Shown one piece after another: positions 1-64,000 of a stretch of 64,000 nt of DNA. Each line of letters opens with the position of its first letter. Positions within the stretch are counted from its first letter, which is position 1. Source of the DNA: Porphyromonas catoniae ATCC 51270 (lineage in GTDB: Bacteria > Bacteroidota > Bacteroidia > Bacteroidales > Porphyromonadaceae). The notes beneath the pieces are model-generated. The model searched no databases. It saw only the letters and a list, made by a program, of their open reading frames with translations, and was not told the origin of the DNA. A program made the position numbers and the translations under genes. The stretch lies in NCBI RefSeq assembly GCF_000565015.1, contig NZ_JDFF01000008.1, positions 62,001 through 126,000 on the forward strand, in the 5' to 3' direction.

Positions 1-211
1 GGAGGAATAGGAGAGGAGTTGTTTGTGTAGGGATTATCCTAGAGGGTAGGGACAAGGGAGCGTAATATTATTCCCAACGAAGGGTATATACCCTCTGAAG
101 GGAACATATGTGTCCTTTAATAAAGGAGCCGTTTTGCTCATATTTGAGATGCAAAGCACCTTGCTAGTAGAGTCTGGGAAATCCTGCTTGTAGGATAGTA
201 GGAAAGGAAGA
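1..211. other. Intergenic region with a run of small palindromes
   Basis: No gene is recognised here. The stretch holds several different short inverted repeats in close succession: AGGGTATATACCCT (81-94), AGGGAACATATGTGTCCT (99-116), CCTTTAATAAAGG (114-126), GAGC-N6-GCTC (126-139), GCAAAGCACCTTGC (151-164) and ATCCTGCTTGTAGGAT (181-196). Their centres lie about 12 to 31 bp apart. None is followed by a clear T-run on the plus strand, so they do not look like ordinary terminators. Confidence 0.5.
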
Positions 212-249
212 AAAGATGCGCATGTTTCTAGTGAAAGATGCGCATCTTT
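212..249 (-). terminator. Terminator of yidC
   Basis: Inverted repeat AAAGATGCGCAT (212-223) / ATGCGCATCTTT (238-249). Read on the minus strand, the hairpin is followed by TTTTCTTCC, which gives a U-rich tail. It lies 36 bp past the yidC stop and fits a factor-independent terminator for that transcript. Confidence 0.7.
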
Positions 250-284
250 GATTCAGGTTGGATTAGTACACAGAGGAGTGAAGA

Positions 285-2141
285 CTAGCGTTTTCCCTTC
301 TTCTGCGCCTTACGCTGCTGCTCCTGCTGGAGGCGCTGAGCTTCCTCCAGACGTTGCATCCACTTGGACTTCTTGCGAGGCTTCTTCTTGTTTTCCTCGA
401 GCTCGGCAAGGAGCTTGCCCTCATTGAGCGTCCAGCGGAAGGCAAAGTACTGCAGTATAGTGATGAGCGTAGAGACGAAGTAGTAATAGCTCAGCCCAGA
501 AGCATTCTGGTTGAACATGAAGAAGAACATGATGGACATGATATAGGGCATCATCTTCATACCAGCCATTCCCTCGCCTGCACTTGGCGTTTGCCCCATC
601 GTGTAGCGTGTGTAGAGGACGTTTGTCACCGTCATCAACACACAGAAGAGGCTGAGGTGATTGCCGAGGAAGGAAGAGATAAGGGGGATGTTGAAGTCCC
701 ACGAGATGATGGCGTCATAGGTAGAGAGGTCATCTGCCCATAGGAAGCCCTGACCACGAAGTAAGATCGAGGTCGGGAAGTACATATACAGAGCAATAAG
801 GAATGGCATCTGAAGAAGCATCGGTAGACAGCCACTCATGGGACTAGCACCAGCAGAGCGATAGAGGTTCATCGTCTCAGTCTGTCGCTTCATCATTGCT
901 TCTTGCTCCTTGCCAGGGTATTTAGCATTGATCTCCTCGATTTGTGGTTTTAGGACACGCATCTTCGCCTGAGAGAGGTAACTCTTGTAGGTGAAGGGCC
1001 AGAGGAGCATCTTAATGATGAGAGTCATCAGCAGGATGATGATCCCCCAGTTGGAGATGAAGCCAGAGAGGAAGGTGACAATCGGGATGATTAGATACTT
1101 ATTAATCCATCGGAAGACACTCATGCCGAGGTAGACGAGATGGTCAAGGTGGAGTGCATCGTCATCACTGAGCCCTTCATCATAGCCCTTGAGGAGGTCA
1201 TAATCATTGGGACCAAAGAAGAAGGTAAAGGGAATCGAGAGCTTATCCTCCTTGATTGACATGGGGAAGGTGCCACGGAATGCACACTGACGAACATAGC
1301 CACTCCCTTCCTTCTCTGCCTTGAGCTCAATCTTGTTGTCCTTGAAGCCTGTGGCTCTGTTGATGAGAACGGAGCTGAAGTACTTGTCCTTGAAGGCCAC
1401 CCATTGCAGTGTTTCCTTAATATCTTCGTCTGCCTCACTCCCTGTCTCTAGACGCTCGACATCTCCCTTAGGGAAGTGGTAGTAGATACCACTATATTGT
1501 CCCTCAAACTTCCAGGACTGCTCCTGTTGAGGTATGCGCTGTGTCCACTCAATGTCTTGCAGTGTTGTGTTGATTGGGAGGATTCGACTGAGCTTATTCC
1601 CTTCGATTGTTAGCGAGAGACGGTAATCATCAGCACCGAGGTGATAGATGAAGTCAAGATAGCTTAGAGAGTCAATCGTCATACGAAGCACCGCAGTGGT
1701 ATCGCTGTGGCTGGTGACCTCGAAGTAGGCGTCTGCTGTGTTGATAATTGTATTCTCTAGTGTGCGTAGAGGGAGATTGAAGCGTGCATCCCCCTTGCGG
1801 AAGAGGTGGACGGGCTTCTTTGTCTGATCCATGTAGTCTGCCAGCACGGCCTCGAAGGGGGTAGCACCGTGGTTGGAGAGTTTGAGGGCAAGCTTCTTGT
1901 TCTTCAGTACCACTGTCTGCTCGGGCTTTGGCTGTAGGTAGGCTGGTTGCTCAGGGTAGTCAATGATACAACCATCTTCCCCTGTCTCTGCAGTAGGAGG
2001 GGTTGGTTTTGCCTGAGCTATGGTCTGCGTTGTGTCAGCAGTAGGGACAGCCTGAGGCTGAGGACCTGACTGCTGAAAGAGCGTGAAGCCAATGAGGACA
2101 GCCCCGATGAGTAGGGCACCAATAAGTGTATTTTTATCCAC
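285..2141 (-). CDS. yidC: Membrane protein insertase YidC
   Basis: YidC/Oxa1 insertase of the inner membrane, which inserts and folds membrane proteins with or without SecYEG. The protein has 618 residues, usual for Bacteroidota. It starts with the conserved MDKNTLIGALLIGAVLIGF membrane anchor, then a large periplasmic domain (about 60-340). A C-terminal five-helix core starts near residue 345, with WGIIILLMTLIIKMLLWPF and the hairpin KMRVLKPQIEEINAKYPGK. A strongly basic tail (KKKPRKKSK and onward) would bind ribosomes. The start codon is GTG; it is kept because MDKNT is the family N-terminus. It lies downstream of pyrG on the same strand, with one unknown gene between. Confidence 0.96.
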   Translation of the reverse strand: MDKNTLIGALLIGAVLIGFTLFQQSGPQPQAVPTADTTQTIAQAKPTPPTAETGEDGCIIDYPEQPAYLQPKPEQTVVLKNKKLALKLSNHGATPFEAVLADYMDQTKKPVHLFRKGDARFNLPLRTLENTIINTADAYFEVTSHSDTTAVLRMTIDSLSYLDFIYHLGADDYRLSLTIEGNKLSRILPINTTLQDIEWTQRIPQQEQSWKFEGQYSGIYYHFPKGDVERLETGSEADEDIKETLQWVAFKDKYFSSVLINRATGFKDNKIELKAEKEGSGYVRQCAFRGTFPMSIKEDKLSIPFTFFFGPNDYDLLKGYDEGLSDDDALHLDHLVYLGMSVFRWINKYLIIPIVTFLSGFISNWGIIILLMTLIIKMLLWPFTYKSYLSQAKMRVLKPQIEEINAKYPGKEQEAMMKRQTETMNLYRSAGASPMSGCLPMLLQMPFLIALYMYFPTSILLRGQGFLWADDLSTYDAIISWDFNIPLISSFLGNHLSLFCVLMTVTNVLYTRYTMGQTPSAGEGMAGMKMMPYIMSIMFFFMFNQNASGLSYYYFVSTLITILQYFAFRWTLNEGKLLAELEENKKKPRKKSKWMQRLEEAQRLQQEQQRKAQKKGKR

Positions 2142-2159
2142 GATAGTTTATAGTCGTTA

Positions 2160-2555
2160 TTATTGTATATTCCATTCTTTTATGTTAAGAATATCAAGAA
2201 GCATTTCAAAATACATTCTATCGACTTTTTCTGATGCTTCTTTTAAACTATAAGCATAAGATTTTTTATCTAAATACCCCACAGGAGGGGTGATTTCATA
2301 AATGTCATCACTGTTTTTAAATACATAAAAGAAGCCATAAAAACCCTCTGAAGAATAGAAGTTTTTCATATAATCATGGGGTCTTAGTTCTATTTTTCTG
2401 CTTTCTAGAAATTCTAGTATGATTTCTTTCTTTGTGCCTTCGTTTATTTTATCTTTTCCTATATTAAACTTAGGAAGAGTAATCCAAAAACCTAATATAG
2501 TTAATATCATAGTTGTTATTATTATAACAACATTGTTCTGTAGAATCCTTTTCAT
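2160..2555 (-). CDS. Unknown membrane-anchored protein, AT-rich gene
   Basis: I do not recognise this 131-residue protein. It begins MKRILQNNVV and has one hydrophobic segment at about 8-27 (VVIIITTMILTILGFWITL). A hydrophilic, Lys/Glu/Tyr-rich domain follows, probably outside the cytoplasm, with no motif I can name. The gene and its flanks (about 2156-2610) are clearly richer in A+T than everything around them, and the protein is correspondingly rich in I, K, N and Y. That suggests recent acquisition between pyrG and yidC. It ends 18 bp before the yidC start and may be co-transcribed with it. Confidence 0.7.
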   Translation of the reverse strand: MKRILQNNVVIIITTMILTILGFWITLPKFNIGKDKINEGTKKEIILEFLESRKIELRPHDYMKNFYSSEGFYGFFYVFKNSDDIYEITPPVGYLDKKSYAYSLKEASEKVDRMYFEMLLDILNIKEWNIQ

Positions 2556-2670
2556 TAAGTGGTTTTACTACTAAATATTTTACTCTTCATTAATTATCTG
2601 CTGATCTAGAGATGCCTCGTACAGATGAGAGCTGTTTGCTCCCTAGATACTCTATTATAACGTAGTGAGG

Positions 2671-4669
<1,999 letters not shown>

Positions 4670-4701
4670 TTTGGTAGAAAAGGAAATATACGTTACCTTT
4701 G
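4670..4701 (+). promoter_or_regulatory. Promoter of the tRNA-Arg pair
   Basis: TTTG at 4670-4673 and TACCTTTG at 4694-4701, separated by 20 bp. This matches the Bacteroidota housekeeping promoter (TTTG ... TAnnTTTG) at ideal spacing. Transcription should start around 4708, about 30 nt before the first tRNA. Confidence 0.8.
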
Positions 4702-4736
4702 CACTCGCAATTAGGTCTTAGGCCAAGTGTTAGAAT

Positions 4737-4813
4737 GGCTCCGTAGCTCAACTGAATAGAGCATCTGACTACGGATCAGAAGGTTACAGGTTTGAATCCT
4801 GTCGGAGTCACCA
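4737..4813 (+). tRNA. tRNA-Arg(ACG), copy 1, with encoded CCA
   Basis: A full cloverleaf can be drawn. The acceptor is GGCTCCG/CGGAGTC (one G-T pair). The anticodon stem TCTGA/TCAGA encloses loop CTACGGA with anticodon ACG, which reads CGU (and CGC/CGA after A34-to-inosine editing). The T arm is ACAGG-TTTGAAT-CCTGT. The 3' end ACCA is encoded (4810-4813). It is followed after 25 bp by a near-identical second copy. Confidence 0.93.
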
Positions 4814-4838
4814 GTAGGACACTTCAAGACCAACAGCA

Positions 4839-4912
4839 GGTTCCGTAGCTCAACTGAATAGAGCATCTGACTACGGATCAGAAGGTTACAGGTTTGAATC
4901 CTGTCGGGATCA
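4839..4912 (+). tRNA. tRNA-Arg(ACG), copy 2, no encoded CCA
   Basis: The body from the D arm through the T arm is the same as copy 1, including anticodon ACG. The acceptor stem differs: GGTTCCG pairs with CGGGATC using two G-T wobbles. The base after the discriminator A (4912) is CAT rather than CCA, so CCA would have to be added by the CCA-adding enzyme. The pair looks like a tandem duplication whose second copy is drifting in the acceptor stem. Both lie in one transcript that ends at the strong hairpin at 4917. Confidence 0.88.
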
Positions 4913-4916
4913 CATA

Positions 4917-4965
4917 GATACGCCCAAGAGATAGTCCAACTATCTCTTGGGCGTATCGCTTTTTG
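4917..4965 (+). terminator. Terminator of the tRNA-Arg pair
   Basis: An 18-bp perfect stem (GATACGCCCAAGAGATAG at 4917-4934, its complement at 4940-4957) with loop TCCAA, followed by GCTTTTTG. It starts only 5 nt after the second tRNA. Confidence 0.92.
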
Positions 4966-5191
4966 TCTCAACTGGAGGGGCTAGCTAAAACCGAGAAGGA
5001 TTCTAAGGCAGCCTTTCAAGGGGCGGTTGAGGCATGTCTGAATGACTAGAAAGGGCTCGCCTGATGGGACGCTCGGGGTGAGCCTAGGGTATAAGCCAGC
5101 TAGAGGCAGAGAGGGCAGCGGACAGGGAGAGAAAGTGTGGACTAGGGGTGAAGGGTCTTGCTTGGCTTAGGGGTCTTGCTCTCCATGCTTG

Positions 5192-5743
5192 TTAGCCCCA
5201 ATCACTCGTGACGAGGAGGGGCTTGTGCTGGGCGAGCTGGCGGGCAAATGCCTCTTCCTTCTCGGGGGTATCGATGAGGTCTATGTCGAATGTGTGCTTT
5301 GCCTGAGAATAGATGGGCTCACGGCGTGCGAGGGTCTCTTGGGTGAATATGAGTAGCTCCTCACCGCTCTTGTCACGGATAGTAGGACGGGTACGCTTGC
5401 AGAGCTCTAATCGTAAACTAAGTATCTGAGCAGAGCAACGGAAGTAGACCGTCTCCCCCGAAGCATTCAGTAGCTCCATCGTGTCGCCATGGCAAGGGAG
5501 CCCTCCGCCTGTGGCAAAGACTGTGTCCTCCATGCTCATCAGCTCCTCGATGATGACCCGCTCACGCCTGCGGAAGACCTCCTCCCCGAGTGCAGCAAAC
5601 ATGTCCACGATGCGTTGCCGAAAACGTGTCTCTATGAATGTGTCGGTATCAATGAAACGGAAGCCCAGCTGGTCAGCTAGCCTTCGCCCCACAGTACTCT
5701 TGCCCGAGCCCATGAAGCCGATGAGGAAGATCGGTCGGTACAT
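5192..5743 (-). CDS. aroK: Shikimate kinase
   Basis: ATP-dependent shikimate 3-phosphorylation in the chorismate pathway, cytoplasmic. The protein has 183 residues. The P-loop GFMGSGKST is at about 9-17. FIDTD supplies the shikimate-binding Asp, GGGLPC matches the GGG motif, and CKRTRPTI corresponds to the lid region with its conserved Arg. It starts 16 bp after the stop of the upstream 7TM-HD gene, so the two are probably co-transcribed. From the stop to the tRNA terminator (4966-5191) I see nothing further. Confidence 0.93.
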   Translation of the reverse strand: MYRPIFLIGFMGSGKSTVGRRLADQLGFRFIDTDTFIETRFRQRIVDMFAALGEEVFRRRERVIIEELMSMEDTVFATGGGLPCHGDTMELLNASGETVYFRCSAQILSLRLELCKRTRPTIRDKSGEELLIFTQETLARREPIYSQAKHTFDIDLIDTPEKEEAFARQLAQHKPLLVTSDWG

Positions 5744-5759
5744 GCTGTGGCTCCTTGCG

Positions 5760-7811
5760 CTATTTCTTGTCGGGGTAAGCGATGCGGGCGTGGTACATCG
5801 TCTTCAGTTTGAGGTAGAAGACCTCCTTGATCTCCTTGATGTCTCGGAAGGTCAAAGGTGTATCCGTTAGCAAGCCTTCCCCTACGATACTATCGACGAG
5901 CTTGTCGATGAGGGCTCGGATACCTTCCTCCGTGTATTCGCTGAGGCTACGGCTGGCTGCCTCCACACAGTCGGCTAGCATGAGTATCCCCATCTCCTTG
6001 GTGTAGGGATTGGGGCCAGGGTAGGTAAATGGCTCGGGATCGATGTACTCACCTGGATGCTCATTGCAGTAGGAGTTGTAGAAGTAGCGTGTTGTACTTC
6101 TGCCGTGATGGGTGCGGATGAAGTCGATGACCTGATCGGGTAGACCATGCTTCTGTGCCAGCATGACACCATCGGCTACGTGCTGGATGATGATGCGGGC
6201 GCTCTCCCTGTAGTCGAGGTAGGAGTGGGGGCTATTGGTTGGGGCATTCTCGGTGAAGTACTCAGGATGAAGCATCTTCCCGATGTCATGGTACAGTGCG
6301 CCTGTACGGATGAGCTGAGCATCTGCTCCTATCTTCGTTGCTGCTGCGGTAGCGAGGATGGATACTTGGTAAGAGTGCTGGAAGGTTCCTGGAGCAACCT
6401 CCGATAGCTCCTTCAGTAGCGGTGTTGCCATATCGCTCAGCTCCACCAGACGGACGTGCGATACATAGCCGAAGAGCTTCTCTACGATGAAGGCGAGGAT
6501 GTAGGTGAACATGAGGAAAATCAGGTTCACTCCATAGTAGAGGAGGGAGATCCAATAGCCTGGGCGGATGAGCCCCTCACGCATCCCCTCTACAATTAGT
6601 GATGAGCCGATGTAGGCAACATATACAGCGAAAGCCGCACGAATGAGCTGACCTCGAGAGTTGAGGCTCTGCAGGCTAAAGAGAGCAAAGAAGCCAGCGG
6701 TAAGCTGGATAAAGAGGAAGGAGAGTGGGTCGATCACGAAGTAGGCTGCCGTGAGGATCGTCACAAGGTAGCTCGTGAGGGCGAGGTGGCTGTCGAAGAA
6801 GATACGTAGCAAGAGCAGAATCATCACGTAGGGGATGACTTCTACGGAGAACCATTCGCTGCTGGCCTGTAGCTCTGTCAGGGCGATGAAGGCAAGCATG
6901 AGGCTGAAGAGCATGAGGATGTTTCGCCCCCTGACACAGAACTCTCGGTTGAAGAGCATCAGATAGATTCCAAGGATTGCAAAGAGCAGTGCTACGTAGA
7001 GGAAAAGGGCAAGGTTGAAGGGGGACTGAGTCTCTCCGCCTGAGCGATGTATCTGCTCCGTGCGTAGGGACCGAAGTACATTATATATGTAGGGTGTGAC
7101 GATCTCCCCCTTGTCGATGATGCGCTCCCCCTGCTGGATGAGCCCCGTAGAGGTGGAGAGGTGTGAGAGCGCATCGTTGAGGAGCTTCTCGGTGTAGTCC
7201 TTGTCGTAGCGTACGTTGGGTGTGAGGTAGGAGGAGACGTCCATCTTCTGTAGCTCCTCCCGCTGTAGCCCCTTGGCTACTGCGTGCTCGAAGATTTGGT
7301 CATAGACTTCCTTGAGGCCGTAGAAGCGAGTAATCGGTACACGGCTCATTACGTTGTCCGAGCCGAGGAGGTTGAGCTCGAGGTGGTTCTCCTCTCTGAG
7401 ACGTGTGACCTCGGATGCTTCGATTAATCCACTGCCGTAGGTCTTGCGCAGTTCATCCTGCAGGAAGAGGTAATAGGCTCTAGGTATCGTTGTGGATAGC
7501 TCACCTGTATAGGCGTCATGGAGCTTGTTGAGCATCCGGGGGAGGACATTACCATCCAGTGTATAGACGGGGAGGGATTCCTGTTGGATGCTATCTCGCT
7601 CCATTCGCATCTGGTCATCTGTTTTATAGATGGGGAAGTCATACGGAGCGGTAATCAGCTCATAGGCCCATGGCTTTCCACTGCTGAACTGGTACTGGAA
7701 GCTCCTATTGCGTGGCGCAAGGAGCATCACCACGAAGGCAGTGGCGAGCAGCGAGACGAAGGTCTTGAGCCACAGGCTCTGGAGGATTCGCTTGAGGGGT
7801 ATCTGATACAT
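5760..7811 (-). CDS. pgpH: 7TM-HD membrane phosphohydrolase (PgpH-like)
   Basis: 683-residue membrane protein of the 7TMR-HD family, which includes Listeria PgpH, a cyclic di-AMP phosphodiesterase. There is an N-terminal membrane segment (about 14-32), then a long extracytoplasmic 7TMR-HDED-like domain (about 50-265). A cluster of about seven hydrophobic helices follows (about 265-450), and a C-terminal cytoplasmic HD domain begins near 465. The HD domain shows FQHSYQVSILA, LYHDIGKM (HD pair near 508) and FIRTHHG, giving the metal-binding histidines and aspartate. Activity on c-di-AMP is inferred from the family, not shown here. Confidence 0.88.
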   Translation of the reverse strand: MYQIPLKRILQSLWLKTFVSLLATAFVVMLLAPRNRSFQYQFSSGKPWAYELITAPYDFPIYKTDDQMRMERDSIQQESLPVYTLDGNVLPRMLNKLHDAYTGELSTTIPRAYYLFLQDELRKTYGSGLIEASEVTRLREENHLELNLLGSDNVMSRVPITRFYGLKEVYDQIFEHAVAKGLQREELQKMDVSSYLTPNVRYDKDYTEKLLNDALSHLSTSTGLIQQGERIIDKGEIVTPYIYNVLRSLRTEQIHRSGGETQSPFNLALFLYVALLFAILGIYLMLFNREFCVRGRNILMLFSLMLAFIALTELQASSEWFSVEVIPYVMILLLLRIFFDSHLALTSYLVTILTAAYFVIDPLSFLFIQLTAGFFALFSLQSLNSRGQLIRAAFAVYVAYIGSSLIVEGMREGLIRPGYWISLLYYGVNLIFLMFTYILAFIVEKLFGYVSHVRLVELSDMATPLLKELSEVAPGTFQHSYQVSILATAAATKIGADAQLIRTGALYHDIGKMLHPEYFTENAPTNSPHSYLDYRESARIIIQHVADGVMLAQKHGLPDQVIDFIRTHHGRSTTRYFYNSYCNEHPGEYIDPEPFTYPGPNPYTKEMGILMLADCVEAASRSLSEYTEEGIRALIDKLVDSIVGEGLLTDTPLTFRDIKEIKEVFYLKLKTMYHARIAYPDKK

Positions 7812-8345
7812 TGCCTATAATCAATTACTTGTCACAAAGGTAAGCAAAACACCTTGCTTACTGCACGTCTTCACCTGTGGTTGTACTTCTTGCTTGTCCG
7901 TTTGGGGGAGGCTTGAGAGGAGCTGTCTTTGCTTAGGATGGTGGGCTTAGGGTGGTGCGCTATAATAGGTGCCGGGGGAAACCCGACAGAGGTATCGGGG
8001 GTGCCTCCGTTGAGGTACCGAGGAAACCTCTGATGAGGTTCCCCCGATACCTCCTAAGCCATTCCCTCTAGGGCGATAGATGGGGTGTTCCGATGGTGGG
8101 TGTGGGGCTCCTTGTTTGGGTGGTGATTCTGGTTTGGGGCGATGCACTCTGCTCCTCGACGTGGTGTGTGGTGTATTATCGGTGTTTCTCTGGATGTGCT
8201 GGCGAGGTGGTGTTTATCTGCTTATGCCTTGGTTCCCAGCGAGGGCATGAGGTGTCTTCTCCGCTAGGTTTGCTTGCTGTCTATCCTTTCCCAAGTCTTC
8301 TGATTCCTAGTTATTTGGCAGGTCTTTTCTCTGGGGGATAAACGA
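7812..8345. other. Intergenic region, 7TM-HD gene to the rpmB promoter
   Basis: Divergent gap with no convincing gene; the open frame at 8093-8341 is G/T-rich noise. It contains the palindrome array at 7966-8073. The part after about 8080 is strongly G/T-rich on the plus strand. Confidence 0.5.
7966..8073. repeat. Array of 19-bp inverted repeats, 23-bp period
   Basis: Units at 7966-7984 (imperfect), 7989-8007, 8012-8030 and 8035-8053 begin exactly 23 bp apart. The last three share the plan GAGGT-N9-(A/G)CCTC: GAGGTATCGGGGGTGCCTC, GAGGTACCGAGGAAACCTC and GAGGTTCCCCCGATACCTC. A fifth palindrome CCCTCTAGGG (8064-8073) is centred 24.5 bp further on. The second and fourth units are also complementary to each other over 13 bp (7989-8001 with 8041-8053). 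The sequence is unrelated to the GAGTTACCATAACTC arrays elsewhere in the window but has the same period. Confidence 0.75.
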
Positions 8346-8377
8346 TTTGTATAAGTGCGTTTTTTTTAGTTACTTTG
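8346..8377 (+). promoter_or_regulatory. Promoter of rpmB-rpmG-DUF4295
   Basis: TTTG at 8346-8349 and TTACTTTG at 8370-8377, 20 bp apart. The -7 box differs from TAnnTTTG at one base. It would give a leader of about 80 nt before rpmB. Confidence 0.65.
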
Positions 8378-8466
8378 CAGACCGATTGTGGAGTGCTCTG
8401 TTTGAAGAGCGCAGGACACAAGTCGCTGAAAGTGTTAGAAATAACAAACTAAAATATATAGAGATA

Positions 8467-8718
8467 ATGTCAAAGATTTGTCAGATTACAGGCAAGAAGG
8501 CCATGGTCGGCAACAACGTCTCGCACTCAAATCGTAAGACGAAGCGCCGCTTTGATGTCAACCTGTTTACAAAGAAGTTCTTCTGGCCCGAGGAAGGGTG
8601 CTGGATTGTGCTGAAGCTATCAGCATCAGGACTTCGACTCATCAATAAGATCGGACTCGATGCTGCCATTCGTCAGGCTGCAGAGAAGGGCTATCTAAGT
8701 GAAATCAAGGTAAAGTAG
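8467..8718 (+). CDS. rpmB: Large ribosomal subunit protein bL28
   Basis: 83 residues, [29 protein letters not shown], which is the bL28 signature. An in-frame upstream ATG at 8347 would add 40 residues with no bL28 character and would start at the promoter itself, so the ATG at 8467 is chosen. It is the first gene of rpmB-rpmG-DUF4295, a common Bacteroidota grouping. Confidence 0.96.
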
Positions 8719-8727
8719 GTAATCATC

Positions 8728-8916
8728 ATGGCAAAGAAAGCTAAAGGTAATAGAGTGCAGGTCATCCTCGAATGCACCGAGCATAAGGATAGCGGTATGC
8801 CAGGTACATCCCGCTACATCACAACGAAGAATAGGAAGAATACAACTGAGCGCCTCGAGCTGAAGAAGTACAATCCTATCCTCAAGCGTATGACCATCCA
8901 CAAGGAAATAAAGTAA
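8728..8916 (+). CDS. rpmG: Large ribosomal subunit protein bL33
   Basis: 62 residues, [26 protein letters not shown], then [19 protein letters not shown], the bL33 core. It has no second CxxC pair, so it is the zinc-free type. It starts 9 bp after rpmB. Confidence 0.95.
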
Positions 8917-8928
8917 GGAGATAAGACA

Positions 8929-9078
8929 ATGGCAAAGAAAGCAGTCGCATCGTTTAAGAAGGCAGACGGCCGTACCTATTCTAAGGTAATCAAGATGGTC
9001 AAGTCTCCTAAGACTGGGGCCTATACCTTCCAGGAGGAAATGGTCCCCAACGAAGCTGTGAAGGAATACTTCTCCTAA
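8929..9078 (+). CDS. DUF4295 family small protein
   Basis: 49-residue basic protein beginning MAKKAVASFKKADGRTYSK and ending EAVKEYFS. Proteins of this kind (DUF4295) are found almost only in Bacteroidota, directly after rpmG, as here (12 bp gap). The function is unknown; the position and basic charge suggest a ribosome-associated role. In relatives ftsY often follows; here a terminator and a MATE gene follow instead. Confidence 0.88.
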   Translation: MAKKAVASFKKADGRTYSKVIKMVKSPKTGAYTFQEEMVPNEAVKEYFS

Positions 9079-9156
9079 GGACGAAGCAACCTTCCCTTCG
9101 AGCGGGTCTCTTTGCTCGCCTTAGGCATGAGAGCATAGACCCAGCTACCCAAGCTA

Positions 9157-9196
9157 AAGAGGCTGCCACTTGCATCGCAGGGGCAGCCTCTTCTTC
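9157..9196 (+). terminator. Terminator of the rpmB operon
   Basis: Inverted repeat AAGAGGCTGCC (9157-9167) / GGCAGCCTCTT (9182-9192), loop of 14 nt, followed by CTTC in a T-rich tail. Confidence 0.75.
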
Positions 9197-9263
9197 ATGG
9201 CTTCCTCGATCAATCCCTATTAGCCAACTACCCTCAACCCTATATAGTACGACGAGAATACAG

Positions 9264-10658
9264 ATGATGGCATCGAACGATAAAAGCTCTGAGCGTATCC
9301 ATTTGCTCAGTGACGAACGTATCCCCAAGCTCCTACTCCATTATGCGGTCCCCGCAGTCGTGGGGACTATGGTCAATGCGCTCTATAGCGTCGTAGACCG
9401 TATCTTCATTGGGCAGGGGGTCAGTGAGTTTGCCATCACAGGACTAGCCCTGACCTTCCCCATCCTGCTCTTCGTCCAGGCCTTTGGGATGCTGATTGGT
9501 GTGGGAGCCTCCTCTCGTGTGTCTATCCTCCTCGGTGAGGGGAAGCATGACAAGGCAGAGAATATCCTGAGTAATGCCCTCCTGCTGACCATCGTTACAC
9601 AGGTACTCACACTCGTGCCGGTGATGATCTGGCTAGAGGAGATCCTCAGAGCTCTAGGAGCGAACGACAGGACACTGCCCTTCGCCTATGACTATCTGAA
9701 GATCATGATCCCGGGGAATATCTTCTCGACGCTCTGCTTTAGCTTCAATGCAATCATGCGTGCCTCGGGCTACCCCTACAAGGCAATGATCACCATGCTC
9801 ATCGGGGCAGGACTGAATACTGTGCTTGATGCTCTCTTCATCTATGGCTTTGGCTGGGGGATCGAGGGTGCAGCATGGGCGACGGTGATTGCGATGGCGG
9901 TGTCGGCAGCCTTTGTGATGCAACACTTCCTTGATAAGAAGAGTGAGGTACAGTTCCATAAGCGGAATATGCGCTTCTCCATGGAGCAGATAATGGCGAT
10001 TTTGTCCATCGGGATGGCTCCGTTCTTCCTCCAGCTCCTCAGCAGTGGGATTGCCTTCCTAATCAACTCTACTCTGGCGGAGTATGCTGGCTCCCCACTC
10101 ATGGCTGACCGAGCTGTCGGTGCTTACGGGATTATCAATAGTATTGCGCTGGTGGGCTTCATGTTTATGCTCGGCATAGCTCAGGGGATGCAACCCATCG
10201 TGGGGTATAACTATGGTGCGAGGGCAATGAGGCGTGTACGCCAGACGTTTAATATCTGTGCCGTAGTCAACCTCTCGATTGGGCTCTTCGTCACGGTGGC
10301 TGCGCTGAGTGCTCCACGCTTCCTAGCCTCGATGTTTACTAGTTCGCCCGAGATGATTGAGGCTTCGGCAGATGCCTTGCGTTGCTGTATCTATGGCTTT
10401 GCCTTTGTCGGCTTTCAGGTGACAGCGACGCAGTTCTTCCAGAGTATAGGCTTTGGAGGCAAAGCCATGCTACTGAGCCTCTCTAGGCAAACCCTATTCC
10501 TCATCCCTGCGCTCTTTGGCTTCCCTTTGCTGTGGGGAAGTAAGGGTGTGTGGGTTGCTCTTCCCTTCTCCGACATCTGCGCTGGGGTGCTGGGGATTAT
10601 CCTGATGGCCTACCAGTTCCGCCTCTTCGATCGTAGGGCAGAGCAGGAGGGTCTGTAA
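9264..10658 (+). CDS. MATE family efflux transporter
   Basis: 464-residue inner-membrane protein with about twelve hydrophobic segments in two related halves, the MATE fold. The start PKLLLHYAVPAVVGTMVNALYSVVDRIFIGQGVSEFAITGLALTFP and the later GMQPIVGYNYGARAMRRVR are typical of the DinF/NorM-like MATE branch. Members export drugs or other cations using Na+ or H+ gradients; the substrate cannot be read from the sequence. The next gene begins 20 bp after the stop. Confidence 0.93.
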   Translation: MMASNDKSSERIHLLSDERIPKLLLHYAVPAVVGTMVNALYSVVDRIFIGQGVSEFAITGLALTFPILLFVQAFGMLIGVGASSRVSILLGEGKHDKAENILSNALLLTIVTQVLTLVPVMIWLEEILRALGANDRTLPFAYDYLKIMIPGNIFSTLCFSFNAIMRASGYPYKAMITMLIGAGLNTVLDALFIYGFGWGIEGAAWATVIAMAVSAAFVMQHFLDKKSEVQFHKRNMRFSMEQIMAILSIGMAPFFLQLLSSGIAFLINSTLAEYAGSPLMADRAVGAYGIINSIALVGFMFMLGIAQGMQPIVGYNYGARAMRRVRQTFNICAVVNLSIGLFVTVAALSAPRFLASMFTSSPEMIEASADALRCCIYGFAFVGFQVTATQFFQSIGFGGKAMLLSLSRQTLFLIPALFGFPLLWGSKGVWVALPFSDICAGVLGIILMAYQFRLFDRRAEQEGL

Positions 10659-10678
10659 ACCATAGTCCGAGCCAAACG

Positions 10679-11812
10679 ATGGTGTATTTATATTCTGTCC
10701 TCTGCTGTCTTTTCCTCTTCCCATACTTTGCTTGGAGGGGAGGGCAGGCTCTTGGGCGCAGAGGACGTAAGTGCCTCTGGGGGGTACTTGCTACCACTTT
10801 CGGCCTCTTTGTCGTGGCACTGATGACACACCGCATGATACAAGCCGATTGGATGAGTCATGTGATGAATGGGAGCGTGTATGTCTTCTTCTCCAGTATG
10901 TATGCTGCAGGAGTGGTCGTGCTAATTAACCTCCTCAGGCATATTGATAATCGACTCTTTGGTTTCTATACCTACGCACCGCTCTGGAAAAAGAAGCGTG
11001 TGCGGCAGGGAGCATTCGTGCTAACCCTTGTGGTCTTCGTGGCATGCCTTTTCGTTGGACATTATAATGTTCGCTATCCACAGGTCATTCATCAAGACCT
11101 GTATCTCACACGCCTCACCAAGCCAGGGGAGCAGAGCACGAAGCGTCTACGCCTTGTCTTCTTCTCTGACCTACATATTGGGGAGGCAATGACCCCTCCC
11201 TACGTAGAGCGTGCTGTGGACCTTATACTAGAGCAGAAGCCTGACCTCATCCTCTGTGGAGGGGACTTCATCGACCATCTAAGCGAGTACGCCTATGACC
11301 CTCGAGTGATGAAGACGATGCGTAGGCTACGTGCTCCTATGGGGACGTACTTCGTGTTGGGTAATCATGAGTACCGAGCCGATACGCTAGCTAATATCCG
11401 CTTTGTGTCGGAGATTGGGGCGACGCTCCTCAGAGATAGTGTTGCCTACCCTCAGGATAGTCTCCTTGCCCTTGTTGGGCGGGATGACTTCGTGAATGAA
11501 GGAAGAAAGAGCATCGAAGCTGTGACGCAGGGTGTTGACCCTGCGAGGCGACCTGTCCTGCTCATGGAGCATACTCCTGCCTCGATTGATAGTATAGACC
11601 GCACACCTGTGGATCTGATGCTCTGCGGGCATACGCATGGTGGGCAGATTTGGCCAGGTCAGTTAATGGTCTGGTGGAAGTATGGGATTGCCTCAGGTGA
11701 GAAGGAGGTAGCTGGGCGGCGTATCTGTGTGTCCTCGGGTGTCGGCTCCGCAGGGGCGACCTATCGTATGGGTACACGCAGTGAGATACGAGTCTATGAC
11801 CTATATTGGTAG
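10679..11812 (+). CDS. Membrane-anchored metallophosphoesterase
   Basis: 377 residues. Several hydrophobic segments lie in the first 130 residues (near 1-20, 33-50, 60-80 and 110-130). A calcineurin-like phosphoesterase domain follows from about 155. Metal-ligand motifs are present in order: FFSDLHIG (DxH), CGGDFID (GGDxxD), LGNHEY (GNHE) and CGHTHGGQ (GHTH). It resembles the YkuE-like branch, often linked to lipid-type phosphate esters; the substrate is not known. It is probably co-transcribed with the MATE gene. Confidence 0.92.
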   Translation: MVYLYSVLCCLFLFPYFAWRGGQALGRRGRKCLWGVLATTFGLFVVALMTHRMIQADWMSHVMNGSVYVFFSSMYAAGVVVLINLLRHIDNRLFGFYTYAPLWKKKRVRQGAFVLTLVVFVACLFVGHYNVRYPQVIHQDLYLTRLTKPGEQSTKRLRLVFFSDLHIGEAMTPPYVERAVDLILEQKPDLILCGGDFIDHLSEYAYDPRVMKTMRRLRAPMGTYFVLGNHEYRADTLANIRFVSEIGATLLRDSVAYPQDSLLALVGRDDFVNEGRKSIEAVTQGVDPARRPVLLMEHTPASIDSIDRTPVDLMLCGHTHGGQIWPGQLMVWWKYGIASGEKEVAGRRICVSSGVGSAGATYRMGTRSEIRVYDLYW

Positions 11813-11825
11813 CTAAGCAAGATAT

Positions 11826-11872
11826 AATAGCAAAGCCCCCTTGCCCATGATGGGTAAGGGGGCTTTGCTATT
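11826..11872. terminator. Hairpin between convergent genes
   Basis: A perfect stem of about 17 bp, AATAGCAAAGCCCCCTT at 11826-11842, with its complement at 11856-11872. It lies 14 bp from both the metallophosphoesterase and pepD stops. The T-run is short on both strands, but the place suits a shared bidirectional terminator. Confidence 0.75.
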
Positions 11873-11886
11873 GATGCCCTTTCGGG

Positions 11887-13347
11887 TTACTTCTTAGCAG
11901 AAGGGATTTCCTTGAGTACCTCGAGTAGGTGCTTCCACCAGAGGTCTACGGTCTTGATTTCGATCCGCTCCGCAGGAGAATGTACATCTCGGAGGGTTGG
12001 ACCGAAAGAAACCATATCAAGGTCTGGGTACACATCTAGGATGAGACCACACTCAAGTCCTGCGTGGATAGCCTTCACAGCAGGCTCCTTGCCAAATAGC
12101 TTGCGGTAAGCATCTGCTGAAGCCTTGAGGATAGCAGAGTCAGGGTTAGGCTTCCATCCTGGATATGGGTCACGGACGCTGACGCTTGCCCCAGCAAGTT
12201 CAAAGACGCTTGAGACCATCTCTGATGCGCTGTTGCGCAGTGATGTGGTGGAGCTACGCTGACTGGTCTCAACGAGGATTACTCCGTCACGCTGCTTGAT
12301 TGAGGCAAGGTTGTTTGATGTCTCTACGAGGTCTGCGATCTCGTGGCTCATACCGAGTACTCCATGAGGGCAGGCATAGAGAGCGCGTACGAGGGCATGC
12401 TTCGTCTTTTCATCGATTACCTTAGAGGGAGCAGTAGCTTCCCCAAGGCTCACCCGTACGTTAGGATCTACAGCCTTCTGCTCGTTACGCACATCTGCAT
12501 CGAGCTGCTTGATGAGTGCCTCTACCTTAGCCTTGTCAGCTGCCTTTACTCCAAACACAGCGTGAGCTTCACGAGGAATAGCGTTGTGTAGATTCCCCCC
12601 ACTGATTTCGGCAAGGCTCCATGTTGTGCTCTTGTCTAGAGCATAGAGGAAGCGTGTGAGTATCTTGTTTGCGTTACCTAGACCACAGTGTATCTCACCG
12701 CCTGAGTGACCGCCCTTGAGACCCGCAACTGAGGCACGTAGCCAAACAAGATCCTTTGGTGCGTCTACTGCGTTGTACTTAAATTCGGCAATGATGCCCA
12801 TACCTCCAGCACAGCCGATGAAGAGTTCTCCTTCGTCTTCGCTATCGAGGTTGATGAGGATCTTCCCTTCGAGGAAGCCAGGCTTGAGTTCCATGGCTCC
12901 TGTCATGCCTGTTTCTTCATCTATGGTGAAGAGGGCTTCGAGAGGGCCGTGTGGGATGTCGTTCGAGGCGAGGATGGCCAGCTGAGCTGCACAGCCAATC
13001 CCGTTATCGGCTCCTAGTGTCGTGCCGTCGGCATGTAGCCACTCTCCATCTACGATGGTGCGGATGGGGTCGTTGTCGAAGTCATGCTTTGTGTCGGCAT
13101 TCTTTTCGCAGACCATATCCACATGGCTCTGTAGGATGACCTTCACACGGTCTTCGTAGCCAGGCGTAGCGGGCTTGGTCATGACGATGTTCCCCACGTG
13201 GTCTTTCTTGTAGGCGATGTTGTGCTCCTTAGCAAACTTCTCTAGGTAAGCGATGATTTTGCCTTCCTTCTTAGAGGGGCGTGGTACTTGTGTAATCTCG
13301 TGGAAGTACTTCCAGACGATTTTTGGGTTAAGCTCTGTAATTTCCAT
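11887..13347 (-). CDS. pepD: Aminoacyl-histidine dipeptidase (M20C)
   Basis: 486-residue cytosolic Xaa-His dipeptidase of peptidase family M20. It opens MEITELNPKIVWKYFHEITQVPRPSKKEGKI, the family N-terminus. Metal-site motifs are LQSHVDMV (first His and catalytic Asp), LGADNGIG (bridging Asp), IDEETGMTGA (catalytic Glu and metal Glu), NLDSEDEGE and, near the end, IHAGLECG (His). The length matches PepD. In asaccharolytic relatives such peptidases serve amino-acid supply. Confidence 0.95.
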   Translation of the reverse strand: MEITELNPKIVWKYFHEITQVPRPSKKEGKIIAYLEKFAKEHNIAYKKDHVGNIVMTKPATPGYEDRVKVILQSHVDMVCEKNADTKHDFDNDPIRTIVDGEWLHADGTTLGADNGIGCAAQLAILASNDIPHGPLEALFTIDEETGMTGAMELKPGFLEGKILINLDSEDEGELFIGCAGGMGIIAEFKYNAVDAPKDLVWLRASVAGLKGGHSGGEIHCGLGNANKILTRFLYALDKSTTWSLAEISGGNLHNAIPREAHAVFGVKAADKAKVEALIKQLDADVRNEQKAVDPNVRVSLGEATAPSKVIDEKTKHALVRALYACPHGVLGMSHEIADLVETSNNLASIKQRDGVILVETSQRSSTTSLRNSASEMVSSVFELAGASVSVRDPYPGWKPNPDSAILKASADAYRKLFGKEPAVKAIHAGLECGLILDVYPDLDMVSFGPTLRDVHSPAERIEIKTVDLWWKHLLEVLKEIPSAKK

Positions 13348-13462
13348 TGTCTTGAATGTTTATAGTTACGTGATTGTACTCCTATTTGGTGTCATGGGTC
13401 TTCTCCACACTCTCCGAGGGGAACTTACTCGCACTCTCCCTCGGAAGTACCAAGAAAACTCG

Positions 13463-13470
13463 TAACTTTG
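13463..13470 (+). promoter_or_regulatory. Candidate -7 box for the small membrane protein and OmpH-like lipoprotein
   Basis: TAACTTTG matches TAnnTTTG, 35 bp before the start at 13505. An inverted repeat CCGAGGG (13414-13420) / CCCTCGG (13438-13444) lies just upstream. No clear -33 element is seen. Confidence 0.5.
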
Positions 13471-13504
13471 TCCACAACAAATATAAAGAAAATAAAGACT
13501 AAGT

Positions 13505-13720
13505 ATGCCATTATTCATTGTTGCTTTACTCCTGGTGGGTCTTGCTGTGCTACTCCTCTCCGTAGGGGTGATCCTCAAGAAGGATGGACGTTTCCCTAAT
13601 ACGCATGTCGGGGGGAATCGTGCTATGCAGCAGCGAGGTATCTCTTGCCACACCTCTCAGCACAAGGAGGCACAGCGACACAAGAGTCTCTCGGAGCGAG
13701 TTGCCGAAGCCGAAGCCTAG
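13505..13720 (+). CDS. Small conserved membrane protein
   Basis: 71 residues. One N-terminal membrane helix (about 3-25, LFIVALLLVGLAVLLLSVGVIL) is followed by KKDGRFPNTHVGGNRAMQQRGI and a hydrophilic tail. The FPxTHVGxNxAMxxRGI stretch is, to my memory, shared by small Bacteroidota proteins of unknown function. It lies 51 bp before the OmpH-like lipoprotein and probably shares its transcript. Confidence 0.75.
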   Translation: MPLFIVALLLVGLAVLLLSVGVILKKDGRFPNTHVGGNRAMQQRGISCHTSQHKEAQRHKSLSERVAEAEA

Positions 13721-13771
13721 ACTACTGATTTATCGAAAATAACTAACACAATCACATACATCTCTTACTTT

Positions 13772-14410
13772 ATGACAAAGAATAGTCTCGTAAGCTGTGG
13801 TGCACTTGCCCTAGCTTTGACTACTATGCTCTCGCTAGGCTCGTGCAAGAAGGATAGCTCTACGAAGTCAACGCCTACTACGGCTACCGAAGTACAGGCC
13901 ACAGGTCTACCCATCGCATTGGTGCGCATGGACTCAGTCTCCTCGCAGTATAAGTATGCACAGGAGGTGAAGGCTGCACTAGAGAAGGATGCCATCGAGC
14001 ACCAGACCCGTCTGCAGAGCAAAGGTGCAGCGATTCAGAAGGCTGCTGCGGACTTCGAGCGTCGTATGCGTATTAATGCCTTCGTCTCTGCTGAGGCACA
14101 GCAGGCCGAGCAACAGAAGCTCATCCGCATGCAACAGGAGGGTGAAGCGCTTAGCGCACAGCTCACACAGCAGCTTGGCATGAAGCAGCAGCTCATGCTC
14201 GAGGATATGATGAAGGAGATCCGTACCCAGCTGAAGGAGTACAACAAGGATGGACGCTACAAGCTCGTCCTTACTCAAGCGGGTGATAATGTACTCTATG
14301 CGGATGAAGCTCTAGATATAACCGAGGACTTCATCAAGTACCTTAACGAGCACTACACCTCGGGCAAAGCCACACAGGCCAAGGCAGACTCTACGGCACA
14401 AGGCAAGTAG
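13772..14410 (+). CDS. OmpH/Skp-like lipoprotein
   Basis: 212 residues. A lipoprotein signal peptide ends in LSLGSC (Cys25), followed by a low-complexity Thr/Ser linker. The rest resembles OmpH/Skp periplasmic chaperones: an opening strand LPIALVRMDSV, a long Gln/Glu/Lys-rich coiled-coil region (about 60-150), and a closing segment YKLVLTQAGDNVLYADEALDITEDFIKYLN that parallels the end of the two OmpH proteins at 45.4-46.5 kb. It differs from those in being lipid-anchored. A strong terminator follows. Confidence 0.82.
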   Translation: MTKNSLVSCGALALALTTMLSLGSCKKDSSTKSTPTTATEVQATGLPIALVRMDSVSSQYKYAQEVKAALEKDAIEHQTRLQSKGAAIQKAAADFERRMRINAFVSAEAQQAEQQKLIRMQQEGEALSAQLTQQLGMKQQLMLEDMMKEIRTQLKEYNKDGRYKLVLTQAGDNVLYADEALDITEDFIKYLNEHYTSGKATQAKADSTAQGK

Positions 14411-14437
14411 GCTCACCGAAGACTTATTATATCCTAA

Positions 14438-14483
14438 GCAACAAGGCTATGCCCGCCTCTGGGCATAGCCTTGTTGCTTTTTG
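14438..14483 (+). terminator. Terminator of the OmpH-like lipoprotein gene
   Basis: A 17-bp perfect stem GCAACAAGGCTATGCCC (14438-14454) / its complement (14461-14477), loop GCCTCT, followed by TTTTTG. Confidence 0.92.
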
Positions 14484-14559
14484 TCTCTACCTACCTTGTC
14501 TATATGCAGTTGCTTGCTCTGCCTCTTTGACAGGGTGTGGAGAGATTATGTATAGGAAT

Positions 14560-14601
14560 AAGCGAGGGCCATCCACAGCTGTGGATGGCCCTCGCTTTTA
14601 G
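14560..14601. terminator. 38-bp perfect palindrome, probable ridA terminator
   Basis: Perfect palindrome 14560-14597, centred on CACAGCTGTG with no unpaired loop, followed on the plus strand by TTTT. It lies 85 bp past the ridA stop and 80 bp after the terminator of the convergent gene, so it probably ends ridA transcription. Confidence 0.7.
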
Positions 14602-14682
14602 TTTGTTGCCGTGTCGCCCTGCTCGATACGCAGGGGTGCTTACCGAAGCTCTACGGGCTATACTGGATATACGTCCTTGCGC

Positions 14683-15057
14683 CTACTTTACGGCGATGAT
14701 TTCGATTTCTACGAGACCATTCTTAGGAAGCGTCTTCACAGCCACAGCTGAGCGGGCGGGGAATACTCCCGTGAACTGGTGCTCATATACAGCGTTCATT
14801 GCTGCGAAGTCTGCCATGTCAGAGAGGAAGCAAGTCGTCTTGACGACATGGTCAATCGTCATCCCTGCCTCCTCGAGGATAGCATGGATGTTGCGAAATG
14901 ACTGCTCGGTCTGTGCTGTTATCCCTTCGGGGAATGCCCCTGTGGCGGGGTCGATGCCGAGTTGCCCAGAGGCATAGAGTGTGTCTCCGACGAGTAGCGC
15001 TTGGCTATATGGGCCAATTGCTGCGGGGGCCTTTGTAGTGGAAATGACTTTCTTCAT
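14683..15057 (-). CDS. ridA: RidA family enamine/imine deaminase
   Basis: 124 residues of the YjgF/YER057c/UK114 family. The enzyme hydrolyses reactive enamine/imine intermediates such as 2-aminoacrylate made by PLP enzymes, protecting them. Motifs include APAAIGPYSQA near the N-terminus, YASGQLGIDPATG, and FPARSAVAVKTLPKNGLVEIE with the catalytic Arg (near 101) and Glu. Length is normal. It has a well-formed promoter at 15096-15125. Confidence 0.95.
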   Translation of the reverse strand: MKKVISTTKAPAAIGPYSQALLVGDTLYASGQLGIDPATGAFPEGITAQTEQSFRNIHAILEEAGMTIDHVVKTTCFLSDMADFAAMNAVYEHQFTGVFPARSAVAVKTLPKNGLVEIEIIAVK

Positions 15058-15095
15058 TATGTGTCAATTATCTTTTGTTTTGATAGAGTCTGAGG

Positions 15096-15125
15096 CAAAG
15101 ATAGCTAGAATACTCTGATTACAAA
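15096..15125 (-). promoter_or_regulatory. Promoter of ridA
   Basis: On the minus strand TTTG (15122-15125), 18 bp, then TATCTTTG (15096-15103), a full match to the -7 consensus. It overlaps the 3' end of the upstream small membrane-protein gene. Confidence 0.75.
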
Positions 15126-15467
15126 GTGCGAAATGAGAGCTACTGCGGTGGCGTAGAGCAGTACTCGGGGTAATACCTCGCGGTACGGCTGTCCGTAGAG
15201 GATACAGCTGAGCCAAGCGATGAGGGCCGATAGCACAATAGGGCTGGCTAAGGCAAGGCTGTGCAGTAAGAAGCCGTGTCGTCCCTCGAAGAAATGGACT
15301 GCCATCTCTAGGCTAACAGAAATGAGTGCGATGAGGAGTGCGATACCGAAAATCACTGCCCTGCGCACGAAAGAGGCTTTGTAACTCATCATCAAGAGTA
15401 GGCTACACAGGCTGAGGCGTGTGAGGCCTTCGCCTATGAAATTGTGTGTATGTGTACTTGGTCCCAT
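15105..15467 (-). CDS. Small integral membrane protein, unknown
   Basis: 120 residues with no family I can name. Three clear hydrophobic helices are seen at about 34-56, 67-91 and 98-118, and a weaker one near 15-28. The gene has a -7 box on its strand at 15519-15526, which supports it as real. It ends inside the ridA promoter, so the two genes are closely packed on the same strand. Confidence 0.6.
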   Translation of the reverse strand: MGPSTHTHNFIGEGLTRLSLCSLLLMMSYKASFVRRAVIFGIALLIALISVSLEMAVHFFEGRHGFLLHSLALASPIVLSALIAWLSCILYGQPYREVLPRVLLYATAVALISHFVIRVF

Positions 15468-15518
15468 TTCCTCTCTCTCCTAGTATTACTCTCCCTGAGA
15501 GGAGACCAAGGTTTACTA

Positions 15519-15526
15519 CAAAGGTA
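15519..15526 (-). promoter_or_regulatory. -7 box for the small membrane protein gene
   Basis: CAAAGGTA reads TACCTTTG on the minus strand, identical to the tRNA-Arg -7 box. No clear -33 element is seen. Confidence 0.5.
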
Positions 15527-15715
15527 TATGATTTTTCTCTTTAATACGTTCTTACTCGCCCCTTTACTTCGTTTCTTGTGCCTTCAACGCTTGCTGATTA
15601 CACTTTCTTCCCCCCTTCTGTCTGCTTTTTAAGTCTTGGTGCTTCATGCCCCTTTTGTCTTTCTGTTTCCCCTCTGGCATGCCCTTGTTTAGGGCGTTTG
15701 TGGAGGGTGGTTAAT

Positions 15716-15823
15716 GAGTTACCATAACTCGCTCGGACGACTTACCATAACTCTCTTCGGCGACTTACCACAACTCGTTTAGAAGAGTTACCATAACTCG
15801 TCACGAAGAGTTATGGTAACTCG
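15716..15823. repeat. Palindrome array 1 (GAGTTACCATAACTCG type), five units
   Basis: Units start at 15716, 15738, 15762, 15785 and 15808 (spacing 22, 24, 23, 23). In order they are GAGTTACCATAACTCG, GACTTACCATAACTCT, GACTTACCACAACTCG, GAGTTACCATAACTCG and GAGTTATGGTAACTCG. Each forms a 6-bp stem with a 3-nt loop (CCA or TGG). It lies between divergent genes. The left flank (GCCCTTGTTTAGGGC, then a G-rich stretch and AATGAGTT) resembles that of array 2. Confidence 0.9.
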
Positions 15824-16042
15824 CTGACCTTACTCTTTTGTCTTGTTTATTTGTTTGTTTTATAGTGAGTTAGTGAAGGGTGGGGAGGTGGATGGACTTC
15901 GGGCTTCGTAGGGCTTAGATGGAACGTAGTAAGATGATGAATCTTGTCTCTCCGCAAGGGGAGGCTATCTGGTGCGTAGGGTTAGTTGAGCAGGTAATGA
16001 CTTAATAGGGGTAGATCTCCCTATTAACTGCCGTATTTGTAT

Positions 16043-16050
16043 TATTTTTG
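16043..16050 (+). promoter_or_regulatory. Candidate -7 box for glnS
   Basis: TATTTTTG matches TAnnTTTG 34 bp before the glnS start. No convincing -33 element. Confidence 0.4.
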
Positions 16051-16084
16051 TCTGAATAACTAGTAGATTAAGCGAATAGGAATT

Positions 16085-17803
16085 ATGACCACAGAGAGAG
16101 AGGTCACTACTCTAGGAGGCGAAGAGAAGAAGAGCCTCAACTTCATCGAACAAATCGTAGAGAACGACCTTAGCGAAGGTAAGAACGGCGGTCGCCTACA
16201 GACCCGCTTCCCTCCAGAGCCTAATGGCTACCTACATATCGGCCATGCTAAGGCTATCTGTATGGACTTCGGCATAGCTGCGCGGTACGGAGGCATATGT
16301 AACCTGCGCTTCGACGATACCAATCCCGTCAAGGAGGATGTTGAGTATGTTGATGCTATCCGTGAGGATATTGAATGGCTCGGCTTCCATTGGGGGGATG
16401 TTTACTACGCTTCGGATTACTTTGATCGACTTTATCGATTCGCAGAGGAGCTGATCATGGCGGGTCATGCCTATGTGGATGAGCAAACAGCTGAAGAGAT
16501 CGCTGCGCAGAAGGGGACTCCAACGACCCCAGGTAGCCCCAGCCCATACCGTGAGCGTCCAAGAGAAGAGAGCCTAGACCTCTTCCGCCGAATGAACGCA
16601 GGTGAGTTTGAGGAGGGAGCAATGATCCTCAGAGCGAAGATTGATATGGCTTCGCCCAACATGCATTTCCGTGACCCTATCATCTATCGTATCATCAAGC
16701 ACCCCCATCACCGTACGGGGTCGAAGTGGAATGTGTACCCCATGTATGACTTCGCACATGGGCAGAGTGACTTCTTCGAGGGCGTGACGCATTCGATTTG
16801 TACGCTAGAGTTTGAGGTGCACCGCCCATTGTACGATTACTTCATCGACCTACTACGTCAGGTGGAGAAGCACACAGAGGATTACAGGCCAAGACAGATG
16901 GAGTTCAATCGCCTGAACCTGACCTATACGATGATGAGCAAGCGTAAGCTCCTGCAGCTCGTCAAGGAGGGCTTCGTCTCGGGATGGGATGACCCTCGTA
17001 TGCCGACCATCTGTGGGCTACGTCGTCGAGGCTATACACCCGAGTCCATACGAGGCTTCGTAGATCGTATCGGCTACACGAAGTATGATGGGATTATTGA
17101 TGTCGCTCTTCTCGAGCACTCTGTTCGGGAAGATCTCAACCGCAGGGCACTAAGAGGCTCTGCTGTCCTGCACCCCGTACGTCTCATCATCACCAACTAT
17201 CCCGAGGGGCAAACCGAAGACATGTTGTTCCTCAATAACCCCGAGGATCCGAACTCCGATTCGCACACGATTCGTTTCTCACGAGAGCTGTATATTGAGG
17301 CCGAGGACTTCATGGAGGATGCCCCAAAGAAGTACTTCCGTATGACCCCAGGGCAAGAGGTGCGTCTGAAGAGCGCCTACATTGTTCGTTGCACAGGGTG
17401 TAAGAAGGACGAGGCAGGTAACGTCACCGAGGTCTATGCCGAGTATGACCCTGAGACGCTCAGTGGACGCCCTGAGAGCAACCGCAAGGTCAAGGGCACA
17501 ATCCATTGGGTATCGGCACAGGACAGTGTGGAGGCAGAGGTACGTCTGTATGACCGCCTCTTCACCGATGAGAACCCCTCAGAGATAAAGGACAAGGAGC
17601 TTGCTGAGCTACTTAACCCAGAGTCACTCGAGGTGGTCACTGGCTGTCGGATAGAGCCATATCTAGCGGAGGCCAAGCTAGGGGAGTACTACCAGTTCCA
17701 GCGTGTGGGTTACTTCTGCCTCGACCCAGACAGTCGCCCCGATCGCTTGGTATTTAATCGTACAGTATCCCTAAAGGATACGTGGAAAAAAGTCAATAAG
17801 TAA
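16085..17803 (+). CDS. glnS: Glutaminyl-tRNA synthetase
   Basis: 572 residues, class I synthetase that charges tRNA-Gln with glutamine. The ATP-binding motif is PPEPNGYLHIGHAKAI (HIGH near 52), followed by LRFDDTNP. The KMSKS equivalent is MMSKRKL (near 283), followed by GWDDPRMPTICGLRRRGY. The C-terminal half is the beta-barrel anticodon-binding region. The FDDTNP element and overall length separate it from glutamyl-tRNA synthetases. Confidence 0.97.
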   Translation: MTTEREVTTLGGEEKKSLNFIEQIVENDLSEGKNGGRLQTRFPPEPNGYLHIGHAKAICMDFGIAARYGGICNLRFDDTNPVKEDVEYVDAIREDIEWLGFHWGDVYYASDYFDRLYRFAEELIMAGHAYVDEQTAEEIAAQKGTPTTPGSPSPYRERPREESLDLFRRMNAGEFEEGAMILRAKIDMASPNMHFRDPIIYRIIKHPHHRTGSKWNVYPMYDFAHGQSDFFEGVTHSICTLEFEVHRPLYDYFIDLLRQVEKHTEDYRPRQMEFNRLNLTYTMMSKRKLLQLVKEGFVSGWDDPRMPTICGLRRRGYTPESIRGFVDRIGYTKYDGIIDVALLEHSVREDLNRRALRGSAVLHPVRLIITNYPEGQTEDMLFLNNPEDPNSDSHTIRFSRELYIEAEDFMEDAPKKYFRMTPGQEVRLKSAYIVRCTGCKKDEAGNVTEVYAEYDPETLSGRPESNRKVKGTIHWVSAQDSVEAEVRLYDRLFTDENPSEIKDKELAELLNPESLEVVTGCRIEPYLAEAKLGEYYQFQRVGYFCLDPDSRPDRLVFNRTVSLKDTWKKVNK

Positions 17804-17824
17804 CCCAGAGACGACACGATAGAT

Positions 17825-18457
17825 ATGCTTGAATCACTAGGGTTCATCCAAGATATCCTGCACCACCTGAATTACTTCTGGATCACAGTGCTGATGACCA
17901 TCGAGAGTTCATTCATCCCTTTCCCTTCTGAGGTAGTCATCCCCCCTGCAGCTTATAGGGCAGCTAGTGGAGAGCTAAACATCTTCCTTGTGGTGCTCTT
18001 TGGTACACTCGGCTCGGACCTCGGTGCTCTGATTAACTACTACCTAGCTAAGTATCTGGGTAAGCCTCTGGTCTATCGCTTTGCCCAGAGCAGGGTGGGT
18101 CGTCTGTGTTTGCTTAGTAAGGAGAAGGTGGAGCGTGCCGAAGGGTATTTCTTCAAGAATGGGGCAACCTCTACTCTGATCGGTAGGCTCATCCCAGGCA
18201 TCCGTCAGCTCATCTCTATCCCGGCAGGCCTTGCCAATATGCCCGTAGGGAAGTTCCTCCTCTATACGACACTTGGGGCAGGTGCTTGGAACGTGGTCTT
18301 AGCACTGCTGGGCTACTTCATAGGTAAGACTGTGCCACCCGAGCGTTTCGAGGCAACGATTCGTTCTTATAGCTCAACGATTGGGCTTGTTATCCTTGTT
18401 GCCGTGGTGGTAGCAGGGGTAGGCTACTATCTATACAAGAGAAGCAAGAGAGCCTAG
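17825..18457 (+). CDS. DedA family membrane protein
   Basis: 210-residue inner-membrane protein of the DedA/SNARE-associated (VTT) family, several members of which flip undecaprenyl phosphate or phospholipids. The motif SSFIPFPSEVVIPPAAY and the conserved GRLIPGIRQLISIPAG (F/GRxxPxxR element) are present, with reentrant and transmembrane segments and a C-terminal helix ending in YLYKRSKRA. It starts 21 bp after glnS. The substrate is not shown by sequence. Confidence 0.92.
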   Translation: MLESLGFIQDILHHLNYFWITVLMTIESSFIPFPSEVVIPPAAYRAASGELNIFLVVLFGTLGSDLGALINYYLAKYLGKPLVYRFAQSRVGRLCLLSKEKVERAEGYFFKNGATSTLIGRLIPGIRQLISIPAGLANMPVGKFLLYTTLGAGAWNVVLALLGYFIGKTVPPERFEATIRSYSSTIGLVILVAVVVAGVGYYLYKRSKRA

Positions 18458-18499
18458 TAGGCCCCTTTGCTCTACATCTAACCAAGTCCTTGCCACCAA

Positions 18500-20080
18500 G
18501 TGACCACAGTCCAGCTCACACTCTCTCCTGAGGTCGCCGCCTCCGATGCACGTATCCGAGAGGAAATAGCGCATCAGCTTTCGCTCCCCCTTGATCAAAT
18601 CACCTCGATACAGATTCGTAGGAGGAATATTGACGCACGCCAGCGTCGTATCCTCGTGAATCTAAGTGTCGAGGTCTATCTGTCTGGTGAAGAGCCAGAG
18701 GTAGATACCTTCGAGGATTTGGTTTATCCTGATGTATCCTCTGCTCCGACTGCTGTTGTGGTTGGTGCAGGGCCTTGTGGGCTCTTTGCCGCATTGAGGC
18801 TTATAGAGCTTGGGGTACGTCCTATCATCGTGGAGCGTGGCCAAGAGGTGATGCAGCGTAGGCGAGACCTAGCAGAGCTGGCTCGCACGGGCATCATAGA
18901 TCCAGAGAGTAATTATAGCTACGGAGAGGGCGGAGCTGGAGCATTCTCTGATGGTAAGCTCTATACACGGAGTAAGAAAAGAGGTAGTGTGGAGAAGGCA
19001 CTGCGTGTCTTCTGTCGCTTTGGTGCAGACCCTAAGATCCTTGTTGATGCCCATCCACATATTGGCACGGATAAGCTACCTGTCATCATCCGAAGAATGA
19101 GGGAGCAAATCCTCTTGAGTGGTGGTGAGGTACACTTCGGCTGTCGCATGACTGAGCTCATCAGAGAGCAAGGGGCTGTGACCGGTATCGTATGTGCCTC
19201 GGGGGAGACATTCATGGGGCCTGTGATCTTGGCTACTGGGCACTCTGCTCGTGATGTGTACCGCTACCTTCATTCGGCAGGTGTGCTACTAGAGGCAAAG
19301 TCCATAGCTGTAGGAGTGCGTCTAGAGCATCCACAGGCATTGATTGATGAGATACGCTATCATAGTCCTGAGGGTAGGGGGAAGTGGCTCCCTGCTGCGG
19401 AGTATGTCTATAAGGCTCAGTCTGGTGGGCGTGGTGTATATAGCTTCTGTATGTGTCCTGGTGGGTTCATAGTCCCAGCCTCCACAGCTCCAGAGGAGAT
19501 GGTGGTCAATGGGATGTCACCAGCTAACCGTGGCTCACGATGGGCGAACTCTGGGATGGTTGTAGAGCTTCGCCCAGAGGATATACCACAGACAGATATT
19601 AAGATTGACTACCTCCATTCGCCTCTTGCCTTGATGGCTTGGTGCGAAGAGCTTGAGCGAAGGAGCTATATCGCTGCTGGGCGTTCGCTTCGAGCACCAG
19701 CACAGCGTATGACAGACTTCTTGAAGGGAAGAGCCTCCAGCTCTTTACCCTCCTCGTCCTATACGATGGGGCTCACCTCGAGTGATCTTCATCGCTGGAT
19801 GTCTCACTTCGTTACACACCGTCTTGCGGATGGGTTTCGTGCCTTTGAGCGGACGACGAAGGGCTTTATTACCGAGGAGGCACAGCTCATTGCCGTGGAG
19901 AGCCGTACCTCATCGCCCGTACGCATCCCTAGGGATAGGGAGCATTACCGCCATGTGCTCATTGACGGACTCTATCCAGCGGGTGAGGGAGCAGGCTATG
20001 CAGGTGGTATTATCTCGGCTGCAATAGATGGTGAGAACGCTGCTACTGCACTCGCTACATCCTTGCTCCACGGGCGTTAA
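18500..20080 (+). CDS. FAD-dependent oxidoreductase (COG2509 type)
   Basis: 526 residues. After an N-terminal domain of about 85 residues the dinucleotide-binding motif VVGAGPCGLFAALRLIELG appears near 88-105, then IIVERGQEV and YGEGGAGAFSDGKLYTRSKKRG. A second conserved region GEGAGYAGGIISAAIDGENAA near the end closes the FAD fold. The protein belongs to the uncharacterised FAD-dependent dehydrogenases close to geranylgeranyl reductase-like proteins; the substrate is unknown. The start is GTG, 42 bp after the DedA gene. Confidence 0.88.
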   Translation: MTTVQLTLSPEVAASDARIREEIAHQLSLPLDQITSIQIRRRNIDARQRRILVNLSVEVYLSGEEPEVDTFEDLVYPDVSSAPTAVVVGAGPCGLFAALRLIELGVRPIIVERGQEVMQRRRDLAELARTGIIDPESNYSYGEGGAGAFSDGKLYTRSKKRGSVEKALRVFCRFGADPKILVDAHPHIGTDKLPVIIRRMREQILLSGGEVHFGCRMTELIREQGAVTGIVCASGETFMGPVILATGHSARDVYRYLHSAGVLLEAKSIAVGVRLEHPQALIDEIRYHSPEGRGKWLPAAEYVYKAQSGGRGVYSFCMCPGGFIVPASTAPEEMVVNGMSPANRGSRWANSGMVVELRPEDIPQTDIKIDYLHSPLALMAWCEELERRSYIAAGRSLRAPAQRMTDFLKGRASSSLPSSSYTMGLTSSDLHRWMSHFVTHRLADGFRAFERTTKGFITEEAQLIAVESRTSSPVRIPRDREHYRHVLIDGLYPAGEGAGYAGGIISAAIDGENAATALATSLLHGR

Positions 20081-20097
20081 TCCCACCCTGTGAAAAA

Positions 20098-20140
20098 TAA
20101 GAGAGGCGCACTACCTACTGAAGGTGATGCGCCTCTCTTA
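20098..20140. terminator. Bidirectional terminator
   Basis: Stem TAAGAGAGGCGCA (20098-20110) / TGCGCCTCTCTTA (20128-20140). On the minus strand it is followed by TTTTTC, so it ends the outer-membrane gene well, and it lies 17 bp past the plus-strand oxidoreductase. Confidence 0.8.
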
Positions 20141-20163
20141 GATTATGAGTAAGCTTGATTGTC

Positions 20164-20745
20164 TTAGAGCTTGAAGGTTACCCCAAGGTTCCAGTAAGGA
20201 AGTGAGTAACCGAGTTCGGTGAAGGCACCAATACGTGGCGTAAAGAAGTAACGAGCACCAAGAAGGACACCTATATCAAAACCGCTACCTGTCAGACCGG
20301 AATTAGAATGACTGCCCATAGGACCTGAATTAGAGTACGAGGTTGATCCAATATGATAACCTAGCATAAGCCCTGCATAGGTATCCAGCTTAGGGGCAAA
20401 CTGGTAGTGGAACATGCCTCGGAAGCCAAGAAGTATATGTGTATAGGATGCAGAGCTACTATACCCAGGCGCTCTATACGTCATAGAGCCTGAAGTGAAA
20501 GCCCCATAGCCCCCGAGGGTGATTGCCCCATTATTTCTATCGATAAGACCACTTACGATCGAGTAGTCGTAGGCTACAGAGAGCGGAGGGATAGACATAC
20601 CATCACTACCGAAGTGATGCCCTAGACCGATACCCACGTTTACCATGCTTGAGCCTTTGGAGATAATCTCCTGTGCATTTGCAACGCTAAGACTTCCTAC
20701 GAAGACTAGAGCTGCAAGTAAGAATTTCTTCATCTTATTCTTCAT
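20164..20745 (-). CDS. Outer-membrane beta-barrel protein, unknown
   Basis: 193 residues. The signal peptide is MKKFLLAALVFVGSLSVANA (starting at Met5; Met1 is an alternative), with cleavage before QEI. The rest alternates short amphipathic strands and turns rich in Gly, Ser and Tyr and ends in VTFKL, as outer-membrane barrels do. About eight strands are likely. No function can be assigned. A -7 box lies at 20795-20802. Confidence 0.8.
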   Translation of the reverse strand: MKNKMKKFLLAALVFVGSLSVANAQEIISKGSSMVNVGIGLGHHFGSDGMSIPPLSVAYDYSIVSGLIDRNNGAITLGGYGAFTSGSMTYRAPGYSSSASYTHILLGFRGMFHYQFAPKLDTYAGLMLGYHIGSTSYSNSGPMGSHSNSGLTGSGFDIGVLLGARYFFTPRIGAFTELGYSLPYWNLGVTFKL

Positions 20746-20794
20746 CTTTTATTTGTTCCTTTCTATGGGTACACCTTGTGTCCCCTAGAGGAGG

Positions 20795-20802
20795 CAAAGA
20801 TA
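20795..20802 (-). promoter_or_regulatory. -7 box for the outer-membrane protein gene
   Basis: CAAAGATA reads TATCTTTG on the minus strand, a full TAnnTTTG match about 50 bp before the start codon. No clear -33 element. Confidence 0.5.
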
Positions 20803-20823
20803 TATATAAATAATGTAAAACTA

Positions 20824-22188
20824 CTAGTACGCCTCACTTATCTCGCCATCTGCACCCTTGGGAAGAATGCGATACAGTAGAGCATAACCTACGATACCAG
20901 AGACGATTGTCCCGACAAATATGCCGAGCTTAGCCTCGTTGAGCATTGCTAGCATACTGGGGTCATCATAGGATAGATTTGCGATGAAAAGTGAGACGGT
21001 GAAGCCAATCCCTCCTAAGATGGATAGGCCAATGAGTCGCCTGAGGTTCATGCCCACAGGGGCTGCACAGATCCCCATCCGAATGGCTACCCAAGTGAAG
21101 AGCGTAATGCCAATAGCCTTGCCGGGGAAGAGCCCAAGGAAGATAGCCAGCGGTACACCAAGCAGTCCCTCCGAGGTAATACCACCGAAGGTAATCCCAG
21201 CATTAACGAAGGCGAAGAGGGGCAGGATAACGTAGTTCACCAAGGGGGCAATAGCATGCTCGATGATTTGCACGGGGCTGATAGCTTTGGTTGCTGTGGA
21301 CTTAATCCCCCCGATGATCTTGAGCTGTTCGTGTGATAGTACTAAGGCTCCCTTAGCTTCCCTTGCCTCGGTTGAGAGGCGACTGGTGAGGTCGGATAGG
21401 TAGCTGCTGAGCTTACCGATGTGTACCTTAGTCCCCGCGGGTAGGCATAGGGCAATAAGTACCCCTGCGATGGTAGGGTGAATGCCTGACTGAAGGAAAA
21501 GTGCCCAGACCGCGATGCCGAGTACGATATAGGGCTCGAGGGTGTGGATCTTTAGCCTCCCCAAGAGGAGGGTGATGCCAAGCAGGGCAAAGCCAATGCC
21601 GAGAGGGAGCCAGCTTATATGTGTGCTATAGAAGATGGCAATGACGATGATGCCCCCGATATCATCTACTACGGCTAGGGCAGCTAAGAATATGCGTAGG
21701 CTCTTCGGTACTCGGGAGCCAAGTGCTGTGAGTACTGCCAGAGCGAAGGCGATGTCTGTAGCCATCGGGATAGCAGCTCCGATGGACTGGGGATGCTGGT
21801 TGGCAATGGCGAGGAAGAATAGCACAGGCACGACCATCCCGCCTAAGGCTGCGATGATTGGGAGCAAGGCCTTCTTGGGAGAAGATAGTTCACCTACAAG
21901 TAGCTCCTGCTTGATCTCCAGCCCCACAAGGAAGAAGAAGATGGCCATCAAGGCATCATTGACTACTTGGCTCACCGTCATCGTGTGTCCTGCATGTCTG
22001 AAGATATCCACATCGCCCACCGCAATATGGACAGGGTGGTTTAGGAAGGCGTTGTACGCATCATTCCAGGGGGAGTTGGCGATGAGTATCGCTGCAATAG
22101 TGGCGATGAAGAGTAGGACAGTGGGATTAGGGCGTAGTGCGTAGAGCCGCTGTGCGAAGGAGCGGTGCTGCGTCGAGTCTGTACTCAT
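20824..22188 (-). CDS. nhaA: Na+/H+ antiporter NhaA
   Basis: 454-residue inner-membrane antiporter that exports Na+ in exchange for H+ and helps pH and salt balance. About eleven to twelve membrane segments can be seen. Family motifs include IANSPWNDAY near the N-terminus, FFLVGLEIKQELLVGEL, and ALAVVDDIGGIIVIAIFY, whose Asp-Asp pair (about 175) is the ion-binding site. A hydrophilic loop of about 50 residues near 250-300 is longer than in E. coli. Confidence 0.96.
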   Translation of the reverse strand: MSTDSTQHRSFAQRLYALRPNPTVLLFIATIAAILIANSPWNDAYNAFLNHPVHIAVGDVDIFRHAGHTMTVSQVVNDALMAIFFFLVGLEIKQELLVGELSSPKKALLPIIAALGGMVVPVLFFLAIANQHPQSIGAAIPMATDIAFALAVLTALGSRVPKSLRIFLAALAVVDDIGGIIVIAIFYSTHISWLPLGIGFALLGITLLLGRLKIHTLEPYIVLGIAVWALFLQSGIHPTIAGVLIALCLPAGTKVHIGKLSSYLSDLTSRLSTEAREAKGALVLSHEQLKIIGGIKSTATKAISPVQIIEHAIAPLVNYVILPLFAFVNAGITFGGITSEGLLGVPLAIFLGLFPGKAIGITLFTWVAIRMGICAAPVGMNLRRLIGLSILGGIGFTVSLFIANLSYDDPSMLAMLNEAKLGIFVGTIVSGIVGYALLYRILPKGADGEISEAY

Positions 22189-22484
22189 TAGTCTATCTAG
22201 GGGCTTTTAGCTGCGAAAGATGGATGTTAATCGGTGAGCATGAGGTATCTGGAGGAATACCCTCTAGGCGATCTGCCATCGAGTGCCAGAGGCTCCCCAG
22301 TAAACCCTTGGGGCACCAACCTACCTCACCTTTTACAAAGTTAATGAATATCCATGTATCTACGGCGTGAAAACCCTTGCATGGGTGTCTTGGACAACCC
22401 TTGCAAGGGTGACGCTGAGACCCTAGCATGGGTCGCAGTGGGTGCCCACTGTCGGTTTCCTTCTGTTGCCGTTAGGGGATAAAA
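22189..22484. other. Intergenic region, nhaA to tpiA terminator
   Basis: No gene. It is packed with short inverted repeats: GAGGTAT/ATACCCTC (22242-22264), GTGCC/GGCAC around 22283-22315, and the palindrome series at 22373-22451. Leader and promoter of nhaA should lie here, but no clean -7 box is seen. Confidence 0.5.
22373..22451. repeat. Array of 14-bp palindromes, 23-24-bp period
   Basis: ACCCTTGCATGGGT (22373-22386), ACCCTTGCAAGGGT (22397-22410, perfect palindrome) and ACCCTAGCATGGGT (22420-22433) begin 24 and 23 bp apart. A fourth, CAGTGGGTGCCCACTG (22436-22451), follows closely with a 7-bp stem. The sequence is unrelated to the other arrays, but the spacing is nearly the same. Confidence 0.75.
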
Positions 22485-22528
22485 AGTAGAGGCTATGCGA
22501 CCTAGGGCATAGGTGCATAGCCTCTACT
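22480..22528 (-). terminator. Terminator of tpiA
   Basis: Stem AGTAGAGGCTATGC (22485-22498) / its complement (22515-22528). On the minus strand it is followed by TTTTTATCC. It lies 39 bp past the tpiA stop. Confidence 0.9.
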
Positions 22529-22566
22529 GGGATGAATGGAAGGAGTCTTTCGACTCGAGGTGTAGG

Positions 22567-23325
22567 CTAGTTGAACGCCTCGATGATGGGGAGGAACTTG
22601 TCTACGCTTAGCGAAGCTCCACCGATCAGACCACCATCGACGTCAGGCTGAGCGAAGAGCTCCTTGGCATTGCTGGCGTTGCAGCTACCTCCATAGAGGA
22701 TCGTGCAGTTGTCAGCGATAGATGCTCCAAACTTCTTGGCGATGAGGTGACGGATATGTGCGTGGATCTCCTGTGCTTGTTCAGACGAAGCTGTGAGACC
22801 CGTACCGATGGCCCAGACTGGCTCGTAGGCGAGGACAACCTTGCTGAAGTCTTCAGGGGAGAGCCCGAAGAGTGTGCCAGCGAGCTGCTCTTCCACTACC
22901 TGGAAGTGCTTACCAGCCTCACGCTCTTCCTTCACCTCACCGATGCAGAAGATAGGTGTTAGACCGTTCTCCAGAGCCAGACGTACCTTCTCGGTGAGAA
23001 TGGTATTATCCTCTCCGTAGTAAGCCCTACGCTCTGAGTGCCCGAGGATGACATAGCGTGCACCCGTGGAGGCTACCATGGCAGCAGATACCTCACCTGT
23101 GTAGGCTCCCTCGGCCTTGTTTGCACAGTTCTCTGCCGCAATGCCAATGGGGCTACCCTCGGCAAGGCGTGCAATGGATGCTAGGTGAATGAATGGTGCA
23201 CCGATGACGACGTCACAGTGCAGTGTCTTGCCAGAGAGTGTGGCCTTGAGTTCTTCGATGAACGATGTGCCTTCCTGGAGGGTCTTGTTCATCTTCCAGT
23301 TACCAGCGACAATGTTTTTTCTCAT
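22567..23325 (-). CDS. tpiA: Triosephosphate isomerase (TpiA part of a DoxX-TpiA frame)
   Basis: 252 residues from the native-looking start [16 protein letters not shown]. The enzyme interconverts dihydroxyacetone phosphate and glyceraldehyde 3-phosphate in glycolysis. All key elements are seen: NWKMNK (Asn, Lys), ILGHSERR (catalytic His), [13 protein letters not shown] (catalytic Glu) and [14 protein letters not shown] with [10 protein letters not shown] (phosphate binding). The same reading frame continues upstream without a stop into the DoxX gene for 435 codons. Either the two are made as one 687-residue protein or tpiA is started internally at this ATG. Confidence 0.95.
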
Positions 23326-24630
23326 TGATCTTTTTCGTTTATATGGATAATTTATGCGTCTCTTGAGATAGAGGGTGAGGTGGAGCTTCCGTGCCCAAAA
23401 GCGTAGGAAGCCGAGGATAAGTAGTGCAGCCCATGCGAGCAAGGGATAGGTACGTGCCAGCGAAGGTCGTGGGGCGATGTAGCCAGACTCCCTTAGCTGA
23501 TGTAGGTAGCGACCTACACTCTCTACCTCGGGGAGGTCCACATAGCTACGCTTGTCAATGATTCGTCCATCGCGTAGGACGACAAGTCCAGGGTAGGAGC
23601 GAATCATCGTACGGATAGGTGTGGCATCCATCCGTAGCATGGGGTAGCTTGCCCCTGTGAGGTAACGCCAAGCAGCTATCTCTTCATCCGTTGAGGCCGT
23701 TAGCCCATAGAAGTGGAAGCCCATAGAACGACTCTGGGTGTAGAGCTCCGTGATTTCATCAAGTGCGCCTTGGCTTGCCCTACTCCAATGGGGTGCAAGC
23801 AAGAGGAGTGTGACCCCTTCGTCATTCAGTAGCTTAGAGGACATAGAGCCCCCGATGCTATCCATGGGAGCAAAGTCATACAATGCTTGGTAAGATGCAA
23901 GCTTGGGATCCTCCTGCACTCGGATAAACGTCCATGTGCTGTCGGGGAGGGAAGAGGGTGAGAAGGCTTGCTCCTGACCTCCCTTTGCATAGATATAGCG
24001 AGTCGTGGCAAGTAGACTCGCCTGCATCGTAGAGTCTTCGCGTGCGATTGCCTCGCGTAGGTCTGTCCCTACCCGATAGGGACGGAAGTCGAAGAGTGGT
24101 AAGTGTCGGTAGTTCTCCACCATAAAGAAGATAATACCAACCACTGCAAGGATACCCGGTAACCACCGCTCACGACGTGAGTAGAGATGACGGAGCGAAC
24201 GGGCATCACGCAGTATAAGGAAGGAAAGGGGGAGGAGAAAGAGGTTCTTTAGGAACGTCTCTAGGTTCGTCAGATGCAGGGCATCACCGAAGCAACCACA
24301 GTCGCTGATTGGGTTCGCAATGAGGATGTAGGTCGTGATGAGCGTCATCCCAAGTAGGAAGACGAACGTCAGGCGTGCTGAGACCTGACGATAGATCCCC
24401 ATCAGTAGGAAAGCTCCGAGTAGGAACTCTGCTGCGCACAACAGAAATGAGAGACCTAGAGCAACTGTGGCACTATAAGCCCATCGCTCATCAAGGATAG
24501 GAGCAAGGTACTCCCCAATCTTCAGGGCGGAGCCTATGGGGTCTACTGCCTTCAGCCCTCCAGAGAAGACAAGGGTAAGCCCAATAAGTACACGCGCAAT
24601 CTCTGCGCAAGTATGTCGTAGGTGAATCAC
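23326..24630 (-). CDS. DoxX/MauE-like membrane protein, open into tpiA
   Basis: 435 codons with no stop before tpiA. The N-terminal part has four membrane helices of the DoxX/MauE type (about 10-30, 50-80, 85-110 and 125-140), including the motif [13 protein letters not shown] with two cysteines. A helix near 160-180 follows. Residues about 190-400 look like a thioredoxin-like extracytoplasmic domain that lacks a CxxC, and a last helix lies at about 405-420 before the basic stretch [12 protein letters not shown]. This topology would put a fused TpiA in the cytoplasm. Proteins of this kind commonly sit between DUF1599 and tpiA in Bacteroidota; the function is unknown. It overlaps the DUF1599 gene by 4 bp. 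Confidence 0.85.
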
Positions 24631-25184
24631 TGTTCGTTTTCGGCGAGCTGTACGAGGCAGAAGAGGGCGTAGTTTACCATGTCCATATAGTTGGCCTCTA
24701 TACCCTCGGAGACGAAGGTCTGCCCACGGTTATCCTCGATCTGCTTGGTGCGATAGATCTTAGTGAGTATGATGTCGATCATCGAGGAGAGGCGCATGTT
24801 TCGCCAGACCTCTCCATAGTCGTGGTTCTTAGCCAGCATAAGCTGTAGGGTAGCTTCGGCATACTTGTCATAGAGGGTCAGTGCCTCAGAGATGTCGAGG
24901 TCGGGGTGACTGACTGCCCCGAGAGAGAGCTGTATCATGCCGATGATGCCATAGTTCACGATGCCGATGAGTTCACTATCGATGCCTTCGTTTACCTGTG
25001 CTTGCCCTTTCTCTTGGATGCTACGTATGCGCTCAGCCTTGATGTATATCTGGTCGGTCAGGGACTCAGGGCGGAGAATGCGCCAAGCCGTACCATAGTC
25101 GTGGAGCTTCTTCTCGAAGAGGCTCCTACACGACTGCAGTACGGCTCTGCACTGTAGCTCTGTACGCTGTGCTTGCTCTGTCAT
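24627..25184 (-). CDS. DUF1599 domain protein
   Basis: 185 residues with two copies of a similar unit: [33 protein letters not shown] in the first half and [32 protein letters not shown] in the second. Each is followed by EGI(D/E) and an N/VNYxxxxxxQL helix. This duplicated pattern is the DUF1599 family, probably all-helical and cytoplasmic, with unknown function. Its stop overlaps the DoxX start (ATGA), and it lies 14 bp after lon. Confidence 0.88.
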
Positions 25185-25198
25185 AAGGGGAGAGTTCG

Positions 25199-27661
25199 TT
25201 ACTTCTTTACTTCGTCTGCTAGCTCATCAAGTAGGGCGAAGGCAAGGACTTCACTAATCTCATCCACGTAGTGGAAAGAGAGTCCGCTGAGGTAGCGTTC
25301 GTTGATCTCGAGGATGTCCTTTTCATTCTCCCGGCAGAGGATAATATCCGTTATCCCCGAACGCTTAGCTGCGAGTATCTTCTCCTTGATGCCACCTACG
25401 GGGAGGACCTTCCCACGGAGTGTGATCTCACCCGTCATAGCTAGATGAGGGCGTACCTTGCGACGGGTAATGGCAGAGACAAGGGAGGTGACCATCGTGA
25501 TCCCTGCACTGGGCCCATCCTTGGGTATGGCACCCTCGGGGACATGGATGTGTATCTCTCGATCCTTGAGCTGCTCTAGGTCGATACCGAGCGCATCAGC
25601 ATGAGCTCGGATATAGCTTAGAGCAATCGTAGCGGATTCCTTCATCACATCGCCGAGGCTACCTGTGAGGATGAGCTTGCCATTCTGTCCAGATTGGAGG
25701 CTGCTCTCTATGAAGAGGATTTCACCACCCACACTAGTCCAAGCCAGACCAATCACCACACCTGCATGCTCGTTGCCTTGATAGCGATCCCTCGAATAGA
25801 TGGTCTTACCTAGGTACGAGTGTACAAGCTCTGGCGTAATCTCCTCGGGGAGCGGATCTCCAGAGGCTACTGCCCAAGCAACCTTACGCAGTACAGCGGC
25901 AATCTTCTTCGTCAAGGCACGTACTCCACTCTCTCGGGTATACTCCTCTATGATTGTCTCTAGAGCCCCAGGGGCAAAGTGTATGGGATAGGATCCGAGA
26001 CCATGCTCCTTAGCTTCCTTAGGGAGGAGGTGTTGCTCTGCGATCTTGAGCTTCTCCTCTGCGATGTAGCCCGTCACCTCAATGAGCTCCATACGGTCAC
26101 GTAGGGCTTGAGGAATAGTGGATATGTTGTTGGCCGTAGCGATGAAAAGCACCTTCGATAGATCGTAGTCAATATCGAGGTAGTTGTCGTGGAAGGTTGT
26201 GTTCTGCTCTGGGTCGAGGACTTCAAGTAGAGCAGAGGCAGGGTCTCCCTTGTAGTCACTAGAGAGCTTGTCAATCTCGTCTAGGACAAAAACAGGGTTG
26301 GATGTGCCAGCCTTCTGTAGGCTCTGTATGATACGCCCACTCATCGCCCCTATATAGGTACGGCGATGACCTCTTATCTCTGCCTCATCATGTACACCAC
26401 CTAGAGAGATGCGCACGTACTTACGCCCTAGGCTCTCAGCTATGCTACGTCCGAGCGAAGTCTTACCTACACCTGGAGGGCCATAGAGACATAGGATGGG
26501 GGACTTCATGTCGCCCTTGAGCTTCAGGACAGCTAGGTGCTCAAGGATACGCTCCTTCACACGCTCTAGCCCGTAGTGCTCCCTGTCTAGTATCTCTTGC
26601 GCTTGCTTCAGATCGAAGTTGTCTACGCTATATGTCTCCCAGGGAAGCTCTACGATGGTGCGTAGATACTGCATTTGGATGGAGTAGTCGGGGCTCTGGG
26701 GATTAAGACGCTCAGCCTTACGTAGCTCTTTTTCAAAGACGGCTGCGACAGACTTACTCCAAGTCTTGCTCTCTCCTAGCTTACGTAGCTCCTCTAGCTC
26801 TTCCTCATTGTTGTTATTCGTCCCCAGCTCTTCTTGGATGGTGCGCATCTGCTGCTGCAGGAAGTACTCCCGTTGCTGCTGATCCATCTCCTTACGGGTC
26901 TTACGTAGGATCTCATCACGGATGTCGGCCTCCTCAATCTGGCCATGTAGGCCAGAGAGGACCAGCACACCACGCTGATTGAGTGTGTCAGCCACAAGGA
27001 ACTCCTGACGGCGCTCTATGGGGACATCCACGACCGAAGAGGCGAGGTTGATGATGTAAGCCTTATTCTTAATCCCCTTGATGGTGTCCATGAACCCTGC
27101 GGGTGCACCGGGGGCAAGTTTCTCCAGTAGCTGTATCAGCCTGTCGTGGATAAGACTTACCAGAGCTTCGTATTCCTTATCAGAGGTTTCGCCACGCTCT
27201 TCCTCGGGGAGAGTTGTGTAGTGTCCCATAAGGTAGGGGTCTGTCTGGGTAAGCTCCTTCAGTTCGAAGCGCTGACGTCCACGCAGGATTGCTGATAGCT
27301 CTCCTGTGGGAAGCTCAATAATCTGTGTGACCTCGACAATCGTACCGATGGGATAGAGGTCTTGTAGGGTAGGATCTTCGACCTTCGCCTCTCGTTGAGC
27401 CACGACGCCGAAGCATTTATTCTCCTTCTCTGCCTGACGGATGACCTCCATTGACTTCTTTCGTCCTACGAGGATAGGGGCGAGCGTGCCAGGGAAGATC
27501 GCTATGTTGCGTAGGGCAATGATAGGTAGCTCCGCTGGTAGCTCTTCGCTAGAGAGACCAAAGGACTCTCCTTCGTCGTAGTTAGCCAATACGGGTATAG
27601 CGAGGAACGAGTGTTGCTCCTCTGATGCTGTCATTTCGTCAGTTTTCTTCTTTTTGCTCAT
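25199..27661 (-). CDS. lon: ATP-dependent protease Lon
   Basis: 820-residue AAA+ serine protease for damaged and regulatory proteins, acting as a cytoplasmic hexamer. The N-terminal substrate-binding domain starts [15 protein letters not shown]. The Walker A motif GPPGVGKTS (near 395) and Walker B FVLDEIDK lie in the AAA+ module. The proteolytic domain has [11 protein letters not shown] with the catalytic Ser (near 715) and [14 protein letters not shown] with the catalytic Lys (near 758). Length and order of domains are normal. It is the upstream gene of the DUF1599-DoxX-tpiA group. Confidence 0.97.
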
Positions 27662-27754
27662 TATGTCGATTCGTGAGACTCATACATGTCAGCCTAGGGA
27701 CGTTTGCCTAGATGTACAGCTGAGCACTCGCTAATATATCACCAAATACTATGA

Positions 27755-28240
27755 TTAGGGTCGCTCCTTCATCCTTAGTCCTACGGCGGTGATACCCGTG
27801 AGGGGGCGTTCGTCGAGGGTGGTAAGGCGTAGCTCGAAGAGACCAGTATAAGGCATCTTCAAAGCTCGTGCCAATCCTGCCTGGTACTCGTGGAAAAGCA
27901 CACCCGGACGAAGCCATCGCTCGGGTTGATCTGCTAGATGAAAGCGAAGTGTATCGGTGTAGTAGGTATATCCGTTTCGTTGTAGCTCGGCCTTGAGTGA
28001 CAGATTCATCTGCTCCATCCGATTATCCATGCGTAGGGCAATCTGTATCTGGTGGAGGCTTGCTCTGGAGGTGAAGAGGAGTTGGAAGCGGACTGCCATG
28101 TTCTGCTTCCATACACCATCGGTGAGCTCTTGGAAGGCATAGTACGTCCCTTCCTCTCTCGCACCCCGACAGCCCATAGCTAGGGTTAGGAATAGTAAGA
28201 GAAGGAGTAGTCTATGTACTTGCCGAGGGATGCGTCTCAT
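27755..28240 (-). CDS. gldH: GldH-like lipoprotein
   Basis: 161 residues from the ATG at 28240. It has a lipoprotein signal peptide MRRIPRQVHRLLLLLLFLTLAMGC with Cys24 as lipidation site. The mature part (YYAFQELTDGVWKQNMAVRFQ and later FHEYQAGLARAL, LTGITAVGLRMK) fits GldH, a gliding-motility/type IX secretion-linked lipoprotein kept in many non-gliding Bacteroidota. The open frame extends upstream to 28420, but that part overlaps ricT in another frame and lacks a signal peptide, so the later start is chosen. The start lies 16 bp after the ricT stop. Confidence 0.85.
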   Translation of the reverse strand: MRRIPRQVHRLLLLLLFLTLAMGCRGAREEGTYYAFQELTDGVWKQNMAVRFQLLFTSRASLHQIQIALRMDNRMEQMNLSLKAELQRNGYTYYTDTLRFHLADQPERWLRPGVLFHEYQAGLARALKMPYTGLFELRLTTLDERPLTGITAVGLRMKERP

Positions 28241-28256
28241 CTCTACCCTGTTTCTT

Positions 28257-29507
28257 TTACTTGTCGCCCTGTTTCTCTTCGGTAGGCGTCCCTTCAGCCT
28301 TAGTCTCCTCTCTTCGGGTGCGTGGGCTACGGAACTGTCGTACCTGTGGGCGACCCTCCGTACGCTCTGTGGGTGCAGCGTCTCTACGTCTCGGCTCTCC
28401 TCTTCGTGTACGATCTCCACTTCTCTTCCCTCGTCGTCCGTTGTCGAAGCGAGTCAGGCTGTTGCCTGCGAGGATGTCGCGTGAGTCTGCGCTGTCGTGT
28501 CCGTCCTTGGTGACCTCTAGTTGCTCCGGGCGTTCTCCCTTCTTGTTTTGTGCGATGACCTCAAAGGCCCGCTCTGCCGAGATGGTTACTAGGTGCACCG
28601 GAGCATTGCGTACGGTGCTGTAAGTAATCTGTCGCTGGAAGTGGTCGGTCTTGAAGTGGTAGTAGCTCCCAGACTGTGTCTCAAGTACTACCTCGCGGTC
28701 GGGGAGGCTTCGTTGGGCTTCTGCGTAAGCGTTTACCTCGAAGTTCATACAGCACTTGATTTTACCGCACATGCCTGTGAGCTTCTGAGGGTTCATCGTT
28801 ACATCTTGTACTCGGGCTGCGCTGGTGCTCACAGAGGAGAAGTTCGTCATCCAGCGGGAGCAACAAAGCTCCTGCCCACAAGGGCCAATCCCGCCTATAC
28901 GTCCCGCCTCCTGTCGTGCGCCAATCTGCTTCATCTCGATGCGTACATGGAAGGTGTCGGCGAGTACACGGATGAGCTGTCGGAAGTCTACACGTCCGTC
29001 TGCGATGTAGTAGAAAATAGCTTTGTTACCATCTCCCTGATACTCCACATCCCCGATCTTCATGTCTAGACCGAGGTTTGCGGCTATCTGCCGAGCTTGT
29101 ATCATGGTTGGCTCTTCGCGCTTCTTAGCTTCCTCCCAGCGCTCTAGATCGCTAGGCTTGGCGACACGATATACGTGCATCCACTCGCCTTTATCGGGGT
29201 GGTAGCGATGGCTCTTCATGGCCAGCTCTGCCATCTTCCCTGTTAGGGTTACCTCCCCTATGTCGTGACCTATGACGGAGCCTACAGCGACAATGTCTCC
29301 CTTGTATAGGTCAATCTTTTCGCTGTTTATATAGTATCCCTTGCGGGTATTCTTGAATTGCACTTCGACGAGATCTGAGCTCTGTAAGGACTCTGGTATG
29401 TCGCTCAGCCAATCGTAGGTACTCATAGGGTTCCTACTACAGCCTTCGCAACCACCGGGAGTCATAGCACAGCAGCCCATGTTCGCCGTTGTGGTCTTGT
29501 AGTCCAT
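28257..29507 (-). CDS. ricT: RicT/PSP1 domain protein
   Basis: 416 residues. The PSP1 C-terminal domain lies roughly at 40-310, with many conserved cysteines: MGCCAMTPGGCEGC at the start, IGPCGQELCCSRW and LTGMCGKIKCCMNFE. In Bacillus the homologue RicT is a subunit of an iron-sulfur complex affecting RNA processing; that role is inferred here. The tail after about 340 is a long disordered basic region rich in Arg, Gly and Pro (GRRGKRSGDRTRRGEPRRRD), which could bind RNA. It is co-oriented with gldH, 16 bp away. A -7 box lies at 29679-29686. Confidence 0.88.
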   Translation of the reverse strand: MDYKTTTANMGCCAMTPGGCEGCSRNPMSTYDWLSDIPESLQSSDLVEVQFKNTRKGYYINSEKIDLYKGDIVAVGSVIGHDIGEVTLTGKMAELAMKSHRYHPDKGEWMHVYRVAKPSDLERWEEAKKREEPTMIQARQIAANLGLDMKIGDVEYQGDGNKAIFYYIADGRVDFRQLIRVLADTFHVRIEMKQIGARQEAGRIGGIGPCGQELCCSRWMTNFSSVSTSAARVQDVTMNPQKLTGMCGKIKCCMNFEVNAYAEAQRSLPDREVVLETQSGSYYHFKTDHFQRQITYSTVRNAPVHLVTISAERAFEVIAQNKKGERPEQLEVTKDGHDSADSRDILAGNSLTRFDNGRRGKRSGDRTRRGEPRRRDAAPTERTEGRPQVRQFRSPRTRREETKAEGTPTEEKQGDK

Positions 29508-29678
29508 TGGATGTCTCGTTGTGGTGGTGAGGGAACGCTATCCACTCACCTATATATTATATCGGTATGGAGAAGGGCGTTTTATCTAAGCCTCTTGCTT
29601 CATTTACCTACGGAGAAACACGATGTGTCGTGTGCTTGGCTCGCACTGCTCTGAGGCGACAAGGCACACGAAACCACA

Positions 29679-29686
29679 CAAAGGTA
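29679..29686 (-). promoter_or_regulatory. -7 box for ricT-gldH
   Basis: CAAAGGTA reads TACCTTTG on the minus strand, the same box as at the tRNA promoter. It gives a leader of about 165 nt. No clear -33 element. Confidence 0.45.
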
Positions 29687-29922
29687 CTGAATTTTATGCC
29701 CATAAGCATTCTCTACCTCCACCCGTTGGCTCTCCTCTTTTGCCTCTGCTCCTGATTGGACGTTTACTTGGGTTATTGTCTAGACGGCTTGGTGTATCTC
29801 GTTACCCTATTTGCTCTGTGTCATGAGTTTGAGTGAATTGACCTTGGGGGAAGAAGCTCGGGGGAAGAAAGATATGCCGTCCACAAAAGCCCTAAATAGG
29901 GGGCTTTGTGAGAGGGGGTAAT

Positions 29923-30030
29923 GAGTTACCATAACTCTCTGTGACGAGTTATGGTAAGTCGTTGTGAAGAGTTGTGGTAAGTCGTTTGAGCGAGTTATGG
30001 TAAGTCGTAGAGGCGAGTTGTGGTAACTCA
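29923..30030. repeat. Palindrome array 2, five units
   Basis: Units start at 29923, 29946, 29969, 29992 and 30015, exactly 23 bp apart: GAGTTACCATAACTCT, GAGTTATGGTAAGTCG, GAGTTGTGGTAAGTCG, GAGTTATGGTAAGTCG and GAGTTGTGGTAACTCA. The first unit has loop CCA, the others TGG. It lies between divergent ricT and rpsH. The flank GCCCTAAATAGGG, then GGGGGTAATGAGTT, resembles array 1. A lone degenerate unit lies at 30289-30304. Confidence 0.9.
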
Positions 30031-30457
30031 TAGAGGTGCGCTGGGGTGGTTTTGTATTTCACTTGTTTTCAGTGTGTTATTGCCTTGTGTGATATGTGGC
30101 TCCTTCTGATCCGTGTAGTCTGATTTTTTTTCTCCTGTATGTAGCGGATTTTTCTCTTTGGTGTGAGGGGGTGAAAAACTTTCTTGGTTTTGCGGATGAC
30201 GTGTGGAGCTCGTGGGTTGAGGGTGTGTGGTGTATGTGGGGAGGTGGTGTATGCGAAATGAGTGTGCTATATAATAATGTATCAAGGTGAGTTGTGGTAA
30301 CTTGATTGGTGTGTCGAGTTAAGGAGTTGGTGTATAGGTATTTGTGTCTGAATTTGTGGTGTATAGTGGGGCAGGGATAAGGGGTGGGATAGAGGATGGG
30401 GGAGAGGTGGGATAAAAGGGTTCGTGGAGTTGATACGATATGCGTGTGGCTGTGATA

Positions 30458-30489
30458 GTTGCAGGTTTGAAAAATAGTTCGTAAATTTG
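30458..30489 (+). promoter_or_regulatory. Promoter of the rpsH-rplQ operon
   Basis: GTTG at 30458-30461, 20 bp, then TAAATTTG at 30482-30489, which fits TAnnTTTG. It gives a leader of about 110 nt before rpsH. A strong own promoter directly before rpsH agrees with rpsH being the first gene of this operon here. Confidence 0.65.
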
Positions 30490-30606
30490 CGTGCTTTTTG
30501 TGCGGACAACTATGCCGTAAGGTGCTGTGTCTCACATCAAGGAGCAACAAAGAAGTATGTTTAAATATTGTCTGGGTCGTCCAGATCAATTTAATTCTCA
30601 ACATTA

Positions 30607-31002
30607 ATGACAGATCCTATTGCAGATTATCTGACGCGCCTGCGTAATGCAGTGAAGGCTGGCCACAGAGTGGTCGAGATCCCAGCGTCGAATCTAAAGA
30701 AAGAGATCACGAAGATCCTCTTCGACAAGGGGTACATCCTCAACTTTAAGTTCGTCGAAGATGGTCCTCAGGGTACAATCAAGGTCGCGCTGAAGTATGA
30801 CCGTACGGGACGTGTGAACGCCCTCAAGGCTCTTAAGCGTGTCTCTCGCCCAGGTCTTCGTAAGTATGTGGGCTATCGTGAGATGCCCCGCGTACTCAAC
30901 GGTCTCGGTATCGCTATCCTCTCTACTTCACGAGGTGTTATGACCGATAAGGAGGCTTCGCAGCTCAAGGTGGGTGGCGAAGTGCTATGTTACATCTACT
31001 AA
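30607..31002 (+). CDS. rpsH: Small ribosomal subunit protein uS8
   Basis: 131 residues, MTDPIADYLTRLRNAVKAGHRVVEIPASNLKKEI at the start and ILSTSRGVMTDKEA near the end, both uS8 signatures. uS8 binds the central domain of 16S rRNA and in many bacteria represses the spc operon. It is the first gene of this operon; the usual upstream neighbour rpsN is absent. Confidence 0.97.
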   Translation: MTDPIADYLTRLRNAVKAGHRVVEIPASNLKKEITKILFDKGYILNFKFVEDGPQGTIKVALKYDRTGRVNALKALKRVSRPGLRKYVGYREMPRVLNGLGIAILSTSRGVMTDKEASQLKVGGEVLCYIY

Positions 31003-31020
31003 AAGAAGGAGGTATATACT

Positions 31021-31572
31021 ATGTCAAGAATAGGAAAGCTTCCCGTAAGCATCCCAGCAGGCGTCACCGTCTCCGTTAAGGATCAGGTCGTCACAGTCAA
31101 AGGCTCCAAGGGTGAGCTAACACAGGCTTTCGATGCTCGCATCGCTGTAGCCGTAGAGGGTGATCACGTCGTAGTAAGCCGTAGCAGTGACGAGCGTCAA
31201 GATCGCTCGCTCCACGGGCTCTATCGTGCGCTTATCCATAATATGATCGTAGGTGTATCCGAGGGCTTCACCAAGACTCTTGAGCTCGTGGGTGTCGGTT
31301 ATCGTGCATCCAATCAGGGTCAGCTGCTTGAGCTGAGCCTCGGCTTCACACACAACATCTATCTTCAGCTCCCCAAGGAGATCCAGGTAGAGACGAAGAC
31401 AGAGCGTAACAAGAACCCTCTGATCATCCTCACCAGTGCTGATAAGCAGCTCCTCGGTCAGGTGTGCTCGAAGATTCGCTCCTTCCGTATGCCAGAGCCT
31501 TACAAGGGTAAGGGTATTCGCTTCGAAGGAGAAGTCGTCCGTCGTAAGTCTGGTAAGAGCGCAGGTAAGTAA
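31021..31572 (+). CDS. rplF: Large ribosomal subunit protein uL6
   Basis: 183 residues with the two related uL6 domains. It opens MSRIGKLPVSIPAGVTV and ends PEPYKGKGIRFEGEVVRRKSGKSAGK, the family signature. It binds 23S rRNA near the factor-binding site. It starts 18 bp after rpsH. Confidence 0.97.
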   Translation: MSRIGKLPVSIPAGVTVSVKDQVVTVKGSKGELTQAFDARIAVAVEGDHVVVSRSSDERQDRSLHGLYRALIHNMIVGVSEGFTKTLELVGVGYRASNQGQLLELSLGFTHNIYLQLPKEIQVETKTERNKNPLIILTSADKQLLGQVCSKIRSFRMPEPYKGKGIRFEGEVVRRKSGKSAGK

Positions 31573-31598
31573 CCGCTTAAAACACGTATAAAGCAATC

Positions 31599-31943
31599 AT
31601 GCCAAACAAAGAAATAAGAAGACAGAAGATCAAGACGCGTGTACGTGCCAAGATCAGCGGTACGGCAGAGCGCCCACGCCTGACTGTATTCCGAAGCAAT
31701 AAGCAAATCTACGCACAGGTGATTGATGACGTAGCAGGCGTTACGCTAGCTAGTGCCTCCTCCCTCAAGCTCAACGCAGAGGGGACAAAGAAGGAAATCG
31801 CCGCTCTCGTAGGGACTGAGGTCGCAAAGGCTGCACAAGCCGCTGGCGTCTCGACAGTAGTATTCGACCGTAACGGCTATCTCTATCACGGCCGCGTGAA
31901 GGAGCTGGCTGATGCAGCTCGTGCCGCAGGTCTCAACTTTTAA
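31599..31943 (+). CDS. rplR: Large ribosomal subunit protein uL18
   Basis: 114 residues; [27 protein letters not shown] and [26 protein letters not shown] are the uL18 signatures. It binds 5S rRNA in the central protuberance. Confidence 0.97.
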
Positions 31944-31955
31944 TCTTGTATCGCA

Positions 31956-32480
31956 ATGTCAGATAATCGCTCCAAGTCAGCTAGAGAGTTTGAGGGTAAG
32001 GATAAGCTCGTTGAACGTCTCGTAGCTATCAATCGTGTCACTAAGGTGACAAAGGGTGGTCGTACATTCACCTTCGCTGCTATCGTCGTCGTCGGAGACG
32101 AAAATGGACGTATCGGCTGGGGTCTTGGTAAGGCTGGTGAAGTATCAGCTGCTATCACCAAGGGTACAGAAGCTGCAAAGAAGAACCTAATCACAATTCC
32201 TGTCCATAAGGGTACCATCCCTCACGAACAGACCGCTCGTTTCGGTGGCGCTCGTGTCTTCCTCAAGCCTGCATCTGCTGGTACCGGGGTGAAGGCTGGG
32301 GGTGCTATGCGTGCCGTGCTAGAGAGCGTAGGCGTGCATGACGTGCTCGCTAAGAGCAAGGGTTCCTCTAACCCACACAACCTCGTCAAGGCTACCATCG
32401 CTGCTCTCGCAGAGATGCGCTCACCTCTCATGGTGGCTCGTAACCGTGGCGTGTCTGTCGAAAAGGTCTTCAAGGGTTAG
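31956..32480 (+). CDS. rpsE: Small ribosomal subunit protein uS5
   Basis: 174 residues. The double-stranded RNA-binding part has [20 protein letters not shown] and the uS5 C-terminal domain has [20 protein letters not shown]. It contributes to decoding accuracy at the mRNA entry side. Confidence 0.97.
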
Positions 32481-32518
32481 TCTAGCATCATATATTAGGT
32501 AAAGAATCGGAAGTACAA

Positions 32519-32695
32519 ATGGCACAGATAAAGATCCAGCAAGTACGCAGTCAGATCAAATGCCCTAAGGTGCAGAAGCTAACGCTACAAGCCCTAGGCC
32601 TGAAGAAGCTAAATCAGATCGTCGAGCATAACGACACACCCCAGATCCGTGGGATGATCAATGCCGTTAAGCACCTTGTACGCATCGTAGAGTAA
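32519..32695 (+). CDS. rpmD: Large ribosomal subunit protein uL30
   Basis: 58 residues read directly from the sequence: MAQIKIQQVRSQIKCPKVQ at the start, then LQALGLKKLNQIVEHNDTP and the end VKHLVRIVE. These are typical of uL30. It lies in its usual place between rpsE and rplO, with a 38-bp gap before and 31 bp after. Confidence 0.95.
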   Translation: MAQIKIQQVRSQIKCPKVQKLTLQALGLKKLNQIVEHNDTPQIRGMINAVKHLVRIVE

Positions 32696-32726
32696 ATATA
32701 ACCCTACACAAACGAAAGACAGAGAA

Positions 32727-33173
32727 ATGGATTTATCAAGTTTGAAGCCCGCAGCGGGCTCAGTCAAGACGCGTAAGCGCATCGGTCGTGGTCCTGGTTC
32801 CGGTCTCGGGGGTACTTCTACGCGTGGTCACAAGGGGGCTAAGAGCCGCTCTGGTTACTCCAAGAAGATCGGCTTCGAAGGAGGTCAGATGCCTATCCAG
32901 CGTCGCCTACCGAAGTTCGGTTTTAAGAATATCAATCGAGTAGAATATGCTCCAGTAAACCTCTCTACGCTCCAGACGCTAGCAGAGGCTAAGAGCCTAA
33001 GCCGTATCACCAAGGCAGACCTCATCGAGGCCGGTCTCATCGGTAAGAATGATCTCGTTAAGATCCTCGGCAATGGGACGCTTAGCCTGAAGCTCGAAGT
33101 GGAAGCTAACGCTTTCTCTAAGTCGGCTGAAGCAGCTATCATCGCTCAGGGGGGTAGTGCTGTAAAACTCTAG
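32727..33173 (+). CDS. rplO: Large ribosomal subunit protein uL15
   Basis: 148 residues with the basic Gly-rich N-terminus RKRIGRGPGSGLGGTSTRGHKG and GFEGGQMPIQRRLPKFGF, both uL15 signatures. It binds 23S rRNA and is needed for late large-subunit assembly. It lies 5 bp before secY. Confidence 0.97.
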   Translation: MDLSSLKPAAGSVKTRKRIGRGPGSGLGGTSTRGHKGAKSRSGYSKKIGFEGGQMPIQRRLPKFGFKNINRVEYAPVNLSTLQTLAEAKSLSRITKADLIEAGLIGKNDLVKILGNGTLSLKLEVEANAFSKSAEAAIIAQGGSAVKL

Positions 33174-33178
33174 TAGCT

Positions 33179-34519
33179 ATGCGCTTTATAGAGACACTGA
33201 AAAACATTTGGAAGGTTGAGGAGCTGCGTCAGCGCATCCTCACCACCTTGTTTTTCGTACTTATCTATCGCCTAGGCTCGTTCATCGTCATCCCTGGGAT
33301 TGACCCAACGCAGTTGGACTCTCTCCACAAGCAGACGAGTGAGGGTCTTATGGCTCTTCTAGATATGTTCTCTGGGGGGGCGTTCTCTAACGCCTCGATC
33401 TTTGCCATGGGGATCATGCCTTATATCTCCGCCTCCATCGTGATGCAGCTGGCTGCTATCGCTGTGCCTTCTATCCAGAAGCTACAGCAGGAGGGTGAGA
33501 GCGGACGACGTAAGATCGATCAATGGACACGTTACCTAACGGTCGTGCTACTCCTCGTGCAAGGCTCTGCCTATCTGGTGAACCTCAACCGACAGCTCGC
33601 TCAGGTAGGGGGATCTCTACCCTCGGGTCTTTGGTTCGACATCTACGCCATTATCGTGATGGCTGCTGGTAGTATGTTTGTCCTTTGGCTCGGCGAACGT
33701 ATCACAGACAAGGGGCTGGGTAATGGTGTTTCCTTGATCATTATGATCGGGATCATTGCTCGTCTCCCAGTGGCTCTTACTGCTGAGTGGGGAGCTCGTA
33801 CTGCCGTAGGTGCAGGGGGGCTCGTATGGCTTCTCTTTGAGCTTGTCTTCCTGCTACTTGTGATGGCTGGTGCTATTCTGCTTGTGCAGGGTACGCGTCG
33901 TGTCCCCGTGCAGTATGCTAAGCGTGTCGTCGGAAATAAGCAGTATGGTGGTGCTCGTCAGTATATACCTCTCAAGGTGAACGCTGCTAACGTGATGCCA
34001 ATCATCTTCGCACAGACAATCATGATGGTACCTATCTCAATCCTATCATGGATGCAGGGAGATAAGCCCAGTGCTTTCATCCAAGCATTTTCTGATAATA
34101 CGGGTATCTGGTACAACCTCGTCTTTGCGATTCTCATCCTGCTCTTCACCTACTTCTACACCGCTATTACGATTAACCCAACGCAGATGGCTAACGACCT
34201 GAAGCGAAACAATGGGTTCATCCCTGGTGTAAAGCCTGGTAAGGCAACGAAGGACTACCTTGATACAATCATGGATAGAATTACCCTGCCTGGGGCATTC
34301 TTCCTGGCGATCGTGGCCATCATGCCTGCCTTCGCTCGTATCATTGGTATCTCTGGGGAGTTTGCTCAGTTCTTCGGTGGGACGTCTCTCTTGATCCTTG
34401 TTGGGGTGGTACTTGATACCCTACAGCAGATCGAAAGCCACCTACTCATGCGCCATTACGATGGCCTGCTGAAGAGTGGTCGGATTAAGGGGCGTACAGG
34501 CTCTGTAGCTGCCTACTAA
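33179..34519 (+). CDS. secY: Protein translocase subunit SecY
   Basis: 446-residue channel subunit of the Sec translocase in the inner membrane, with ten hydrophobic helices. Conserved pieces are YRLGSFIVIPGID (helix 1), GIMPYISASIVMQL with the plug region before it, GSMFVLWLGERITDKGLGNGVSLII, and NNGFIPGVKPGKATKDYLD in the cytoplasmic loop that contacts ribosome and SecA. It overlaps nothing; map starts 1 bp after its stop. Confidence 0.98.
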   Translation: MRFIETLKNIWKVEELRQRILTTLFFVLIYRLGSFIVIPGIDPTQLDSLHKQTSEGLMALLDMFSGGAFSNASIFAMGIMPYISASIVMQLAAIAVPSIQKLQQEGESGRRKIDQWTRYLTVVLLLVQGSAYLVNLNRQLAQVGGSLPSGLWFDIYAIIVMAAGSMFVLWLGERITDKGLGNGVSLIIMIGIIARLPVALTAEWGARTAVGAGGLVWLLFELVFLLLVMAGAILLVQGTRRVPVQYAKRVVGNKQYGGARQYIPLKVNAANVMPIIFAQTIMMVPISILSWMQGDKPSAFIQAFSDNTGIWYNLVFAILILLFTYFYTAITINPTQMANDLKRNNGFIPGVKPGKATKDYLDTIMDRITLPGAFFLAIVAIMPAFARIIGISGEFAQFFGGTSLLILVGVVLDTLQQIESHLLMRHYDGLLKSGRIKGRTGSVAAY

Positions 34520-34520
34520 G

Positions 34521-35309
34521 ATGATTTATCTGAAGACAGACGAAGAGATCGAACTCATGCGTGCGGCCAACCTGTTGGTTGGGCGTACTCTGGCTGAAGT
34601 AGCTAAAATCATTGCTCCAGGTGTCTCCACACTGCAGCTGGATAAGCGTGCGGAGGAGTTCATTAGAGATAATGGAGCTACACCAGCTTTCCTAGGCTAT
34701 AATGGTTTCCCTGGTAGCCTATGCACCTCTGTAAATGATCATGTGGTGCATGGCATCCCTTCCTCGAAGGTCGTACTATGTGACGGAGATATTGTTTCCG
34801 TAGACTGTGGTACCAAGCTCGCAGGCTTTACTGGAGACTCGGCTTACACGTTTGCTGTAGGTGAGGTTGCTCCAGAGGTGCTCGCCCTTCTTCGTACGAC
34901 GAAGGAGTCGCTTTATACAGGTATAGAGCAAGCGATGGCAGGCAAACGTGTTGGTGATATTAGCTTCGCTGTGCAACAGTACTGCGAGGCACGAGGTTAC
35001 CATATCGTTCGTGAGCTAGAGGGACATGGGATAGGTAAGGAGATGCATGAGGAGCCTGGCGTACCAAACTATGGGCGTCGTGGTACAGGTGCCGAGCTAC
35101 GCTCTGGTATGTGTATCTGCATCGAGCCTATGGTGAATATGGGATCGAAGAACGTCATCTTTGATCGCAACGATGGCTGGACTGTCCGCACAAAGACAGG
35201 TAAGCCCTCGGCTCACTTCGAGCATTGTGTTGCGATCCGTGACGGGAAGGCCGATATTCTTTCTTCGTTTGACTTCATTAAGGAGGTCTTAGTGGATAGA
35301 GAGTTTTAA
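34521..35309 (+). CDS. map: Methionine aminopeptidase, type I
   Basis: 262 residues. It removes the initiator Met from nascent proteins. Five metal ligands can be read in order: VDCGTKLAGFTGDSAYTF (two Asp), EGHGIGKEMHEEP (His), CIEPMVNMG (Glu) and HFEHCVAI (Glu). The VHGIPS element contains the substrate-binding His. There is no N-terminal zinc-finger extension. The place between secY and infA is the usual Bacteroidota arrangement. Confidence 0.97.
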   Translation: MIYLKTDEEIELMRAANLLVGRTLAEVAKIIAPGVSTLQLDKRAEEFIRDNGATPAFLGYNGFPGSLCTSVNDHVVHGIPSSKVVLCDGDIVSVDCGTKLAGFTGDSAYTFAVGEVAPEVLALLRTTKESLYTGIEQAMAGKRVGDISFAVQQYCEARGYHIVRELEGHGIGKEMHEEPGVPNYGRRGTGAELRSGMCICIEPMVNMGSKNVIFDRNDGWTVRTKTGKPSAHFEHCVAIRDGKADILSSFDFIKEVLVDREF

Positions 35310-35326
35310 GTTCGTAACAACGTAAT

Positions 35327-35545
35327 ATGCCGAAACAAGCAGCGATAGAACTCGATGGGGTCATCCTCGAAGCACTCTCGAACGCAATGTTCAAGGTAGA
35401 GCTAGAGAATGGTCACGTCATCACCGCCCACATCTCTGGGAAGATGCGTATGCATTACATCAAGATCCTCCCAGGGGACAAGGTCAAGGTTGAAATGTCA
35501 CCTTATGATCTTACGAAAGGGCGCATATCCTTCAGATATAAATAA
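35327..35545 (+). CDS. infA: Translation initiation factor IF-1
   Basis: 72 residues, an S1/OB-fold protein: [40 protein letters not shown] and the end [15 protein letters not shown]. It binds the ribosomal A site during initiation. Confidence 0.97.
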
Positions 35546-35557
35546 CGCTATATAGAT

Positions 35558-35674
35558 ATGAAAGTAAGAGCATCACTCAAGAAGCGCACCGCCGAATGCA
35601 AGATCGTTCGCCGCAAGGGGCGTCTGTACGTAATCAACAAGAAGAACCCCAAGTTCAAGCAACGTCAGGGGTAG
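35558..35674 (+). CDS. rpmJ: Large ribosomal subunit protein bL36
   Basis: 38 residues, [21 protein letters not shown], ending NPKFKQRQG. Only one of the Cys/His zinc ligands of the classic form remains, so this is the zinc-free variant usual in Bacteroidota. It lies 12 bp after infA. Confidence 0.95.
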
Positions 35675-35710
35675 TCTCATCCATCGGATATATTAACGAA
35701 TAAGATAAGT

Positions 35711-36091
35711 ATGGCTATCAGAATTGTTGGCGTTGACTTGCCACAAAACAAACGAGGAGAAATTGCCTTGACTTACATCTTTGGGATCGGTCGTAGCAGT
35801 GCTGCTAAGATCCTTGATAAGGCGGGAGTCGATCGCAACATCAAGGTTAAGGACTGGAATGATGATCAGGCGGCTGCTATCCGTGAGGTGATTGGCGCTG
35901 AGTATAAGGTGGAAGGTGACCTTCGCTCCGAAGTACAACTAAACATCAAGCGACTGATGGATATTGGTTGCTATCGTGGTGTCCGCCATCGTATCGGTCT
36001 GCCTCTACGTGGTCAGAGCACAAAGAACAATGCTCGTACTCGTAAGGGTAAGAAGAAGACTGTCGCAAATAAGAAAAAAGCTACTAAGTAA
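35711..36091 (+). CDS. rpsM: Small ribosomal subunit protein uS13
   Basis: 126 residues. It starts [27 protein letters not shown] and has the C-terminal signature [27 protein letters not shown]. It sits in the head of the small subunit and contacts the P-site tRNA. Confidence 0.97.
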
Positions 36092-36102
36092 TAGAGGTTG
36101 AT

Positions 36103-36489
36103 ATGGCAAAGAAAGTAGTCGCAAAGAAGAAGGTCGTTAAGATCGATGCTGTGGGTCAGGCTCACATCCATTCTTCTTTCAATAACATCATCATCTCTCT
36201 GACCAATAACGACGGTCAGGTTATCAGCTGGTCATCCGCTGGTAAGATGGGCTTCCGCAGCTCGAAGAAGAACACCCCATATGCTGCACAAATGGCTGCA
36301 CAAGACTGTGCTAAGGTCGCCTATGACCTCGGTCTGCGTAAGGTGAAGGTCTTCGTCAAGGGGCCAGGTAACGGACGTGAGTCTGCTATCCGTACCATCC
36401 ATGGTGCAGGTATCGAGGTCACTGAGATCGTGGACGTGACTCCAATGCCACACAATGGCTGCCGTCCTCCTAAGCGTCGTCGTGTCTAA
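36103..36489 (+). CDS. rpsK: Small ribosomal subunit protein uS11
   Basis: 128 residues; [33 protein letters not shown] and the end [15 protein letters not shown] are uS11 signatures. It forms part of the platform near the E site. Confidence 0.97.
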
Positions 36490-36789
36490 TCACAAGATGT
36501 CGCTTTAGACCACAGAGTAGTTTCATATAGATAGCAGTACAACGCAGAGGCTTCTGCCAGATAGATCTCACTAGGGATTCCAGATGACAGGAGCGTGAAG
36601 CAAGAAGTAAAGAGCAAGGAGACTAGAGCAAAGACGACGAGTGAATAGATCGGCTATACTTTCATATATCTATCCTCTCCTCATAACTGGTCGCGGCTGC
36701 ACTCCGTCTCACCTCACGCCTCTCCTCTTTACCACCCAGCATCACCGACCTCTCTGAGGCTCGCTCGTACTGCCAAACAAAAGAAGACA
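36490..36789 (+). other. 300-nt leader before rpsD
   Basis: An unusually long gap inside an otherwise tight ribosomal-protein operon. The first half is purine-rich, the second pyrimidine-rich (about 36660-36770), which would let the two pair. Short hairpins such as CCTC-TCT-GAGG near 36752 can be drawn. I see no clear -7 box or open frame. It may be an S4-responsive leader for rpsD-rpoA-rplQ, a known kind of control in other bacteria, but no specific motif proves it. Confidence 0.4.
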
Positions 36790-37395
36790 ATGGCAAGATA
36801 TACAGGTCCAAAATCAAAGATCGCCCGTAAGCTCGGTGCACCTATCTTCGGTGCCGATAAGGTTCTCTCAAAGAAGAACTATCCTCCTGGACAGCATGGG
36901 AATAGCCGCCGTCGTAAGACGAGTGAATACGGCATCCAGCTCAAGGAAAAGCAGAAGGCTAAGTACACCTATGGCGTACTCGAGCGTCAGTTCCGTAACC
37001 TTTTCGAGAAGGCTCAGCGCACTAAGGGCGTTACAGGTGAAGTCCTTCTTCAGCTCCTCGAGAGTCGCCTCGACAACGTCGTCTACCGCCTTGGCATCGC
37101 TAAGACCCGAGCAGCTGCACGTCAGCTCGTCTCTCATCGTCATATCACCGTCGATGGTCAGGTAGTGAATATTCCTTCTTACACGCTCAAGCCTGGTCAG
37201 GTCGTAGGTGTACGTGAGAAGGCTAAGAGCTTAGAGGTCATCACCGACTCACTGGCTGGTCGTAGCCACAGCAGCTACAGCTGGCTGGAGTGGAATCAGG
37301 CTTCTCTCTCTGGTAAGTTCCTTAGTGCCCCTGCGCGTGAGGATATCCCTGAGGAGATCAAGGAGCAGCTGATTGTTGAACTTTACTCTAAGTAA
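36790..37395 (+). CDS. rpsD: Small ribosomal subunit protein uS4
   Basis: 201 residues. It opens [21 protein letters not shown], then the S4 RNA-binding module [41 protein letters not shown]. It initiates small-subunit assembly and in many bacteria represses the alpha operon. It lacks the N-terminal Cys zinc knuckle. Confidence 0.97.
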
Positions 37396-37414
37396 TAATA
37401 AGTAACTCTCTCAC

Positions 37415-38422
37415 ATGGCAATATTAGCATTTCAGAAGCCCGAAAACGTCCTCATGATGGATGCGACGGACTCATTCGCCAAGTTTGAGTTCCGTCCCCT
37501 TGAGCCAGGCTATGGTACCACAGTTGGTAATGCCTTGCGTCGTATACTCCTTTCTTCACTCGAAGGCTATGCCATCTCGACCATCAAGATCGAAGGTGTC
37601 AATCATGAATTTGCTACTATTCCGGGTGTATTGGAGGATGTAACTAACATCATTCTTAACCTAAAGCAGGTACGTTTCCGTCCACTCTCCTCTGATGCTA
37701 CGGAGGAGAAGATCAGCTTGACGATCTCTGGCAAGAAGGAGTTTGTCGCTGGTGATCTCAACGGTCGTCTTACTGCCTTTGAGGTTCTCAATCCTGAGCT
37801 TGTCATCTGTCATCTTGATGAGGCTTTCTCGCTGACCATTGAGCTAGAGATCAACAAGGGGCGTGGTTACGTCCCTGCTGATGAAAAGACTGTGGCAACA
37901 GCGAAGGAGAACGAGCTACAGACCATTGCGATTGACTCAATCTATACGCCAATCCGCAATGTGAAGTACTGGGCTGAGAACTTCCGTGTCGAGCAGAAGA
38001 CCGACTATGAGAAGCTCGTGCTTGAGATCACGACGGATGGTAGCATTCATCCGCTTCAGGCGTTGAAGGAGGCTGCGGCTATCCTGATCGATCACTTCCG
38101 TCTCTTCACAGGTGAGCCTGTAGAGGTAGAGGACACGTTTGAGGAAGACCTCTATCCAGAGGACAATGGAGATGAGGAAGAGGTGGCTCGTGTTACCGAG
38201 CTACTGAAGAAGGAGCTTAGTGAGCTTGATCTCTCCGCTCGCGCACAGAATTGTCTGCGAGCTGGTAATATCTATACGCTTGCTCAGCTTGTCTGCCTTG
38301 ATCGTGAGAAGCTATCGAAGATCCGCAACTTCGGGAAGAAGTCCATGGACGAGCTCAATGCGCTCATGGAGCGTCTGCGCCTCGACTTTGGTATGGATGT
38401 TAGCAAGTACAATTTAGATTAA
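37415..38422 (+). CDS. rpoA: RNA polymerase alpha subunit
   Basis: 335 residues. The N-terminal assembly domain (about 1-235) holds [26 protein letters not shown]. The C-terminal domain (about 255-330), which contacts DNA and activators, holds [23 protein letters not shown] and [24 protein letters not shown]. An acidic linker ([17 protein letters not shown]) joins them. Confidence 0.98.
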
Positions 38423-38437
38423 TGACCAACTAGAAAG

Positions 38438-38905
38438 ATGAGACATAATAAGAAATTCAATCATCTCGGGCGCAAGAAGGCACACCGTGAGTCTATGCTC
38501 AGCAACATGGCTGCATCGCTCATCCTTCACAAGCGCATCTTTACCACGGTGGCAAAGGCTAAGGCACTACGTGTCTATATCGAACCTCTGCTGACTCGCG
38601 CGAAGGAGGACTCTACGCATTCACGTCGTGTGGTCTTTGCTGAGCTACAGAATAAGTACGCTGTCAAGGAGCTTTTTGGCCCCGTTGCTGAGAAGATTGC
38701 AGACCGTCCAGGTGGATATACCCGTATCCTCAAGACGGGCAACCGCCTAGGTGATAATGCTGCTATTTGCTTCATCGAGCTTGTGGACTACAATGAGAAC
38801 ATGTTGAAGGAAAAGGCTGAGAAGAAGGCTGCTCCTAAGACACGTCGTTCACGCCGTAGCACGAAGCCCGCTGCCGAAGCTCCTGCTGCTGAGAGCGCAG
38901 AGTAG
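38438..38905 (+). CDS. rplQ: Large ribosomal subunit protein bL17
   Basis: 155 residues; [29 protein letters not shown] and [25 protein letters not shown] are bL17 signatures. The tail ([27 protein letters not shown]) is a Lys/Ala/Glu-rich extension seen in Bacteroidota. It is the last gene of the operon. Confidence 0.97.
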
Positions 38906-38929
38906 TAGACGCATCAATCTTATATAAGG

Positions 38930-38973
38930 AGACTGCCCCGATGGCTAATACGCTATCGGGGCAGTCTTTTTTT
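38930..38973 (+). terminator. Terminator of the rpsH-rplQ operon
   Basis: Stem AGACTGCCCCGAT (38930-38942) / ATCGGGGCAGTCT (38955-38967) with further inner pairing, followed by seven T. Confidence 0.93.
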
Positions 38974-39197
38974 GTCCCGTTGGCGTGAAGAAGATCATGG
39001 TGTAGGCCGTCACGAGATGCCGTGGTGCATGTTCCCGCTCGCCTGTTGTTAGGCGTCCTTGTGGGAGATACTTGATTCCCATCCTCTCCTTGTACTTTTC
39101 TCTCCCACCTCTTCCTTCCCTTCCTCTCGATCTTCCTCGAGAGCTGAAAGTGTCTTTTGGAGAAGGCCGATAATGCCTAGATATAGGGCGTGCTAGC

Positions 39198-39282
39198 GAG
39201 TTACCATAACTCGCTTCTGAGAGTTGTGGTAACTCGCTCCAAAGACTTATGGTAAGTCGCTCAGACGAGTTATGGTAAGTCG
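39198..39282. repeat. Palindrome array 3, four units
   Basis: Units start at 39198, 39221, 39244 and 39267, exactly 23 bp apart: GAGTTACCATAACTCG, GAGTTGTGGTAACTCG, GACTTATGGTAAGTCG and GAGTTATGGTAAGTCG. The third unit keeps its stem by a paired change in both arms (GAC with GTC). It lies between genes of the same direction, 225 bp past the rplQ terminator. Confidence 0.9.
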
Positions 39283-39446
39283 TTCCTTGCCTCTTGGGAA
39301 TGCCCTATCTACGCACATTTTGAGGGGGTGCTTCCCCTATTGGAGGACGGTGTGACGTCCTTCATGAGGTAAGGTGATCAGAGTGCTTTGCGAAGCTGTC
39401 TCAACAACCTTTGTGGCAAGCTGGCTGGGGGTAGGTAAATTCTTTA

Positions 39447-39454
39447 TACCTTTG
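39447..39454 (+). promoter_or_regulatory. -7 box for the lipoprotein/DUF6089/uppS/bamA group
   Basis: TACCTTTG matches the -7 consensus and is identical to the box of the tRNA promoter, including the following CACTC. No TTG is seen at the standard distance upstream. Confidence 0.55.
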
Positions 39455-39604
39455 CACTCCAGAGCTTAAATTAGGTTTGCTTTGGAGTCTCGTGTCTGTA
39501 TGGGGTTCGCTGAGTGGCGAAGTTTATAGGGGCATGATGACAAAAGACAGACCTTCGTACGTTATTTAGTAGAGACTCTCAACGATATTATTATATAAAG
39601 GAGC

Positions 39605-41002
39605 ATGAGCAAGAGACGCATCGCACAGCTATTCATCCCCGCACTTACCCTCTGCACCCTTGCACTCAGCACGAGCTGTAAGAGCAAGAAGGCTGAACTC
39701 CAGGATGTGCAGCTATTCAACGGTCAGATCCGTACCTTCAGCCTGTCCTCAGAGGATAAGGCAGCTAAGGCGGCTCTGGAGCGGGTTACCTTCTCCATTC
39801 GAAACTCCGAAGAAGGGTTGATCACAAACCCTTCGCCACTGCCCTTCGCTCAGCCCCTGAATAAGGTGAAGCTAAACATCGTCGCTTTCAATGCCGATGG
39901 TACAAAAATCGATGTGGCAGTCGGTACAAATGGAGCCTTCGAGGAGTGGAAGGCGAGCAAGGTGTATGACCTGAGTAGCGGTGTCTCTGAGCTCCGTGTA
40001 CGGGTGCGAAACAAGGTGACGAACCCACAGCTAGGCAGTGGCAACGAATATATCTATCGAGTACACCTCTCGAAGTACACAAATGACCCACAGACCTTCA
40101 GCTGGCAACGACTGGCAAGTCCAACAAACCTCCCCGCCATCACTTCGGCCTTTACGGAGCGAATCGTAGAGGGTACGACGACGGATTGCTACTTTGTTAC
40201 AAGCGCTGGTACAAATGCTCTGCATAGCTTCACTGCTACACCGACCTCGTGGACAGTAGGGGTATTCTCGGGGATTCCTTCGGGGGAGCGTCTGACCTCT
40301 GTGGCTCGTATGGGTAATACACGCTATGCTACAACCTCTGCTGGCAAGCTCTACCAAACGATGAGTACAACTTGGACTCAGGTCTCAGGCATCACTGTGA
40401 CACGCATCCTCGGTACGCTACCTCTGGGAGAGAAGTCCGAGCGTCTAGCTCTACTGGCTCCCGTAGCGGGTCAAGCAGGGAAGTACGTCTTCGCAACCTA
40501 CACGCCGACCGAGGGGATGAAGCTGGGGCATAAGGCACCGGAGTCCTTCCCTCTGGAGGGTGGATACACGTTTACCAGAGACCGTGAGGATTATGTGGGC
40601 TCGACCCTATACCTCGTGGGTGGGCGTACGTCACGAGGCACAGCGACGACTAGTCGCTGGCTGACGACCAATGGTATTGACTGGGCCGAGCAAGCGACCG
40701 AACTCAGGTTCCCCTCTGCCTTAACCCAAGAGAGCATCATACAAGAGCGTGGTACATCACGCCTCTATCGCTTCGTGACCACAGCTACAGGGCTATACGT
40801 CTACATCTCTACGGATAATGGGTTGATCTGGGAGGCAGGGCGTGCCGTGGCTCTAGCAGGATTGACGGCCACAGACTTCGCCTCTTCGCCTGTACTAGCT
40901 GTGCAGGGTGCTGATGCCAAGAAGATCTACCTCATCCGCGGAGTATCAGGCGGTACGTCCGTACTCTATGAGGGAACGATCCGACGCGAGGAGCATAACT
41001 AA
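39605..41002 (+). CDS. Lipoprotein of unknown function (possibly DUF6242)
   Basis: 465 residues. The lipoprotein signal peptide ends in ALSTSC (Cys25). Residues about 30-165 form a cadherin/Ig-like, beta-rich part (FNGQIRTFSLSSEDKAAKAALERVTFSI, then SSGVSELRVRVRNKVTNPQ). The rest shows repeated beta-propeller-like blades with patterns such as TRYATTSAGKLYQTMSTTW and GLYVYISTDNGLIWEAG, recalling sialidase/BNR-like repeats. From memory this resembles DUF6242 lipoproteins of Bacteroidota, but I am not certain. It is the first of a co-directed envelope gene group. Confidence 0.75.
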   Translation: MSKRRIAQLFIPALTLCTLALSTSCKSKKAELQDVQLFNGQIRTFSLSSEDKAAKAALERVTFSIRNSEEGLITNPSPLPFAQPLNKVKLNIVAFNADGTKIDVAVGTNGAFEEWKASKVYDLSSGVSELRVRVRNKVTNPQLGSGNEYIYRVHLSKYTNDPQTFSWQRLASPTNLPAITSAFTERIVEGTTTDCYFVTSAGTNALHSFTATPTSWTVGVFSGIPSGERLTSVARMGNTRYATTSAGKLYQTMSTTWTQVSGITVTRILGTLPLGEKSERLALLAPVAGQAGKYVFATYTPTEGMKLGHKAPESFPLEGGYTFTRDREDYVGSTLYLVGGRTSRGTATTSRWLTTNGIDWAEQATELRFPSALTQESIIQERGTSRLYRFVTTATGLYVYISTDNGLIWEAGRAVALAGLTATDFASSPVLAVQGADAKKIYLIRGVSGGTSVLYEGTIRREEHN

Positions 41003-41038
41003 TCACATCGCCCTTGCAGTAGCTCGGGGGCATGCTAT

Positions 41039-41725
41039 ATGATACGGAGGCTGTGGCTATGTGTGCTTGCTCTCTCGTTGTTTACCCTAGGGCGAGCAGA
41101 GGCACAAGAGTACCGCTACGAGCTGGGTCTCGGTGTCGGGACAGCCTATTACGTAGGGGATCTGAGCCCGAATCTATGGGGCAGACAAGCTCCAAGCATA
41201 GCTGTTTCGCTTCGCCATCTTCTAGACCTGCGCTGGTCACTGACGACTGAGCTTGGTTATAGGAGGCTGGAGGGGCGAGTAGCACGAGAGCATACGTTCC
41301 CGGTCGGGCGTACCCAGAAGTTCAGCCGAGGCCTTTGGGATTTAGCCTTTGGGGGAGAGTTTAACTTCTTTCCATACAGTGATAAGTATCGCTATCTCCT
41401 CACTCGGTCTTGGACACCCTATCTAGGCCTAGGAGTGGGGCTAGCATTGGGTAAAGGAAGCCCAACACTGCTCATCACACCGAGCCTCTATGGTGTATTG
41501 GGAGTGAAGTACAAGCTCAGTAGTCGAGTGGGGCTTAGCCTCTCGTGGGTGCATCGGCGCACCTTCACGGATCGGCTGGAGATTACCTCCGCAGAAGAAG
41601 AGTGGATGGCTGACCCACTCCGCCTGAATAGGACGGGTAACATGAAGGGGTATGATAGCTACGGCTATTGGAGCCTCGGTGTGAGTATCAGCCTCAGCCA
41701 ATCGCCCCAAAGAGGGTGCAACTGA
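41039..41725 (+). CDS. DUF6089-like outer-membrane beta-barrel protein
   Basis: 228 residues. A signal peptide (about 1-22, ending AEA before QEYRYE) is followed by amphipathic strands: YELGLGVGTAYYVGDLSPN, SLRHLLDLRWSLTTELGYRRLEG and WTPYLGLGVGLALG. The composition fits a small outer-membrane barrel. In relatives, proteins of the DUF6089 family precede uppS and bamA as here, which hints at a role in outer-membrane assembly, though none is known. Confidence 0.8.
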   Translation: MIRRLWLCVLALSLFTLGRAEAQEYRYELGLGVGTAYYVGDLSPNLWGRQAPSIAVSLRHLLDLRWSLTTELGYRRLEGRVAREHTFPVGRTQKFSRGLWDLAFGGEFNFFPYSDKYRYLLTRSWTPYLGLGVGLALGKGSPTLLITPSLYGVLGVKYKLSSRVGLSLSWVHRRTFTDRLEITSAEEEWMADPLRLNRTGNMKGYDSYGYWSLGVSISLSQSPQRGCN

Positions 41726-41786
41726 ATATAATAAGTATATTTGTAGAGGGTAATGCCTCGTTAGATAGAAAACAAGTAAGGAAAAC

Positions 41787-42557
41787 GTGTCAAAGATCAT
41801 GTCTCCTCACGAGGGACAAGAGCAAGTCTCCCCAACATTCATCCCACGTCATGTGGCCATCATCATGGATGGCAACGGTCGCTGGGCAAAGCAACGAGGC
41901 CTCCCTCGTACCGATGGACATCTGCGTGGACAAGATGCACTACGTGCCACCCTTCGTGCCGCAGCAGAGTTCGGTGTCGAGTACTTAACGGTCTACGCCT
42001 TTAGCACAGAGAACTGGGGACGACCAAAAGAGGAAGTAGATGCTCTGATGGAGCTACTCGTCTCGGCCATTCACTCTGAGACGCCTGACCTGATGAAGGA
42101 AGGTGTGCGCATACGTGCTATCGGAGATCTCGAGCGACTTCCCGAGAAGGCTCGTCGCTCCCTCATGGACTGCATTGAGGAGACTAAGCATAACAAGCAG
42201 ATTACGCTCATCCTAGCACTCAGCTATTCCTCACGGGATGAGCTGACGCGTGCCGTACGTGGCATCGTGAGCGATGTGCAGAGAGGAGTCCTTCGTCCAG
42301 AGGACATAGACGAGGATGTGCTTTCCCGTCACCTAGACACAGCTTCCTTCCCCGATCCCGACCTCCTGATACGTACGGGGGGCGAGGAGCGTATCAGCAA
42401 CTACCTGCTGTGGCAGGTGGCTTATGCTGAGCTTTTCTTTTCGTCCGTCTATTGGCCGGACTTTGGCAAGGAAGCCCTTCGAGAAGCCTTAGACGCCTAT
42501 GCCTCACGTGAGCGGCGCTTTGGCAAGACAAGTGAACAGATACAACTGGAGGATTAG
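41787..42557 (+). CDS. uppS: Isoprenyl transferase (undecaprenyl diphosphate synthase)
   Basis: Cis-prenyltransferase that makes the C55 lipid carrier for peptidoglycan and O-antigen. HVAIIMDGNGRWAKQRGLPRTDGHLRG holds the catalytic Asp and phosphate-binding residues, YLTVYAFSTENWGRP follows, and PDPDLLIRTGGEERISNYLLWQVAYAELFF contains the conserved Arg and Glu. The frame opens at a GTG (256 residues); the ATG at 41799 gives 252 residues and is equally likely. Confidence 0.96.
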   Translation: MSKIMSPHEGQEQVSPTFIPRHVAIIMDGNGRWAKQRGLPRTDGHLRGQDALRATLRAAAEFGVEYLTVYAFSTENWGRPKEEVDALMELLVSAIHSETPDLMKEGVRIRAIGDLERLPEKARRSLMDCIEETKHNKQITLILALSYSSRDELTRAVRGIVSDVQRGVLRPEDIDEDVLSRHLDTASFPDPDLLIRTGGEERISNYLLWQVAYAELFFSSVYWPDFGKEALREALDAYASRERRFGKTSEQIQLED

Positions 42558-42573
42558 ACCCTAGCCCTCCCCG

Positions 42574-45318
42574 ATGACTATAATAGACTCTATGCACTAT
42601 AGACTCCCCGCCCTCCTTCTCCTGGTCGGCCTGCTCTGCTCAGGCGTAGCAAACGCTAAGCCTCGCTCCTTACACTCGGTGTCTGATACGACTGCTGTCA
42701 CCACGGGCCCCGTTGTGCAAGATCCGAAGGTGAGCTACGAGCACCCTGTGACTAAGACCATCGCAGAGGTCAAGATCACAGGTTCGACAAGCTACGATGA
42801 CTTCGTCCTCAGTAGCCTCTCAGGTCTTAATGTGGGCGATGAGATCCAGATCCCAGGTAATGCCTTGACCTCCGCAGTCAATCGCTATCTACAGTCTGGG
42901 TACTTCTCGAATGCTCGTGTCCTCGTACGCCGCTATGAGGGTAATAAGGTCTTCCTCGAGATTGCACTTACAGAGCGCCCACGTATTAATGCTGTCTCCT
43001 TCACAGGAATTTCTAAGGGTGATCGTGAAGATCTCGAGAAACGTACAGGACTACGTAAGGGAGTGCAGGTCTCTCCCAATGTGCTAGATCGTACCCGCCA
43101 GCTCGTCAAGAAGTATTACGACGAAAAGGGCTATCGCGATATGCGTATGTCCATCAAGCAAACGAACACTGCAGGGCAGCAAGGCTATGTGGATCTAACA
43201 ATCGACATTGATCGTAGTGGTAAGACGAAAGTGCGTAATATTTACTTCGAGGGTAATGAGGCACTCACACCTCATCAGCTACGTATGGCTATGGGGAAGA
43301 CTAACGAAGGCTTCTCCTTTTCCAGAGGACGTGCCCTGTCGTCTCTGCTCAAGATCTTCAAGCAAAAGAAGTTCGTTGATGCAGACTATAAAGAGGATTT
43401 ACAAAATCTCATCAAGAAGTACCACGCATTCGGCTATCGAGACGCAGAGCTAATCTCCGATAGCATCGTACCCGTACCAGGTGAGCGTAAGATTGATATT
43501 TACCTCAAGCTGAATGAGGGGAAGAAGTATTACATCAAGGACATCCGATTTGTAGGTAATACCAAGTATCCAGCCAGCGTCCTAGAGCAAGTCCTCGGGA
43601 TTCGCTCTGGTGACGTCTATGACCAAAAGCGCCTAGAGAATCGTCTCTCGATTGACGAAGATGCTGTCAGCAACCTCTATTACAACAATGGCTACATCTT
43701 CGCAGGTGTGGATCCAGTAGAGACCAATATCGATGGAGACTCTGTTTCGCTGGACATTCGTATCTCTGAGGGGCCTCAGGCAACGATTGATAAGGTAAAG
43801 ATCAGAGGCAACGATATCGTGTATGAAGATGTCGTTCGTCGAGAACTCTATACCAAGCCTGGCATGCTCTTTAGCAAGGAGGATCTCATGAACTCCTTCC
43901 GCATGCTCAATCAGCTCGGACACTTCGATGCCGAAAAGTCCATCCCCAAGCCTGTGCCAAATCCACAGAACGGGACAGTAGATATCGAGTATGATCTAAC
44001 TCCCAAGAGCAATGACCAGCTTAACCTATCGATTGGTTGGAGCCAAACGGGGCTGATTGGATCGATTGGCTTTACCTTTACGAACTTCTCTATACAGAAT
44101 CTCTTCCGCCCCAGTATGTATAAGGGGATTATTCCTCAGGGTGATGGGCAGAAGCTCTCTATCTCAGGTCAGACCAACGCACGTTACTACAATCAGATCA
44201 GCATCTCCTTTAGTGATCCTTGGTTTGGTAAGAAGCGCCCGAACCTCCTATCTGTAAGTGCGTTCTACTCTCGTACCACAGCTATTGACCAGCGTTACTA
44301 CTCCGGTCAAATGCGTAACTCGGGATATTATCCCGGAGGCTATGGGTATGGCTACGGCTATGGAGGCTATGGCTATGGTTACAATCGTTATAACAATGGG
44401 TATAACGATGGTGCTTCTACACTCTACGAGAATGCGTATGACTCGGATAAGTCACTCAGCATAATTGGACTCTCCATTGCCAATGGTCGTCGTCTGAATT
44501 GGCCCGACAACTGGTTCCAGCTTACAGCGTCACTCAACTACACCCACTACCGACTTAATAACTGGGTCTACAATACGTTTGAGAATTTCCACCACGGTAG
44601 TGCCAATGACATCAACGTGGAGCTACGCATAGACCGTAACTCGATAGACAATCCCGTCTATACTCGTCGTGGCTCAGAGTTCTCCCTCTCGGTAAGTCTT
44701 ACGCCTCCTTACTCACTCTTCGATAAGAAGGACTATTCCAACCCAACCCTACCTACGGCAGACCGCTATCGCTTCATCGAGTATCATAAGTGGAAGTATT
44801 CAGGTAAGATCTTCCTTCCACTGATGAACCCTGCGACAGTCAAGCGTACGCCAGTGCTCATGGCTCGCCTCGAAGGGGGAATTATCAATAGCTACAACAA
44901 GTATAAGCGTTCACCCTTCGGTACATACTATATGGGGGGGGATATGATGTCGGGATCAATGAGCTATATGAACGAGACAATCGGTCTACGTGGCTATAAG
45001 AACGGCTCTATCGCAGGTGCGAATTACGACTATGCGTACTCTTACATGCGTGCTAGCCTAGAGCTCCGCTACCCACTTATCTTTGAGCAATCCACCACGG
45101 TTTGGGTGCTGGCCTTTGCCGAGGCAGGGAACGCCTGGCAAGATATCAGCCGCTACAATCCATTTGACCTCAAGCGTTCAGCTGGTCTAGGTGTACGCGT
45201 GATGATGCCTATGATTGGGCTACTAGGGCTTGACTGGGGTTATGGTTTCGACCGCCCCAATGGTTACCAGGAGCGTGGTGGTAGCAACATTCACTTCGTC
45301 CTCGGGCGTGACCTCTAG
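42574..45318 (+). CDS. bamA: Outer-membrane assembly factor BamA
   Basis: 914 residues. The signal peptide is LPALLLLVGLLCSGVANA (start at Met1 or Met7). Several POTRA domains follow (about 60-450), recognisable by repeats of the kind GNxxxxxxxLRxxM and VKIRGNDIVYEDVVRRELYTKPGMLFS. The 16-strand barrel with DPWFGKKRPN and the C-terminal strands follow. The protein folds and inserts outer-membrane beta barrels. A Gly/Tyr-rich insert (residues about 584-612) interrupts the barrel between DPWFG and GRRLNWPDN, where E. coli BamA has a surface loop. Two ompH chaperone genes follow. Confidence 0.96.
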   Translation: MTIIDSMHYRLPALLLLVGLLCSGVANAKPRSLHSVSDTTAVTTGPVVQDPKVSYEHPVTKTIAEVKITGSTSYDDFVLSSLSGLNVGDEIQIPGNALTSAVNRYLQSGYFSNARVLVRRYEGNKVFLEIALTERPRINAVSFTGISKGDREDLEKRTGLRKGVQVSPNVLDRTRQLVKKYYDEKGYRDMRMSIKQTNTAGQQGYVDLTIDIDRSGKTKVRNIYFEGNEALTPHQLRMAMGKTNEGFSFSRGRALSSLLKIFKQKKFVDADYKEDLQNLIKKYHAFGYRDAELISDSIVPVPGERKIDIYLKLNEGKKYYIKDIRFVGNTKYPASVLEQVLGIRSGDVYDQKRLENRLSIDEDAVSNLYYNNGYIFAGVDPVETNIDGDSVSLDIRISEGPQATIDKVKIRGNDIVYEDVVRRELYTKPGMLFSKEDLMNSFRMLNQLGHFDAEKSIPKPVPNPQNGTVDIEYDLTPKSNDQLNLSIGWSQTGLIGSIGFTFTNFSIQNLFRPSMYKGIIPQGDGQKLSISGQTNARYYNQISISFSDPWFGKKRPNLLSVSAFYSRTTAIDQRYYSGQMRNSGYYPGGYGYGYGYGGYGYGYNRYNNGYNDGASTLYENAYDSDKSLSIIGLSIANGRRLNWPDNWFQLTASLNYTHYRLNNWVYNTFENFHHGSANDINVELRIDRNSIDNPVYTRRGSEFSLSVSLTPPYSLFDKKDYSNPTLPTADRYRFIEYHKWKYSGKIFLPLMNPATVKRTPVLMARLEGGIINSYNKYKRSPFGTYYMGGDMMSGSMSYMNETIGLRGYKNGSIAGANYDYAYSYMRASLELRYPLIFEQSTTVWVLAFAEAGNAWQDISRYNPFDLKRSAGLGVRVMMPMIGLLGLDWGYGFDRPNGYQERGGSNIHFVLGRDL

Positions 45319-45369
45319 TCACCTCCCTCGGGCATAGTATCTCTCACGAAAGTGTTTCACTAATCAAGT

Positions 45370-45888
45370 ATGCAAATTATGAAGAAGATGCTTTTTCTCT
45401 TCGCCCTACTCCTTGGTCTAGGTGTAGCCGAAGCTCAGAAGATCGCCCTCGTAGATATGGACTACATTCTCAAGAAGGATCCCGCCTATGAGATGATGAA
45501 TCGTCAGCTCGAGGACCTGTCTAAGAAGTGGCAGACTGAGGTAACGACCCTTGAGAATAAGGCACAGGCTGCCTACAAGAGTTACCAGAGTGATGTCGTC
45601 TTCCTCTCGGCTGAGCAGAAGAAGGCTCGCGAAGAGTCCATTGTATCGATCGAGAAGCAAGCTTACGAACTCAAACGTAAGTATTTCGGCCCAGAGGGCG
45701 AGCTGTTCAAGAAGCGTGAATCCCTCATGAAGCCAATCCAAGATAAGGTATGGGCTGCGATGAAGGACCTAGCTCGTACTCAGGGCTATCAGATCATCAT
45801 CGATCGCTCCAGCTCCAAGATTGTCTATGCTGACCCCGCACTCGATGTCAGTGAGGCTATCACAGCGAAGCTCGGACTGAGCCGATAA
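45370..45888 (+). CDS. ompH: OmpH/Skp family periplasmic chaperone
   Basis: 172 residues. The signal peptide MKKMLFLFALLLGLGVAEA (start at Met1 or Met4) is cleaved before QKIALVDMDYILKKDPAYEMMNRQLEDL. A long charged coiled-coil (about 45-125) and the end GYQIIIDRSSSKIVYADPALDVSEAITAKLGL follow, as in Skp/OmpH. It holds unfolded outer-membrane proteins in the periplasm for BamA, encoded just upstream. Confidence 0.93.
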   Translation: MQIMKKMLFLFALLLGLGVAEAQKIALVDMDYILKKDPAYEMMNRQLEDLSKKWQTEVTTLENKAQAAYKSYQSDVVFLSAEQKKAREESIVSIEKQAYELKRKYFGPEGELFKKRESLMKPIQDKVWAAMKDLARTQGYQIIIDRSSSKIVYADPALDVSEAITAKLGLSR

Positions 45889-45936
45889 CTCCCGAATTGA
45901 AGTAACAAAACAATTAACGTAATAGAAGACAAACAA

Positions 45937-46485
45937 ATGAAGAAGTTTCTGATTTCACTACTCCTCATGCTCCCACTTGCACTCTCAGCTGAGGCTCAAC
46001 AGAAGATCGGTATCGTCAATACCGCAGTAATCATGGAGGCTCTGCCAGACGTGAAGGCTGCCACCACGAAGATCCAAGATCTAGCTAAGCAGTATGATGC
46101 TGAAATCAAGCGCATGCAGGATGAGATGAAGACGAAGCTAGAGGCCTACCAGAAGGAAGAAGCTACGATGACCGAAGTCATCAAGAAGCGTCGTCAGCAG
46201 GAGCTACAGGAAATGGAAGCTCGCACGCAGAATAGCTATCAGATGATGCAGGAAGAAATCCAGAAGGAGCAGGAGAAGCTCATGGCTCCTATCCGTACGA
46301 AGGTAACGACTGCCATCAGCAAGGTCTGTGAAGCTCAGGGCTGTGCCTATATCTTCGAGTCTGGTACACTACTAGCCACTGGTAGCACCGCACTTGATCT
46401 GACACAAGCTGTGAAGGATGCTCTAGGCATCAAGGCTACATCTGCTGCAACTACTAGCACCACAAAGCCTGCTCCAAAGAAGTAG
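45937..46485 (+). CDS. ompH: OmpH/Skp family periplasmic chaperone, second copy
   Basis: 182 residues, paralogous to the preceding gene. The signal peptide MKKFLISLLLMLPLALSAEA is followed by QQKIGIVNTAVIMEALPDVKAATTKIQDL. A highly charged helical part (about 50-120) and GCAYIFESGTLLATGSTALDLTQAVKDALGI follow. The Thr/Ala/Pro-rich tail (about 165-182) is absent from the first copy. The bamA-ompH-ompH order is typical for Porphyromonas. Confidence 0.93.
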   Translation: MKKFLISLLLMLPLALSAEAQQKIGIVNTAVIMEALPDVKAATTKIQDLAKQYDAEIKRMQDEMKTKLEAYQKEEATMTEVIKKRRQQELQEMEARTQNSYQMMQEEIQKEQEKLMAPIRTKVTTAISKVCEAQGCAYIFESGTLLATGSTALDLTQAVKDALGIKATSAATTSTTKPAPKK

Positions 46486-46573
46486 TCCTCTGACAGCCCC
46501 TCCCTCTGTCCGTCGGTGTATGTAGCCACCCGGGCTTACATATTCATCGTTACGCATTGAGGGAGCTAATAGC

Positions 46574-46625
46574 AAAAGGCAACGCCCCATGATGGTCATC
46601 CATCATGGGGCGTTGCCTTTTCTTC
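46574..46625 (+). terminator. Terminator of the bamA-ompH operon
   Basis: A long stem: AAAAGGCAACGCCCCATGATGG (46574-46595), loop TCAT, complement 46600-46621, followed by CTTCT after a T-run. Confidence 0.92.
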
Positions 46626-46928
46626 TCTGTCTCCGTCTTCAATAAGAGGGGGCTCCCTCGTAGAGGAACGAAAGCTCTGTGGCTTTCGGTATGAGCCTCT
46701 GGAGGTGTTTTGTCTTCTGGGGGCTTCTTCCAGCGCAGTCCTTTTGTCCCCACTCTGTCTTAAAACGGGAGACACCTTCCCCCATGAACTTCCCGCCCAT
46801 CCCTAAGCCTACAAAACTGAATACACGCAGGGCGGTATCCAAATCCTTGAAACCGCCCCGCGCCTATGATTAGCTAAGAAGAGAGCCTTTTATATAGAAG
46901 TGTTGAGAGGGTCTCGTACCTCCTATCG
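46626..46928. other. Intergenic region between convergent genes
   Basis: No supportable gene. Three imperfect hairpins follow one another: CGAAAGC/GCTTTCG (46669-46688), CCTCTGGAGG (46696-46705) and CTGG/CCAG (46717-46733), with centres 22 and 24.5 bp apart. The rest (46740-46928) shows nothing clear. Confidence 0.4.
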
Positions 46929-47519
46929 CTAGAAGCGAATACCATAGACCATCTCTAGCCCAATGGGAATGAGGCTCTCTGTGTTATTACTTCTCCAGTA
47001 ATGCCCTCCACTGGAGTAGCTCATCTTGGTTCGGAAGAAGTCAATCCCAGCTGAGAGTCGTATGTAGCTGTTATCTGTAACGCCAAATATCCAACCAAAG
47101 TAGGGACCAAAGGAGAGCGTATATTGTGGGCGATCATATCCCTTGGGATAGGAGGGGCCAAAGAGTGTCATTCGATCCCAGTCCGCACCGAAACGTAGGC
47201 TAAGGTAACCTCCTGTATGATACACATCGCTTGAGGACTTACTTGAGAAATGCCAGCGTGGCTCAATATTCGCGAAGGGAATAATGCCTCCGAATGCAAC
47301 ACGCTTACCTTCTGCGTCTTTCTTTGTGCTAAAACCTAAGCCTAGACCAAATCCAGCGCGAGTAGAGACGGAGAAGTGACGTCCCAGAGAGAGGTCGTAT
47401 AGAGCAGTATTATGAGATCCGAGCTCTACGCCAAAGACATTCTGACGCACCTGAGCCGTAGCTATCCCTAGCCCGAAGAAGAGCCCTAGGGTGCATAGGA
47501 TTGTTTTCTTTATCATCAT
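46929..47519 (-). CDS. Outer-membrane beta-barrel protein, unknown
   Basis: 196 residues. The signal peptide is MMIKKTILCTLGLFFGLGIATA, cleaved before QVRQNVFGVELGS. The mature part alternates strands and turns (RAGFGLGLGFSTKK, HTGGYLSLRFGADW, YTLSFGPYFGWIFG) and ends MVYGIRF with a terminal Phe, as expected for an outer-membrane barrel. No function can be given. It is transcribed alone. Confidence 0.8.
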   Translation of the reverse strand: MMIKKTILCTLGLFFGLGIATAQVRQNVFGVELGSHNTALYDLSLGRHFSVSTRAGFGLGLGFSTKKDAEGKRVAFGGIIPFANIEPRWHFSSKSSSDVYHTGGYLSLRFGADWDRMTLFGPSYPKGYDRPQYTLSFGPYFGWIFGVTDNSYIRLSAGIDFFRTKMSYSSGGHYWRSNNTESLIPIGLEMVYGIRF

Positions 47520-47934
47520 TTGTTTCTAGTTACCATGAGAGATTATAGCCTTGCCAGCTTTCATTATATGCGATAGCAAAGAAGTCGCCACCGAAGGGTG
47601 AGCTTGTCCCCTTGCCTACGTTTGTGGAAAGATCCTTTTCTTCTTTTCAACTATCCTTGAGATGGAGATGTTACGGTTGCCAAATGGGTTGTTAATACCA
47701 CCCATTGACTTACCCCAACTCAAGTGAAATCTACCATGTGGAGCATTTTGCCTGCGAAGATATAATAAATTCCGATTAAACCTACACTGGTGTATATGCC
47801 TCTGAATGGCATCGATGGGAAATACCTTACTCGTTGGGGTGGAATGGGAGGAGTAAGGTAAGTTTCAGATGGTATGTTGTTGTCTTTAAGTGAGTTATTC
47901 GGGCTGAGAAGCGGGATTTACAGGTGGGGTCATC

Positions 47935-48042
47935 GAGTTGCCATAACTCGTTTTAACGAGTTGTGGTAACTCGCTCGGAAAAGTTATGGTAACTCGTCGG
48001 AGCGAGTTATGGTAAGTCGTGAAAGCGAGTTATAGTAAGTCG
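47935..48042. repeat. Palindrome array 4, five units
   Basis: Units start at 47935, 47958, 47981, 48004 and 48027, exactly 23 bp apart: GAGTTGCCATAACTCG, GAGTTGTGGTAACTCG, AAGTTATGGTAACTCG, GAGTTATGGTAAGTCG and GAGTTATAGTAAGTCG. As in arrays 2, 3 and 5, the first unit has loop CCA and the next units TGG-like loops. It is preceded by GGGGTCATCGAGTT and lies between divergent genes. Confidence 0.9.
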
Positions 48043-48246
48043 CTTTGGGGCTGTTCCCTTGTTTTGTATCCTCCTTGCTTTGAATTGGTTGTGCTTGTGT
48101 TCTGTCAGTGTGTTTGCCTCTATGTGGTAGGCATTTGTGTCCTCTTCCCTTGAATGACTACATGGAGTTAGGGCCAGTACTTGAGGGATGAGGGGGGAGG
48201 AAGTGAGACTAAGGTACTGACATATTGGCGGATAAAATAGGGATAA

Positions 48247-48265
48247 ATAAGACGAAAAGTCTTAT
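48247..48265. promoter_or_regulatory. Operator-like inverted repeat upstream of clpB
   Basis: ATAAGAC-GAAAA-GTCTTAT, a perfect 7-bp inverted repeat about 95 bp before the clpB start. It is not the CIRCE sequence. A role as a regulator binding site is inferred only from its symmetry and place. Confidence 0.35.
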
Positions 48266-48357
48266 CTATATGACTTGTTGTCAGTGTTTTAGCTTGGGTA
48301 CGGCCTTTGGAGTAGGGCTGATGTGGACAACGAAGTTCACCGAAATAAACAACGGAG

Positions 48358-50949
48358 ATGAATATTAATAAATATACAATCAAGTCGCAGGAGGCTCTAC
48401 AGGCTGCCATCGACCTGGCTCGCAGGAATGGCAACCAGTCCATTGAGCCCGCGCACCTGCTCGGGAGCTTGCTCTCGGCAGGAGATAGTCTGATGGACTT
48501 CCTCTTCTCCAAGCTCGCTATACAGCGCGCCCGAGTAGAGGAGGCAAACAACACCGCCCTATCGCAACTGCCCAAGGTGTCCGGTGGAGAACCCTACCTT
48601 AGCCAAGGGACAAATGACGTACTCAACAAGGCTGAGGATCTAGCCCGTGAGATGCAGGATGAGTATGTAGCTATTGAGCACATCCTCATGGCTCTCGTCA
48701 TGGTGGATAGCCCTACTGCTCGCATGCTGAAGTCGGACTTCGGTGTTAATATCTCTGACCTAAAGAAGGCAGTAGAGGAGCTCCACAAGGGCAACCGCGT
48801 GACCAGCCAGCATGCCGAGGAGCAGTATAACTCCCTTAGTAAGTACGCCATCAACCTTTGTGAGCGTGCTCGTGAGGGGAAGCTTGACCCTGTCATAGGG
48901 CGTGATGACGAGATCCGCCGAGTCTTGCAGATCCTTTCTAGAAGAACAAAGAACAACCCGATCCTTATCGGTGAGCCTGGTGTTGGGAAGACAGCTATTG
49001 CTGAAGGGTTAGCTTATCGTATTGTTCGTGGGGACGTCCCTGAGAACTTACGTTCGAAACAGGTCTACTCCCTTGATATGGGTGCCCTCATCGCTGGGGC
49101 GAAGTATAAGGGTGAGTTCGAGGAGCGCCTAAAGGCCGTCGTAGGTGAGGTCACTAAGAGCGAGGGCGAGATCATCCTGTTCATCGATGAGATCCACACC
49201 CTCGTCGGCGCAGGGAAGAGTGAGGGCTCTATGGATGCTGCTAATATCCTCAAGCCCGCACTAGCTCGTGGCGAACTGCGTGCCATCGGTGCCACCACCC
49301 TCGACGAGTATCAGAAGTACTTCGAGAAGGATAAGGCTCTGGAGCGACGCTTCCAGATGGTCATGGTCGAGGAGCCTGATGAAGCAAGTAGCATCTCCAT
49401 CCTACGTGGATTGAAGGAGAAGTATGAGAACCACCACAAGGTGCGTATCAAGGATGATGCGATCATTGCTGCCGTACGTCTCTCCGATCGTTATATCACC
49501 GATCGCTTCCTCCCTGACAAGGCTATTGACCTCATGGATGAGGCTGCTGCCCGTCTAAGGATGCAGATTGATTCCCTGCCCGAGGACCTTGATGAGATTG
49601 GGCGAAGAATTACACAGCTCGAGATCGAGCGTGAGGCCATCCGTAGAGAGAATGATGAGGCCAAGCTCGAGGAACTGAATAAGGAGATCGCTTCCCTCAA
49701 GGAGCAGGAGGCCACCGATAAGTCTAAGTGGATGCGGGAGCAAGAGCTCATCAATCGTATCCAGCAGGCTAAGATAGACATCGAGCGACTTCGCTTCGAG
49801 GCTGAGCGTGCCGAGCAGGTAGGTGACTACGGCAAGGTAGCAGAGATCCGTTACGGCAAGCTCAAGGAGAAGGAAGCCGAGATCGCTGAGACGCAGCAAG
49901 AGCTTGCCGCAGCTCAGGGCGAGAGTGGTGCGATGATACGAGAGGAAGTTGGGGCAGAGGATATCGCCGATATCGTCTCTCGTTGGACGGGCATTCCCGT
50001 AGGAAAGATGCTCCAGAGCGAAAGAGAGAAGTTGCTTCATCTAGAGGATGAACTTCATCGCCGTGTCATCGGGCAGGAGCTAGCTATAGAGGCTGTGGCC
50101 GATGCTGTTCGTCGCTCACGTGCAGGCCTTCAGGATCCTAAGCGTCCGATAGGCTCCTTCCTCTTCCTCGGCACTACGGGTGTGGGGAAGACGGAGCTTG
50201 CCAAGGCTCTTGCCGAGGTGCTCTTTGATGACGAGACGATGCTCACCCGTATTGATATGAGCGAGTATCAGGAGAAGTTCTCCGCCACTCGTCTCATCGG
50301 TGCTCCTCCGGGATACGTAGGCTACGACGAAGGAGGACAGTTGACGGAGGCTATTCGTCGCAAGCCTTACTCGGTCGTCCTCTTCGATGAGATCGAGAAG
50401 GCACATCCCGATGTCTTCAATGTCCTCCTACAGGTGCTGGACGATGGTCGTCTTACCGACAACAAGGGACGAGTTGTGAACTTCAAGAATACAATCATCA
50501 TCATGACGAGCAATATGGGTTCTGATCTCATCCGAGAGAAGTTTGCCCATGTCGCTGAAGGTAAGATGCAGCAGACGATCGATGAGACTCGTGAGCTGGT
50601 GCTGGATCTCCTGAAGCGGACGATTCGCCCAGAGTTCCTCAATCGTATCGATGAGACGATCGTCTTCACACCTCTGACCAAGTCCGATATCGAGCGTATC
50701 GTCCGTCTGCAGCTAGATGCTACCGCCCATGTCTTAGCCTCTACAGGTGTAGAGCTGCACTACACGGACGCCGCCGTCAGCTGGATAGCAGAGGCTGGGT
50801 ATGACCCCGAGTTTGGTGCTCGTCCTGTGCGCCGTGTGATCCAGCACAACGTCCTCAACGAGCTCTCGAAGAGTATTCTCTCTGGTTCGGTTGATCGCTC
50901 CAGCGTGATTACCCTCGATGCTAAGGATGGAAAGCTACTCTTCCGCTAA
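48358..50949 (+). CDS. clpB: ATP-dependent disaggregase ClpB
   Basis: 863-residue Hsp100 chaperone that rescues aggregated proteins together with DnaK. The N-domain (about 1-145) starts [21 protein letters not shown]. The first AAA+ module has Walker [10 protein letters not shown] (near 205) and Walker [17 protein letters not shown] coiled-coil middle domain (about 405-525) follows. The second AAA+ module has GTTGVGKTE (near 605) and [13 protein letters not shown], and a C-terminal small domain with [16 protein letters not shown]. There is no ClpP-binding loop, as expected for ClpB. Confidence 0.97.
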
Positions 50950-50990
50950 GCAAGCGTAACGAGTATTATTAGTGAGTTGTTAGAAGAGGT

Positions 50991-51024
50991 GGAGGCTACA
51001 TGCAGTATAATGCATGTAGCCTCC
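50991..51024. terminator. Hairpin between convergent clpB and fucosyltransferase genes
   Basis: A 14-bp perfect stem GGAGGCTACATGCA (50991-51004) / its complement (51011-51024), loop GTATAA. The T-run is poor (GCTGTGTTT), but it lies between two convergent stops. Confidence 0.75.
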
Positions 51025-51061
51025 GCTGTGTTTATTGGCTCTGTCTGTTGAAGGGAGAGAA

Positions 51062-52120
51062 TTATCCTTCCTCCACAAGAGGGGCAAGGCGCTCACGAAG
51101 CCCCTGAAGGATTTCCCAGATGCGCTCTGCTGCTCCCTCTACGAAGGGAGGCTCGAGGATAAACTGCTCGTAGGCCTCTTCGTTCTCCCACAGCTCCTTC
51201 ACTCGGTTATAGAACTCTTGTTCCTTCCCTTCCTCGAAGCGTAGGATGGCCTTGGGGTTAAGGATGCCAGGCTCTAGGTAAGCACCCCAATAGATGGGGA
51301 TACAGCCTGCGCGTATGCTGTCGAAGACCTTCTCGGTGATGTAGCCTTCGCCTAGTGAATTCTCTGGGCAAAGGTTGAAGCGGTAGTTAGCTAGGTACTT
51401 AAACTTGTCATCCCCGTAGACCTCGAGGAGCTCATCGGTGTTGTGACGGAACTTCCCTGCGCAGTCGATTTGTCCGATGGGACTTAGGAGGTCAATGAGC
51501 CGTCCTCGCATCCCGCCTTTGTCGTGGCTGGAGATCTGCCCGATGAAGCGACTGCGTTTTGCGCTACGACGGGTGGAGGGATCGTTAATCTGCCCAACGA
51601 GCACACATATATCCTCTAGGCTAGCACTGGGGCTGATGAACTCATTCTGATAGATCCAAAGGGGGAAGCGATAGTACTTGGGATCCTTGCGGAACTCAAA
51701 GCCTAGGGCTAAGTCCACCTCATTAATCCTATGGTCGAGCATGCGGGGATGGAAGCCAAAGTGCTCGTTATTGGTGAGGTTCTCACCTGATAGGAAGATC
51801 TTCACCCCTTTGTAGTAGCGGATGAGCATTAGGGGATTTTGGAAGCAAGAGAAAAGATTGATCTTCTTCTTGGGCTCGAGGTGTAGGTCAATGAACCGTG
51901 GCAGCCAAAAGGTCGAGGCGTGACTGTCCCACCAGTTGTAGTCCTGGTAGCGTGAGCTGTCAAGGTGAGATTTGATGAGAGCTATCACAGAGCGTTTTCG
52001 GACACGATTGCGCCTACGCATCATGTGGAGCCTCTCTCTAAGTGGTTGTTTGGAGGGGGTATTCATTGCCTTAATGTCGTATATGGGCATAAAGATAGGG
52101 CTTTTGTATGGGGCTAGCAC
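51062..52120 (-). CDS. Glycosyltransferase family 10 (alpha-fucosyltransferase-like)
   Basis: Up to 352 residues from a GTG; the ATG at 52090 gives 342 residues and is a likely alternative. The key motif is near 251-284: FNLCPENSLGEGYITEKVFDSIRAGCIPIYWGA, the GDP-fucose-binding signature of family 10 alpha-1,3/1,4-fucosyltransferases. Upstream lie FLSGENL and DLALGFEF, typical of the acceptor domain. The enzyme would add fucose to a surface glycan or LPS in the cytoplasm. It stands alone, without other glycan genes beside it. There is no signal peptide. Confidence 0.9.
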   Translation of the reverse strand: MLAPYKSPIFMPIYDIKAMNTPSKQPLRERLHMMRRRNRVRKRSVIALIKSHLDSSRYQDYNWWDSHASTFWLPRFIDLHLEPKKKINLFSCFQNPLMLIRYYKGVKIFLSGENLTNNEHFGFHPRMLDHRINEVDLALGFEFRKDPKYYRFPLWIYQNEFISPSASLEDICVLVGQINDPSTRRSAKRSRFIGQISSHDKGGMRGRLIDLLSPIGQIDCAGKFRHNTDELLEVYGDDKFKYLANYRFNLCPENSLGEGYITEKVFDSIRAGCIPIYWGAYLEPGILNPKAILRFEEGKEQEFYNRVKELWENEEAYEQFILEPPFVEGAAERIWEILQGLRERLAPLVEEG

Positions 52121-52469
52121 CTCTGTGGATCGTCTGCCTTACTTGTTTTATGGTAGTTGCAGAAGGAGGATATATGCCTCGTTTTTATCTTTGTATGCTT
52201 CTTTCTTTCAGATGGTTAGGAAAGGGGCTGGATGAGTTGCCATAAGTCGTTGCAGAGAGTTATGGTAACTCGTTTCATAGAGTTATGGCAATTCGTTGTA
52301 GCGAGTTGTGGTAAGTCGTTGTGATGAGTTATGGTAAGTCGCTGAGGGGTTGTTTGGCTCTGTGTTTATTAATTTGATTTATAGGTGTTTGTCGTGGGTG
52401 TCTCGGAGGTGGAAGGCAAGAAGTGGAGCAGGGCTGAAGGTAGGGCAAAGAAAAGCTAGAGGAAAAGGA
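52121..52469. other. Intergenic region, fucosyltransferase to DJ-1 gene
   Basis: No gene. It holds palindrome array 5 (52234-52341) in a T/G-rich setting (52120-52440). A promoter for the fucosyltransferase should lie here but is not evident. Confidence 0.45.
52234..52341. repeat. Palindrome array 5, five units
   Basis: Units start at 52234, 52257, 52280, 52303 and 52326, exactly 23 bp apart: GAGTTGCCATAAGTCG, GAGTTATGGTAACTCG, GAGTTATGGCAATTCG, GAGTTGTGGTAAGTCG and GAGTTATGGTAAGTCG. The first unit has loop CCA and follows GGGGCTGGAT. It lies between two minus-strand genes. Confidence 0.9.
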
Positions 52470-52515
52470 AATAAAAAGGCAGAGGTGGCAAGCGGTCAAT
52501 CGCTGCCACCTCTGC
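52470..52515 (-). terminator. Terminator of the DJ-1 gene
   Basis: Stem GCAGAGGTGGCA-GCG (52479-52494, one bulged A) / CGCTGCCACCTCTGC (52501-52515). On the minus strand it is followed by CTTTTTATTTCC. It lies about 45 bp past the stop. Confidence 0.85.
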
Positions 52516-52560
52516 ATCCTATCGAGGAGTTGGGGTTGCTAGGCAGAGGAAATCTACAGC

Positions 52561-53118
52561 CTAGTGACGCTGATAGATAATGGCCGAGGCTACTTCATCA
52601 GCCTTTGCCTTGCCCTCAAGGGCTTCGATGATGGCAAGAGCGAAGTCGAATGTATAGGCTGCGCTCTTGGCTGTGATGAAGTTGCCTGAGCGGACAACGG
52701 GACTTGCTGTGGGCTTCGCTCCCTGTAGTTGAGTCTCAAAGCCTGGGTAGGCGGTCGCCTCCTTCCCCTGAAGTAGGCCGAGGCGACCATAGATAGAGGG
52801 GGCAGCACAGATAGCGGCAAGGAGCTTGCCATCACCGACTGCATCGTGGATCAGCTCGTGTAGGCGGGGGGAGGAGTCGAGGTTCGTTACACCGGGTAGT
52901 CCACCCGGTAGGACTAGGGCCCGGACATCAGCACTATAGACCTCACGGATCGAGAGGTCCGCCTGTACGGCTATCCCATGAGCTCCCGTGACATGTGGTA
53001 CGTCCTCAATTGTAACAATATGGGTGGGCAAACCTGCACGACGTAGGAGGTCAATGGTGCCGATTGCCTCTGTTTCCTCAAAGCCTTCGGCGAGGAAGAC
53101 GTAGATGTTCTTTGGCAT
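52561..53118 (-). CDS. DJ-1/PfpI family protein
   Basis: 185 residues of the DJ-1/ThiJ/PfpI family. MPKNIYVFLAEGFEETEAIGTIDLLRRAG carries the conserved Glu near 15. LVLPGGLPG and LLAAICAAPSIYG hold the nucleophilic-elbow Cys near 104. Homologues act as deglycases, chaperones or oxidative-stress sensors; the exact activity cannot be read. It is transcribed towards the fucosyltransferase and lies 76 bp downstream of tonB. Confidence 0.92.
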   Translation of the reverse strand: MPKNIYVFLAEGFEETEAIGTIDLLRRAGLPTHIVTIEDVPHVTGAHGIAVQADLSIREVYSADVRALVLPGGLPGVTNLDSSPRLHELIHDAVGDGKLLAAICAAPSIYGRLGLLQGKEATAYPGFETQLQGAKPTASPVVRSGNFITAKSAAYTFDFALAIIEALEGKAKADEVASAIIYQRH

Positions 53119-53194
53119 AATAAATTAGGATTGTTGAGGGTAGGGGTATAGCAGTGCTACTAGGTGTGTCAAGTCCTAGTAGGAAGAGAGGTGG

Positions 53195-54037
53195 TTAAGA
53201 TTGTATCTTAAAGCGGTAGGTGATGAGCCCCTCTTGGTCGTCAGCCCCTGCTACGGCGTTGAAGCGTGTGGCACGGGCAGCAGAGAGGGCAGCATTACGG
53301 ACGGAGGTGTCTGCGATGTTGGTGCCTTGAGCAACCGTTGCTTGGATGACTCGCCCCGAGCCATCTACGATGATGCGTACACGGACGATACCATCGATGG
53401 CACGGTTGGTTGAGGGACGGGCGAGGACGCCTCCATTGCTGACAATCGTGCGACCTGTCAGAGCGTAGCTCCCTGCACTACCATTGGGGTTGCCTTGGTT
53501 CCCTGTGCCAGAGCTTGCTGTGCCTTGTGAGCCTGCTGCACCACTTTGCCTTCCGAAGGCTCCAGCCACTGAGTGACCGATCTCTTGACGCTGTGCTTCT
53601 CGGCGTGCAGCTTCCTCACGAGCCCTGCGTTCTGCCTCTGCACGAGCTTTGGCTTCAGCCTCCGCACGACGAGTCTCTTCGATACGCATGCTCTGCTCTG
53701 TATTCTGTGTCTGCAGGGGCTGGCTGGAGGTGCGGGAGGGAGCCTTAGGACGTGGGGTAGGGATGGGGGTAGGAGGTACGGGAGGTGTAGGGTGAGGAGC
53801 CTCGACACGAGTGGACTGAGGGTCTTCGCTCTGCGTGCCACCTGGTTCAATAGCTCCTGAGGCTTGCTCTACGTTCCCCACGTTGACCGCTACGAGTACC
53901 TCGACGGGCTTCGACTGAGGATGTGGTGCACGCAGGTACAAGCCCCATAGCAGGAGAAGTAGTGCTATGTGCAGGGTGAGGGCAATAGCGAGAGCTAAAG
54001 CACGCCTCTGGTAGAGGGAGGCTTCGGATAGTCTCAT
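53195..54037 (-). CDS. tonB: Energy transducer TonB family protein
   Basis: 280 residues. One membrane helix lies at about 13-35 (ALALAIALTLHIALLLLLWGLYL) after a short cytoplasmic tail. A Pro-rich spacer follows (PHPTPPVPPTPIPTPRPKAPS), then a charged helical stretch (RAEAEAKARAEAERRAREEAARR, TolA-like). The C-terminal TonB fold (about 205-280) reads GIVRVRIIVDGSGRVIQATVAQG and ends TYRFKIQS. It links ExbB-ExbD to outer-membrane receptors. Its start overlaps the exbD stop (ATGA). Confidence 0.9.
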   Translation of the reverse strand: MRLSEASLYQRRALALAIALTLHIALLLLLWGLYLRAPHPQSKPVEVLVAVNVGNVEQASGAIEPGGTQSEDPQSTRVEAPHPTPPVPPTPIPTPRPKAPSRTSSQPLQTQNTEQSMRIEETRRAEAEAKARAEAERRAREEAARREAQRQEIGHSVAGAFGRQSGAAGSQGTASSGTGNQGNPNGSAGSYALTGRTIVSNGGVLARPSTNRAIDGIVRVRIIVDGSGRVIQATVAQGTNIADTSVRNAALSAARATRFNAVAGADDQEGLITYRFKIQS

Positions 54038-54474
54038 CTCGTGGTCGGGGTAGTGGGCTGGTCGGTCTCGGCACGTGTGGCGAGGACGACTTTGAGGGAT
54101 GAGCCAGAGGCAGCGTTGATGACCGACACCACTTCCTTATAGGGTACGGTCTCATCTGCCTGAATGGATACGTAGGCTTCAGGATGCTCTGCGGCAAAGA
54201 TTGCCAGCTGCTCGCGTAGGGCTTCCTTGGTTAGCTCCACTGGTACAGCACGCTCGATCCCGAGGTAGTAGCGGAGGTCTGGGGTAAGGGTGATGCGAGC
54301 AGCAGGTTGCTCAGGAGAACTCTGTGGCGAGGAAGTGGGGAGGGTCACCTTAATGGTGTTTGGCACAATAATCGTGCTGGTGACGAGGAAGAAGATCAGT
54401 AGCAGGAAGATGACATCCGTCATCGAAGCCATGCTATAGGTGTCAGAAACCCTGCTTTTGCGCTTGAGTGCCAT
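54034..54474 (-). CDS. exbD: ExbD/TolR family biopolymer transport protein
   Basis: 146 residues. A short N-terminus is followed by one membrane helix with the essential Asp (SMASMTDVIFLLLIFFLVTSTI), then a small periplasmic domain with YVSIQADETVPYKEVVSVINAA. It works with ExbB to use the proton gradient. The gene lies 22 bp after exbB and overlaps tonB. Confidence 0.94.
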   Translation of the reverse strand: MALKRKSRVSDTYSMASMTDVIFLLLIFFLVTSTIIVPNTIKVTLPTSSPQSSPEQPAARITLTPDLRYYLGIERAVPVELTKEALREQLAIFAAEHPEAYVSIQADETVPYKEVVSVINAASGSSLKVVLATRAETDQPTTPTTR

Positions 54475-54496
54475 AGGGTAAGGTCTTCCTAGAGGG

Positions 54497-55186
54497 TTAG
54501 TGACCGACTTTGTTGAGCAGGTCCATGAACTCTACGGTCTTGGCCTCCATCTTCCCTACGACCTTGTCTAGCTCAGCTACGAGGTAGTTGTAGGCAAAGA
54601 GTGCGATAATTCCCACTACGAGTCCACCGACAGTGGTCACTAGAGCTTCGTAGATACCATTAGAGAGCAGTGCCACATCGACACCTCCTGAGCCGGCATT
54701 AGCCATGTCGAAAAAGGCCCGTACCATCCCTGTGACGGTACCAAGGAAGCCTATCATCGGTGCACCAGCAGCGACAGTGGCTAGTAGTGGAAGGCCTTTC
54801 TCGAGTCTTCCCACTTCGATATTCCCAACGTTCTCTACGATGACTAGGATGTCTGCCATAGGTCGCCCGATACGAGAGAGGCCCTTATGTATCATACGTG
54901 CGTAGGGGGTGTTGGTCTCTTCACAGAGCTTTATGGCGGAGCTTGTCTTACCCTCGGTGACGTAGTCCTTAATACGCTGTACAAAGTACTTGTCTTCCTG
55001 TCCAGCAGAGCGCATCTGCAGGTACTTGGTGACGAATATATAGACAGCCAAGAGCGAGAGCAGTAGGAGGACAATCATAATCCATCCGCCCTTTGTGGCA
55101 AGATCTAGGATAGAGAGGGCTTCGGGAGTGGCGTTGGTTCCTTCGGCGAGGGTTTGTGCCAGTGAGGCAGTTGCTAATGTATCCAC
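54497..55186 (-). CDS. exbB: ExbB/TolQ/MotA family proton channel protein
   Basis: 229 residues with three membrane helices (about 33-52, 130-155 and 175-200). The signature part is GLPLLATVAAGAPMIGFLGTVTGMVRAFFDMA, then GIYEALVTTVGGLVVGIIALFAYN. It forms the proton-conducting pentamer with ExbD. It lies 46 bp downstream of pdxJ. Confidence 0.94.
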   Translation of the reverse strand: MDTLATASLAQTLAEGTNATPEALSILDLATKGGWIMIVLLLLSLLAVYIFVTKYLQMRSAGQEDKYFVQRIKDYVTEGKTSSAIKLCEETNTPYARMIHKGLSRIGRPMADILVIVENVGNIEVGRLEKGLPLLATVAAGAPMIGFLGTVTGMVRAFFDMANAGSGGVDVALLSNGIYEALVTTVGGLVVGIIALFAYNYLVAELDKVVGKMEAKTVEFMDLLNKVGH

Positions 55187-55232
55187 GTGTCGCGTTCTAT
55201 TTTAGTTGTTTATGATCAATGTTATGCTTGCC

Positions 55233-55955
55233 TTATTTATGCTTGAGGCAAGCGAGGTAGCGGTGTATTGTTTCCTCGAGCCCGAGGTATAGGGCATCGG
55301 AGATGAGGGCGTGTCCAATTGAGACTTCGGAGAGCTGGGGGATGGAGGCGGAGAAGAAAGCGAGGTTCTCCAGGCTGAGGTCATGGCCAGCATTCAGCTC
55401 TAGCCCCAGGGAGAGGGCATGCTCGGCTGCGGTGACGAAGGGGGCGACAGCCTCGTGAGGCTTGCCTGCGTGATACCCAGAGGCGAAGGGCTCGGTGTAG
55501 AGCTCTATACGGGTAGTACCTACTGAGGCGGCTGCTTCGATCTGACGGAGATCCGTCCCGATGAAGATCGAAGGTCGGATACCCCAAGCCTTGAGCTGTG
55601 CTATAATCTCTGTGAGGAAGGATCGATTAGAGACTATATCCCATCCTGCATTGCTCGTCAGTACACTAGGTGCATCTGGGACGAGGGTAGCCTGCGTGGG
55701 GCGTACCTCATCGATGAGCTTCATCAGTGCGGGGGTGGGGTTCCCCTCTATATTGAACTCTGTAGTGATGACTTCCTTGAGGTCATAAACATCCCTGTAG
55801 CGAATATGCCGTTCATCGGGACGAGGATGTACTGTGATGCCCTCTGCGCCAAAGCGTTCGCAGTCTCTAGCGACTTGCAGCAGATCGGGTATGTTCCCCC
55901 CGCGGGCATTACGCAGTGTAGCTATCTTATTGATATTGACGCTTAGCCGAGTCAT
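55233..55955 (-). CDS. pdxJ: Pyridoxine 5'-phosphate synthase
   Basis: 240 residues from [24 protein letters not shown], chosen because this is the normal PdxJ start; the frame is open to 56012, but the extra 19 residues are not family-like. It condenses 3-amino-2-oxopropyl phosphate with 1-deoxyxylulose 5-phosphate in vitamin B6 synthesis. Motifs are [50 protein letters not shown] and [12 protein letters not shown]. Placement upstream of exbB-exbD-tonB recurs in Bacteroidota. Confidence 0.95.
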
Positions 55956-56013
55956 TATCCCATTATCTTTATATACATTTGTATTGAAGGGAGAACTAGC
56001 TCTCTTACACATA

Positions 56014-56021
56014 CAAAGGTA
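56014..56021 (-). promoter_or_regulatory. -7 box for pdxJ-exbB-exbD-tonB
   Basis: CAAAGGTA reads TACCTTTG on the minus strand, 58 bp before the chosen pdxJ start. Transcription from here would begin near 56007 and exclude any reading frame start at 56012, which supports the inner start. No clear -33 element. Confidence 0.55.
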
Positions 56022-56070
56022 ACGTTATTTGACCTACCTACGATATTATAACGCTAGAGACCATCGCCCG

Positions 56071-56946
56071 ATGTATCGAATTGCCCTCATTGCCTCCCAG
56101 TACCTCACGGCACACGCTGAGCATCTCAGAGAGCTACTCTCTGCGCTGGATCGTCCGGATGTAGCCCTTTACTGTGATCACGCCTTCCAGGCAGAGCTTG
56201 CCGAGGAATTCCATCTTACTCCACGTTTTGCTGGCGCACTTCCCTCAGATATGAGTCCCCTAGATGTAGACTTCGTCCTCAGTCTAGGGGGGGATGGGAC
56301 GTTCCTCAGAGCTGCACGGAGGGTCTTCGCAAGTGAGATCCCCGTCCTTGGGCTCAATATGGGGCGACTTGGCTTCCTTACAGACATGGGTATCGAGGAA
56401 GCCTTGCCTCTCTTGCCTCGTCTCTTCAGTGGCGAATATACCACGGAGCGACGGATGCTTCTCTCGGTAGATGTCGATGGTGTACACCAGGGAGAGATAC
56501 TGAATGATGTGGCTCTACTCAAGCGTGAAACAGGGTCAATGATTGCCATCCGTACCTTACTTGGAGAAGGGGACCATCTGGCGAACTATGAATGCGATGG
56601 GCTGATTGTCTCCACGCCCTCCGGCTCGACAGCCTACTCTCTCAGTGCCTATGGACCGCTGATGATGCCCCAGTGTCGTAATATGCTCCTTACCCCTATT
56701 GCTCCCCATTCGCTCACGATGCGTCCCCTTGTGCTCCCAGAGGATCTCGCCGTCGAGATGACGGTCACGGCACGAAATAATACCTTCCTGCTTGTCCTCG
56801 ATGGGCAAACCAAGATTTTCCCCACAGGTGTGAAGGTGCGTGTGACGAAGTCACCCAACCAACTACGTGTCTTGCACCTACGTCCCTATTGCTTCGCCGA
56901 TACACTTCGGCGTAAGCTGCTCTGGGGAGCTCCCGTGAGGGAGTAG
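56071..56946 (+). CDS. nadK: NAD kinase
   Basis: 291 residues from MYRIALIASQYLTAHAEHLRELL; the frame opens earlier at a TTG (56029), but the ATG gives the usual length. It phosphorylates NAD to NADP. Key motifs are LSLGGDGTFLRAARRV (GGDG near 73-76), LGLNMGRLGFLTDMG, ECDGLIVSTPSGSTAYSLSAYGPLMMP (NE/D motif region) and APHSLTMRPLVLPED. It is divergent from pdxJ. Confidence 0.95.
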   Translation: MYRIALIASQYLTAHAEHLRELLSALDRPDVALYCDHAFQAELAEEFHLTPRFAGALPSDMSPLDVDFVLSLGGDGTFLRAARRVFASEIPVLGLNMGRLGFLTDMGIEEALPLLPRLFSGEYTTERRMLLSVDVDGVHQGEILNDVALLKRETGSMIAIRTLLGEGDHLANYECDGLIVSTPSGSTAYSLSAYGPLMMPQCRNMLLTPIAPHSLTMRPLVLPEDLAVEMTVTARNNTFLLVLDGQTKIFPTGVKVRVTKSPNQLRVLHLRPYCFADTLRRKLLWGAPVRE

Positions 56947-57399
56947 GGCAGGGTAGAGCTAATACCTTCGTATAATCCGATTTTTTTCGTACCGAAATAG
57001 TTAGGGAGGAGTATGTTATACCCTCTCTAACTCGCTGTGGGTTAGGCTGAAATGGGAGGGTCGGAAAGCCTTCTTTACGAGTTGTGGTAACTCGTAGATA
57101 AGACTTACCATAACTCGCTTCGACGACTTACCACAACTCTTTTGAATGAGTTACCATAACTCGTTGTCGCGACTTATGGTAACTCGTTGTTCCTTCCTTT
57201 TTGATGTATGTAAGGTGTTGATGTCAAGTGGGTTATCCTTTCCTCTTGAAATGCCTGAAATAGCTCCTTCATGGCAGGAGATATACCTCCGTGTATATGC
57301 CGAGCATAAGGGGCCCAAGGGTCGAAGACGATGAATGGGGAGTAGGAAGGTGAGGCTGAGGGGAGAGCTTTGTGGAGGTAAGGAGAAGGGGTAGGATAT
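56947..57399. other. Intergenic region between convergent nadK and DUF4876 genes
   Basis: No gene. Palindrome array 6 occupies 57079-57186. The open frame at 57146-57334 runs through the array and has no family features. Confidence 0.45.
57079..57186. repeat. Palindrome array 6, five units
   Basis: Units start at 57079, 57102, 57125, 57148 and 57171, exactly 23 bp apart: GAGTTGTGGTAACTCG, GACTTACCATAACTCG, GACTTACCACAACTCT, GAGTTACCATAACTCG and GACTTATGGTAACTCG. The middle three units have CCA or CCA-like loops, the first and last TGG, so the order differs from arrays 2-5. It lies between convergent genes. Confidence 0.9.
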
Positions 57400-57456
57400 A
57401 ATTAGGGCATCACTTCCTGAGCCTTCGCATAGAGGAAAGGGAGTGATGCCCTAATT
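57400..57456. terminator. Hairpin downstream of the TonB-receptor operon
   Basis: Stem AATTAGGGCATCACT (57400-57414) / AGTGATGCCCTAATT (57442-57456) with inner pairing TTCCT/AGGAA. It lies 46 bp past the stop of the last operon gene; the T-run is short. Confidence 0.75.
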
Positions 57457-57502
57457 GTATGAGTGGCGCACAGAGTGGTGCGCCGAGGAGAGGGGCTTAC
57501 AG

Positions 57503-58609
57503 CTACTTGATGGTGTTGCCGTTGGCGTCCTTGCGCGAGAGTGAGGCGGTCTTCACCTCAAAGTCTGAGGTGGAATTGTCGTCATCGACGAACTTCCGTC
57601 CATCCCACCTGCGGGTCAAGGCTAGGCCTGAGTACTTCGGGTAGTCGCTGTGATTAACCTCAGAGAATGGGACGTCGGACACGGCATTGTAGCCACGATC
57701 TAGCTTGCTGGGGCGCATCTGGAAACGTCGCTTGGGACAGACCGTCATGCAGTCAATCACGTGCGAGAAAGGTATCTCGATGGCATAGAAGTCTGCGAAG
57801 GCACTGCTGGTGACGTTGATGTAGTGGCGGTAGCCCTTCTTTTGCTTGGTCTCCTGATAGTTGTTCTTGAAGTCGTCCAGCGTCCAGGGCAGGCGTACGA
57901 GAGCGATGCCGTTGGCTTGCAGGAGGTATTTCAGCTCGAAGTAAGGCGTCATGCGCCCCTTGGCATCAGGCTCGACAAGAATAGGCTCGAGGTCAGGGAC
58001 ATTAGGGTTGTTCTTACTTGCTCCGCCGTACTTGATGTTGCTCCACTCGAAGTCTGCCTTGGAGAGGTCTAGTAGGGCATCTAGCCCCTTGTACTCGGTG
58101 AGGTCTGGTTCGGCTTCGCCTTCCTCCTTTGCTGCCTCCTTGATACTGCGGATGAAGTCCTCCTTATAGTCGATCGCATACTGAGCTATGGTGATGGACT
58201 GCTTGGGCTGGATTGGGTGGTCATGCCCTGTGCCAGGGAAGTAGGAGATGGAGCTGACGCCGTAGTAGCGATTGACGAAGTTGTCCCCCGGGGCGAAGGT
58301 GATCGAGATCGTTGGGTCTATGGCGTGGATACAGAGAGCGAGCCCATCAAGGTACTTGACTTCGTTGGTGGGATTATAGATGATGATGTACTGGTCATCG
58401 CTGACCATCTGATTGCGGGCTGGGAAGTTATAGCCCTTGAACTCACGTCGCCAGTAGTGACCAGAGTAGAAGACCTCCTTGATGATGAGGTGGTCGACTT
58501 TGCTCTTGGAGGTCGACTGCTTCTTGGGCATGCCGTTGCGTGTACAGCTGGCCGAGAGGGCGATGAGGACTAGGGCGATGAGTAGCCAAGGTGATTTATA
58601 TCGGTTCAT
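57503..58609 (-). CDS. DUF4876-like lipoprotein
   Basis: 368 residues. The lipoprotein signal peptide ends in IALSASC (Cys22). The mature part has LIIKEVFYSGHYWR, QYIIIYNPTNEVKYLDGLALCIHAID, YFPGTGHDHPIQPKQSITIAQYAIDY and, near the middle, YKGLDALLDLSKADFEW. This pattern fits the DUF4876 family of Bacteroidota, often near TonB-dependent receptors and with a lamin-tail-like beta fold. It probably lies on the outer membrane. It is the last gene of the receptor operon, 43 bp after the preceding gene. The function is unknown. Confidence 0.82.
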   Translation of the reverse strand: MNRYKSPWLLIALVLIALSASCTRNGMPKKQSTSKSKVDHLIIKEVFYSGHYWRREFKGYNFPARNQMVSDDQYIIIYNPTNEVKYLDGLALCIHAIDPTISITFAPGDNFVNRYYGVSSISYFPGTGHDHPIQPKQSITIAQYAIDYKEDFIRSIKEAAKEEGEAEPDLTEYKGLDALLDLSKADFEWSNIKYGGASKNNPNVPDLEPILVEPDAKGRMTPYFELKYLLQANGIALVRLPWTLDDFKNNYQETKQKKGYRHYINVTSSAFADFYAIEIPFSHVIDCMTVCPKRRFQMRPSKLDRGYNAVSDVPFSEVNHSDYPKYSGLALTRRWDGRKFVDDDNSTSDFEVKTASLSRKDANGNTIK

Positions 58610-58652
58610 TGCTAGGTCTAGTTTGAATCATGAGAGAAGAGAGCAGGGTGTG

Positions 58653-60059
58653 CTAGAGGAACCAGTTACCGAGACCTGAGCCACCGCCTACACCGTGGGT
58701 CTGGAGGTTCTGTGAAGCCTCGAGGGCATCTGCCGAAGGAAGACCAATCTCCTGCCCTAGGAAGTAGTAATAAGGGTCATTAGGATCGACAGCAGTAGGA
58801 TCGGTGTCGAAGCTACTGCAGTACACCTTGATGGGGAGGTTAAAGCGGAAGACTTCTCTCCACTCGGAGTCCTTACCATACTCCTTTGCCTCATCGGGTA
58901 GGTGTGCCTCGGCACAGATGAACTTGCTGATGAACTGGTAGGTGGAGTGCCTGCTGAGATATTCGTCACGGGGGATCAGGGCCTTCTTGCCCTTAGGACA
59001 CTTCATGACTCGCACCGATAGGTAAAACTTTGGGAGCAGGTAGGTCGGACGGGTATACTTCCCGCTCTTGCCCGTCGTAGGATCTACACGCTGGGTGATC
59101 TCTAGAGGCCACTCACGTTGGTCATCACTTTCATCAGCCTCGATGTCGAAGTTGAAGTGTCCCTTCAGCCCGACACGATCTTGGTCATAGGGCGCAACAG
59201 CCCAGTCCGCATCGTGGCGCGTAAGAGGAGGAAGGAGACGTTGGTTGAAGAGCTCACGTGCGCCATCGCCCATAGCATCATGTATCCAGGTGTCTCGGTA
59301 GGTGTACTTGAAGACCTTGTCGGAGACATCGGCACGTGCTTTCCACGTAGTCTTGTCTGCAAAGAATGGAGATGGAACAGGTGTTGGGTCAACCGTACCA
59401 CCCTTCATCCATTGTCCGTACCGATCATGCTTGGCACGCCATGTGCCACGGCAATCCATGACCTCATAGGGAGTACCCTTGTCATCCACATCACTCACGG
59501 TGAAGAAGATCTGGTATTGGTCGGACTGGTTGAGTATACGGTCGTTGATGAGGTTGCCCGCCTTGTCAAAGAAATAGAGGCACAGTCCCCATCGCTTCAG
59601 TCGACCACCGATGATGCGGATGTAGTTAGGACCTTGCTTGCCCTCTCCCTGCTCAAGGTGAGTGACGGTGCTGTTCCGTTGGATCTCCACCCGAGGCCAA
59701 GGGCCCGAGGTGTTGTGGATGATGGCGAACTGCTCCTGCCGCCAAGGGGCATTCTGATAGACGAAGTTCCCATGCATCATCCCATCGCCATGGGAGTGCC
59801 CCTCCTTGAACATCACGAGGCAGGTCGCCCAGTCATTGAAGGCTCCCTCGGCATCGGGGTTCGAGAGACCACTTTCTGTTACCTTAATCTTCTTGAGGCT
59901 ATCGACGTAGTGGTCAGCCCCACTGCGGGGGACGGGCTTGGCTAGTAGTGGATTCTCGTTATAGTCTACGTTCACGTTCCCGAAGACGAACTTATCACAC
60001 GAAGAGGTGAGTGTGGTGAAAGTGGTCAAGAGAAGTGTGAGCCTGAGTATCTTATTCAT
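58653..60059 (-). CDS. Lipoprotein with His/Met-rich motif, paralogue A
   Basis: 468 residues. The lipoprotein signal ends in TLTSSC (Cys21). Residues 86-97 read EGHSHGDGMMHG, a cluster of His and Met suited to metal binding. Later, WGLCLYFFDKAGNLIND, KVFKYTYRDTWIHD and QDRVGLKGHFNFDIE align with YGLELKYYDQNGMLINH, EIFTYEYRDTD and RDRLGFKGILQFKK of the next upstream gene, so the two are homologous. I know no named function. The place in a TonB-receptor operon suggests a surface protein that captures a metal or metal complex. Confidence 0.8.
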   Translation of the reverse strand: MNKILRLTLLLTTFTTLTSSCDKFVFGNVNVDYNENPLLAKPVPRSGADHYVDSLKKIKVTESGLSNPDAEGAFNDWATCLVMFKEGHSHGDGMMHGNFVYQNAPWRQEQFAIIHNTSGPWPRVEIQRNSTVTHLEQGEGKQGPNYIRIIGGRLKRWGLCLYFFDKAGNLINDRILNQSDQYQIFFTVSDVDDKGTPYEVMDCRGTWRAKHDRYGQWMKGGTVDPTPVPSPFFADKTTWKARADVSDKVFKYTYRDTWIHDAMGDGARELFNQRLLPPLTRHDADWAVAPYDQDRVGLKGHFNFDIEADESDDQREWPLEITQRVDPTTGKSGKYTRPTYLLPKFYLSVRVMKCPKGKKALIPRDEYLSRHSTYQFISKFICAEAHLPDEAKEYGKDSEWREVFRFNLPIKVYCSSFDTDPTAVDPNDPYYYFLGQEIGLPSADALEASQNLQTHGVGGGSGLGNWFL

Positions 60060-60086
60060 CTTATTGCTCGGTTAATTAGGTTGGGG

Positions 60087-61547
60087 TTACATTACGACAA
60101 CACTACGTCTGTGGTGCTGCTGTAGGTAGCCTCTAGGGTTCGAGAGGAGCTGCCAGAGCTGAGCCTTGTCCACCTCGGGATAGAACCGCTTGACGTCCTC
60201 GTAGCACTTCTCTATGCCTTCCTTGGGACTAGTGAGGACACGTACGGGGATGGGGTAGTCGATGTCGAAGCTATCCCAACCTGGTTGTATCTGGTTGAAG
60301 TCCCAAAGGTATCCGTTAGCTTCGTTGTTGGCATTGCCATACTTGGCTGGCTTCTCGGTCTCACCTACGTGCTGCTGTACCTTGTTGAGGATATTGCAGA
60401 TCTTCACCTGAAGCTGAAAGGCGAGGTTCGCCTTCTTGAACTGTAGGATGCCCTTGAAGCCGAGCCTATCCCTTGGTGTGCCACTATCGAGACTTCTATT
60501 CTGTCGTAGGAAGCCGACCGTCTCTCCGTAGCGTTGACGTGGGGCATCGGTGTCGGGATCGATGAAGTCATCGTTGTACGAGTCGGTGAAGAGTTTGCCC
60601 AGCTCCTCCTCCACAGGATCTGTATCTCGGTACTCGTAGGTGAAGATCTCTGGGGTTAGCTTGTTGAGGTGCATCATGTCTATAACCTTGTAGAGGCGGT
60701 AGCTACGTCCGTCTTTCCACTGTAGGGGCTCTGTTGCCTCAGGCTTACCCGAGCGTTCGATTGCTTTCCATGCTAGCTCAGTGTCGTAGGCTACTTGGTT
60801 GGAGCCAAAGGTGAAGCCATCGGGAGCGAAGATGTTGGATAGGGAATACTTCGAGGCAGGCTCAGGAGCTCCATCCTTTAGCCTGAAGGTGTACTTGTCG
60901 TAGAATGTGGCGGGGGTGGCAAGTGACCTTGGGTAGGCGAGCTGGAGACCACGCTGGAGAGATCGTTTACCTCCACTTGTATTGGTCTTTACGTCCTTGT
61001 TGAGGGAGGTGTTACCGACTCCAAAGAAGTGCTGGTGTACCAGTAGGGTGGAGTTTGCTTCATCAGGCACGCTAATGCCCTCACCGTTCTTCTTAAATGG
61101 ATAGCCCGAGAACTGGTGGTTGATGAGCATTCCATTCTGATCGTAATACTTTAACTCTAGGCCATAGTAGATGTCATCTGAGGCAATGACATCGAAGTGG
61201 TCACGCTCGGTCGTGACTGTCATCTGCCCATCATCATCCTTGGCGATATCGATCTCTTGGGTAATGGGTATCATTGCTGGGTCTCCTACGGTGTGGTAAG
61301 TCAGGTAGGTCTCTACCTGTTCGTTGCCATCGGGACCTACACCCATCATCCCTCCTTTGTGTCCCATACGGAGGATGACATGTACAGCATAGATCTGCTC
61401 ATGTCCCTTGACATCGCGCTCGATGGAGGAGGGGGGAGCCTGGACAATCTTCTTGAAGAACTCGTCTACTCGGTCCGCTGAGCAGCTACTGAGTAGGGTG
61501 CACAGCATCATGGCGGAGAGTCGGAGACTCGTATATAAGCGGTTCAT
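60087..61547 (-). CDS. Lipoprotein with His/Met-rich motif, paralogue B
   Basis: 486 residues. The lipoprotein signal ends in TLLSSC (Cys22). Residues 61-68 read MGHKGGMM, the counterpart of EGHSHGDGMMHG in the downstream paralogue. The body is beta-rich with the conserved elements YGLELKYYDQNGMLINH, EIFTYEYRDTD and RDRLGFKGILQFKK. The C-terminus is basic with HH (LQQHHRRSVVVM). It begins 9 bp after the TonB-receptor stop, so it is surely co-transcribed. The function is unknown; binding of a ligand for the receptor is a fair guess. Confidence 0.8.
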   Translation of the reverse strand: MNRLYTSLRLSAMMLCTLLSSCSADRVDEFFKKIVQAPPSSIERDVKGHEQIYAVHVILRMGHKGGMMGVGPDGNEQVETYLTYHTVGDPAMIPITQEIDIAKDDDGQMTVTTERDHFDVIASDDIYYGLELKYYDQNGMLINHQFSGYPFKKNGEGISVPDEANSTLLVHQHFFGVGNTSLNKDVKTNTSGGKRSLQRGLQLAYPRSLATPATFYDKYTFRLKDGAPEPASKYSLSNIFAPDGFTFGSNQVAYDTELAWKAIERSGKPEATEPLQWKDGRSYRLYKVIDMMHLNKLTPEIFTYEYRDTDPVEEELGKLFTDSYNDDFIDPDTDAPRQRYGETVGFLRQNRSLDSGTPRDRLGFKGILQFKKANLAFQLQVKICNILNKVQQHVGETEKPAKYGNANNEANGYLWDFNQIQPGWDSFDIDYPIPVRVLTSPKEGIEKCYEDVKRFYPEVDKAQLWQLLSNPRGYLQQHHRRSVVVM

Positions 61548-61556
61548 AGTGCTTTG

Positions 61557-63980
61557 CTAGAATTTGATGAGGGTGCGTAGGGATACGTTCACCCCACGCT
61601 CGTGAGCGTAGTATCTGAAGCGGTCGGTGTACTCCTTGTAGAGATTATTGAGGATATTCTCCCCTACGATCATGAATCGTACCTCCCTACGCTGAGGTAG
61701 GCGAATGGCAAACTCAGCTGTGCCATTAAGTAAGAAGTAGGCATCGGGAGAGTCGGAGACGAGATCTTTGTCTGGGTCGAAACGCCGTTGCTTGGTTACA
61801 TAGAGTCCTGAGAGCGAGATTGAGGCGTGATACTTCTCTTTTGCCCCAAGGCTTCGTTCGTATGTCCCTGAGAGCCCGTATCGGTCTGAGGGCATGAAGG
61901 GAAGCCAGTCTCCACGAGTGACATTGCGAGCGAACATCCATTCGCCTTTACCGACTATGGAGAGCCCCTTGAGGGGCGTAATAGTAGCCTCAAGGTCACC
62001 TCCGTAGAGCTTCACGTCATCTTGGTCATATATGAACTTTGGGTACTTCCCGCTGGGATGGTTGTGGAATCGGTCTTTCCCTGTACCTATGTGGTCATAG
62101 ATGTAGCTATTGATGCGCTGATAGAAGAGACTGGGCTCGATGGAGAACCATGTGTCACGGTAGCGGCCACCGAGGACGGACTTGTACCCGCGCTCACTCT
62201 CGAGCTTGCTGTTGCCCACGACCCAGTAGGAGCCGTCCTGTAGCCCGATGGCGTACAGCTCATTGATGTCGGGTGGACGCCAAGACCAGCCGATATTGGC
62301 ACGTACATCCCAGTGATCGTTAATGGTGTAGTGTGTGGCAAAGCTCGAGGTGAAGTTGCTGTAGAGCTTAAAGTCGTCGTAGTAGGTATAGTTGCTGAGG
62401 CTCGTATAGCCATTGACCGACATTACACGGAAGTCATAGCGCATCCCGATGGCACATTGTAACCGATCGAACTGTGCCCGATGTAGGAAATAGCCTCCCA
62501 TCGTTAGGGCAGCGAAGTTGGGGACGAAGGCAGGCTGCTTCGTACCCGGGTAGTTATAGTTGGTCTGGTAGGTATTGGCCGTACCTACGTCGGTGGACAT
62601 GTTCCATAGCTTCCACTTGGCATTCCACTGGGCGTCCACCTTGTAGGTCTTGAGGATAAGGTCCTGCATAGGCACCCAGCTCCACTCTACCTTCTTGCGG
62701 TTCTCAAACTCCTGTCGGAGGTTCTCCTGGAAGGAAGCCGTGAGGGTGAGCTTGTGGTTGTCGTTGATGTTCCATTTGAGCTCTCCCTTGAGGGTGAAAT
62801 GCTGTGACTGCTGGAAGGGGGGCTTGATGCTGTAGGAGAAGGGATGGATGGTGCTGGGATCTGGTCGACCGTACTCAAATCTCTTGATGAGCTGGTCGAG
62901 GTCAGAGATCTTGCTGGCGTAGTAGATACCACTGCGCTGGTAGTAGAGGCTAGAGGAGAGGTCTACCTCTATCCGCCGACTCTTGTAGCCGAGGACGCCT
63001 GAGAGGCTGATGGTGTTGTAGCCCGTGTTGTTGAGGATATACTCAGCCGTGCGGTAGTCACCGCCCTTGGTGTACATGCCGTGTAGGCGTAGCCCGACAT
63101 TGCGGTAGCCAAGCTCGAGGCTTCCCGAGCCACTGCCTCCTCGGGCATTGGTGTCGTAGCCGAGGTTAGCCTTGCCATGTACTTGGAGCTTATCGTTCCC
63201 GTAGGGTAGGGGTGCCTCGTTGAGTAGGACGACACCTCCCATAGCACCGAAGCCATAGCGCACACACTCGGCACCCTTGACGACCTCGACCATGCTTGCC
63301 CCTGTGTAGTCGATCTCGGGGGCATGGTCTGCGCCCCAGCTCTGGCTCTCTAGACGAACGCCATTATTCATCAGTAGGATACGACTGCTGTGCATGCCCT
63401 GGATTACGGGTTTGGCCACTGTGCTACCTGAGCTAATGGAGCTGACGCCAGGGATGGTCTCGAGCATCTTAGCCAGCGAGGTAGCACCTCCTTTATCTAG
63501 CACCTCGGAGCTAATACGAGCGGTCTGCTGGAGCTTATTGGTCTGGCGTCGCTGCCCTGAGATTAGGACTTCGCGGAACTGTTTGACATCCTCCTGCATC
63601 CGGAATGTAAGTGGTTTCCCGGGGGTGACGGTGGAGGTGCTTCGGATGGTCTTGTAGCCGATGTACGTGATCTGTACCTGTACCTCTCGCACCGGTTGCT
63701 TGAAGCGAAGGACACATCTACCGCTTTGGTCTGTGACGTCTGGGCTAATCGCACCTGTACAGCGTACCACAGCCCCGATGATTGGCTCACGGCTGGCAGC
63801 GTTGAGGACAACGATGGTTACACGCCGAGGGTCTTCGGGCTCTGAGGAGAGATCTGAGGGAGAGGTTGTGGCTAGGAGTGTGGAGGCTGAGGTGAAGATT
63901 ACCCCAGCGAGGAGAAGAAGTTGCGACCAGAGACGGCGGTATGTCCGTGCCTCGTGTGATCGCATGCATAGTATTGACAT
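61557..63980 (-). CDS. TonB-dependent outer-membrane receptor
   Basis: 807 residues. A long signal region (the start may be Met1 or Met6) with hydrophobic LLLLAGVIFTSASTLLAT is followed by a carboxypeptidase-regulatory-like domain (about 52-130: VTIVVLNAASREPIIGAVVRCTG). The plug has LAKMLETIPGVSSISSGSTVAKPVIQGMHSSRILLMNNGVRLE and VVKGAECVRYGFGAMGGVVLL. A 22-strand barrel follows and ends FRYYAHERGVNVSLRTLIKF. Barrel parts such as WRPPDINELYAIGLQDGSYWVVGNSKLESERG resemble metal- or siderophore-type receptors. The ligand is unknown. It is the first gene of the lipoprotein operon; its promoter would lie at the window edge. Confidence 0.9.
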   Translation of the reverse strand: MSILCMRSHEARTYRRLWSQLLLLAGVIFTSASTLLATTSPSDLSSEPEDPRRVTIVVLNAASREPIIGAVVRCTGAISPDVTDQSGRCVLRFKQPVREVQVQITYIGYKTIRSTSTVTPGKPLTFRMQEDVKQFREVLISGQRRQTNKLQQTARISSEVLDKGGATSLAKMLETIPGVSSISSGSTVAKPVIQGMHSSRILLMNNGVRLESQSWGADHAPEIDYTGASMVEVVKGAECVRYGFGAMGGVVLLNEAPLPYGNDKLQVHGKANLGYDTNARGGSGSGSLELGYRNVGLRLHGMYTKGGDYRTAEYILNNTGYNTISLSGVLGYKSRRIEVDLSSSLYYQRSGIYYASKISDLDQLIKRFEYGRPDPSTIHPFSYSIKPPFQQSQHFTLKGELKWNINDNHKLTLTASFQENLRQEFENRKKVEWSWVPMQDLILKTYKVDAQWNAKWKLWNMSTDVGTANTYQTNYNYPGTKQPAFVPNFAALTMGGYFLHRAQFDRLQCAIGMRYDFRVMSVNGYTSLSNYTYYDDFKLYSNFTSSFATHYTINDHWDVRANIGWSWRPPDINELYAIGLQDGSYWVVGNSKLESERGYKSVLGGRYRDTWFSIEPSLFYQRINSYIYDHIGTGKDRFHNHPSGKYPKFIYDQDDVKLYGGDLEATITPLKGLSIVGKGEWMFARNVTRGDWLPFMPSDRYGLSGTYERSLGAKEKYHASISLSGLYVTKQRRFDPDKDLVSDSPDAYFLLNGTAEFAIRLPQRREVRFMIVGENILNNLYKEYTDRFRYYAHERGVNVSLRTLIKF

Positions 63981-64000
63981 ATTTCCATAGGGTTACTTTA

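Follow-up and report, generated by a model that had tools for sequence, protein, structure and literature searches.

Between the divergent genes pgpH and rpmB of Porphyromonas catoniae lies a run of short tandem palindromes, which raises the question of what these units are and what holds them 23 bp apart. The window analysed here is the whole 64-kb stretch of DNA (positions 62001-126000 of contig C8, in a Porphyromonas genome of 2.04 Mb and 25 contigs; ORF calls were mechanical). The array is confirmed: at positions 7966-8053 stand four units, each made of 5+9+5 bp and parted from the next by a 4-bp spacer, their centres (7975, 7998, 8021 and 8044) fall exactly 23 bp apart, and the starts of pgpH and rpmB both point toward them, that of pgpH from a distance of 155 bp. 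With a detector whose score combines direct and mirror matches across four units, region 7812-8470 has a symmetric-array score of 9.25 at period 23, and no other period between 15 and 35 exceeds 3.23. In 1000 dinucleotide shuffles of this region the score of 9.25 was never reached, the best shuffle attaining 6.61. The sequence-only reading had placed GAGGT-N9-ACCTC units at 7989, 8012 and 8035, and an imperfect one at 7966; all are present, the first with one mismatch (GCCTC) and the imperfect one as TAGGT-N9-AACCC, in register. It had also listed a further small palindrome centred at 8068.5. The centre is right, but the palindrome, which is not of the GAGGT type, probably does not belong to the array, whose next unit would have its centre at 8067. 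The features of this locus, and of the related arrays discussed below, are collected in the table.

Table. Palindrome arrays and neighbouring genes; numerical coordinates are window positions
Feature	Position	Strand	Basis or remark
F2 unit 1, degenerate (TAGGT-GCCGGGGGA-AACCC)	7966..7984	.	register kept at 23 bp
F2 unit 2 (GAGGT-ATCGGGGGT-GCCTC), one mismatch	7989..8007	.	pattern match and array score
F2 unit 3 (GAGGT-ACCGAGGAA-ACCTC), exact	8012..8030	.	pattern match and array score
F2 unit 4 (GAGGT-TCCCCCGAT-ACCTC), exact	8035..8053	.	core orientation opposite to unit 3
Small palindrome CCCT-CT-AGGG	8064..8073	.	probably no unit; 1.5 bp off register
pgpH-type 7TMR-HD phosphodiesterase gene	5760..7811	-	PF07698, PF07697, PF01966
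rpmB (ribosomal protein bL28)	8470..8718	+	PF00830, 1.4e-25
F1 array, 5 units	15716..15822	.	
F1 array, 5 units	29923..30029	.	
F1 array, 4 intact units	39198..39281	.	
F1 array, 5 units	47935..48041	.	upstream of clpB
F1 array, 5 units	52234..52340	.	
F1 array, 5 units	57079..57185	.	between convergent ORF calls
F4 array family, TGCGAGGTATATACCTCGCA	P. catoniae genome		directly upstream of HU-HIG gene L206
F5 array family, CACCTATSATAGGTG	P. catoniae genome		directly upstream of HU-HIG gene L215
F6 array family, TTTAGGTATATACCTAAA	P. catoniae genome		directly upstream of HU-HIG gene L208
F7 array family, TTCTCCTATAGGAGAA	P. catoniae genome		directly upstream of HU-HIG gene L212
F8 array family, ACCCACNNGTGGGT	P. 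catoniae genome		directly upstream of HU-HIG genes L214 and L221
Another array family			directly upstream of HU-HIG gene L218

The units at pgpH-rpmB belong to a dispersed family, called F2 here (GAGGT-N9-ACCTC plus a 4-bp spacer). Its junction GAGGT-N9-ACCTC-N4-GAGGT matches the genome 127 times with at most one mismatch, 34 times exactly, and at least 33 separate loci are found among the matches listed; a reversed control pattern gives no match. With such counts, and with the shuffles given above, a product of chance or composition is scarcely credible. The other family, F1 (GAGTTACCATAACTC plus 8 bp), has 529 adjacent-unit junctions genome-wide, in about 130 arrays, and it is indeed unrelated in sequence and identical in period, as had been claimed. 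Unit number is exactly five in 23 of 24 F1 arrays, and mostly exactly four in F2. A search of 25 other Porphyromonas genomes found neither the F1 nor the F2 sequence. Within F1 arrays the orientation of the units is non-random, mostly ++++-, with one terminal unit flipped (24 aligned). A CRISPR array was considered and rejected, the spacers being 4 or 8 bp long against the unique spacers of about 30 bp in CRISPR.

It had been proposed that the 23-bp period, and not the base sequence, is what is conserved, and that intergenic DNA be searched and compared with shuffled DNA. In 357 intergenic gaps from eight Porphyromonas genomes, 119 symmetric arrays were detected, of which 111 have a period of 21-24 bp (65 at 23, 36 at 22, and five each at 21 and 24; the rest together make eight), and shuffles of the same gaps yielded seven arrays with scattered periods. 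A separate first pass over 14 genomes agrees with this concentration. In the window, the only unbiased sample of its own genome since the P. catoniae stretches beyond it were picked around F2 matches, symmetric arrays are present in seven of 20 intergenic segments, each with a period of 23. A sister genus of the same family has arrays in 12 of 52 gaps, at periods of 22 (nine), 23 (two) and 24 bp (one). AT-rich outgroup DNA yields false periods at the plain threshold, and per-region shuffles were therefore applied to the 24 stretches from other families of the Bacteroidales, where two of 80 gaps carry an array at 22-23 bp, so that such series are almost absent from these stretches. Since array sequences vary between families and species, the pitch is their shared trait. 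The proposal is upheld across families and species, but within a single genome the arms of each family are tightly conserved as well, and a single period of 23 bp holds for the window, the pitch elsewhere being 22, 23 or 24 bp according to family.

Further palindrome families in the P. catoniae genome, F4-F8 and more, have pitches of 22, 23 or 24 bp, and each Porphyromonas species has array sequences of its own. The main family of Porphyromonas sp. oral taxon 278 W7784 (G012) is GACCTACSGTAGGTC plus 8 bp, with 179 junctions, and is confined to that genome; G010 has GACCTATATAGGTC plus 8 bp, and the arrays of G016 use a GGGATATCCC-type unit. A core, TAYSRTA, is common to F1, F5, the array at L213 and the G012 family, together with the 23-bp pitch. 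Stretches from G001 and G025 (L072, L073 and L090) differ from the other Porphyromonas genomes, their arrays being built of a unit of 14 bp, TTAGAGATTAGAAG, and of units that bear CCACGTGG. The synteny shared with G010 and G012 is too scant for a comparison of orthologous positions. There is one coincidence, downstream of the rplQ ribosomal operon, where the window has its array at 39198 (23 bp) and G010 has one near position 3888 of L154 (22 bp), the two differing in sequence.

Family alignments show that the arms of F1 and F2 are near-invariant and that their spacers and flanks are variable, which indicates that the arms are under selection in place, unlike the decaying copies of a mobile element. 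This bears on the possibility that the arrays are a MITE or minisatellite in the manner of BrickBuilt, that is, repeats made by mobility or slippage with no function at each site. The MITE BrickBuilt of P. gingivalis does contain a 23-nt tandem minisatellite, whose unit also has the CTC-N4-GAG layout (PMC4596501), and a cassette of about 1 kb with an array and an HU-HIG gene is found three times in G016. Against this, the copy number is fixed at five or four and does not vary, arms so constant beside variable spacers and flanks are not expected from neutral decay after insertion, neither leader nor tail nor terminal inverted repeat is conserved in the F1 and F2 flanks, and the arrays are strongly biased to the 5' side of genes. 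We therefore hold a mobile or slippage origin to be decidedly unlikely. A reading of F1 as a MITE bounded by terminal inverted repeats was rejected, the flank alignment giving weak recurring motifs but no ends. The motif CCCTATCTAGGGCGTTTG recurs about 20-38 bp off one edge of many F1 arrays (for instance on the right side of L044:13561 and on the left side of the window array at 29923), with a TTTATAGTGNGTTA-like sequence on the opposite side.

The centres of the units tell a different part of the story. The mirror pair at the centre of the F1 unit (positions 7 and 9) can pair in 1% of units against 50% expected, and that of F2 (positions 9 and 11) in 1% against 48%. Mirror positions kept unpaired in this way point to the symmetry of a site for a dimer, asymmetric at its centre, and not to that of a hairpin. 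The units are palindromic and adjacent ones are able to pair, as would be needed if RNA hairpins, cruciforms or terminators were maintained for base pairing; the unpaired centres speak against it, as do the preference for divergent over convergent gaps and the lack of any Rfam match at the arrays (a search of the 64-kb window returned two tRNAs only). Base pairing is very improbable, and the least likely of the three readings that invoke a mobile minisatellite, another regulator or RNA/cruciform structure. F1 and F2 lie in 16 of 24 divergent gaps and in two of 24 convergent ones, and are not at gene 3' ends, for which reason an intrinsic terminator was rejected. The general detector, run on the P. 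catoniae sample, finds an array in 18 of 22 divergent and four of 15 convergent gaps (p=0.0017). The other genomes, pooled, follow the same trend, which is not significant there. This excess in divergent gaps associates the arrays of the P. catoniae genome chiefly with gene starts. Arrays occupy about half of the intergenic gaps in the P. catoniae sample, whose stretches were chosen around F2 matches.

When the neighbours of low-copy arrays were annotated, HU-superfamily genes appeared. The P. catoniae genome has 17 HU-family genes (PF18291 matches), and several of its array families stand directly upstream of one (table). Pooled over P. catoniae, G012 and G016, a 22-24-bp array lies no more than 420 bp upstream of 20 of 35 HU-family genes, as against 39 of 220 random genes from the same genomes (p=2.5e-6), and none of the 35 has one downstream; paralogs, and three near-identical cassettes of G016, are non-independent data points in these counts. 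For families other than F1 and F2, the figures in P. catoniae are nine of 17 HU-family genes and eight of 110 random genes (p=2e-5). About 40% of Porphyromonas HU-family genes are without an upstream array. Every full-length HU-HIG gene of two outgroup genomes, six in all, adjoins a 21-22-bp array, two of them with the array upstream and four downstream; five of the six arrays score above threshold, compared with two of 80 outgroup gaps in general, and one downstream array is below it. The canonical HU genes of the same two genomes gave no clear 22-bp signal.

In G016 the three cassettes (L224, L226 and L228, around positions 1040-2039) are each of about 1 kb, are 91-94% identical and sit at three chromosomal places; each is made up of a 22-bp array, an HU-HIG gene and a GC-rich, terminator-like inverted repeat. 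Their near-identity implies that array and gene duplicate together. The tailed HU-HIG paralogs share C-termini species by species, GGGxGI in P. catoniae, GGHVGA in G012 and SGL in G016 (L206-L220 and L223-L237), as if through concerted evolution or one common partner.

These data fit a model in which the arrays are promoter-side platforms bound by an HU-superfamily protein with sequence specificity, most probably one of the HU-HIG (PF18291) paralogs, and we favour it with moderate confidence. They may be weighed against the possibility that the arrays are operators of some other DNA-binding dimer, for example an HTH or RHH regulator, the HU-HIG genes being merely among its targets. Symmetric arms, a fixed pitch and a position upstream of genes are the evidence for such a regulator, and binding by HU-HIG is something that we infer; many unrelated families per genome would, however, require many paralogs of it, and HU-HIG is the gene class found to have private array families, in several genera, and a pitch that depends on the protein clade. 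Another regulator is, on balance, an unlikely answer.

The dependence on clade appears when 31 HU-HIG proteins are placed in a tree, related rows of which are not independent. In clade A (100/99 support), the array pitch is 23, 23, 23 and 24 bp with one exception, and in all remaining clades it is 21-22 bp. The exception, L233, has a 22-bp array, which lies about 300 bp away and is of the family of L227. Clade A includes the G012 gene L229, upstream of which the main GACCTACSGTAGGTC family of that genome is found, and three array-less P. catoniae paralogs, L207, L209 and L210. L210 is preceded, at a distance of 231 bp, by a solitary F1 unit (21.3 bits), and L209, at 136 bp, by a solitary unit of F2 type (14.6 bits). 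Units standing alone in this way are rare: those of F1 with at least 18 bits number five in 463 kb. In the loci read, no full F1 or F2 array adjoins an HU-HIG gene, and the assignment of the two families therefore draws on pitch, on the core (F1 only) and on one solitary unit each. Given their membership in clade A, the shared pitch, the solitary upstream units and, for F1, the shared core, we suggest, as a suggestion only, L210 as candidate reader of F1 and L209 as candidate reader of F2. A contig profile search with the clade-A alignment returned three loci only, all from Porphyromonas sp. oral taxon 278, and an AlphaFold model of a clade-A HU-HIG protein, built on a three-row alignment, was too poor for use (pLDDT 46.5).

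A mechanism can be proposed on this basis. HU-HIG proteins probably bind the arrays and set their spacing, and the protein lattice that the sequence-only reading had imagined behind the period would, judging from the link with HU-HIG genes, be formed by them. Each platform would offer a fixed number of sites, four at pgpH-rpmB, with one dimer on each 19-bp unit accounting for its constant symmetric arms and asymmetric centre, and the spacer would hold the pitch near two helical turns. A row of four or five adjacent dimers could then make up one defined nucleoprotein particle, which may bend or shield the region between the divergent promoters and so tune the adjacent genes. Every HU-HIG paralog would read its own array family, and the many paralogs with a copy of an array before their own gene would be autoregulated. 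As the paralogs diverge, sequences would change and the pitch from dimer to dimer would stay, at 22 bp in most clades and 23-24 bp in one. More broadly, and here our confidence is evenly balanced, HU-HIG proteins may be HU proteins that recognise specific sequences and that form a lineage-specific, rapidly diverging set in the Porphyromonadaceae and other Bacteroidales, each with its own dispersed array family of fixed copy number. If dimer-to-dimer geometry is the sole invariant, the protein and its roughly 100 genomic platforms would be rewritten together from species to species. Should HU-HIG proteins read the arrays, the HU superfamily would have a large, so far uncharacterised branch made up of regulators with sequence specificity, whose code documents itself in that the target sits before the gene. 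It would then be possible to test directly both the specificity of HU proteins and how a DNA-binding protein co-evolves with its many sites.

A search of openly accessible literature on HU-HIG, on 22-bp Porphyromonas repeats and on palindromic arrays of Bacteroidetes brought up only BrickBuilt and PG0121 as relevant, and no array-type operator for HU-HIG or link between HU-HIG and tandem palindromes; the only related description that came up concerns a single P. gingivalis family, which it regards as a minisatellite. BrickBuilt resembles F1 and F2 in being intergenic, dispersed and composed of 23-nt tandem units in Porphyromonas. Apart from the CTC-N4-GAG layout common to both consensuses, its unit, AGAYCATARTATCCTCTCRTRTG, differs by eye from the F2 consensus, GAGGTWHCCYCGDWACCTC-N4. 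Its leader and tail carry IS5-like terminal inverted repeats, GAGACC...GGTCTC (PMC4596501), ends that have no conserved counterpart in 58 F2 and 48 F1 flanks, and its 1-22.8 units per element (PMC4596501) contrast with the constant numbers in F1 and F2. The P. gingivalis copy named BrickBuilt_14 has a PF00216 gene as its neighbour (PMC4596501).

IHF is the known sequence-specific member of the HU/IHF (DNABII) superfamily, and for HU-HIG (PF18291) it is the genes themselves, in several Bacteroidales families, that adjoin palindrome arrays of 21-24 bp. Canonical HU binds DNA largely without sequence preference (PMC3969353). In P. gingivalis the HU protein PG0121 shows a preference for an inverted repeat of 77 bp that precedes the capsule operon (PMC3969353), and is thus also an HU protein favouring an inverted-repeat region in 5' regulatory DNA. 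It differs in being a canonical HU, whose region is one long inverted repeat with no tandem 22-24-bp array. The use of several tandem protein sites at about two helical turns is familiar from iteron and parS operator arrays. Those arrays are found at a replication or partition locus, whereas the palindrome arrays are dispersed over more than 100 intergenic loci in one genome.
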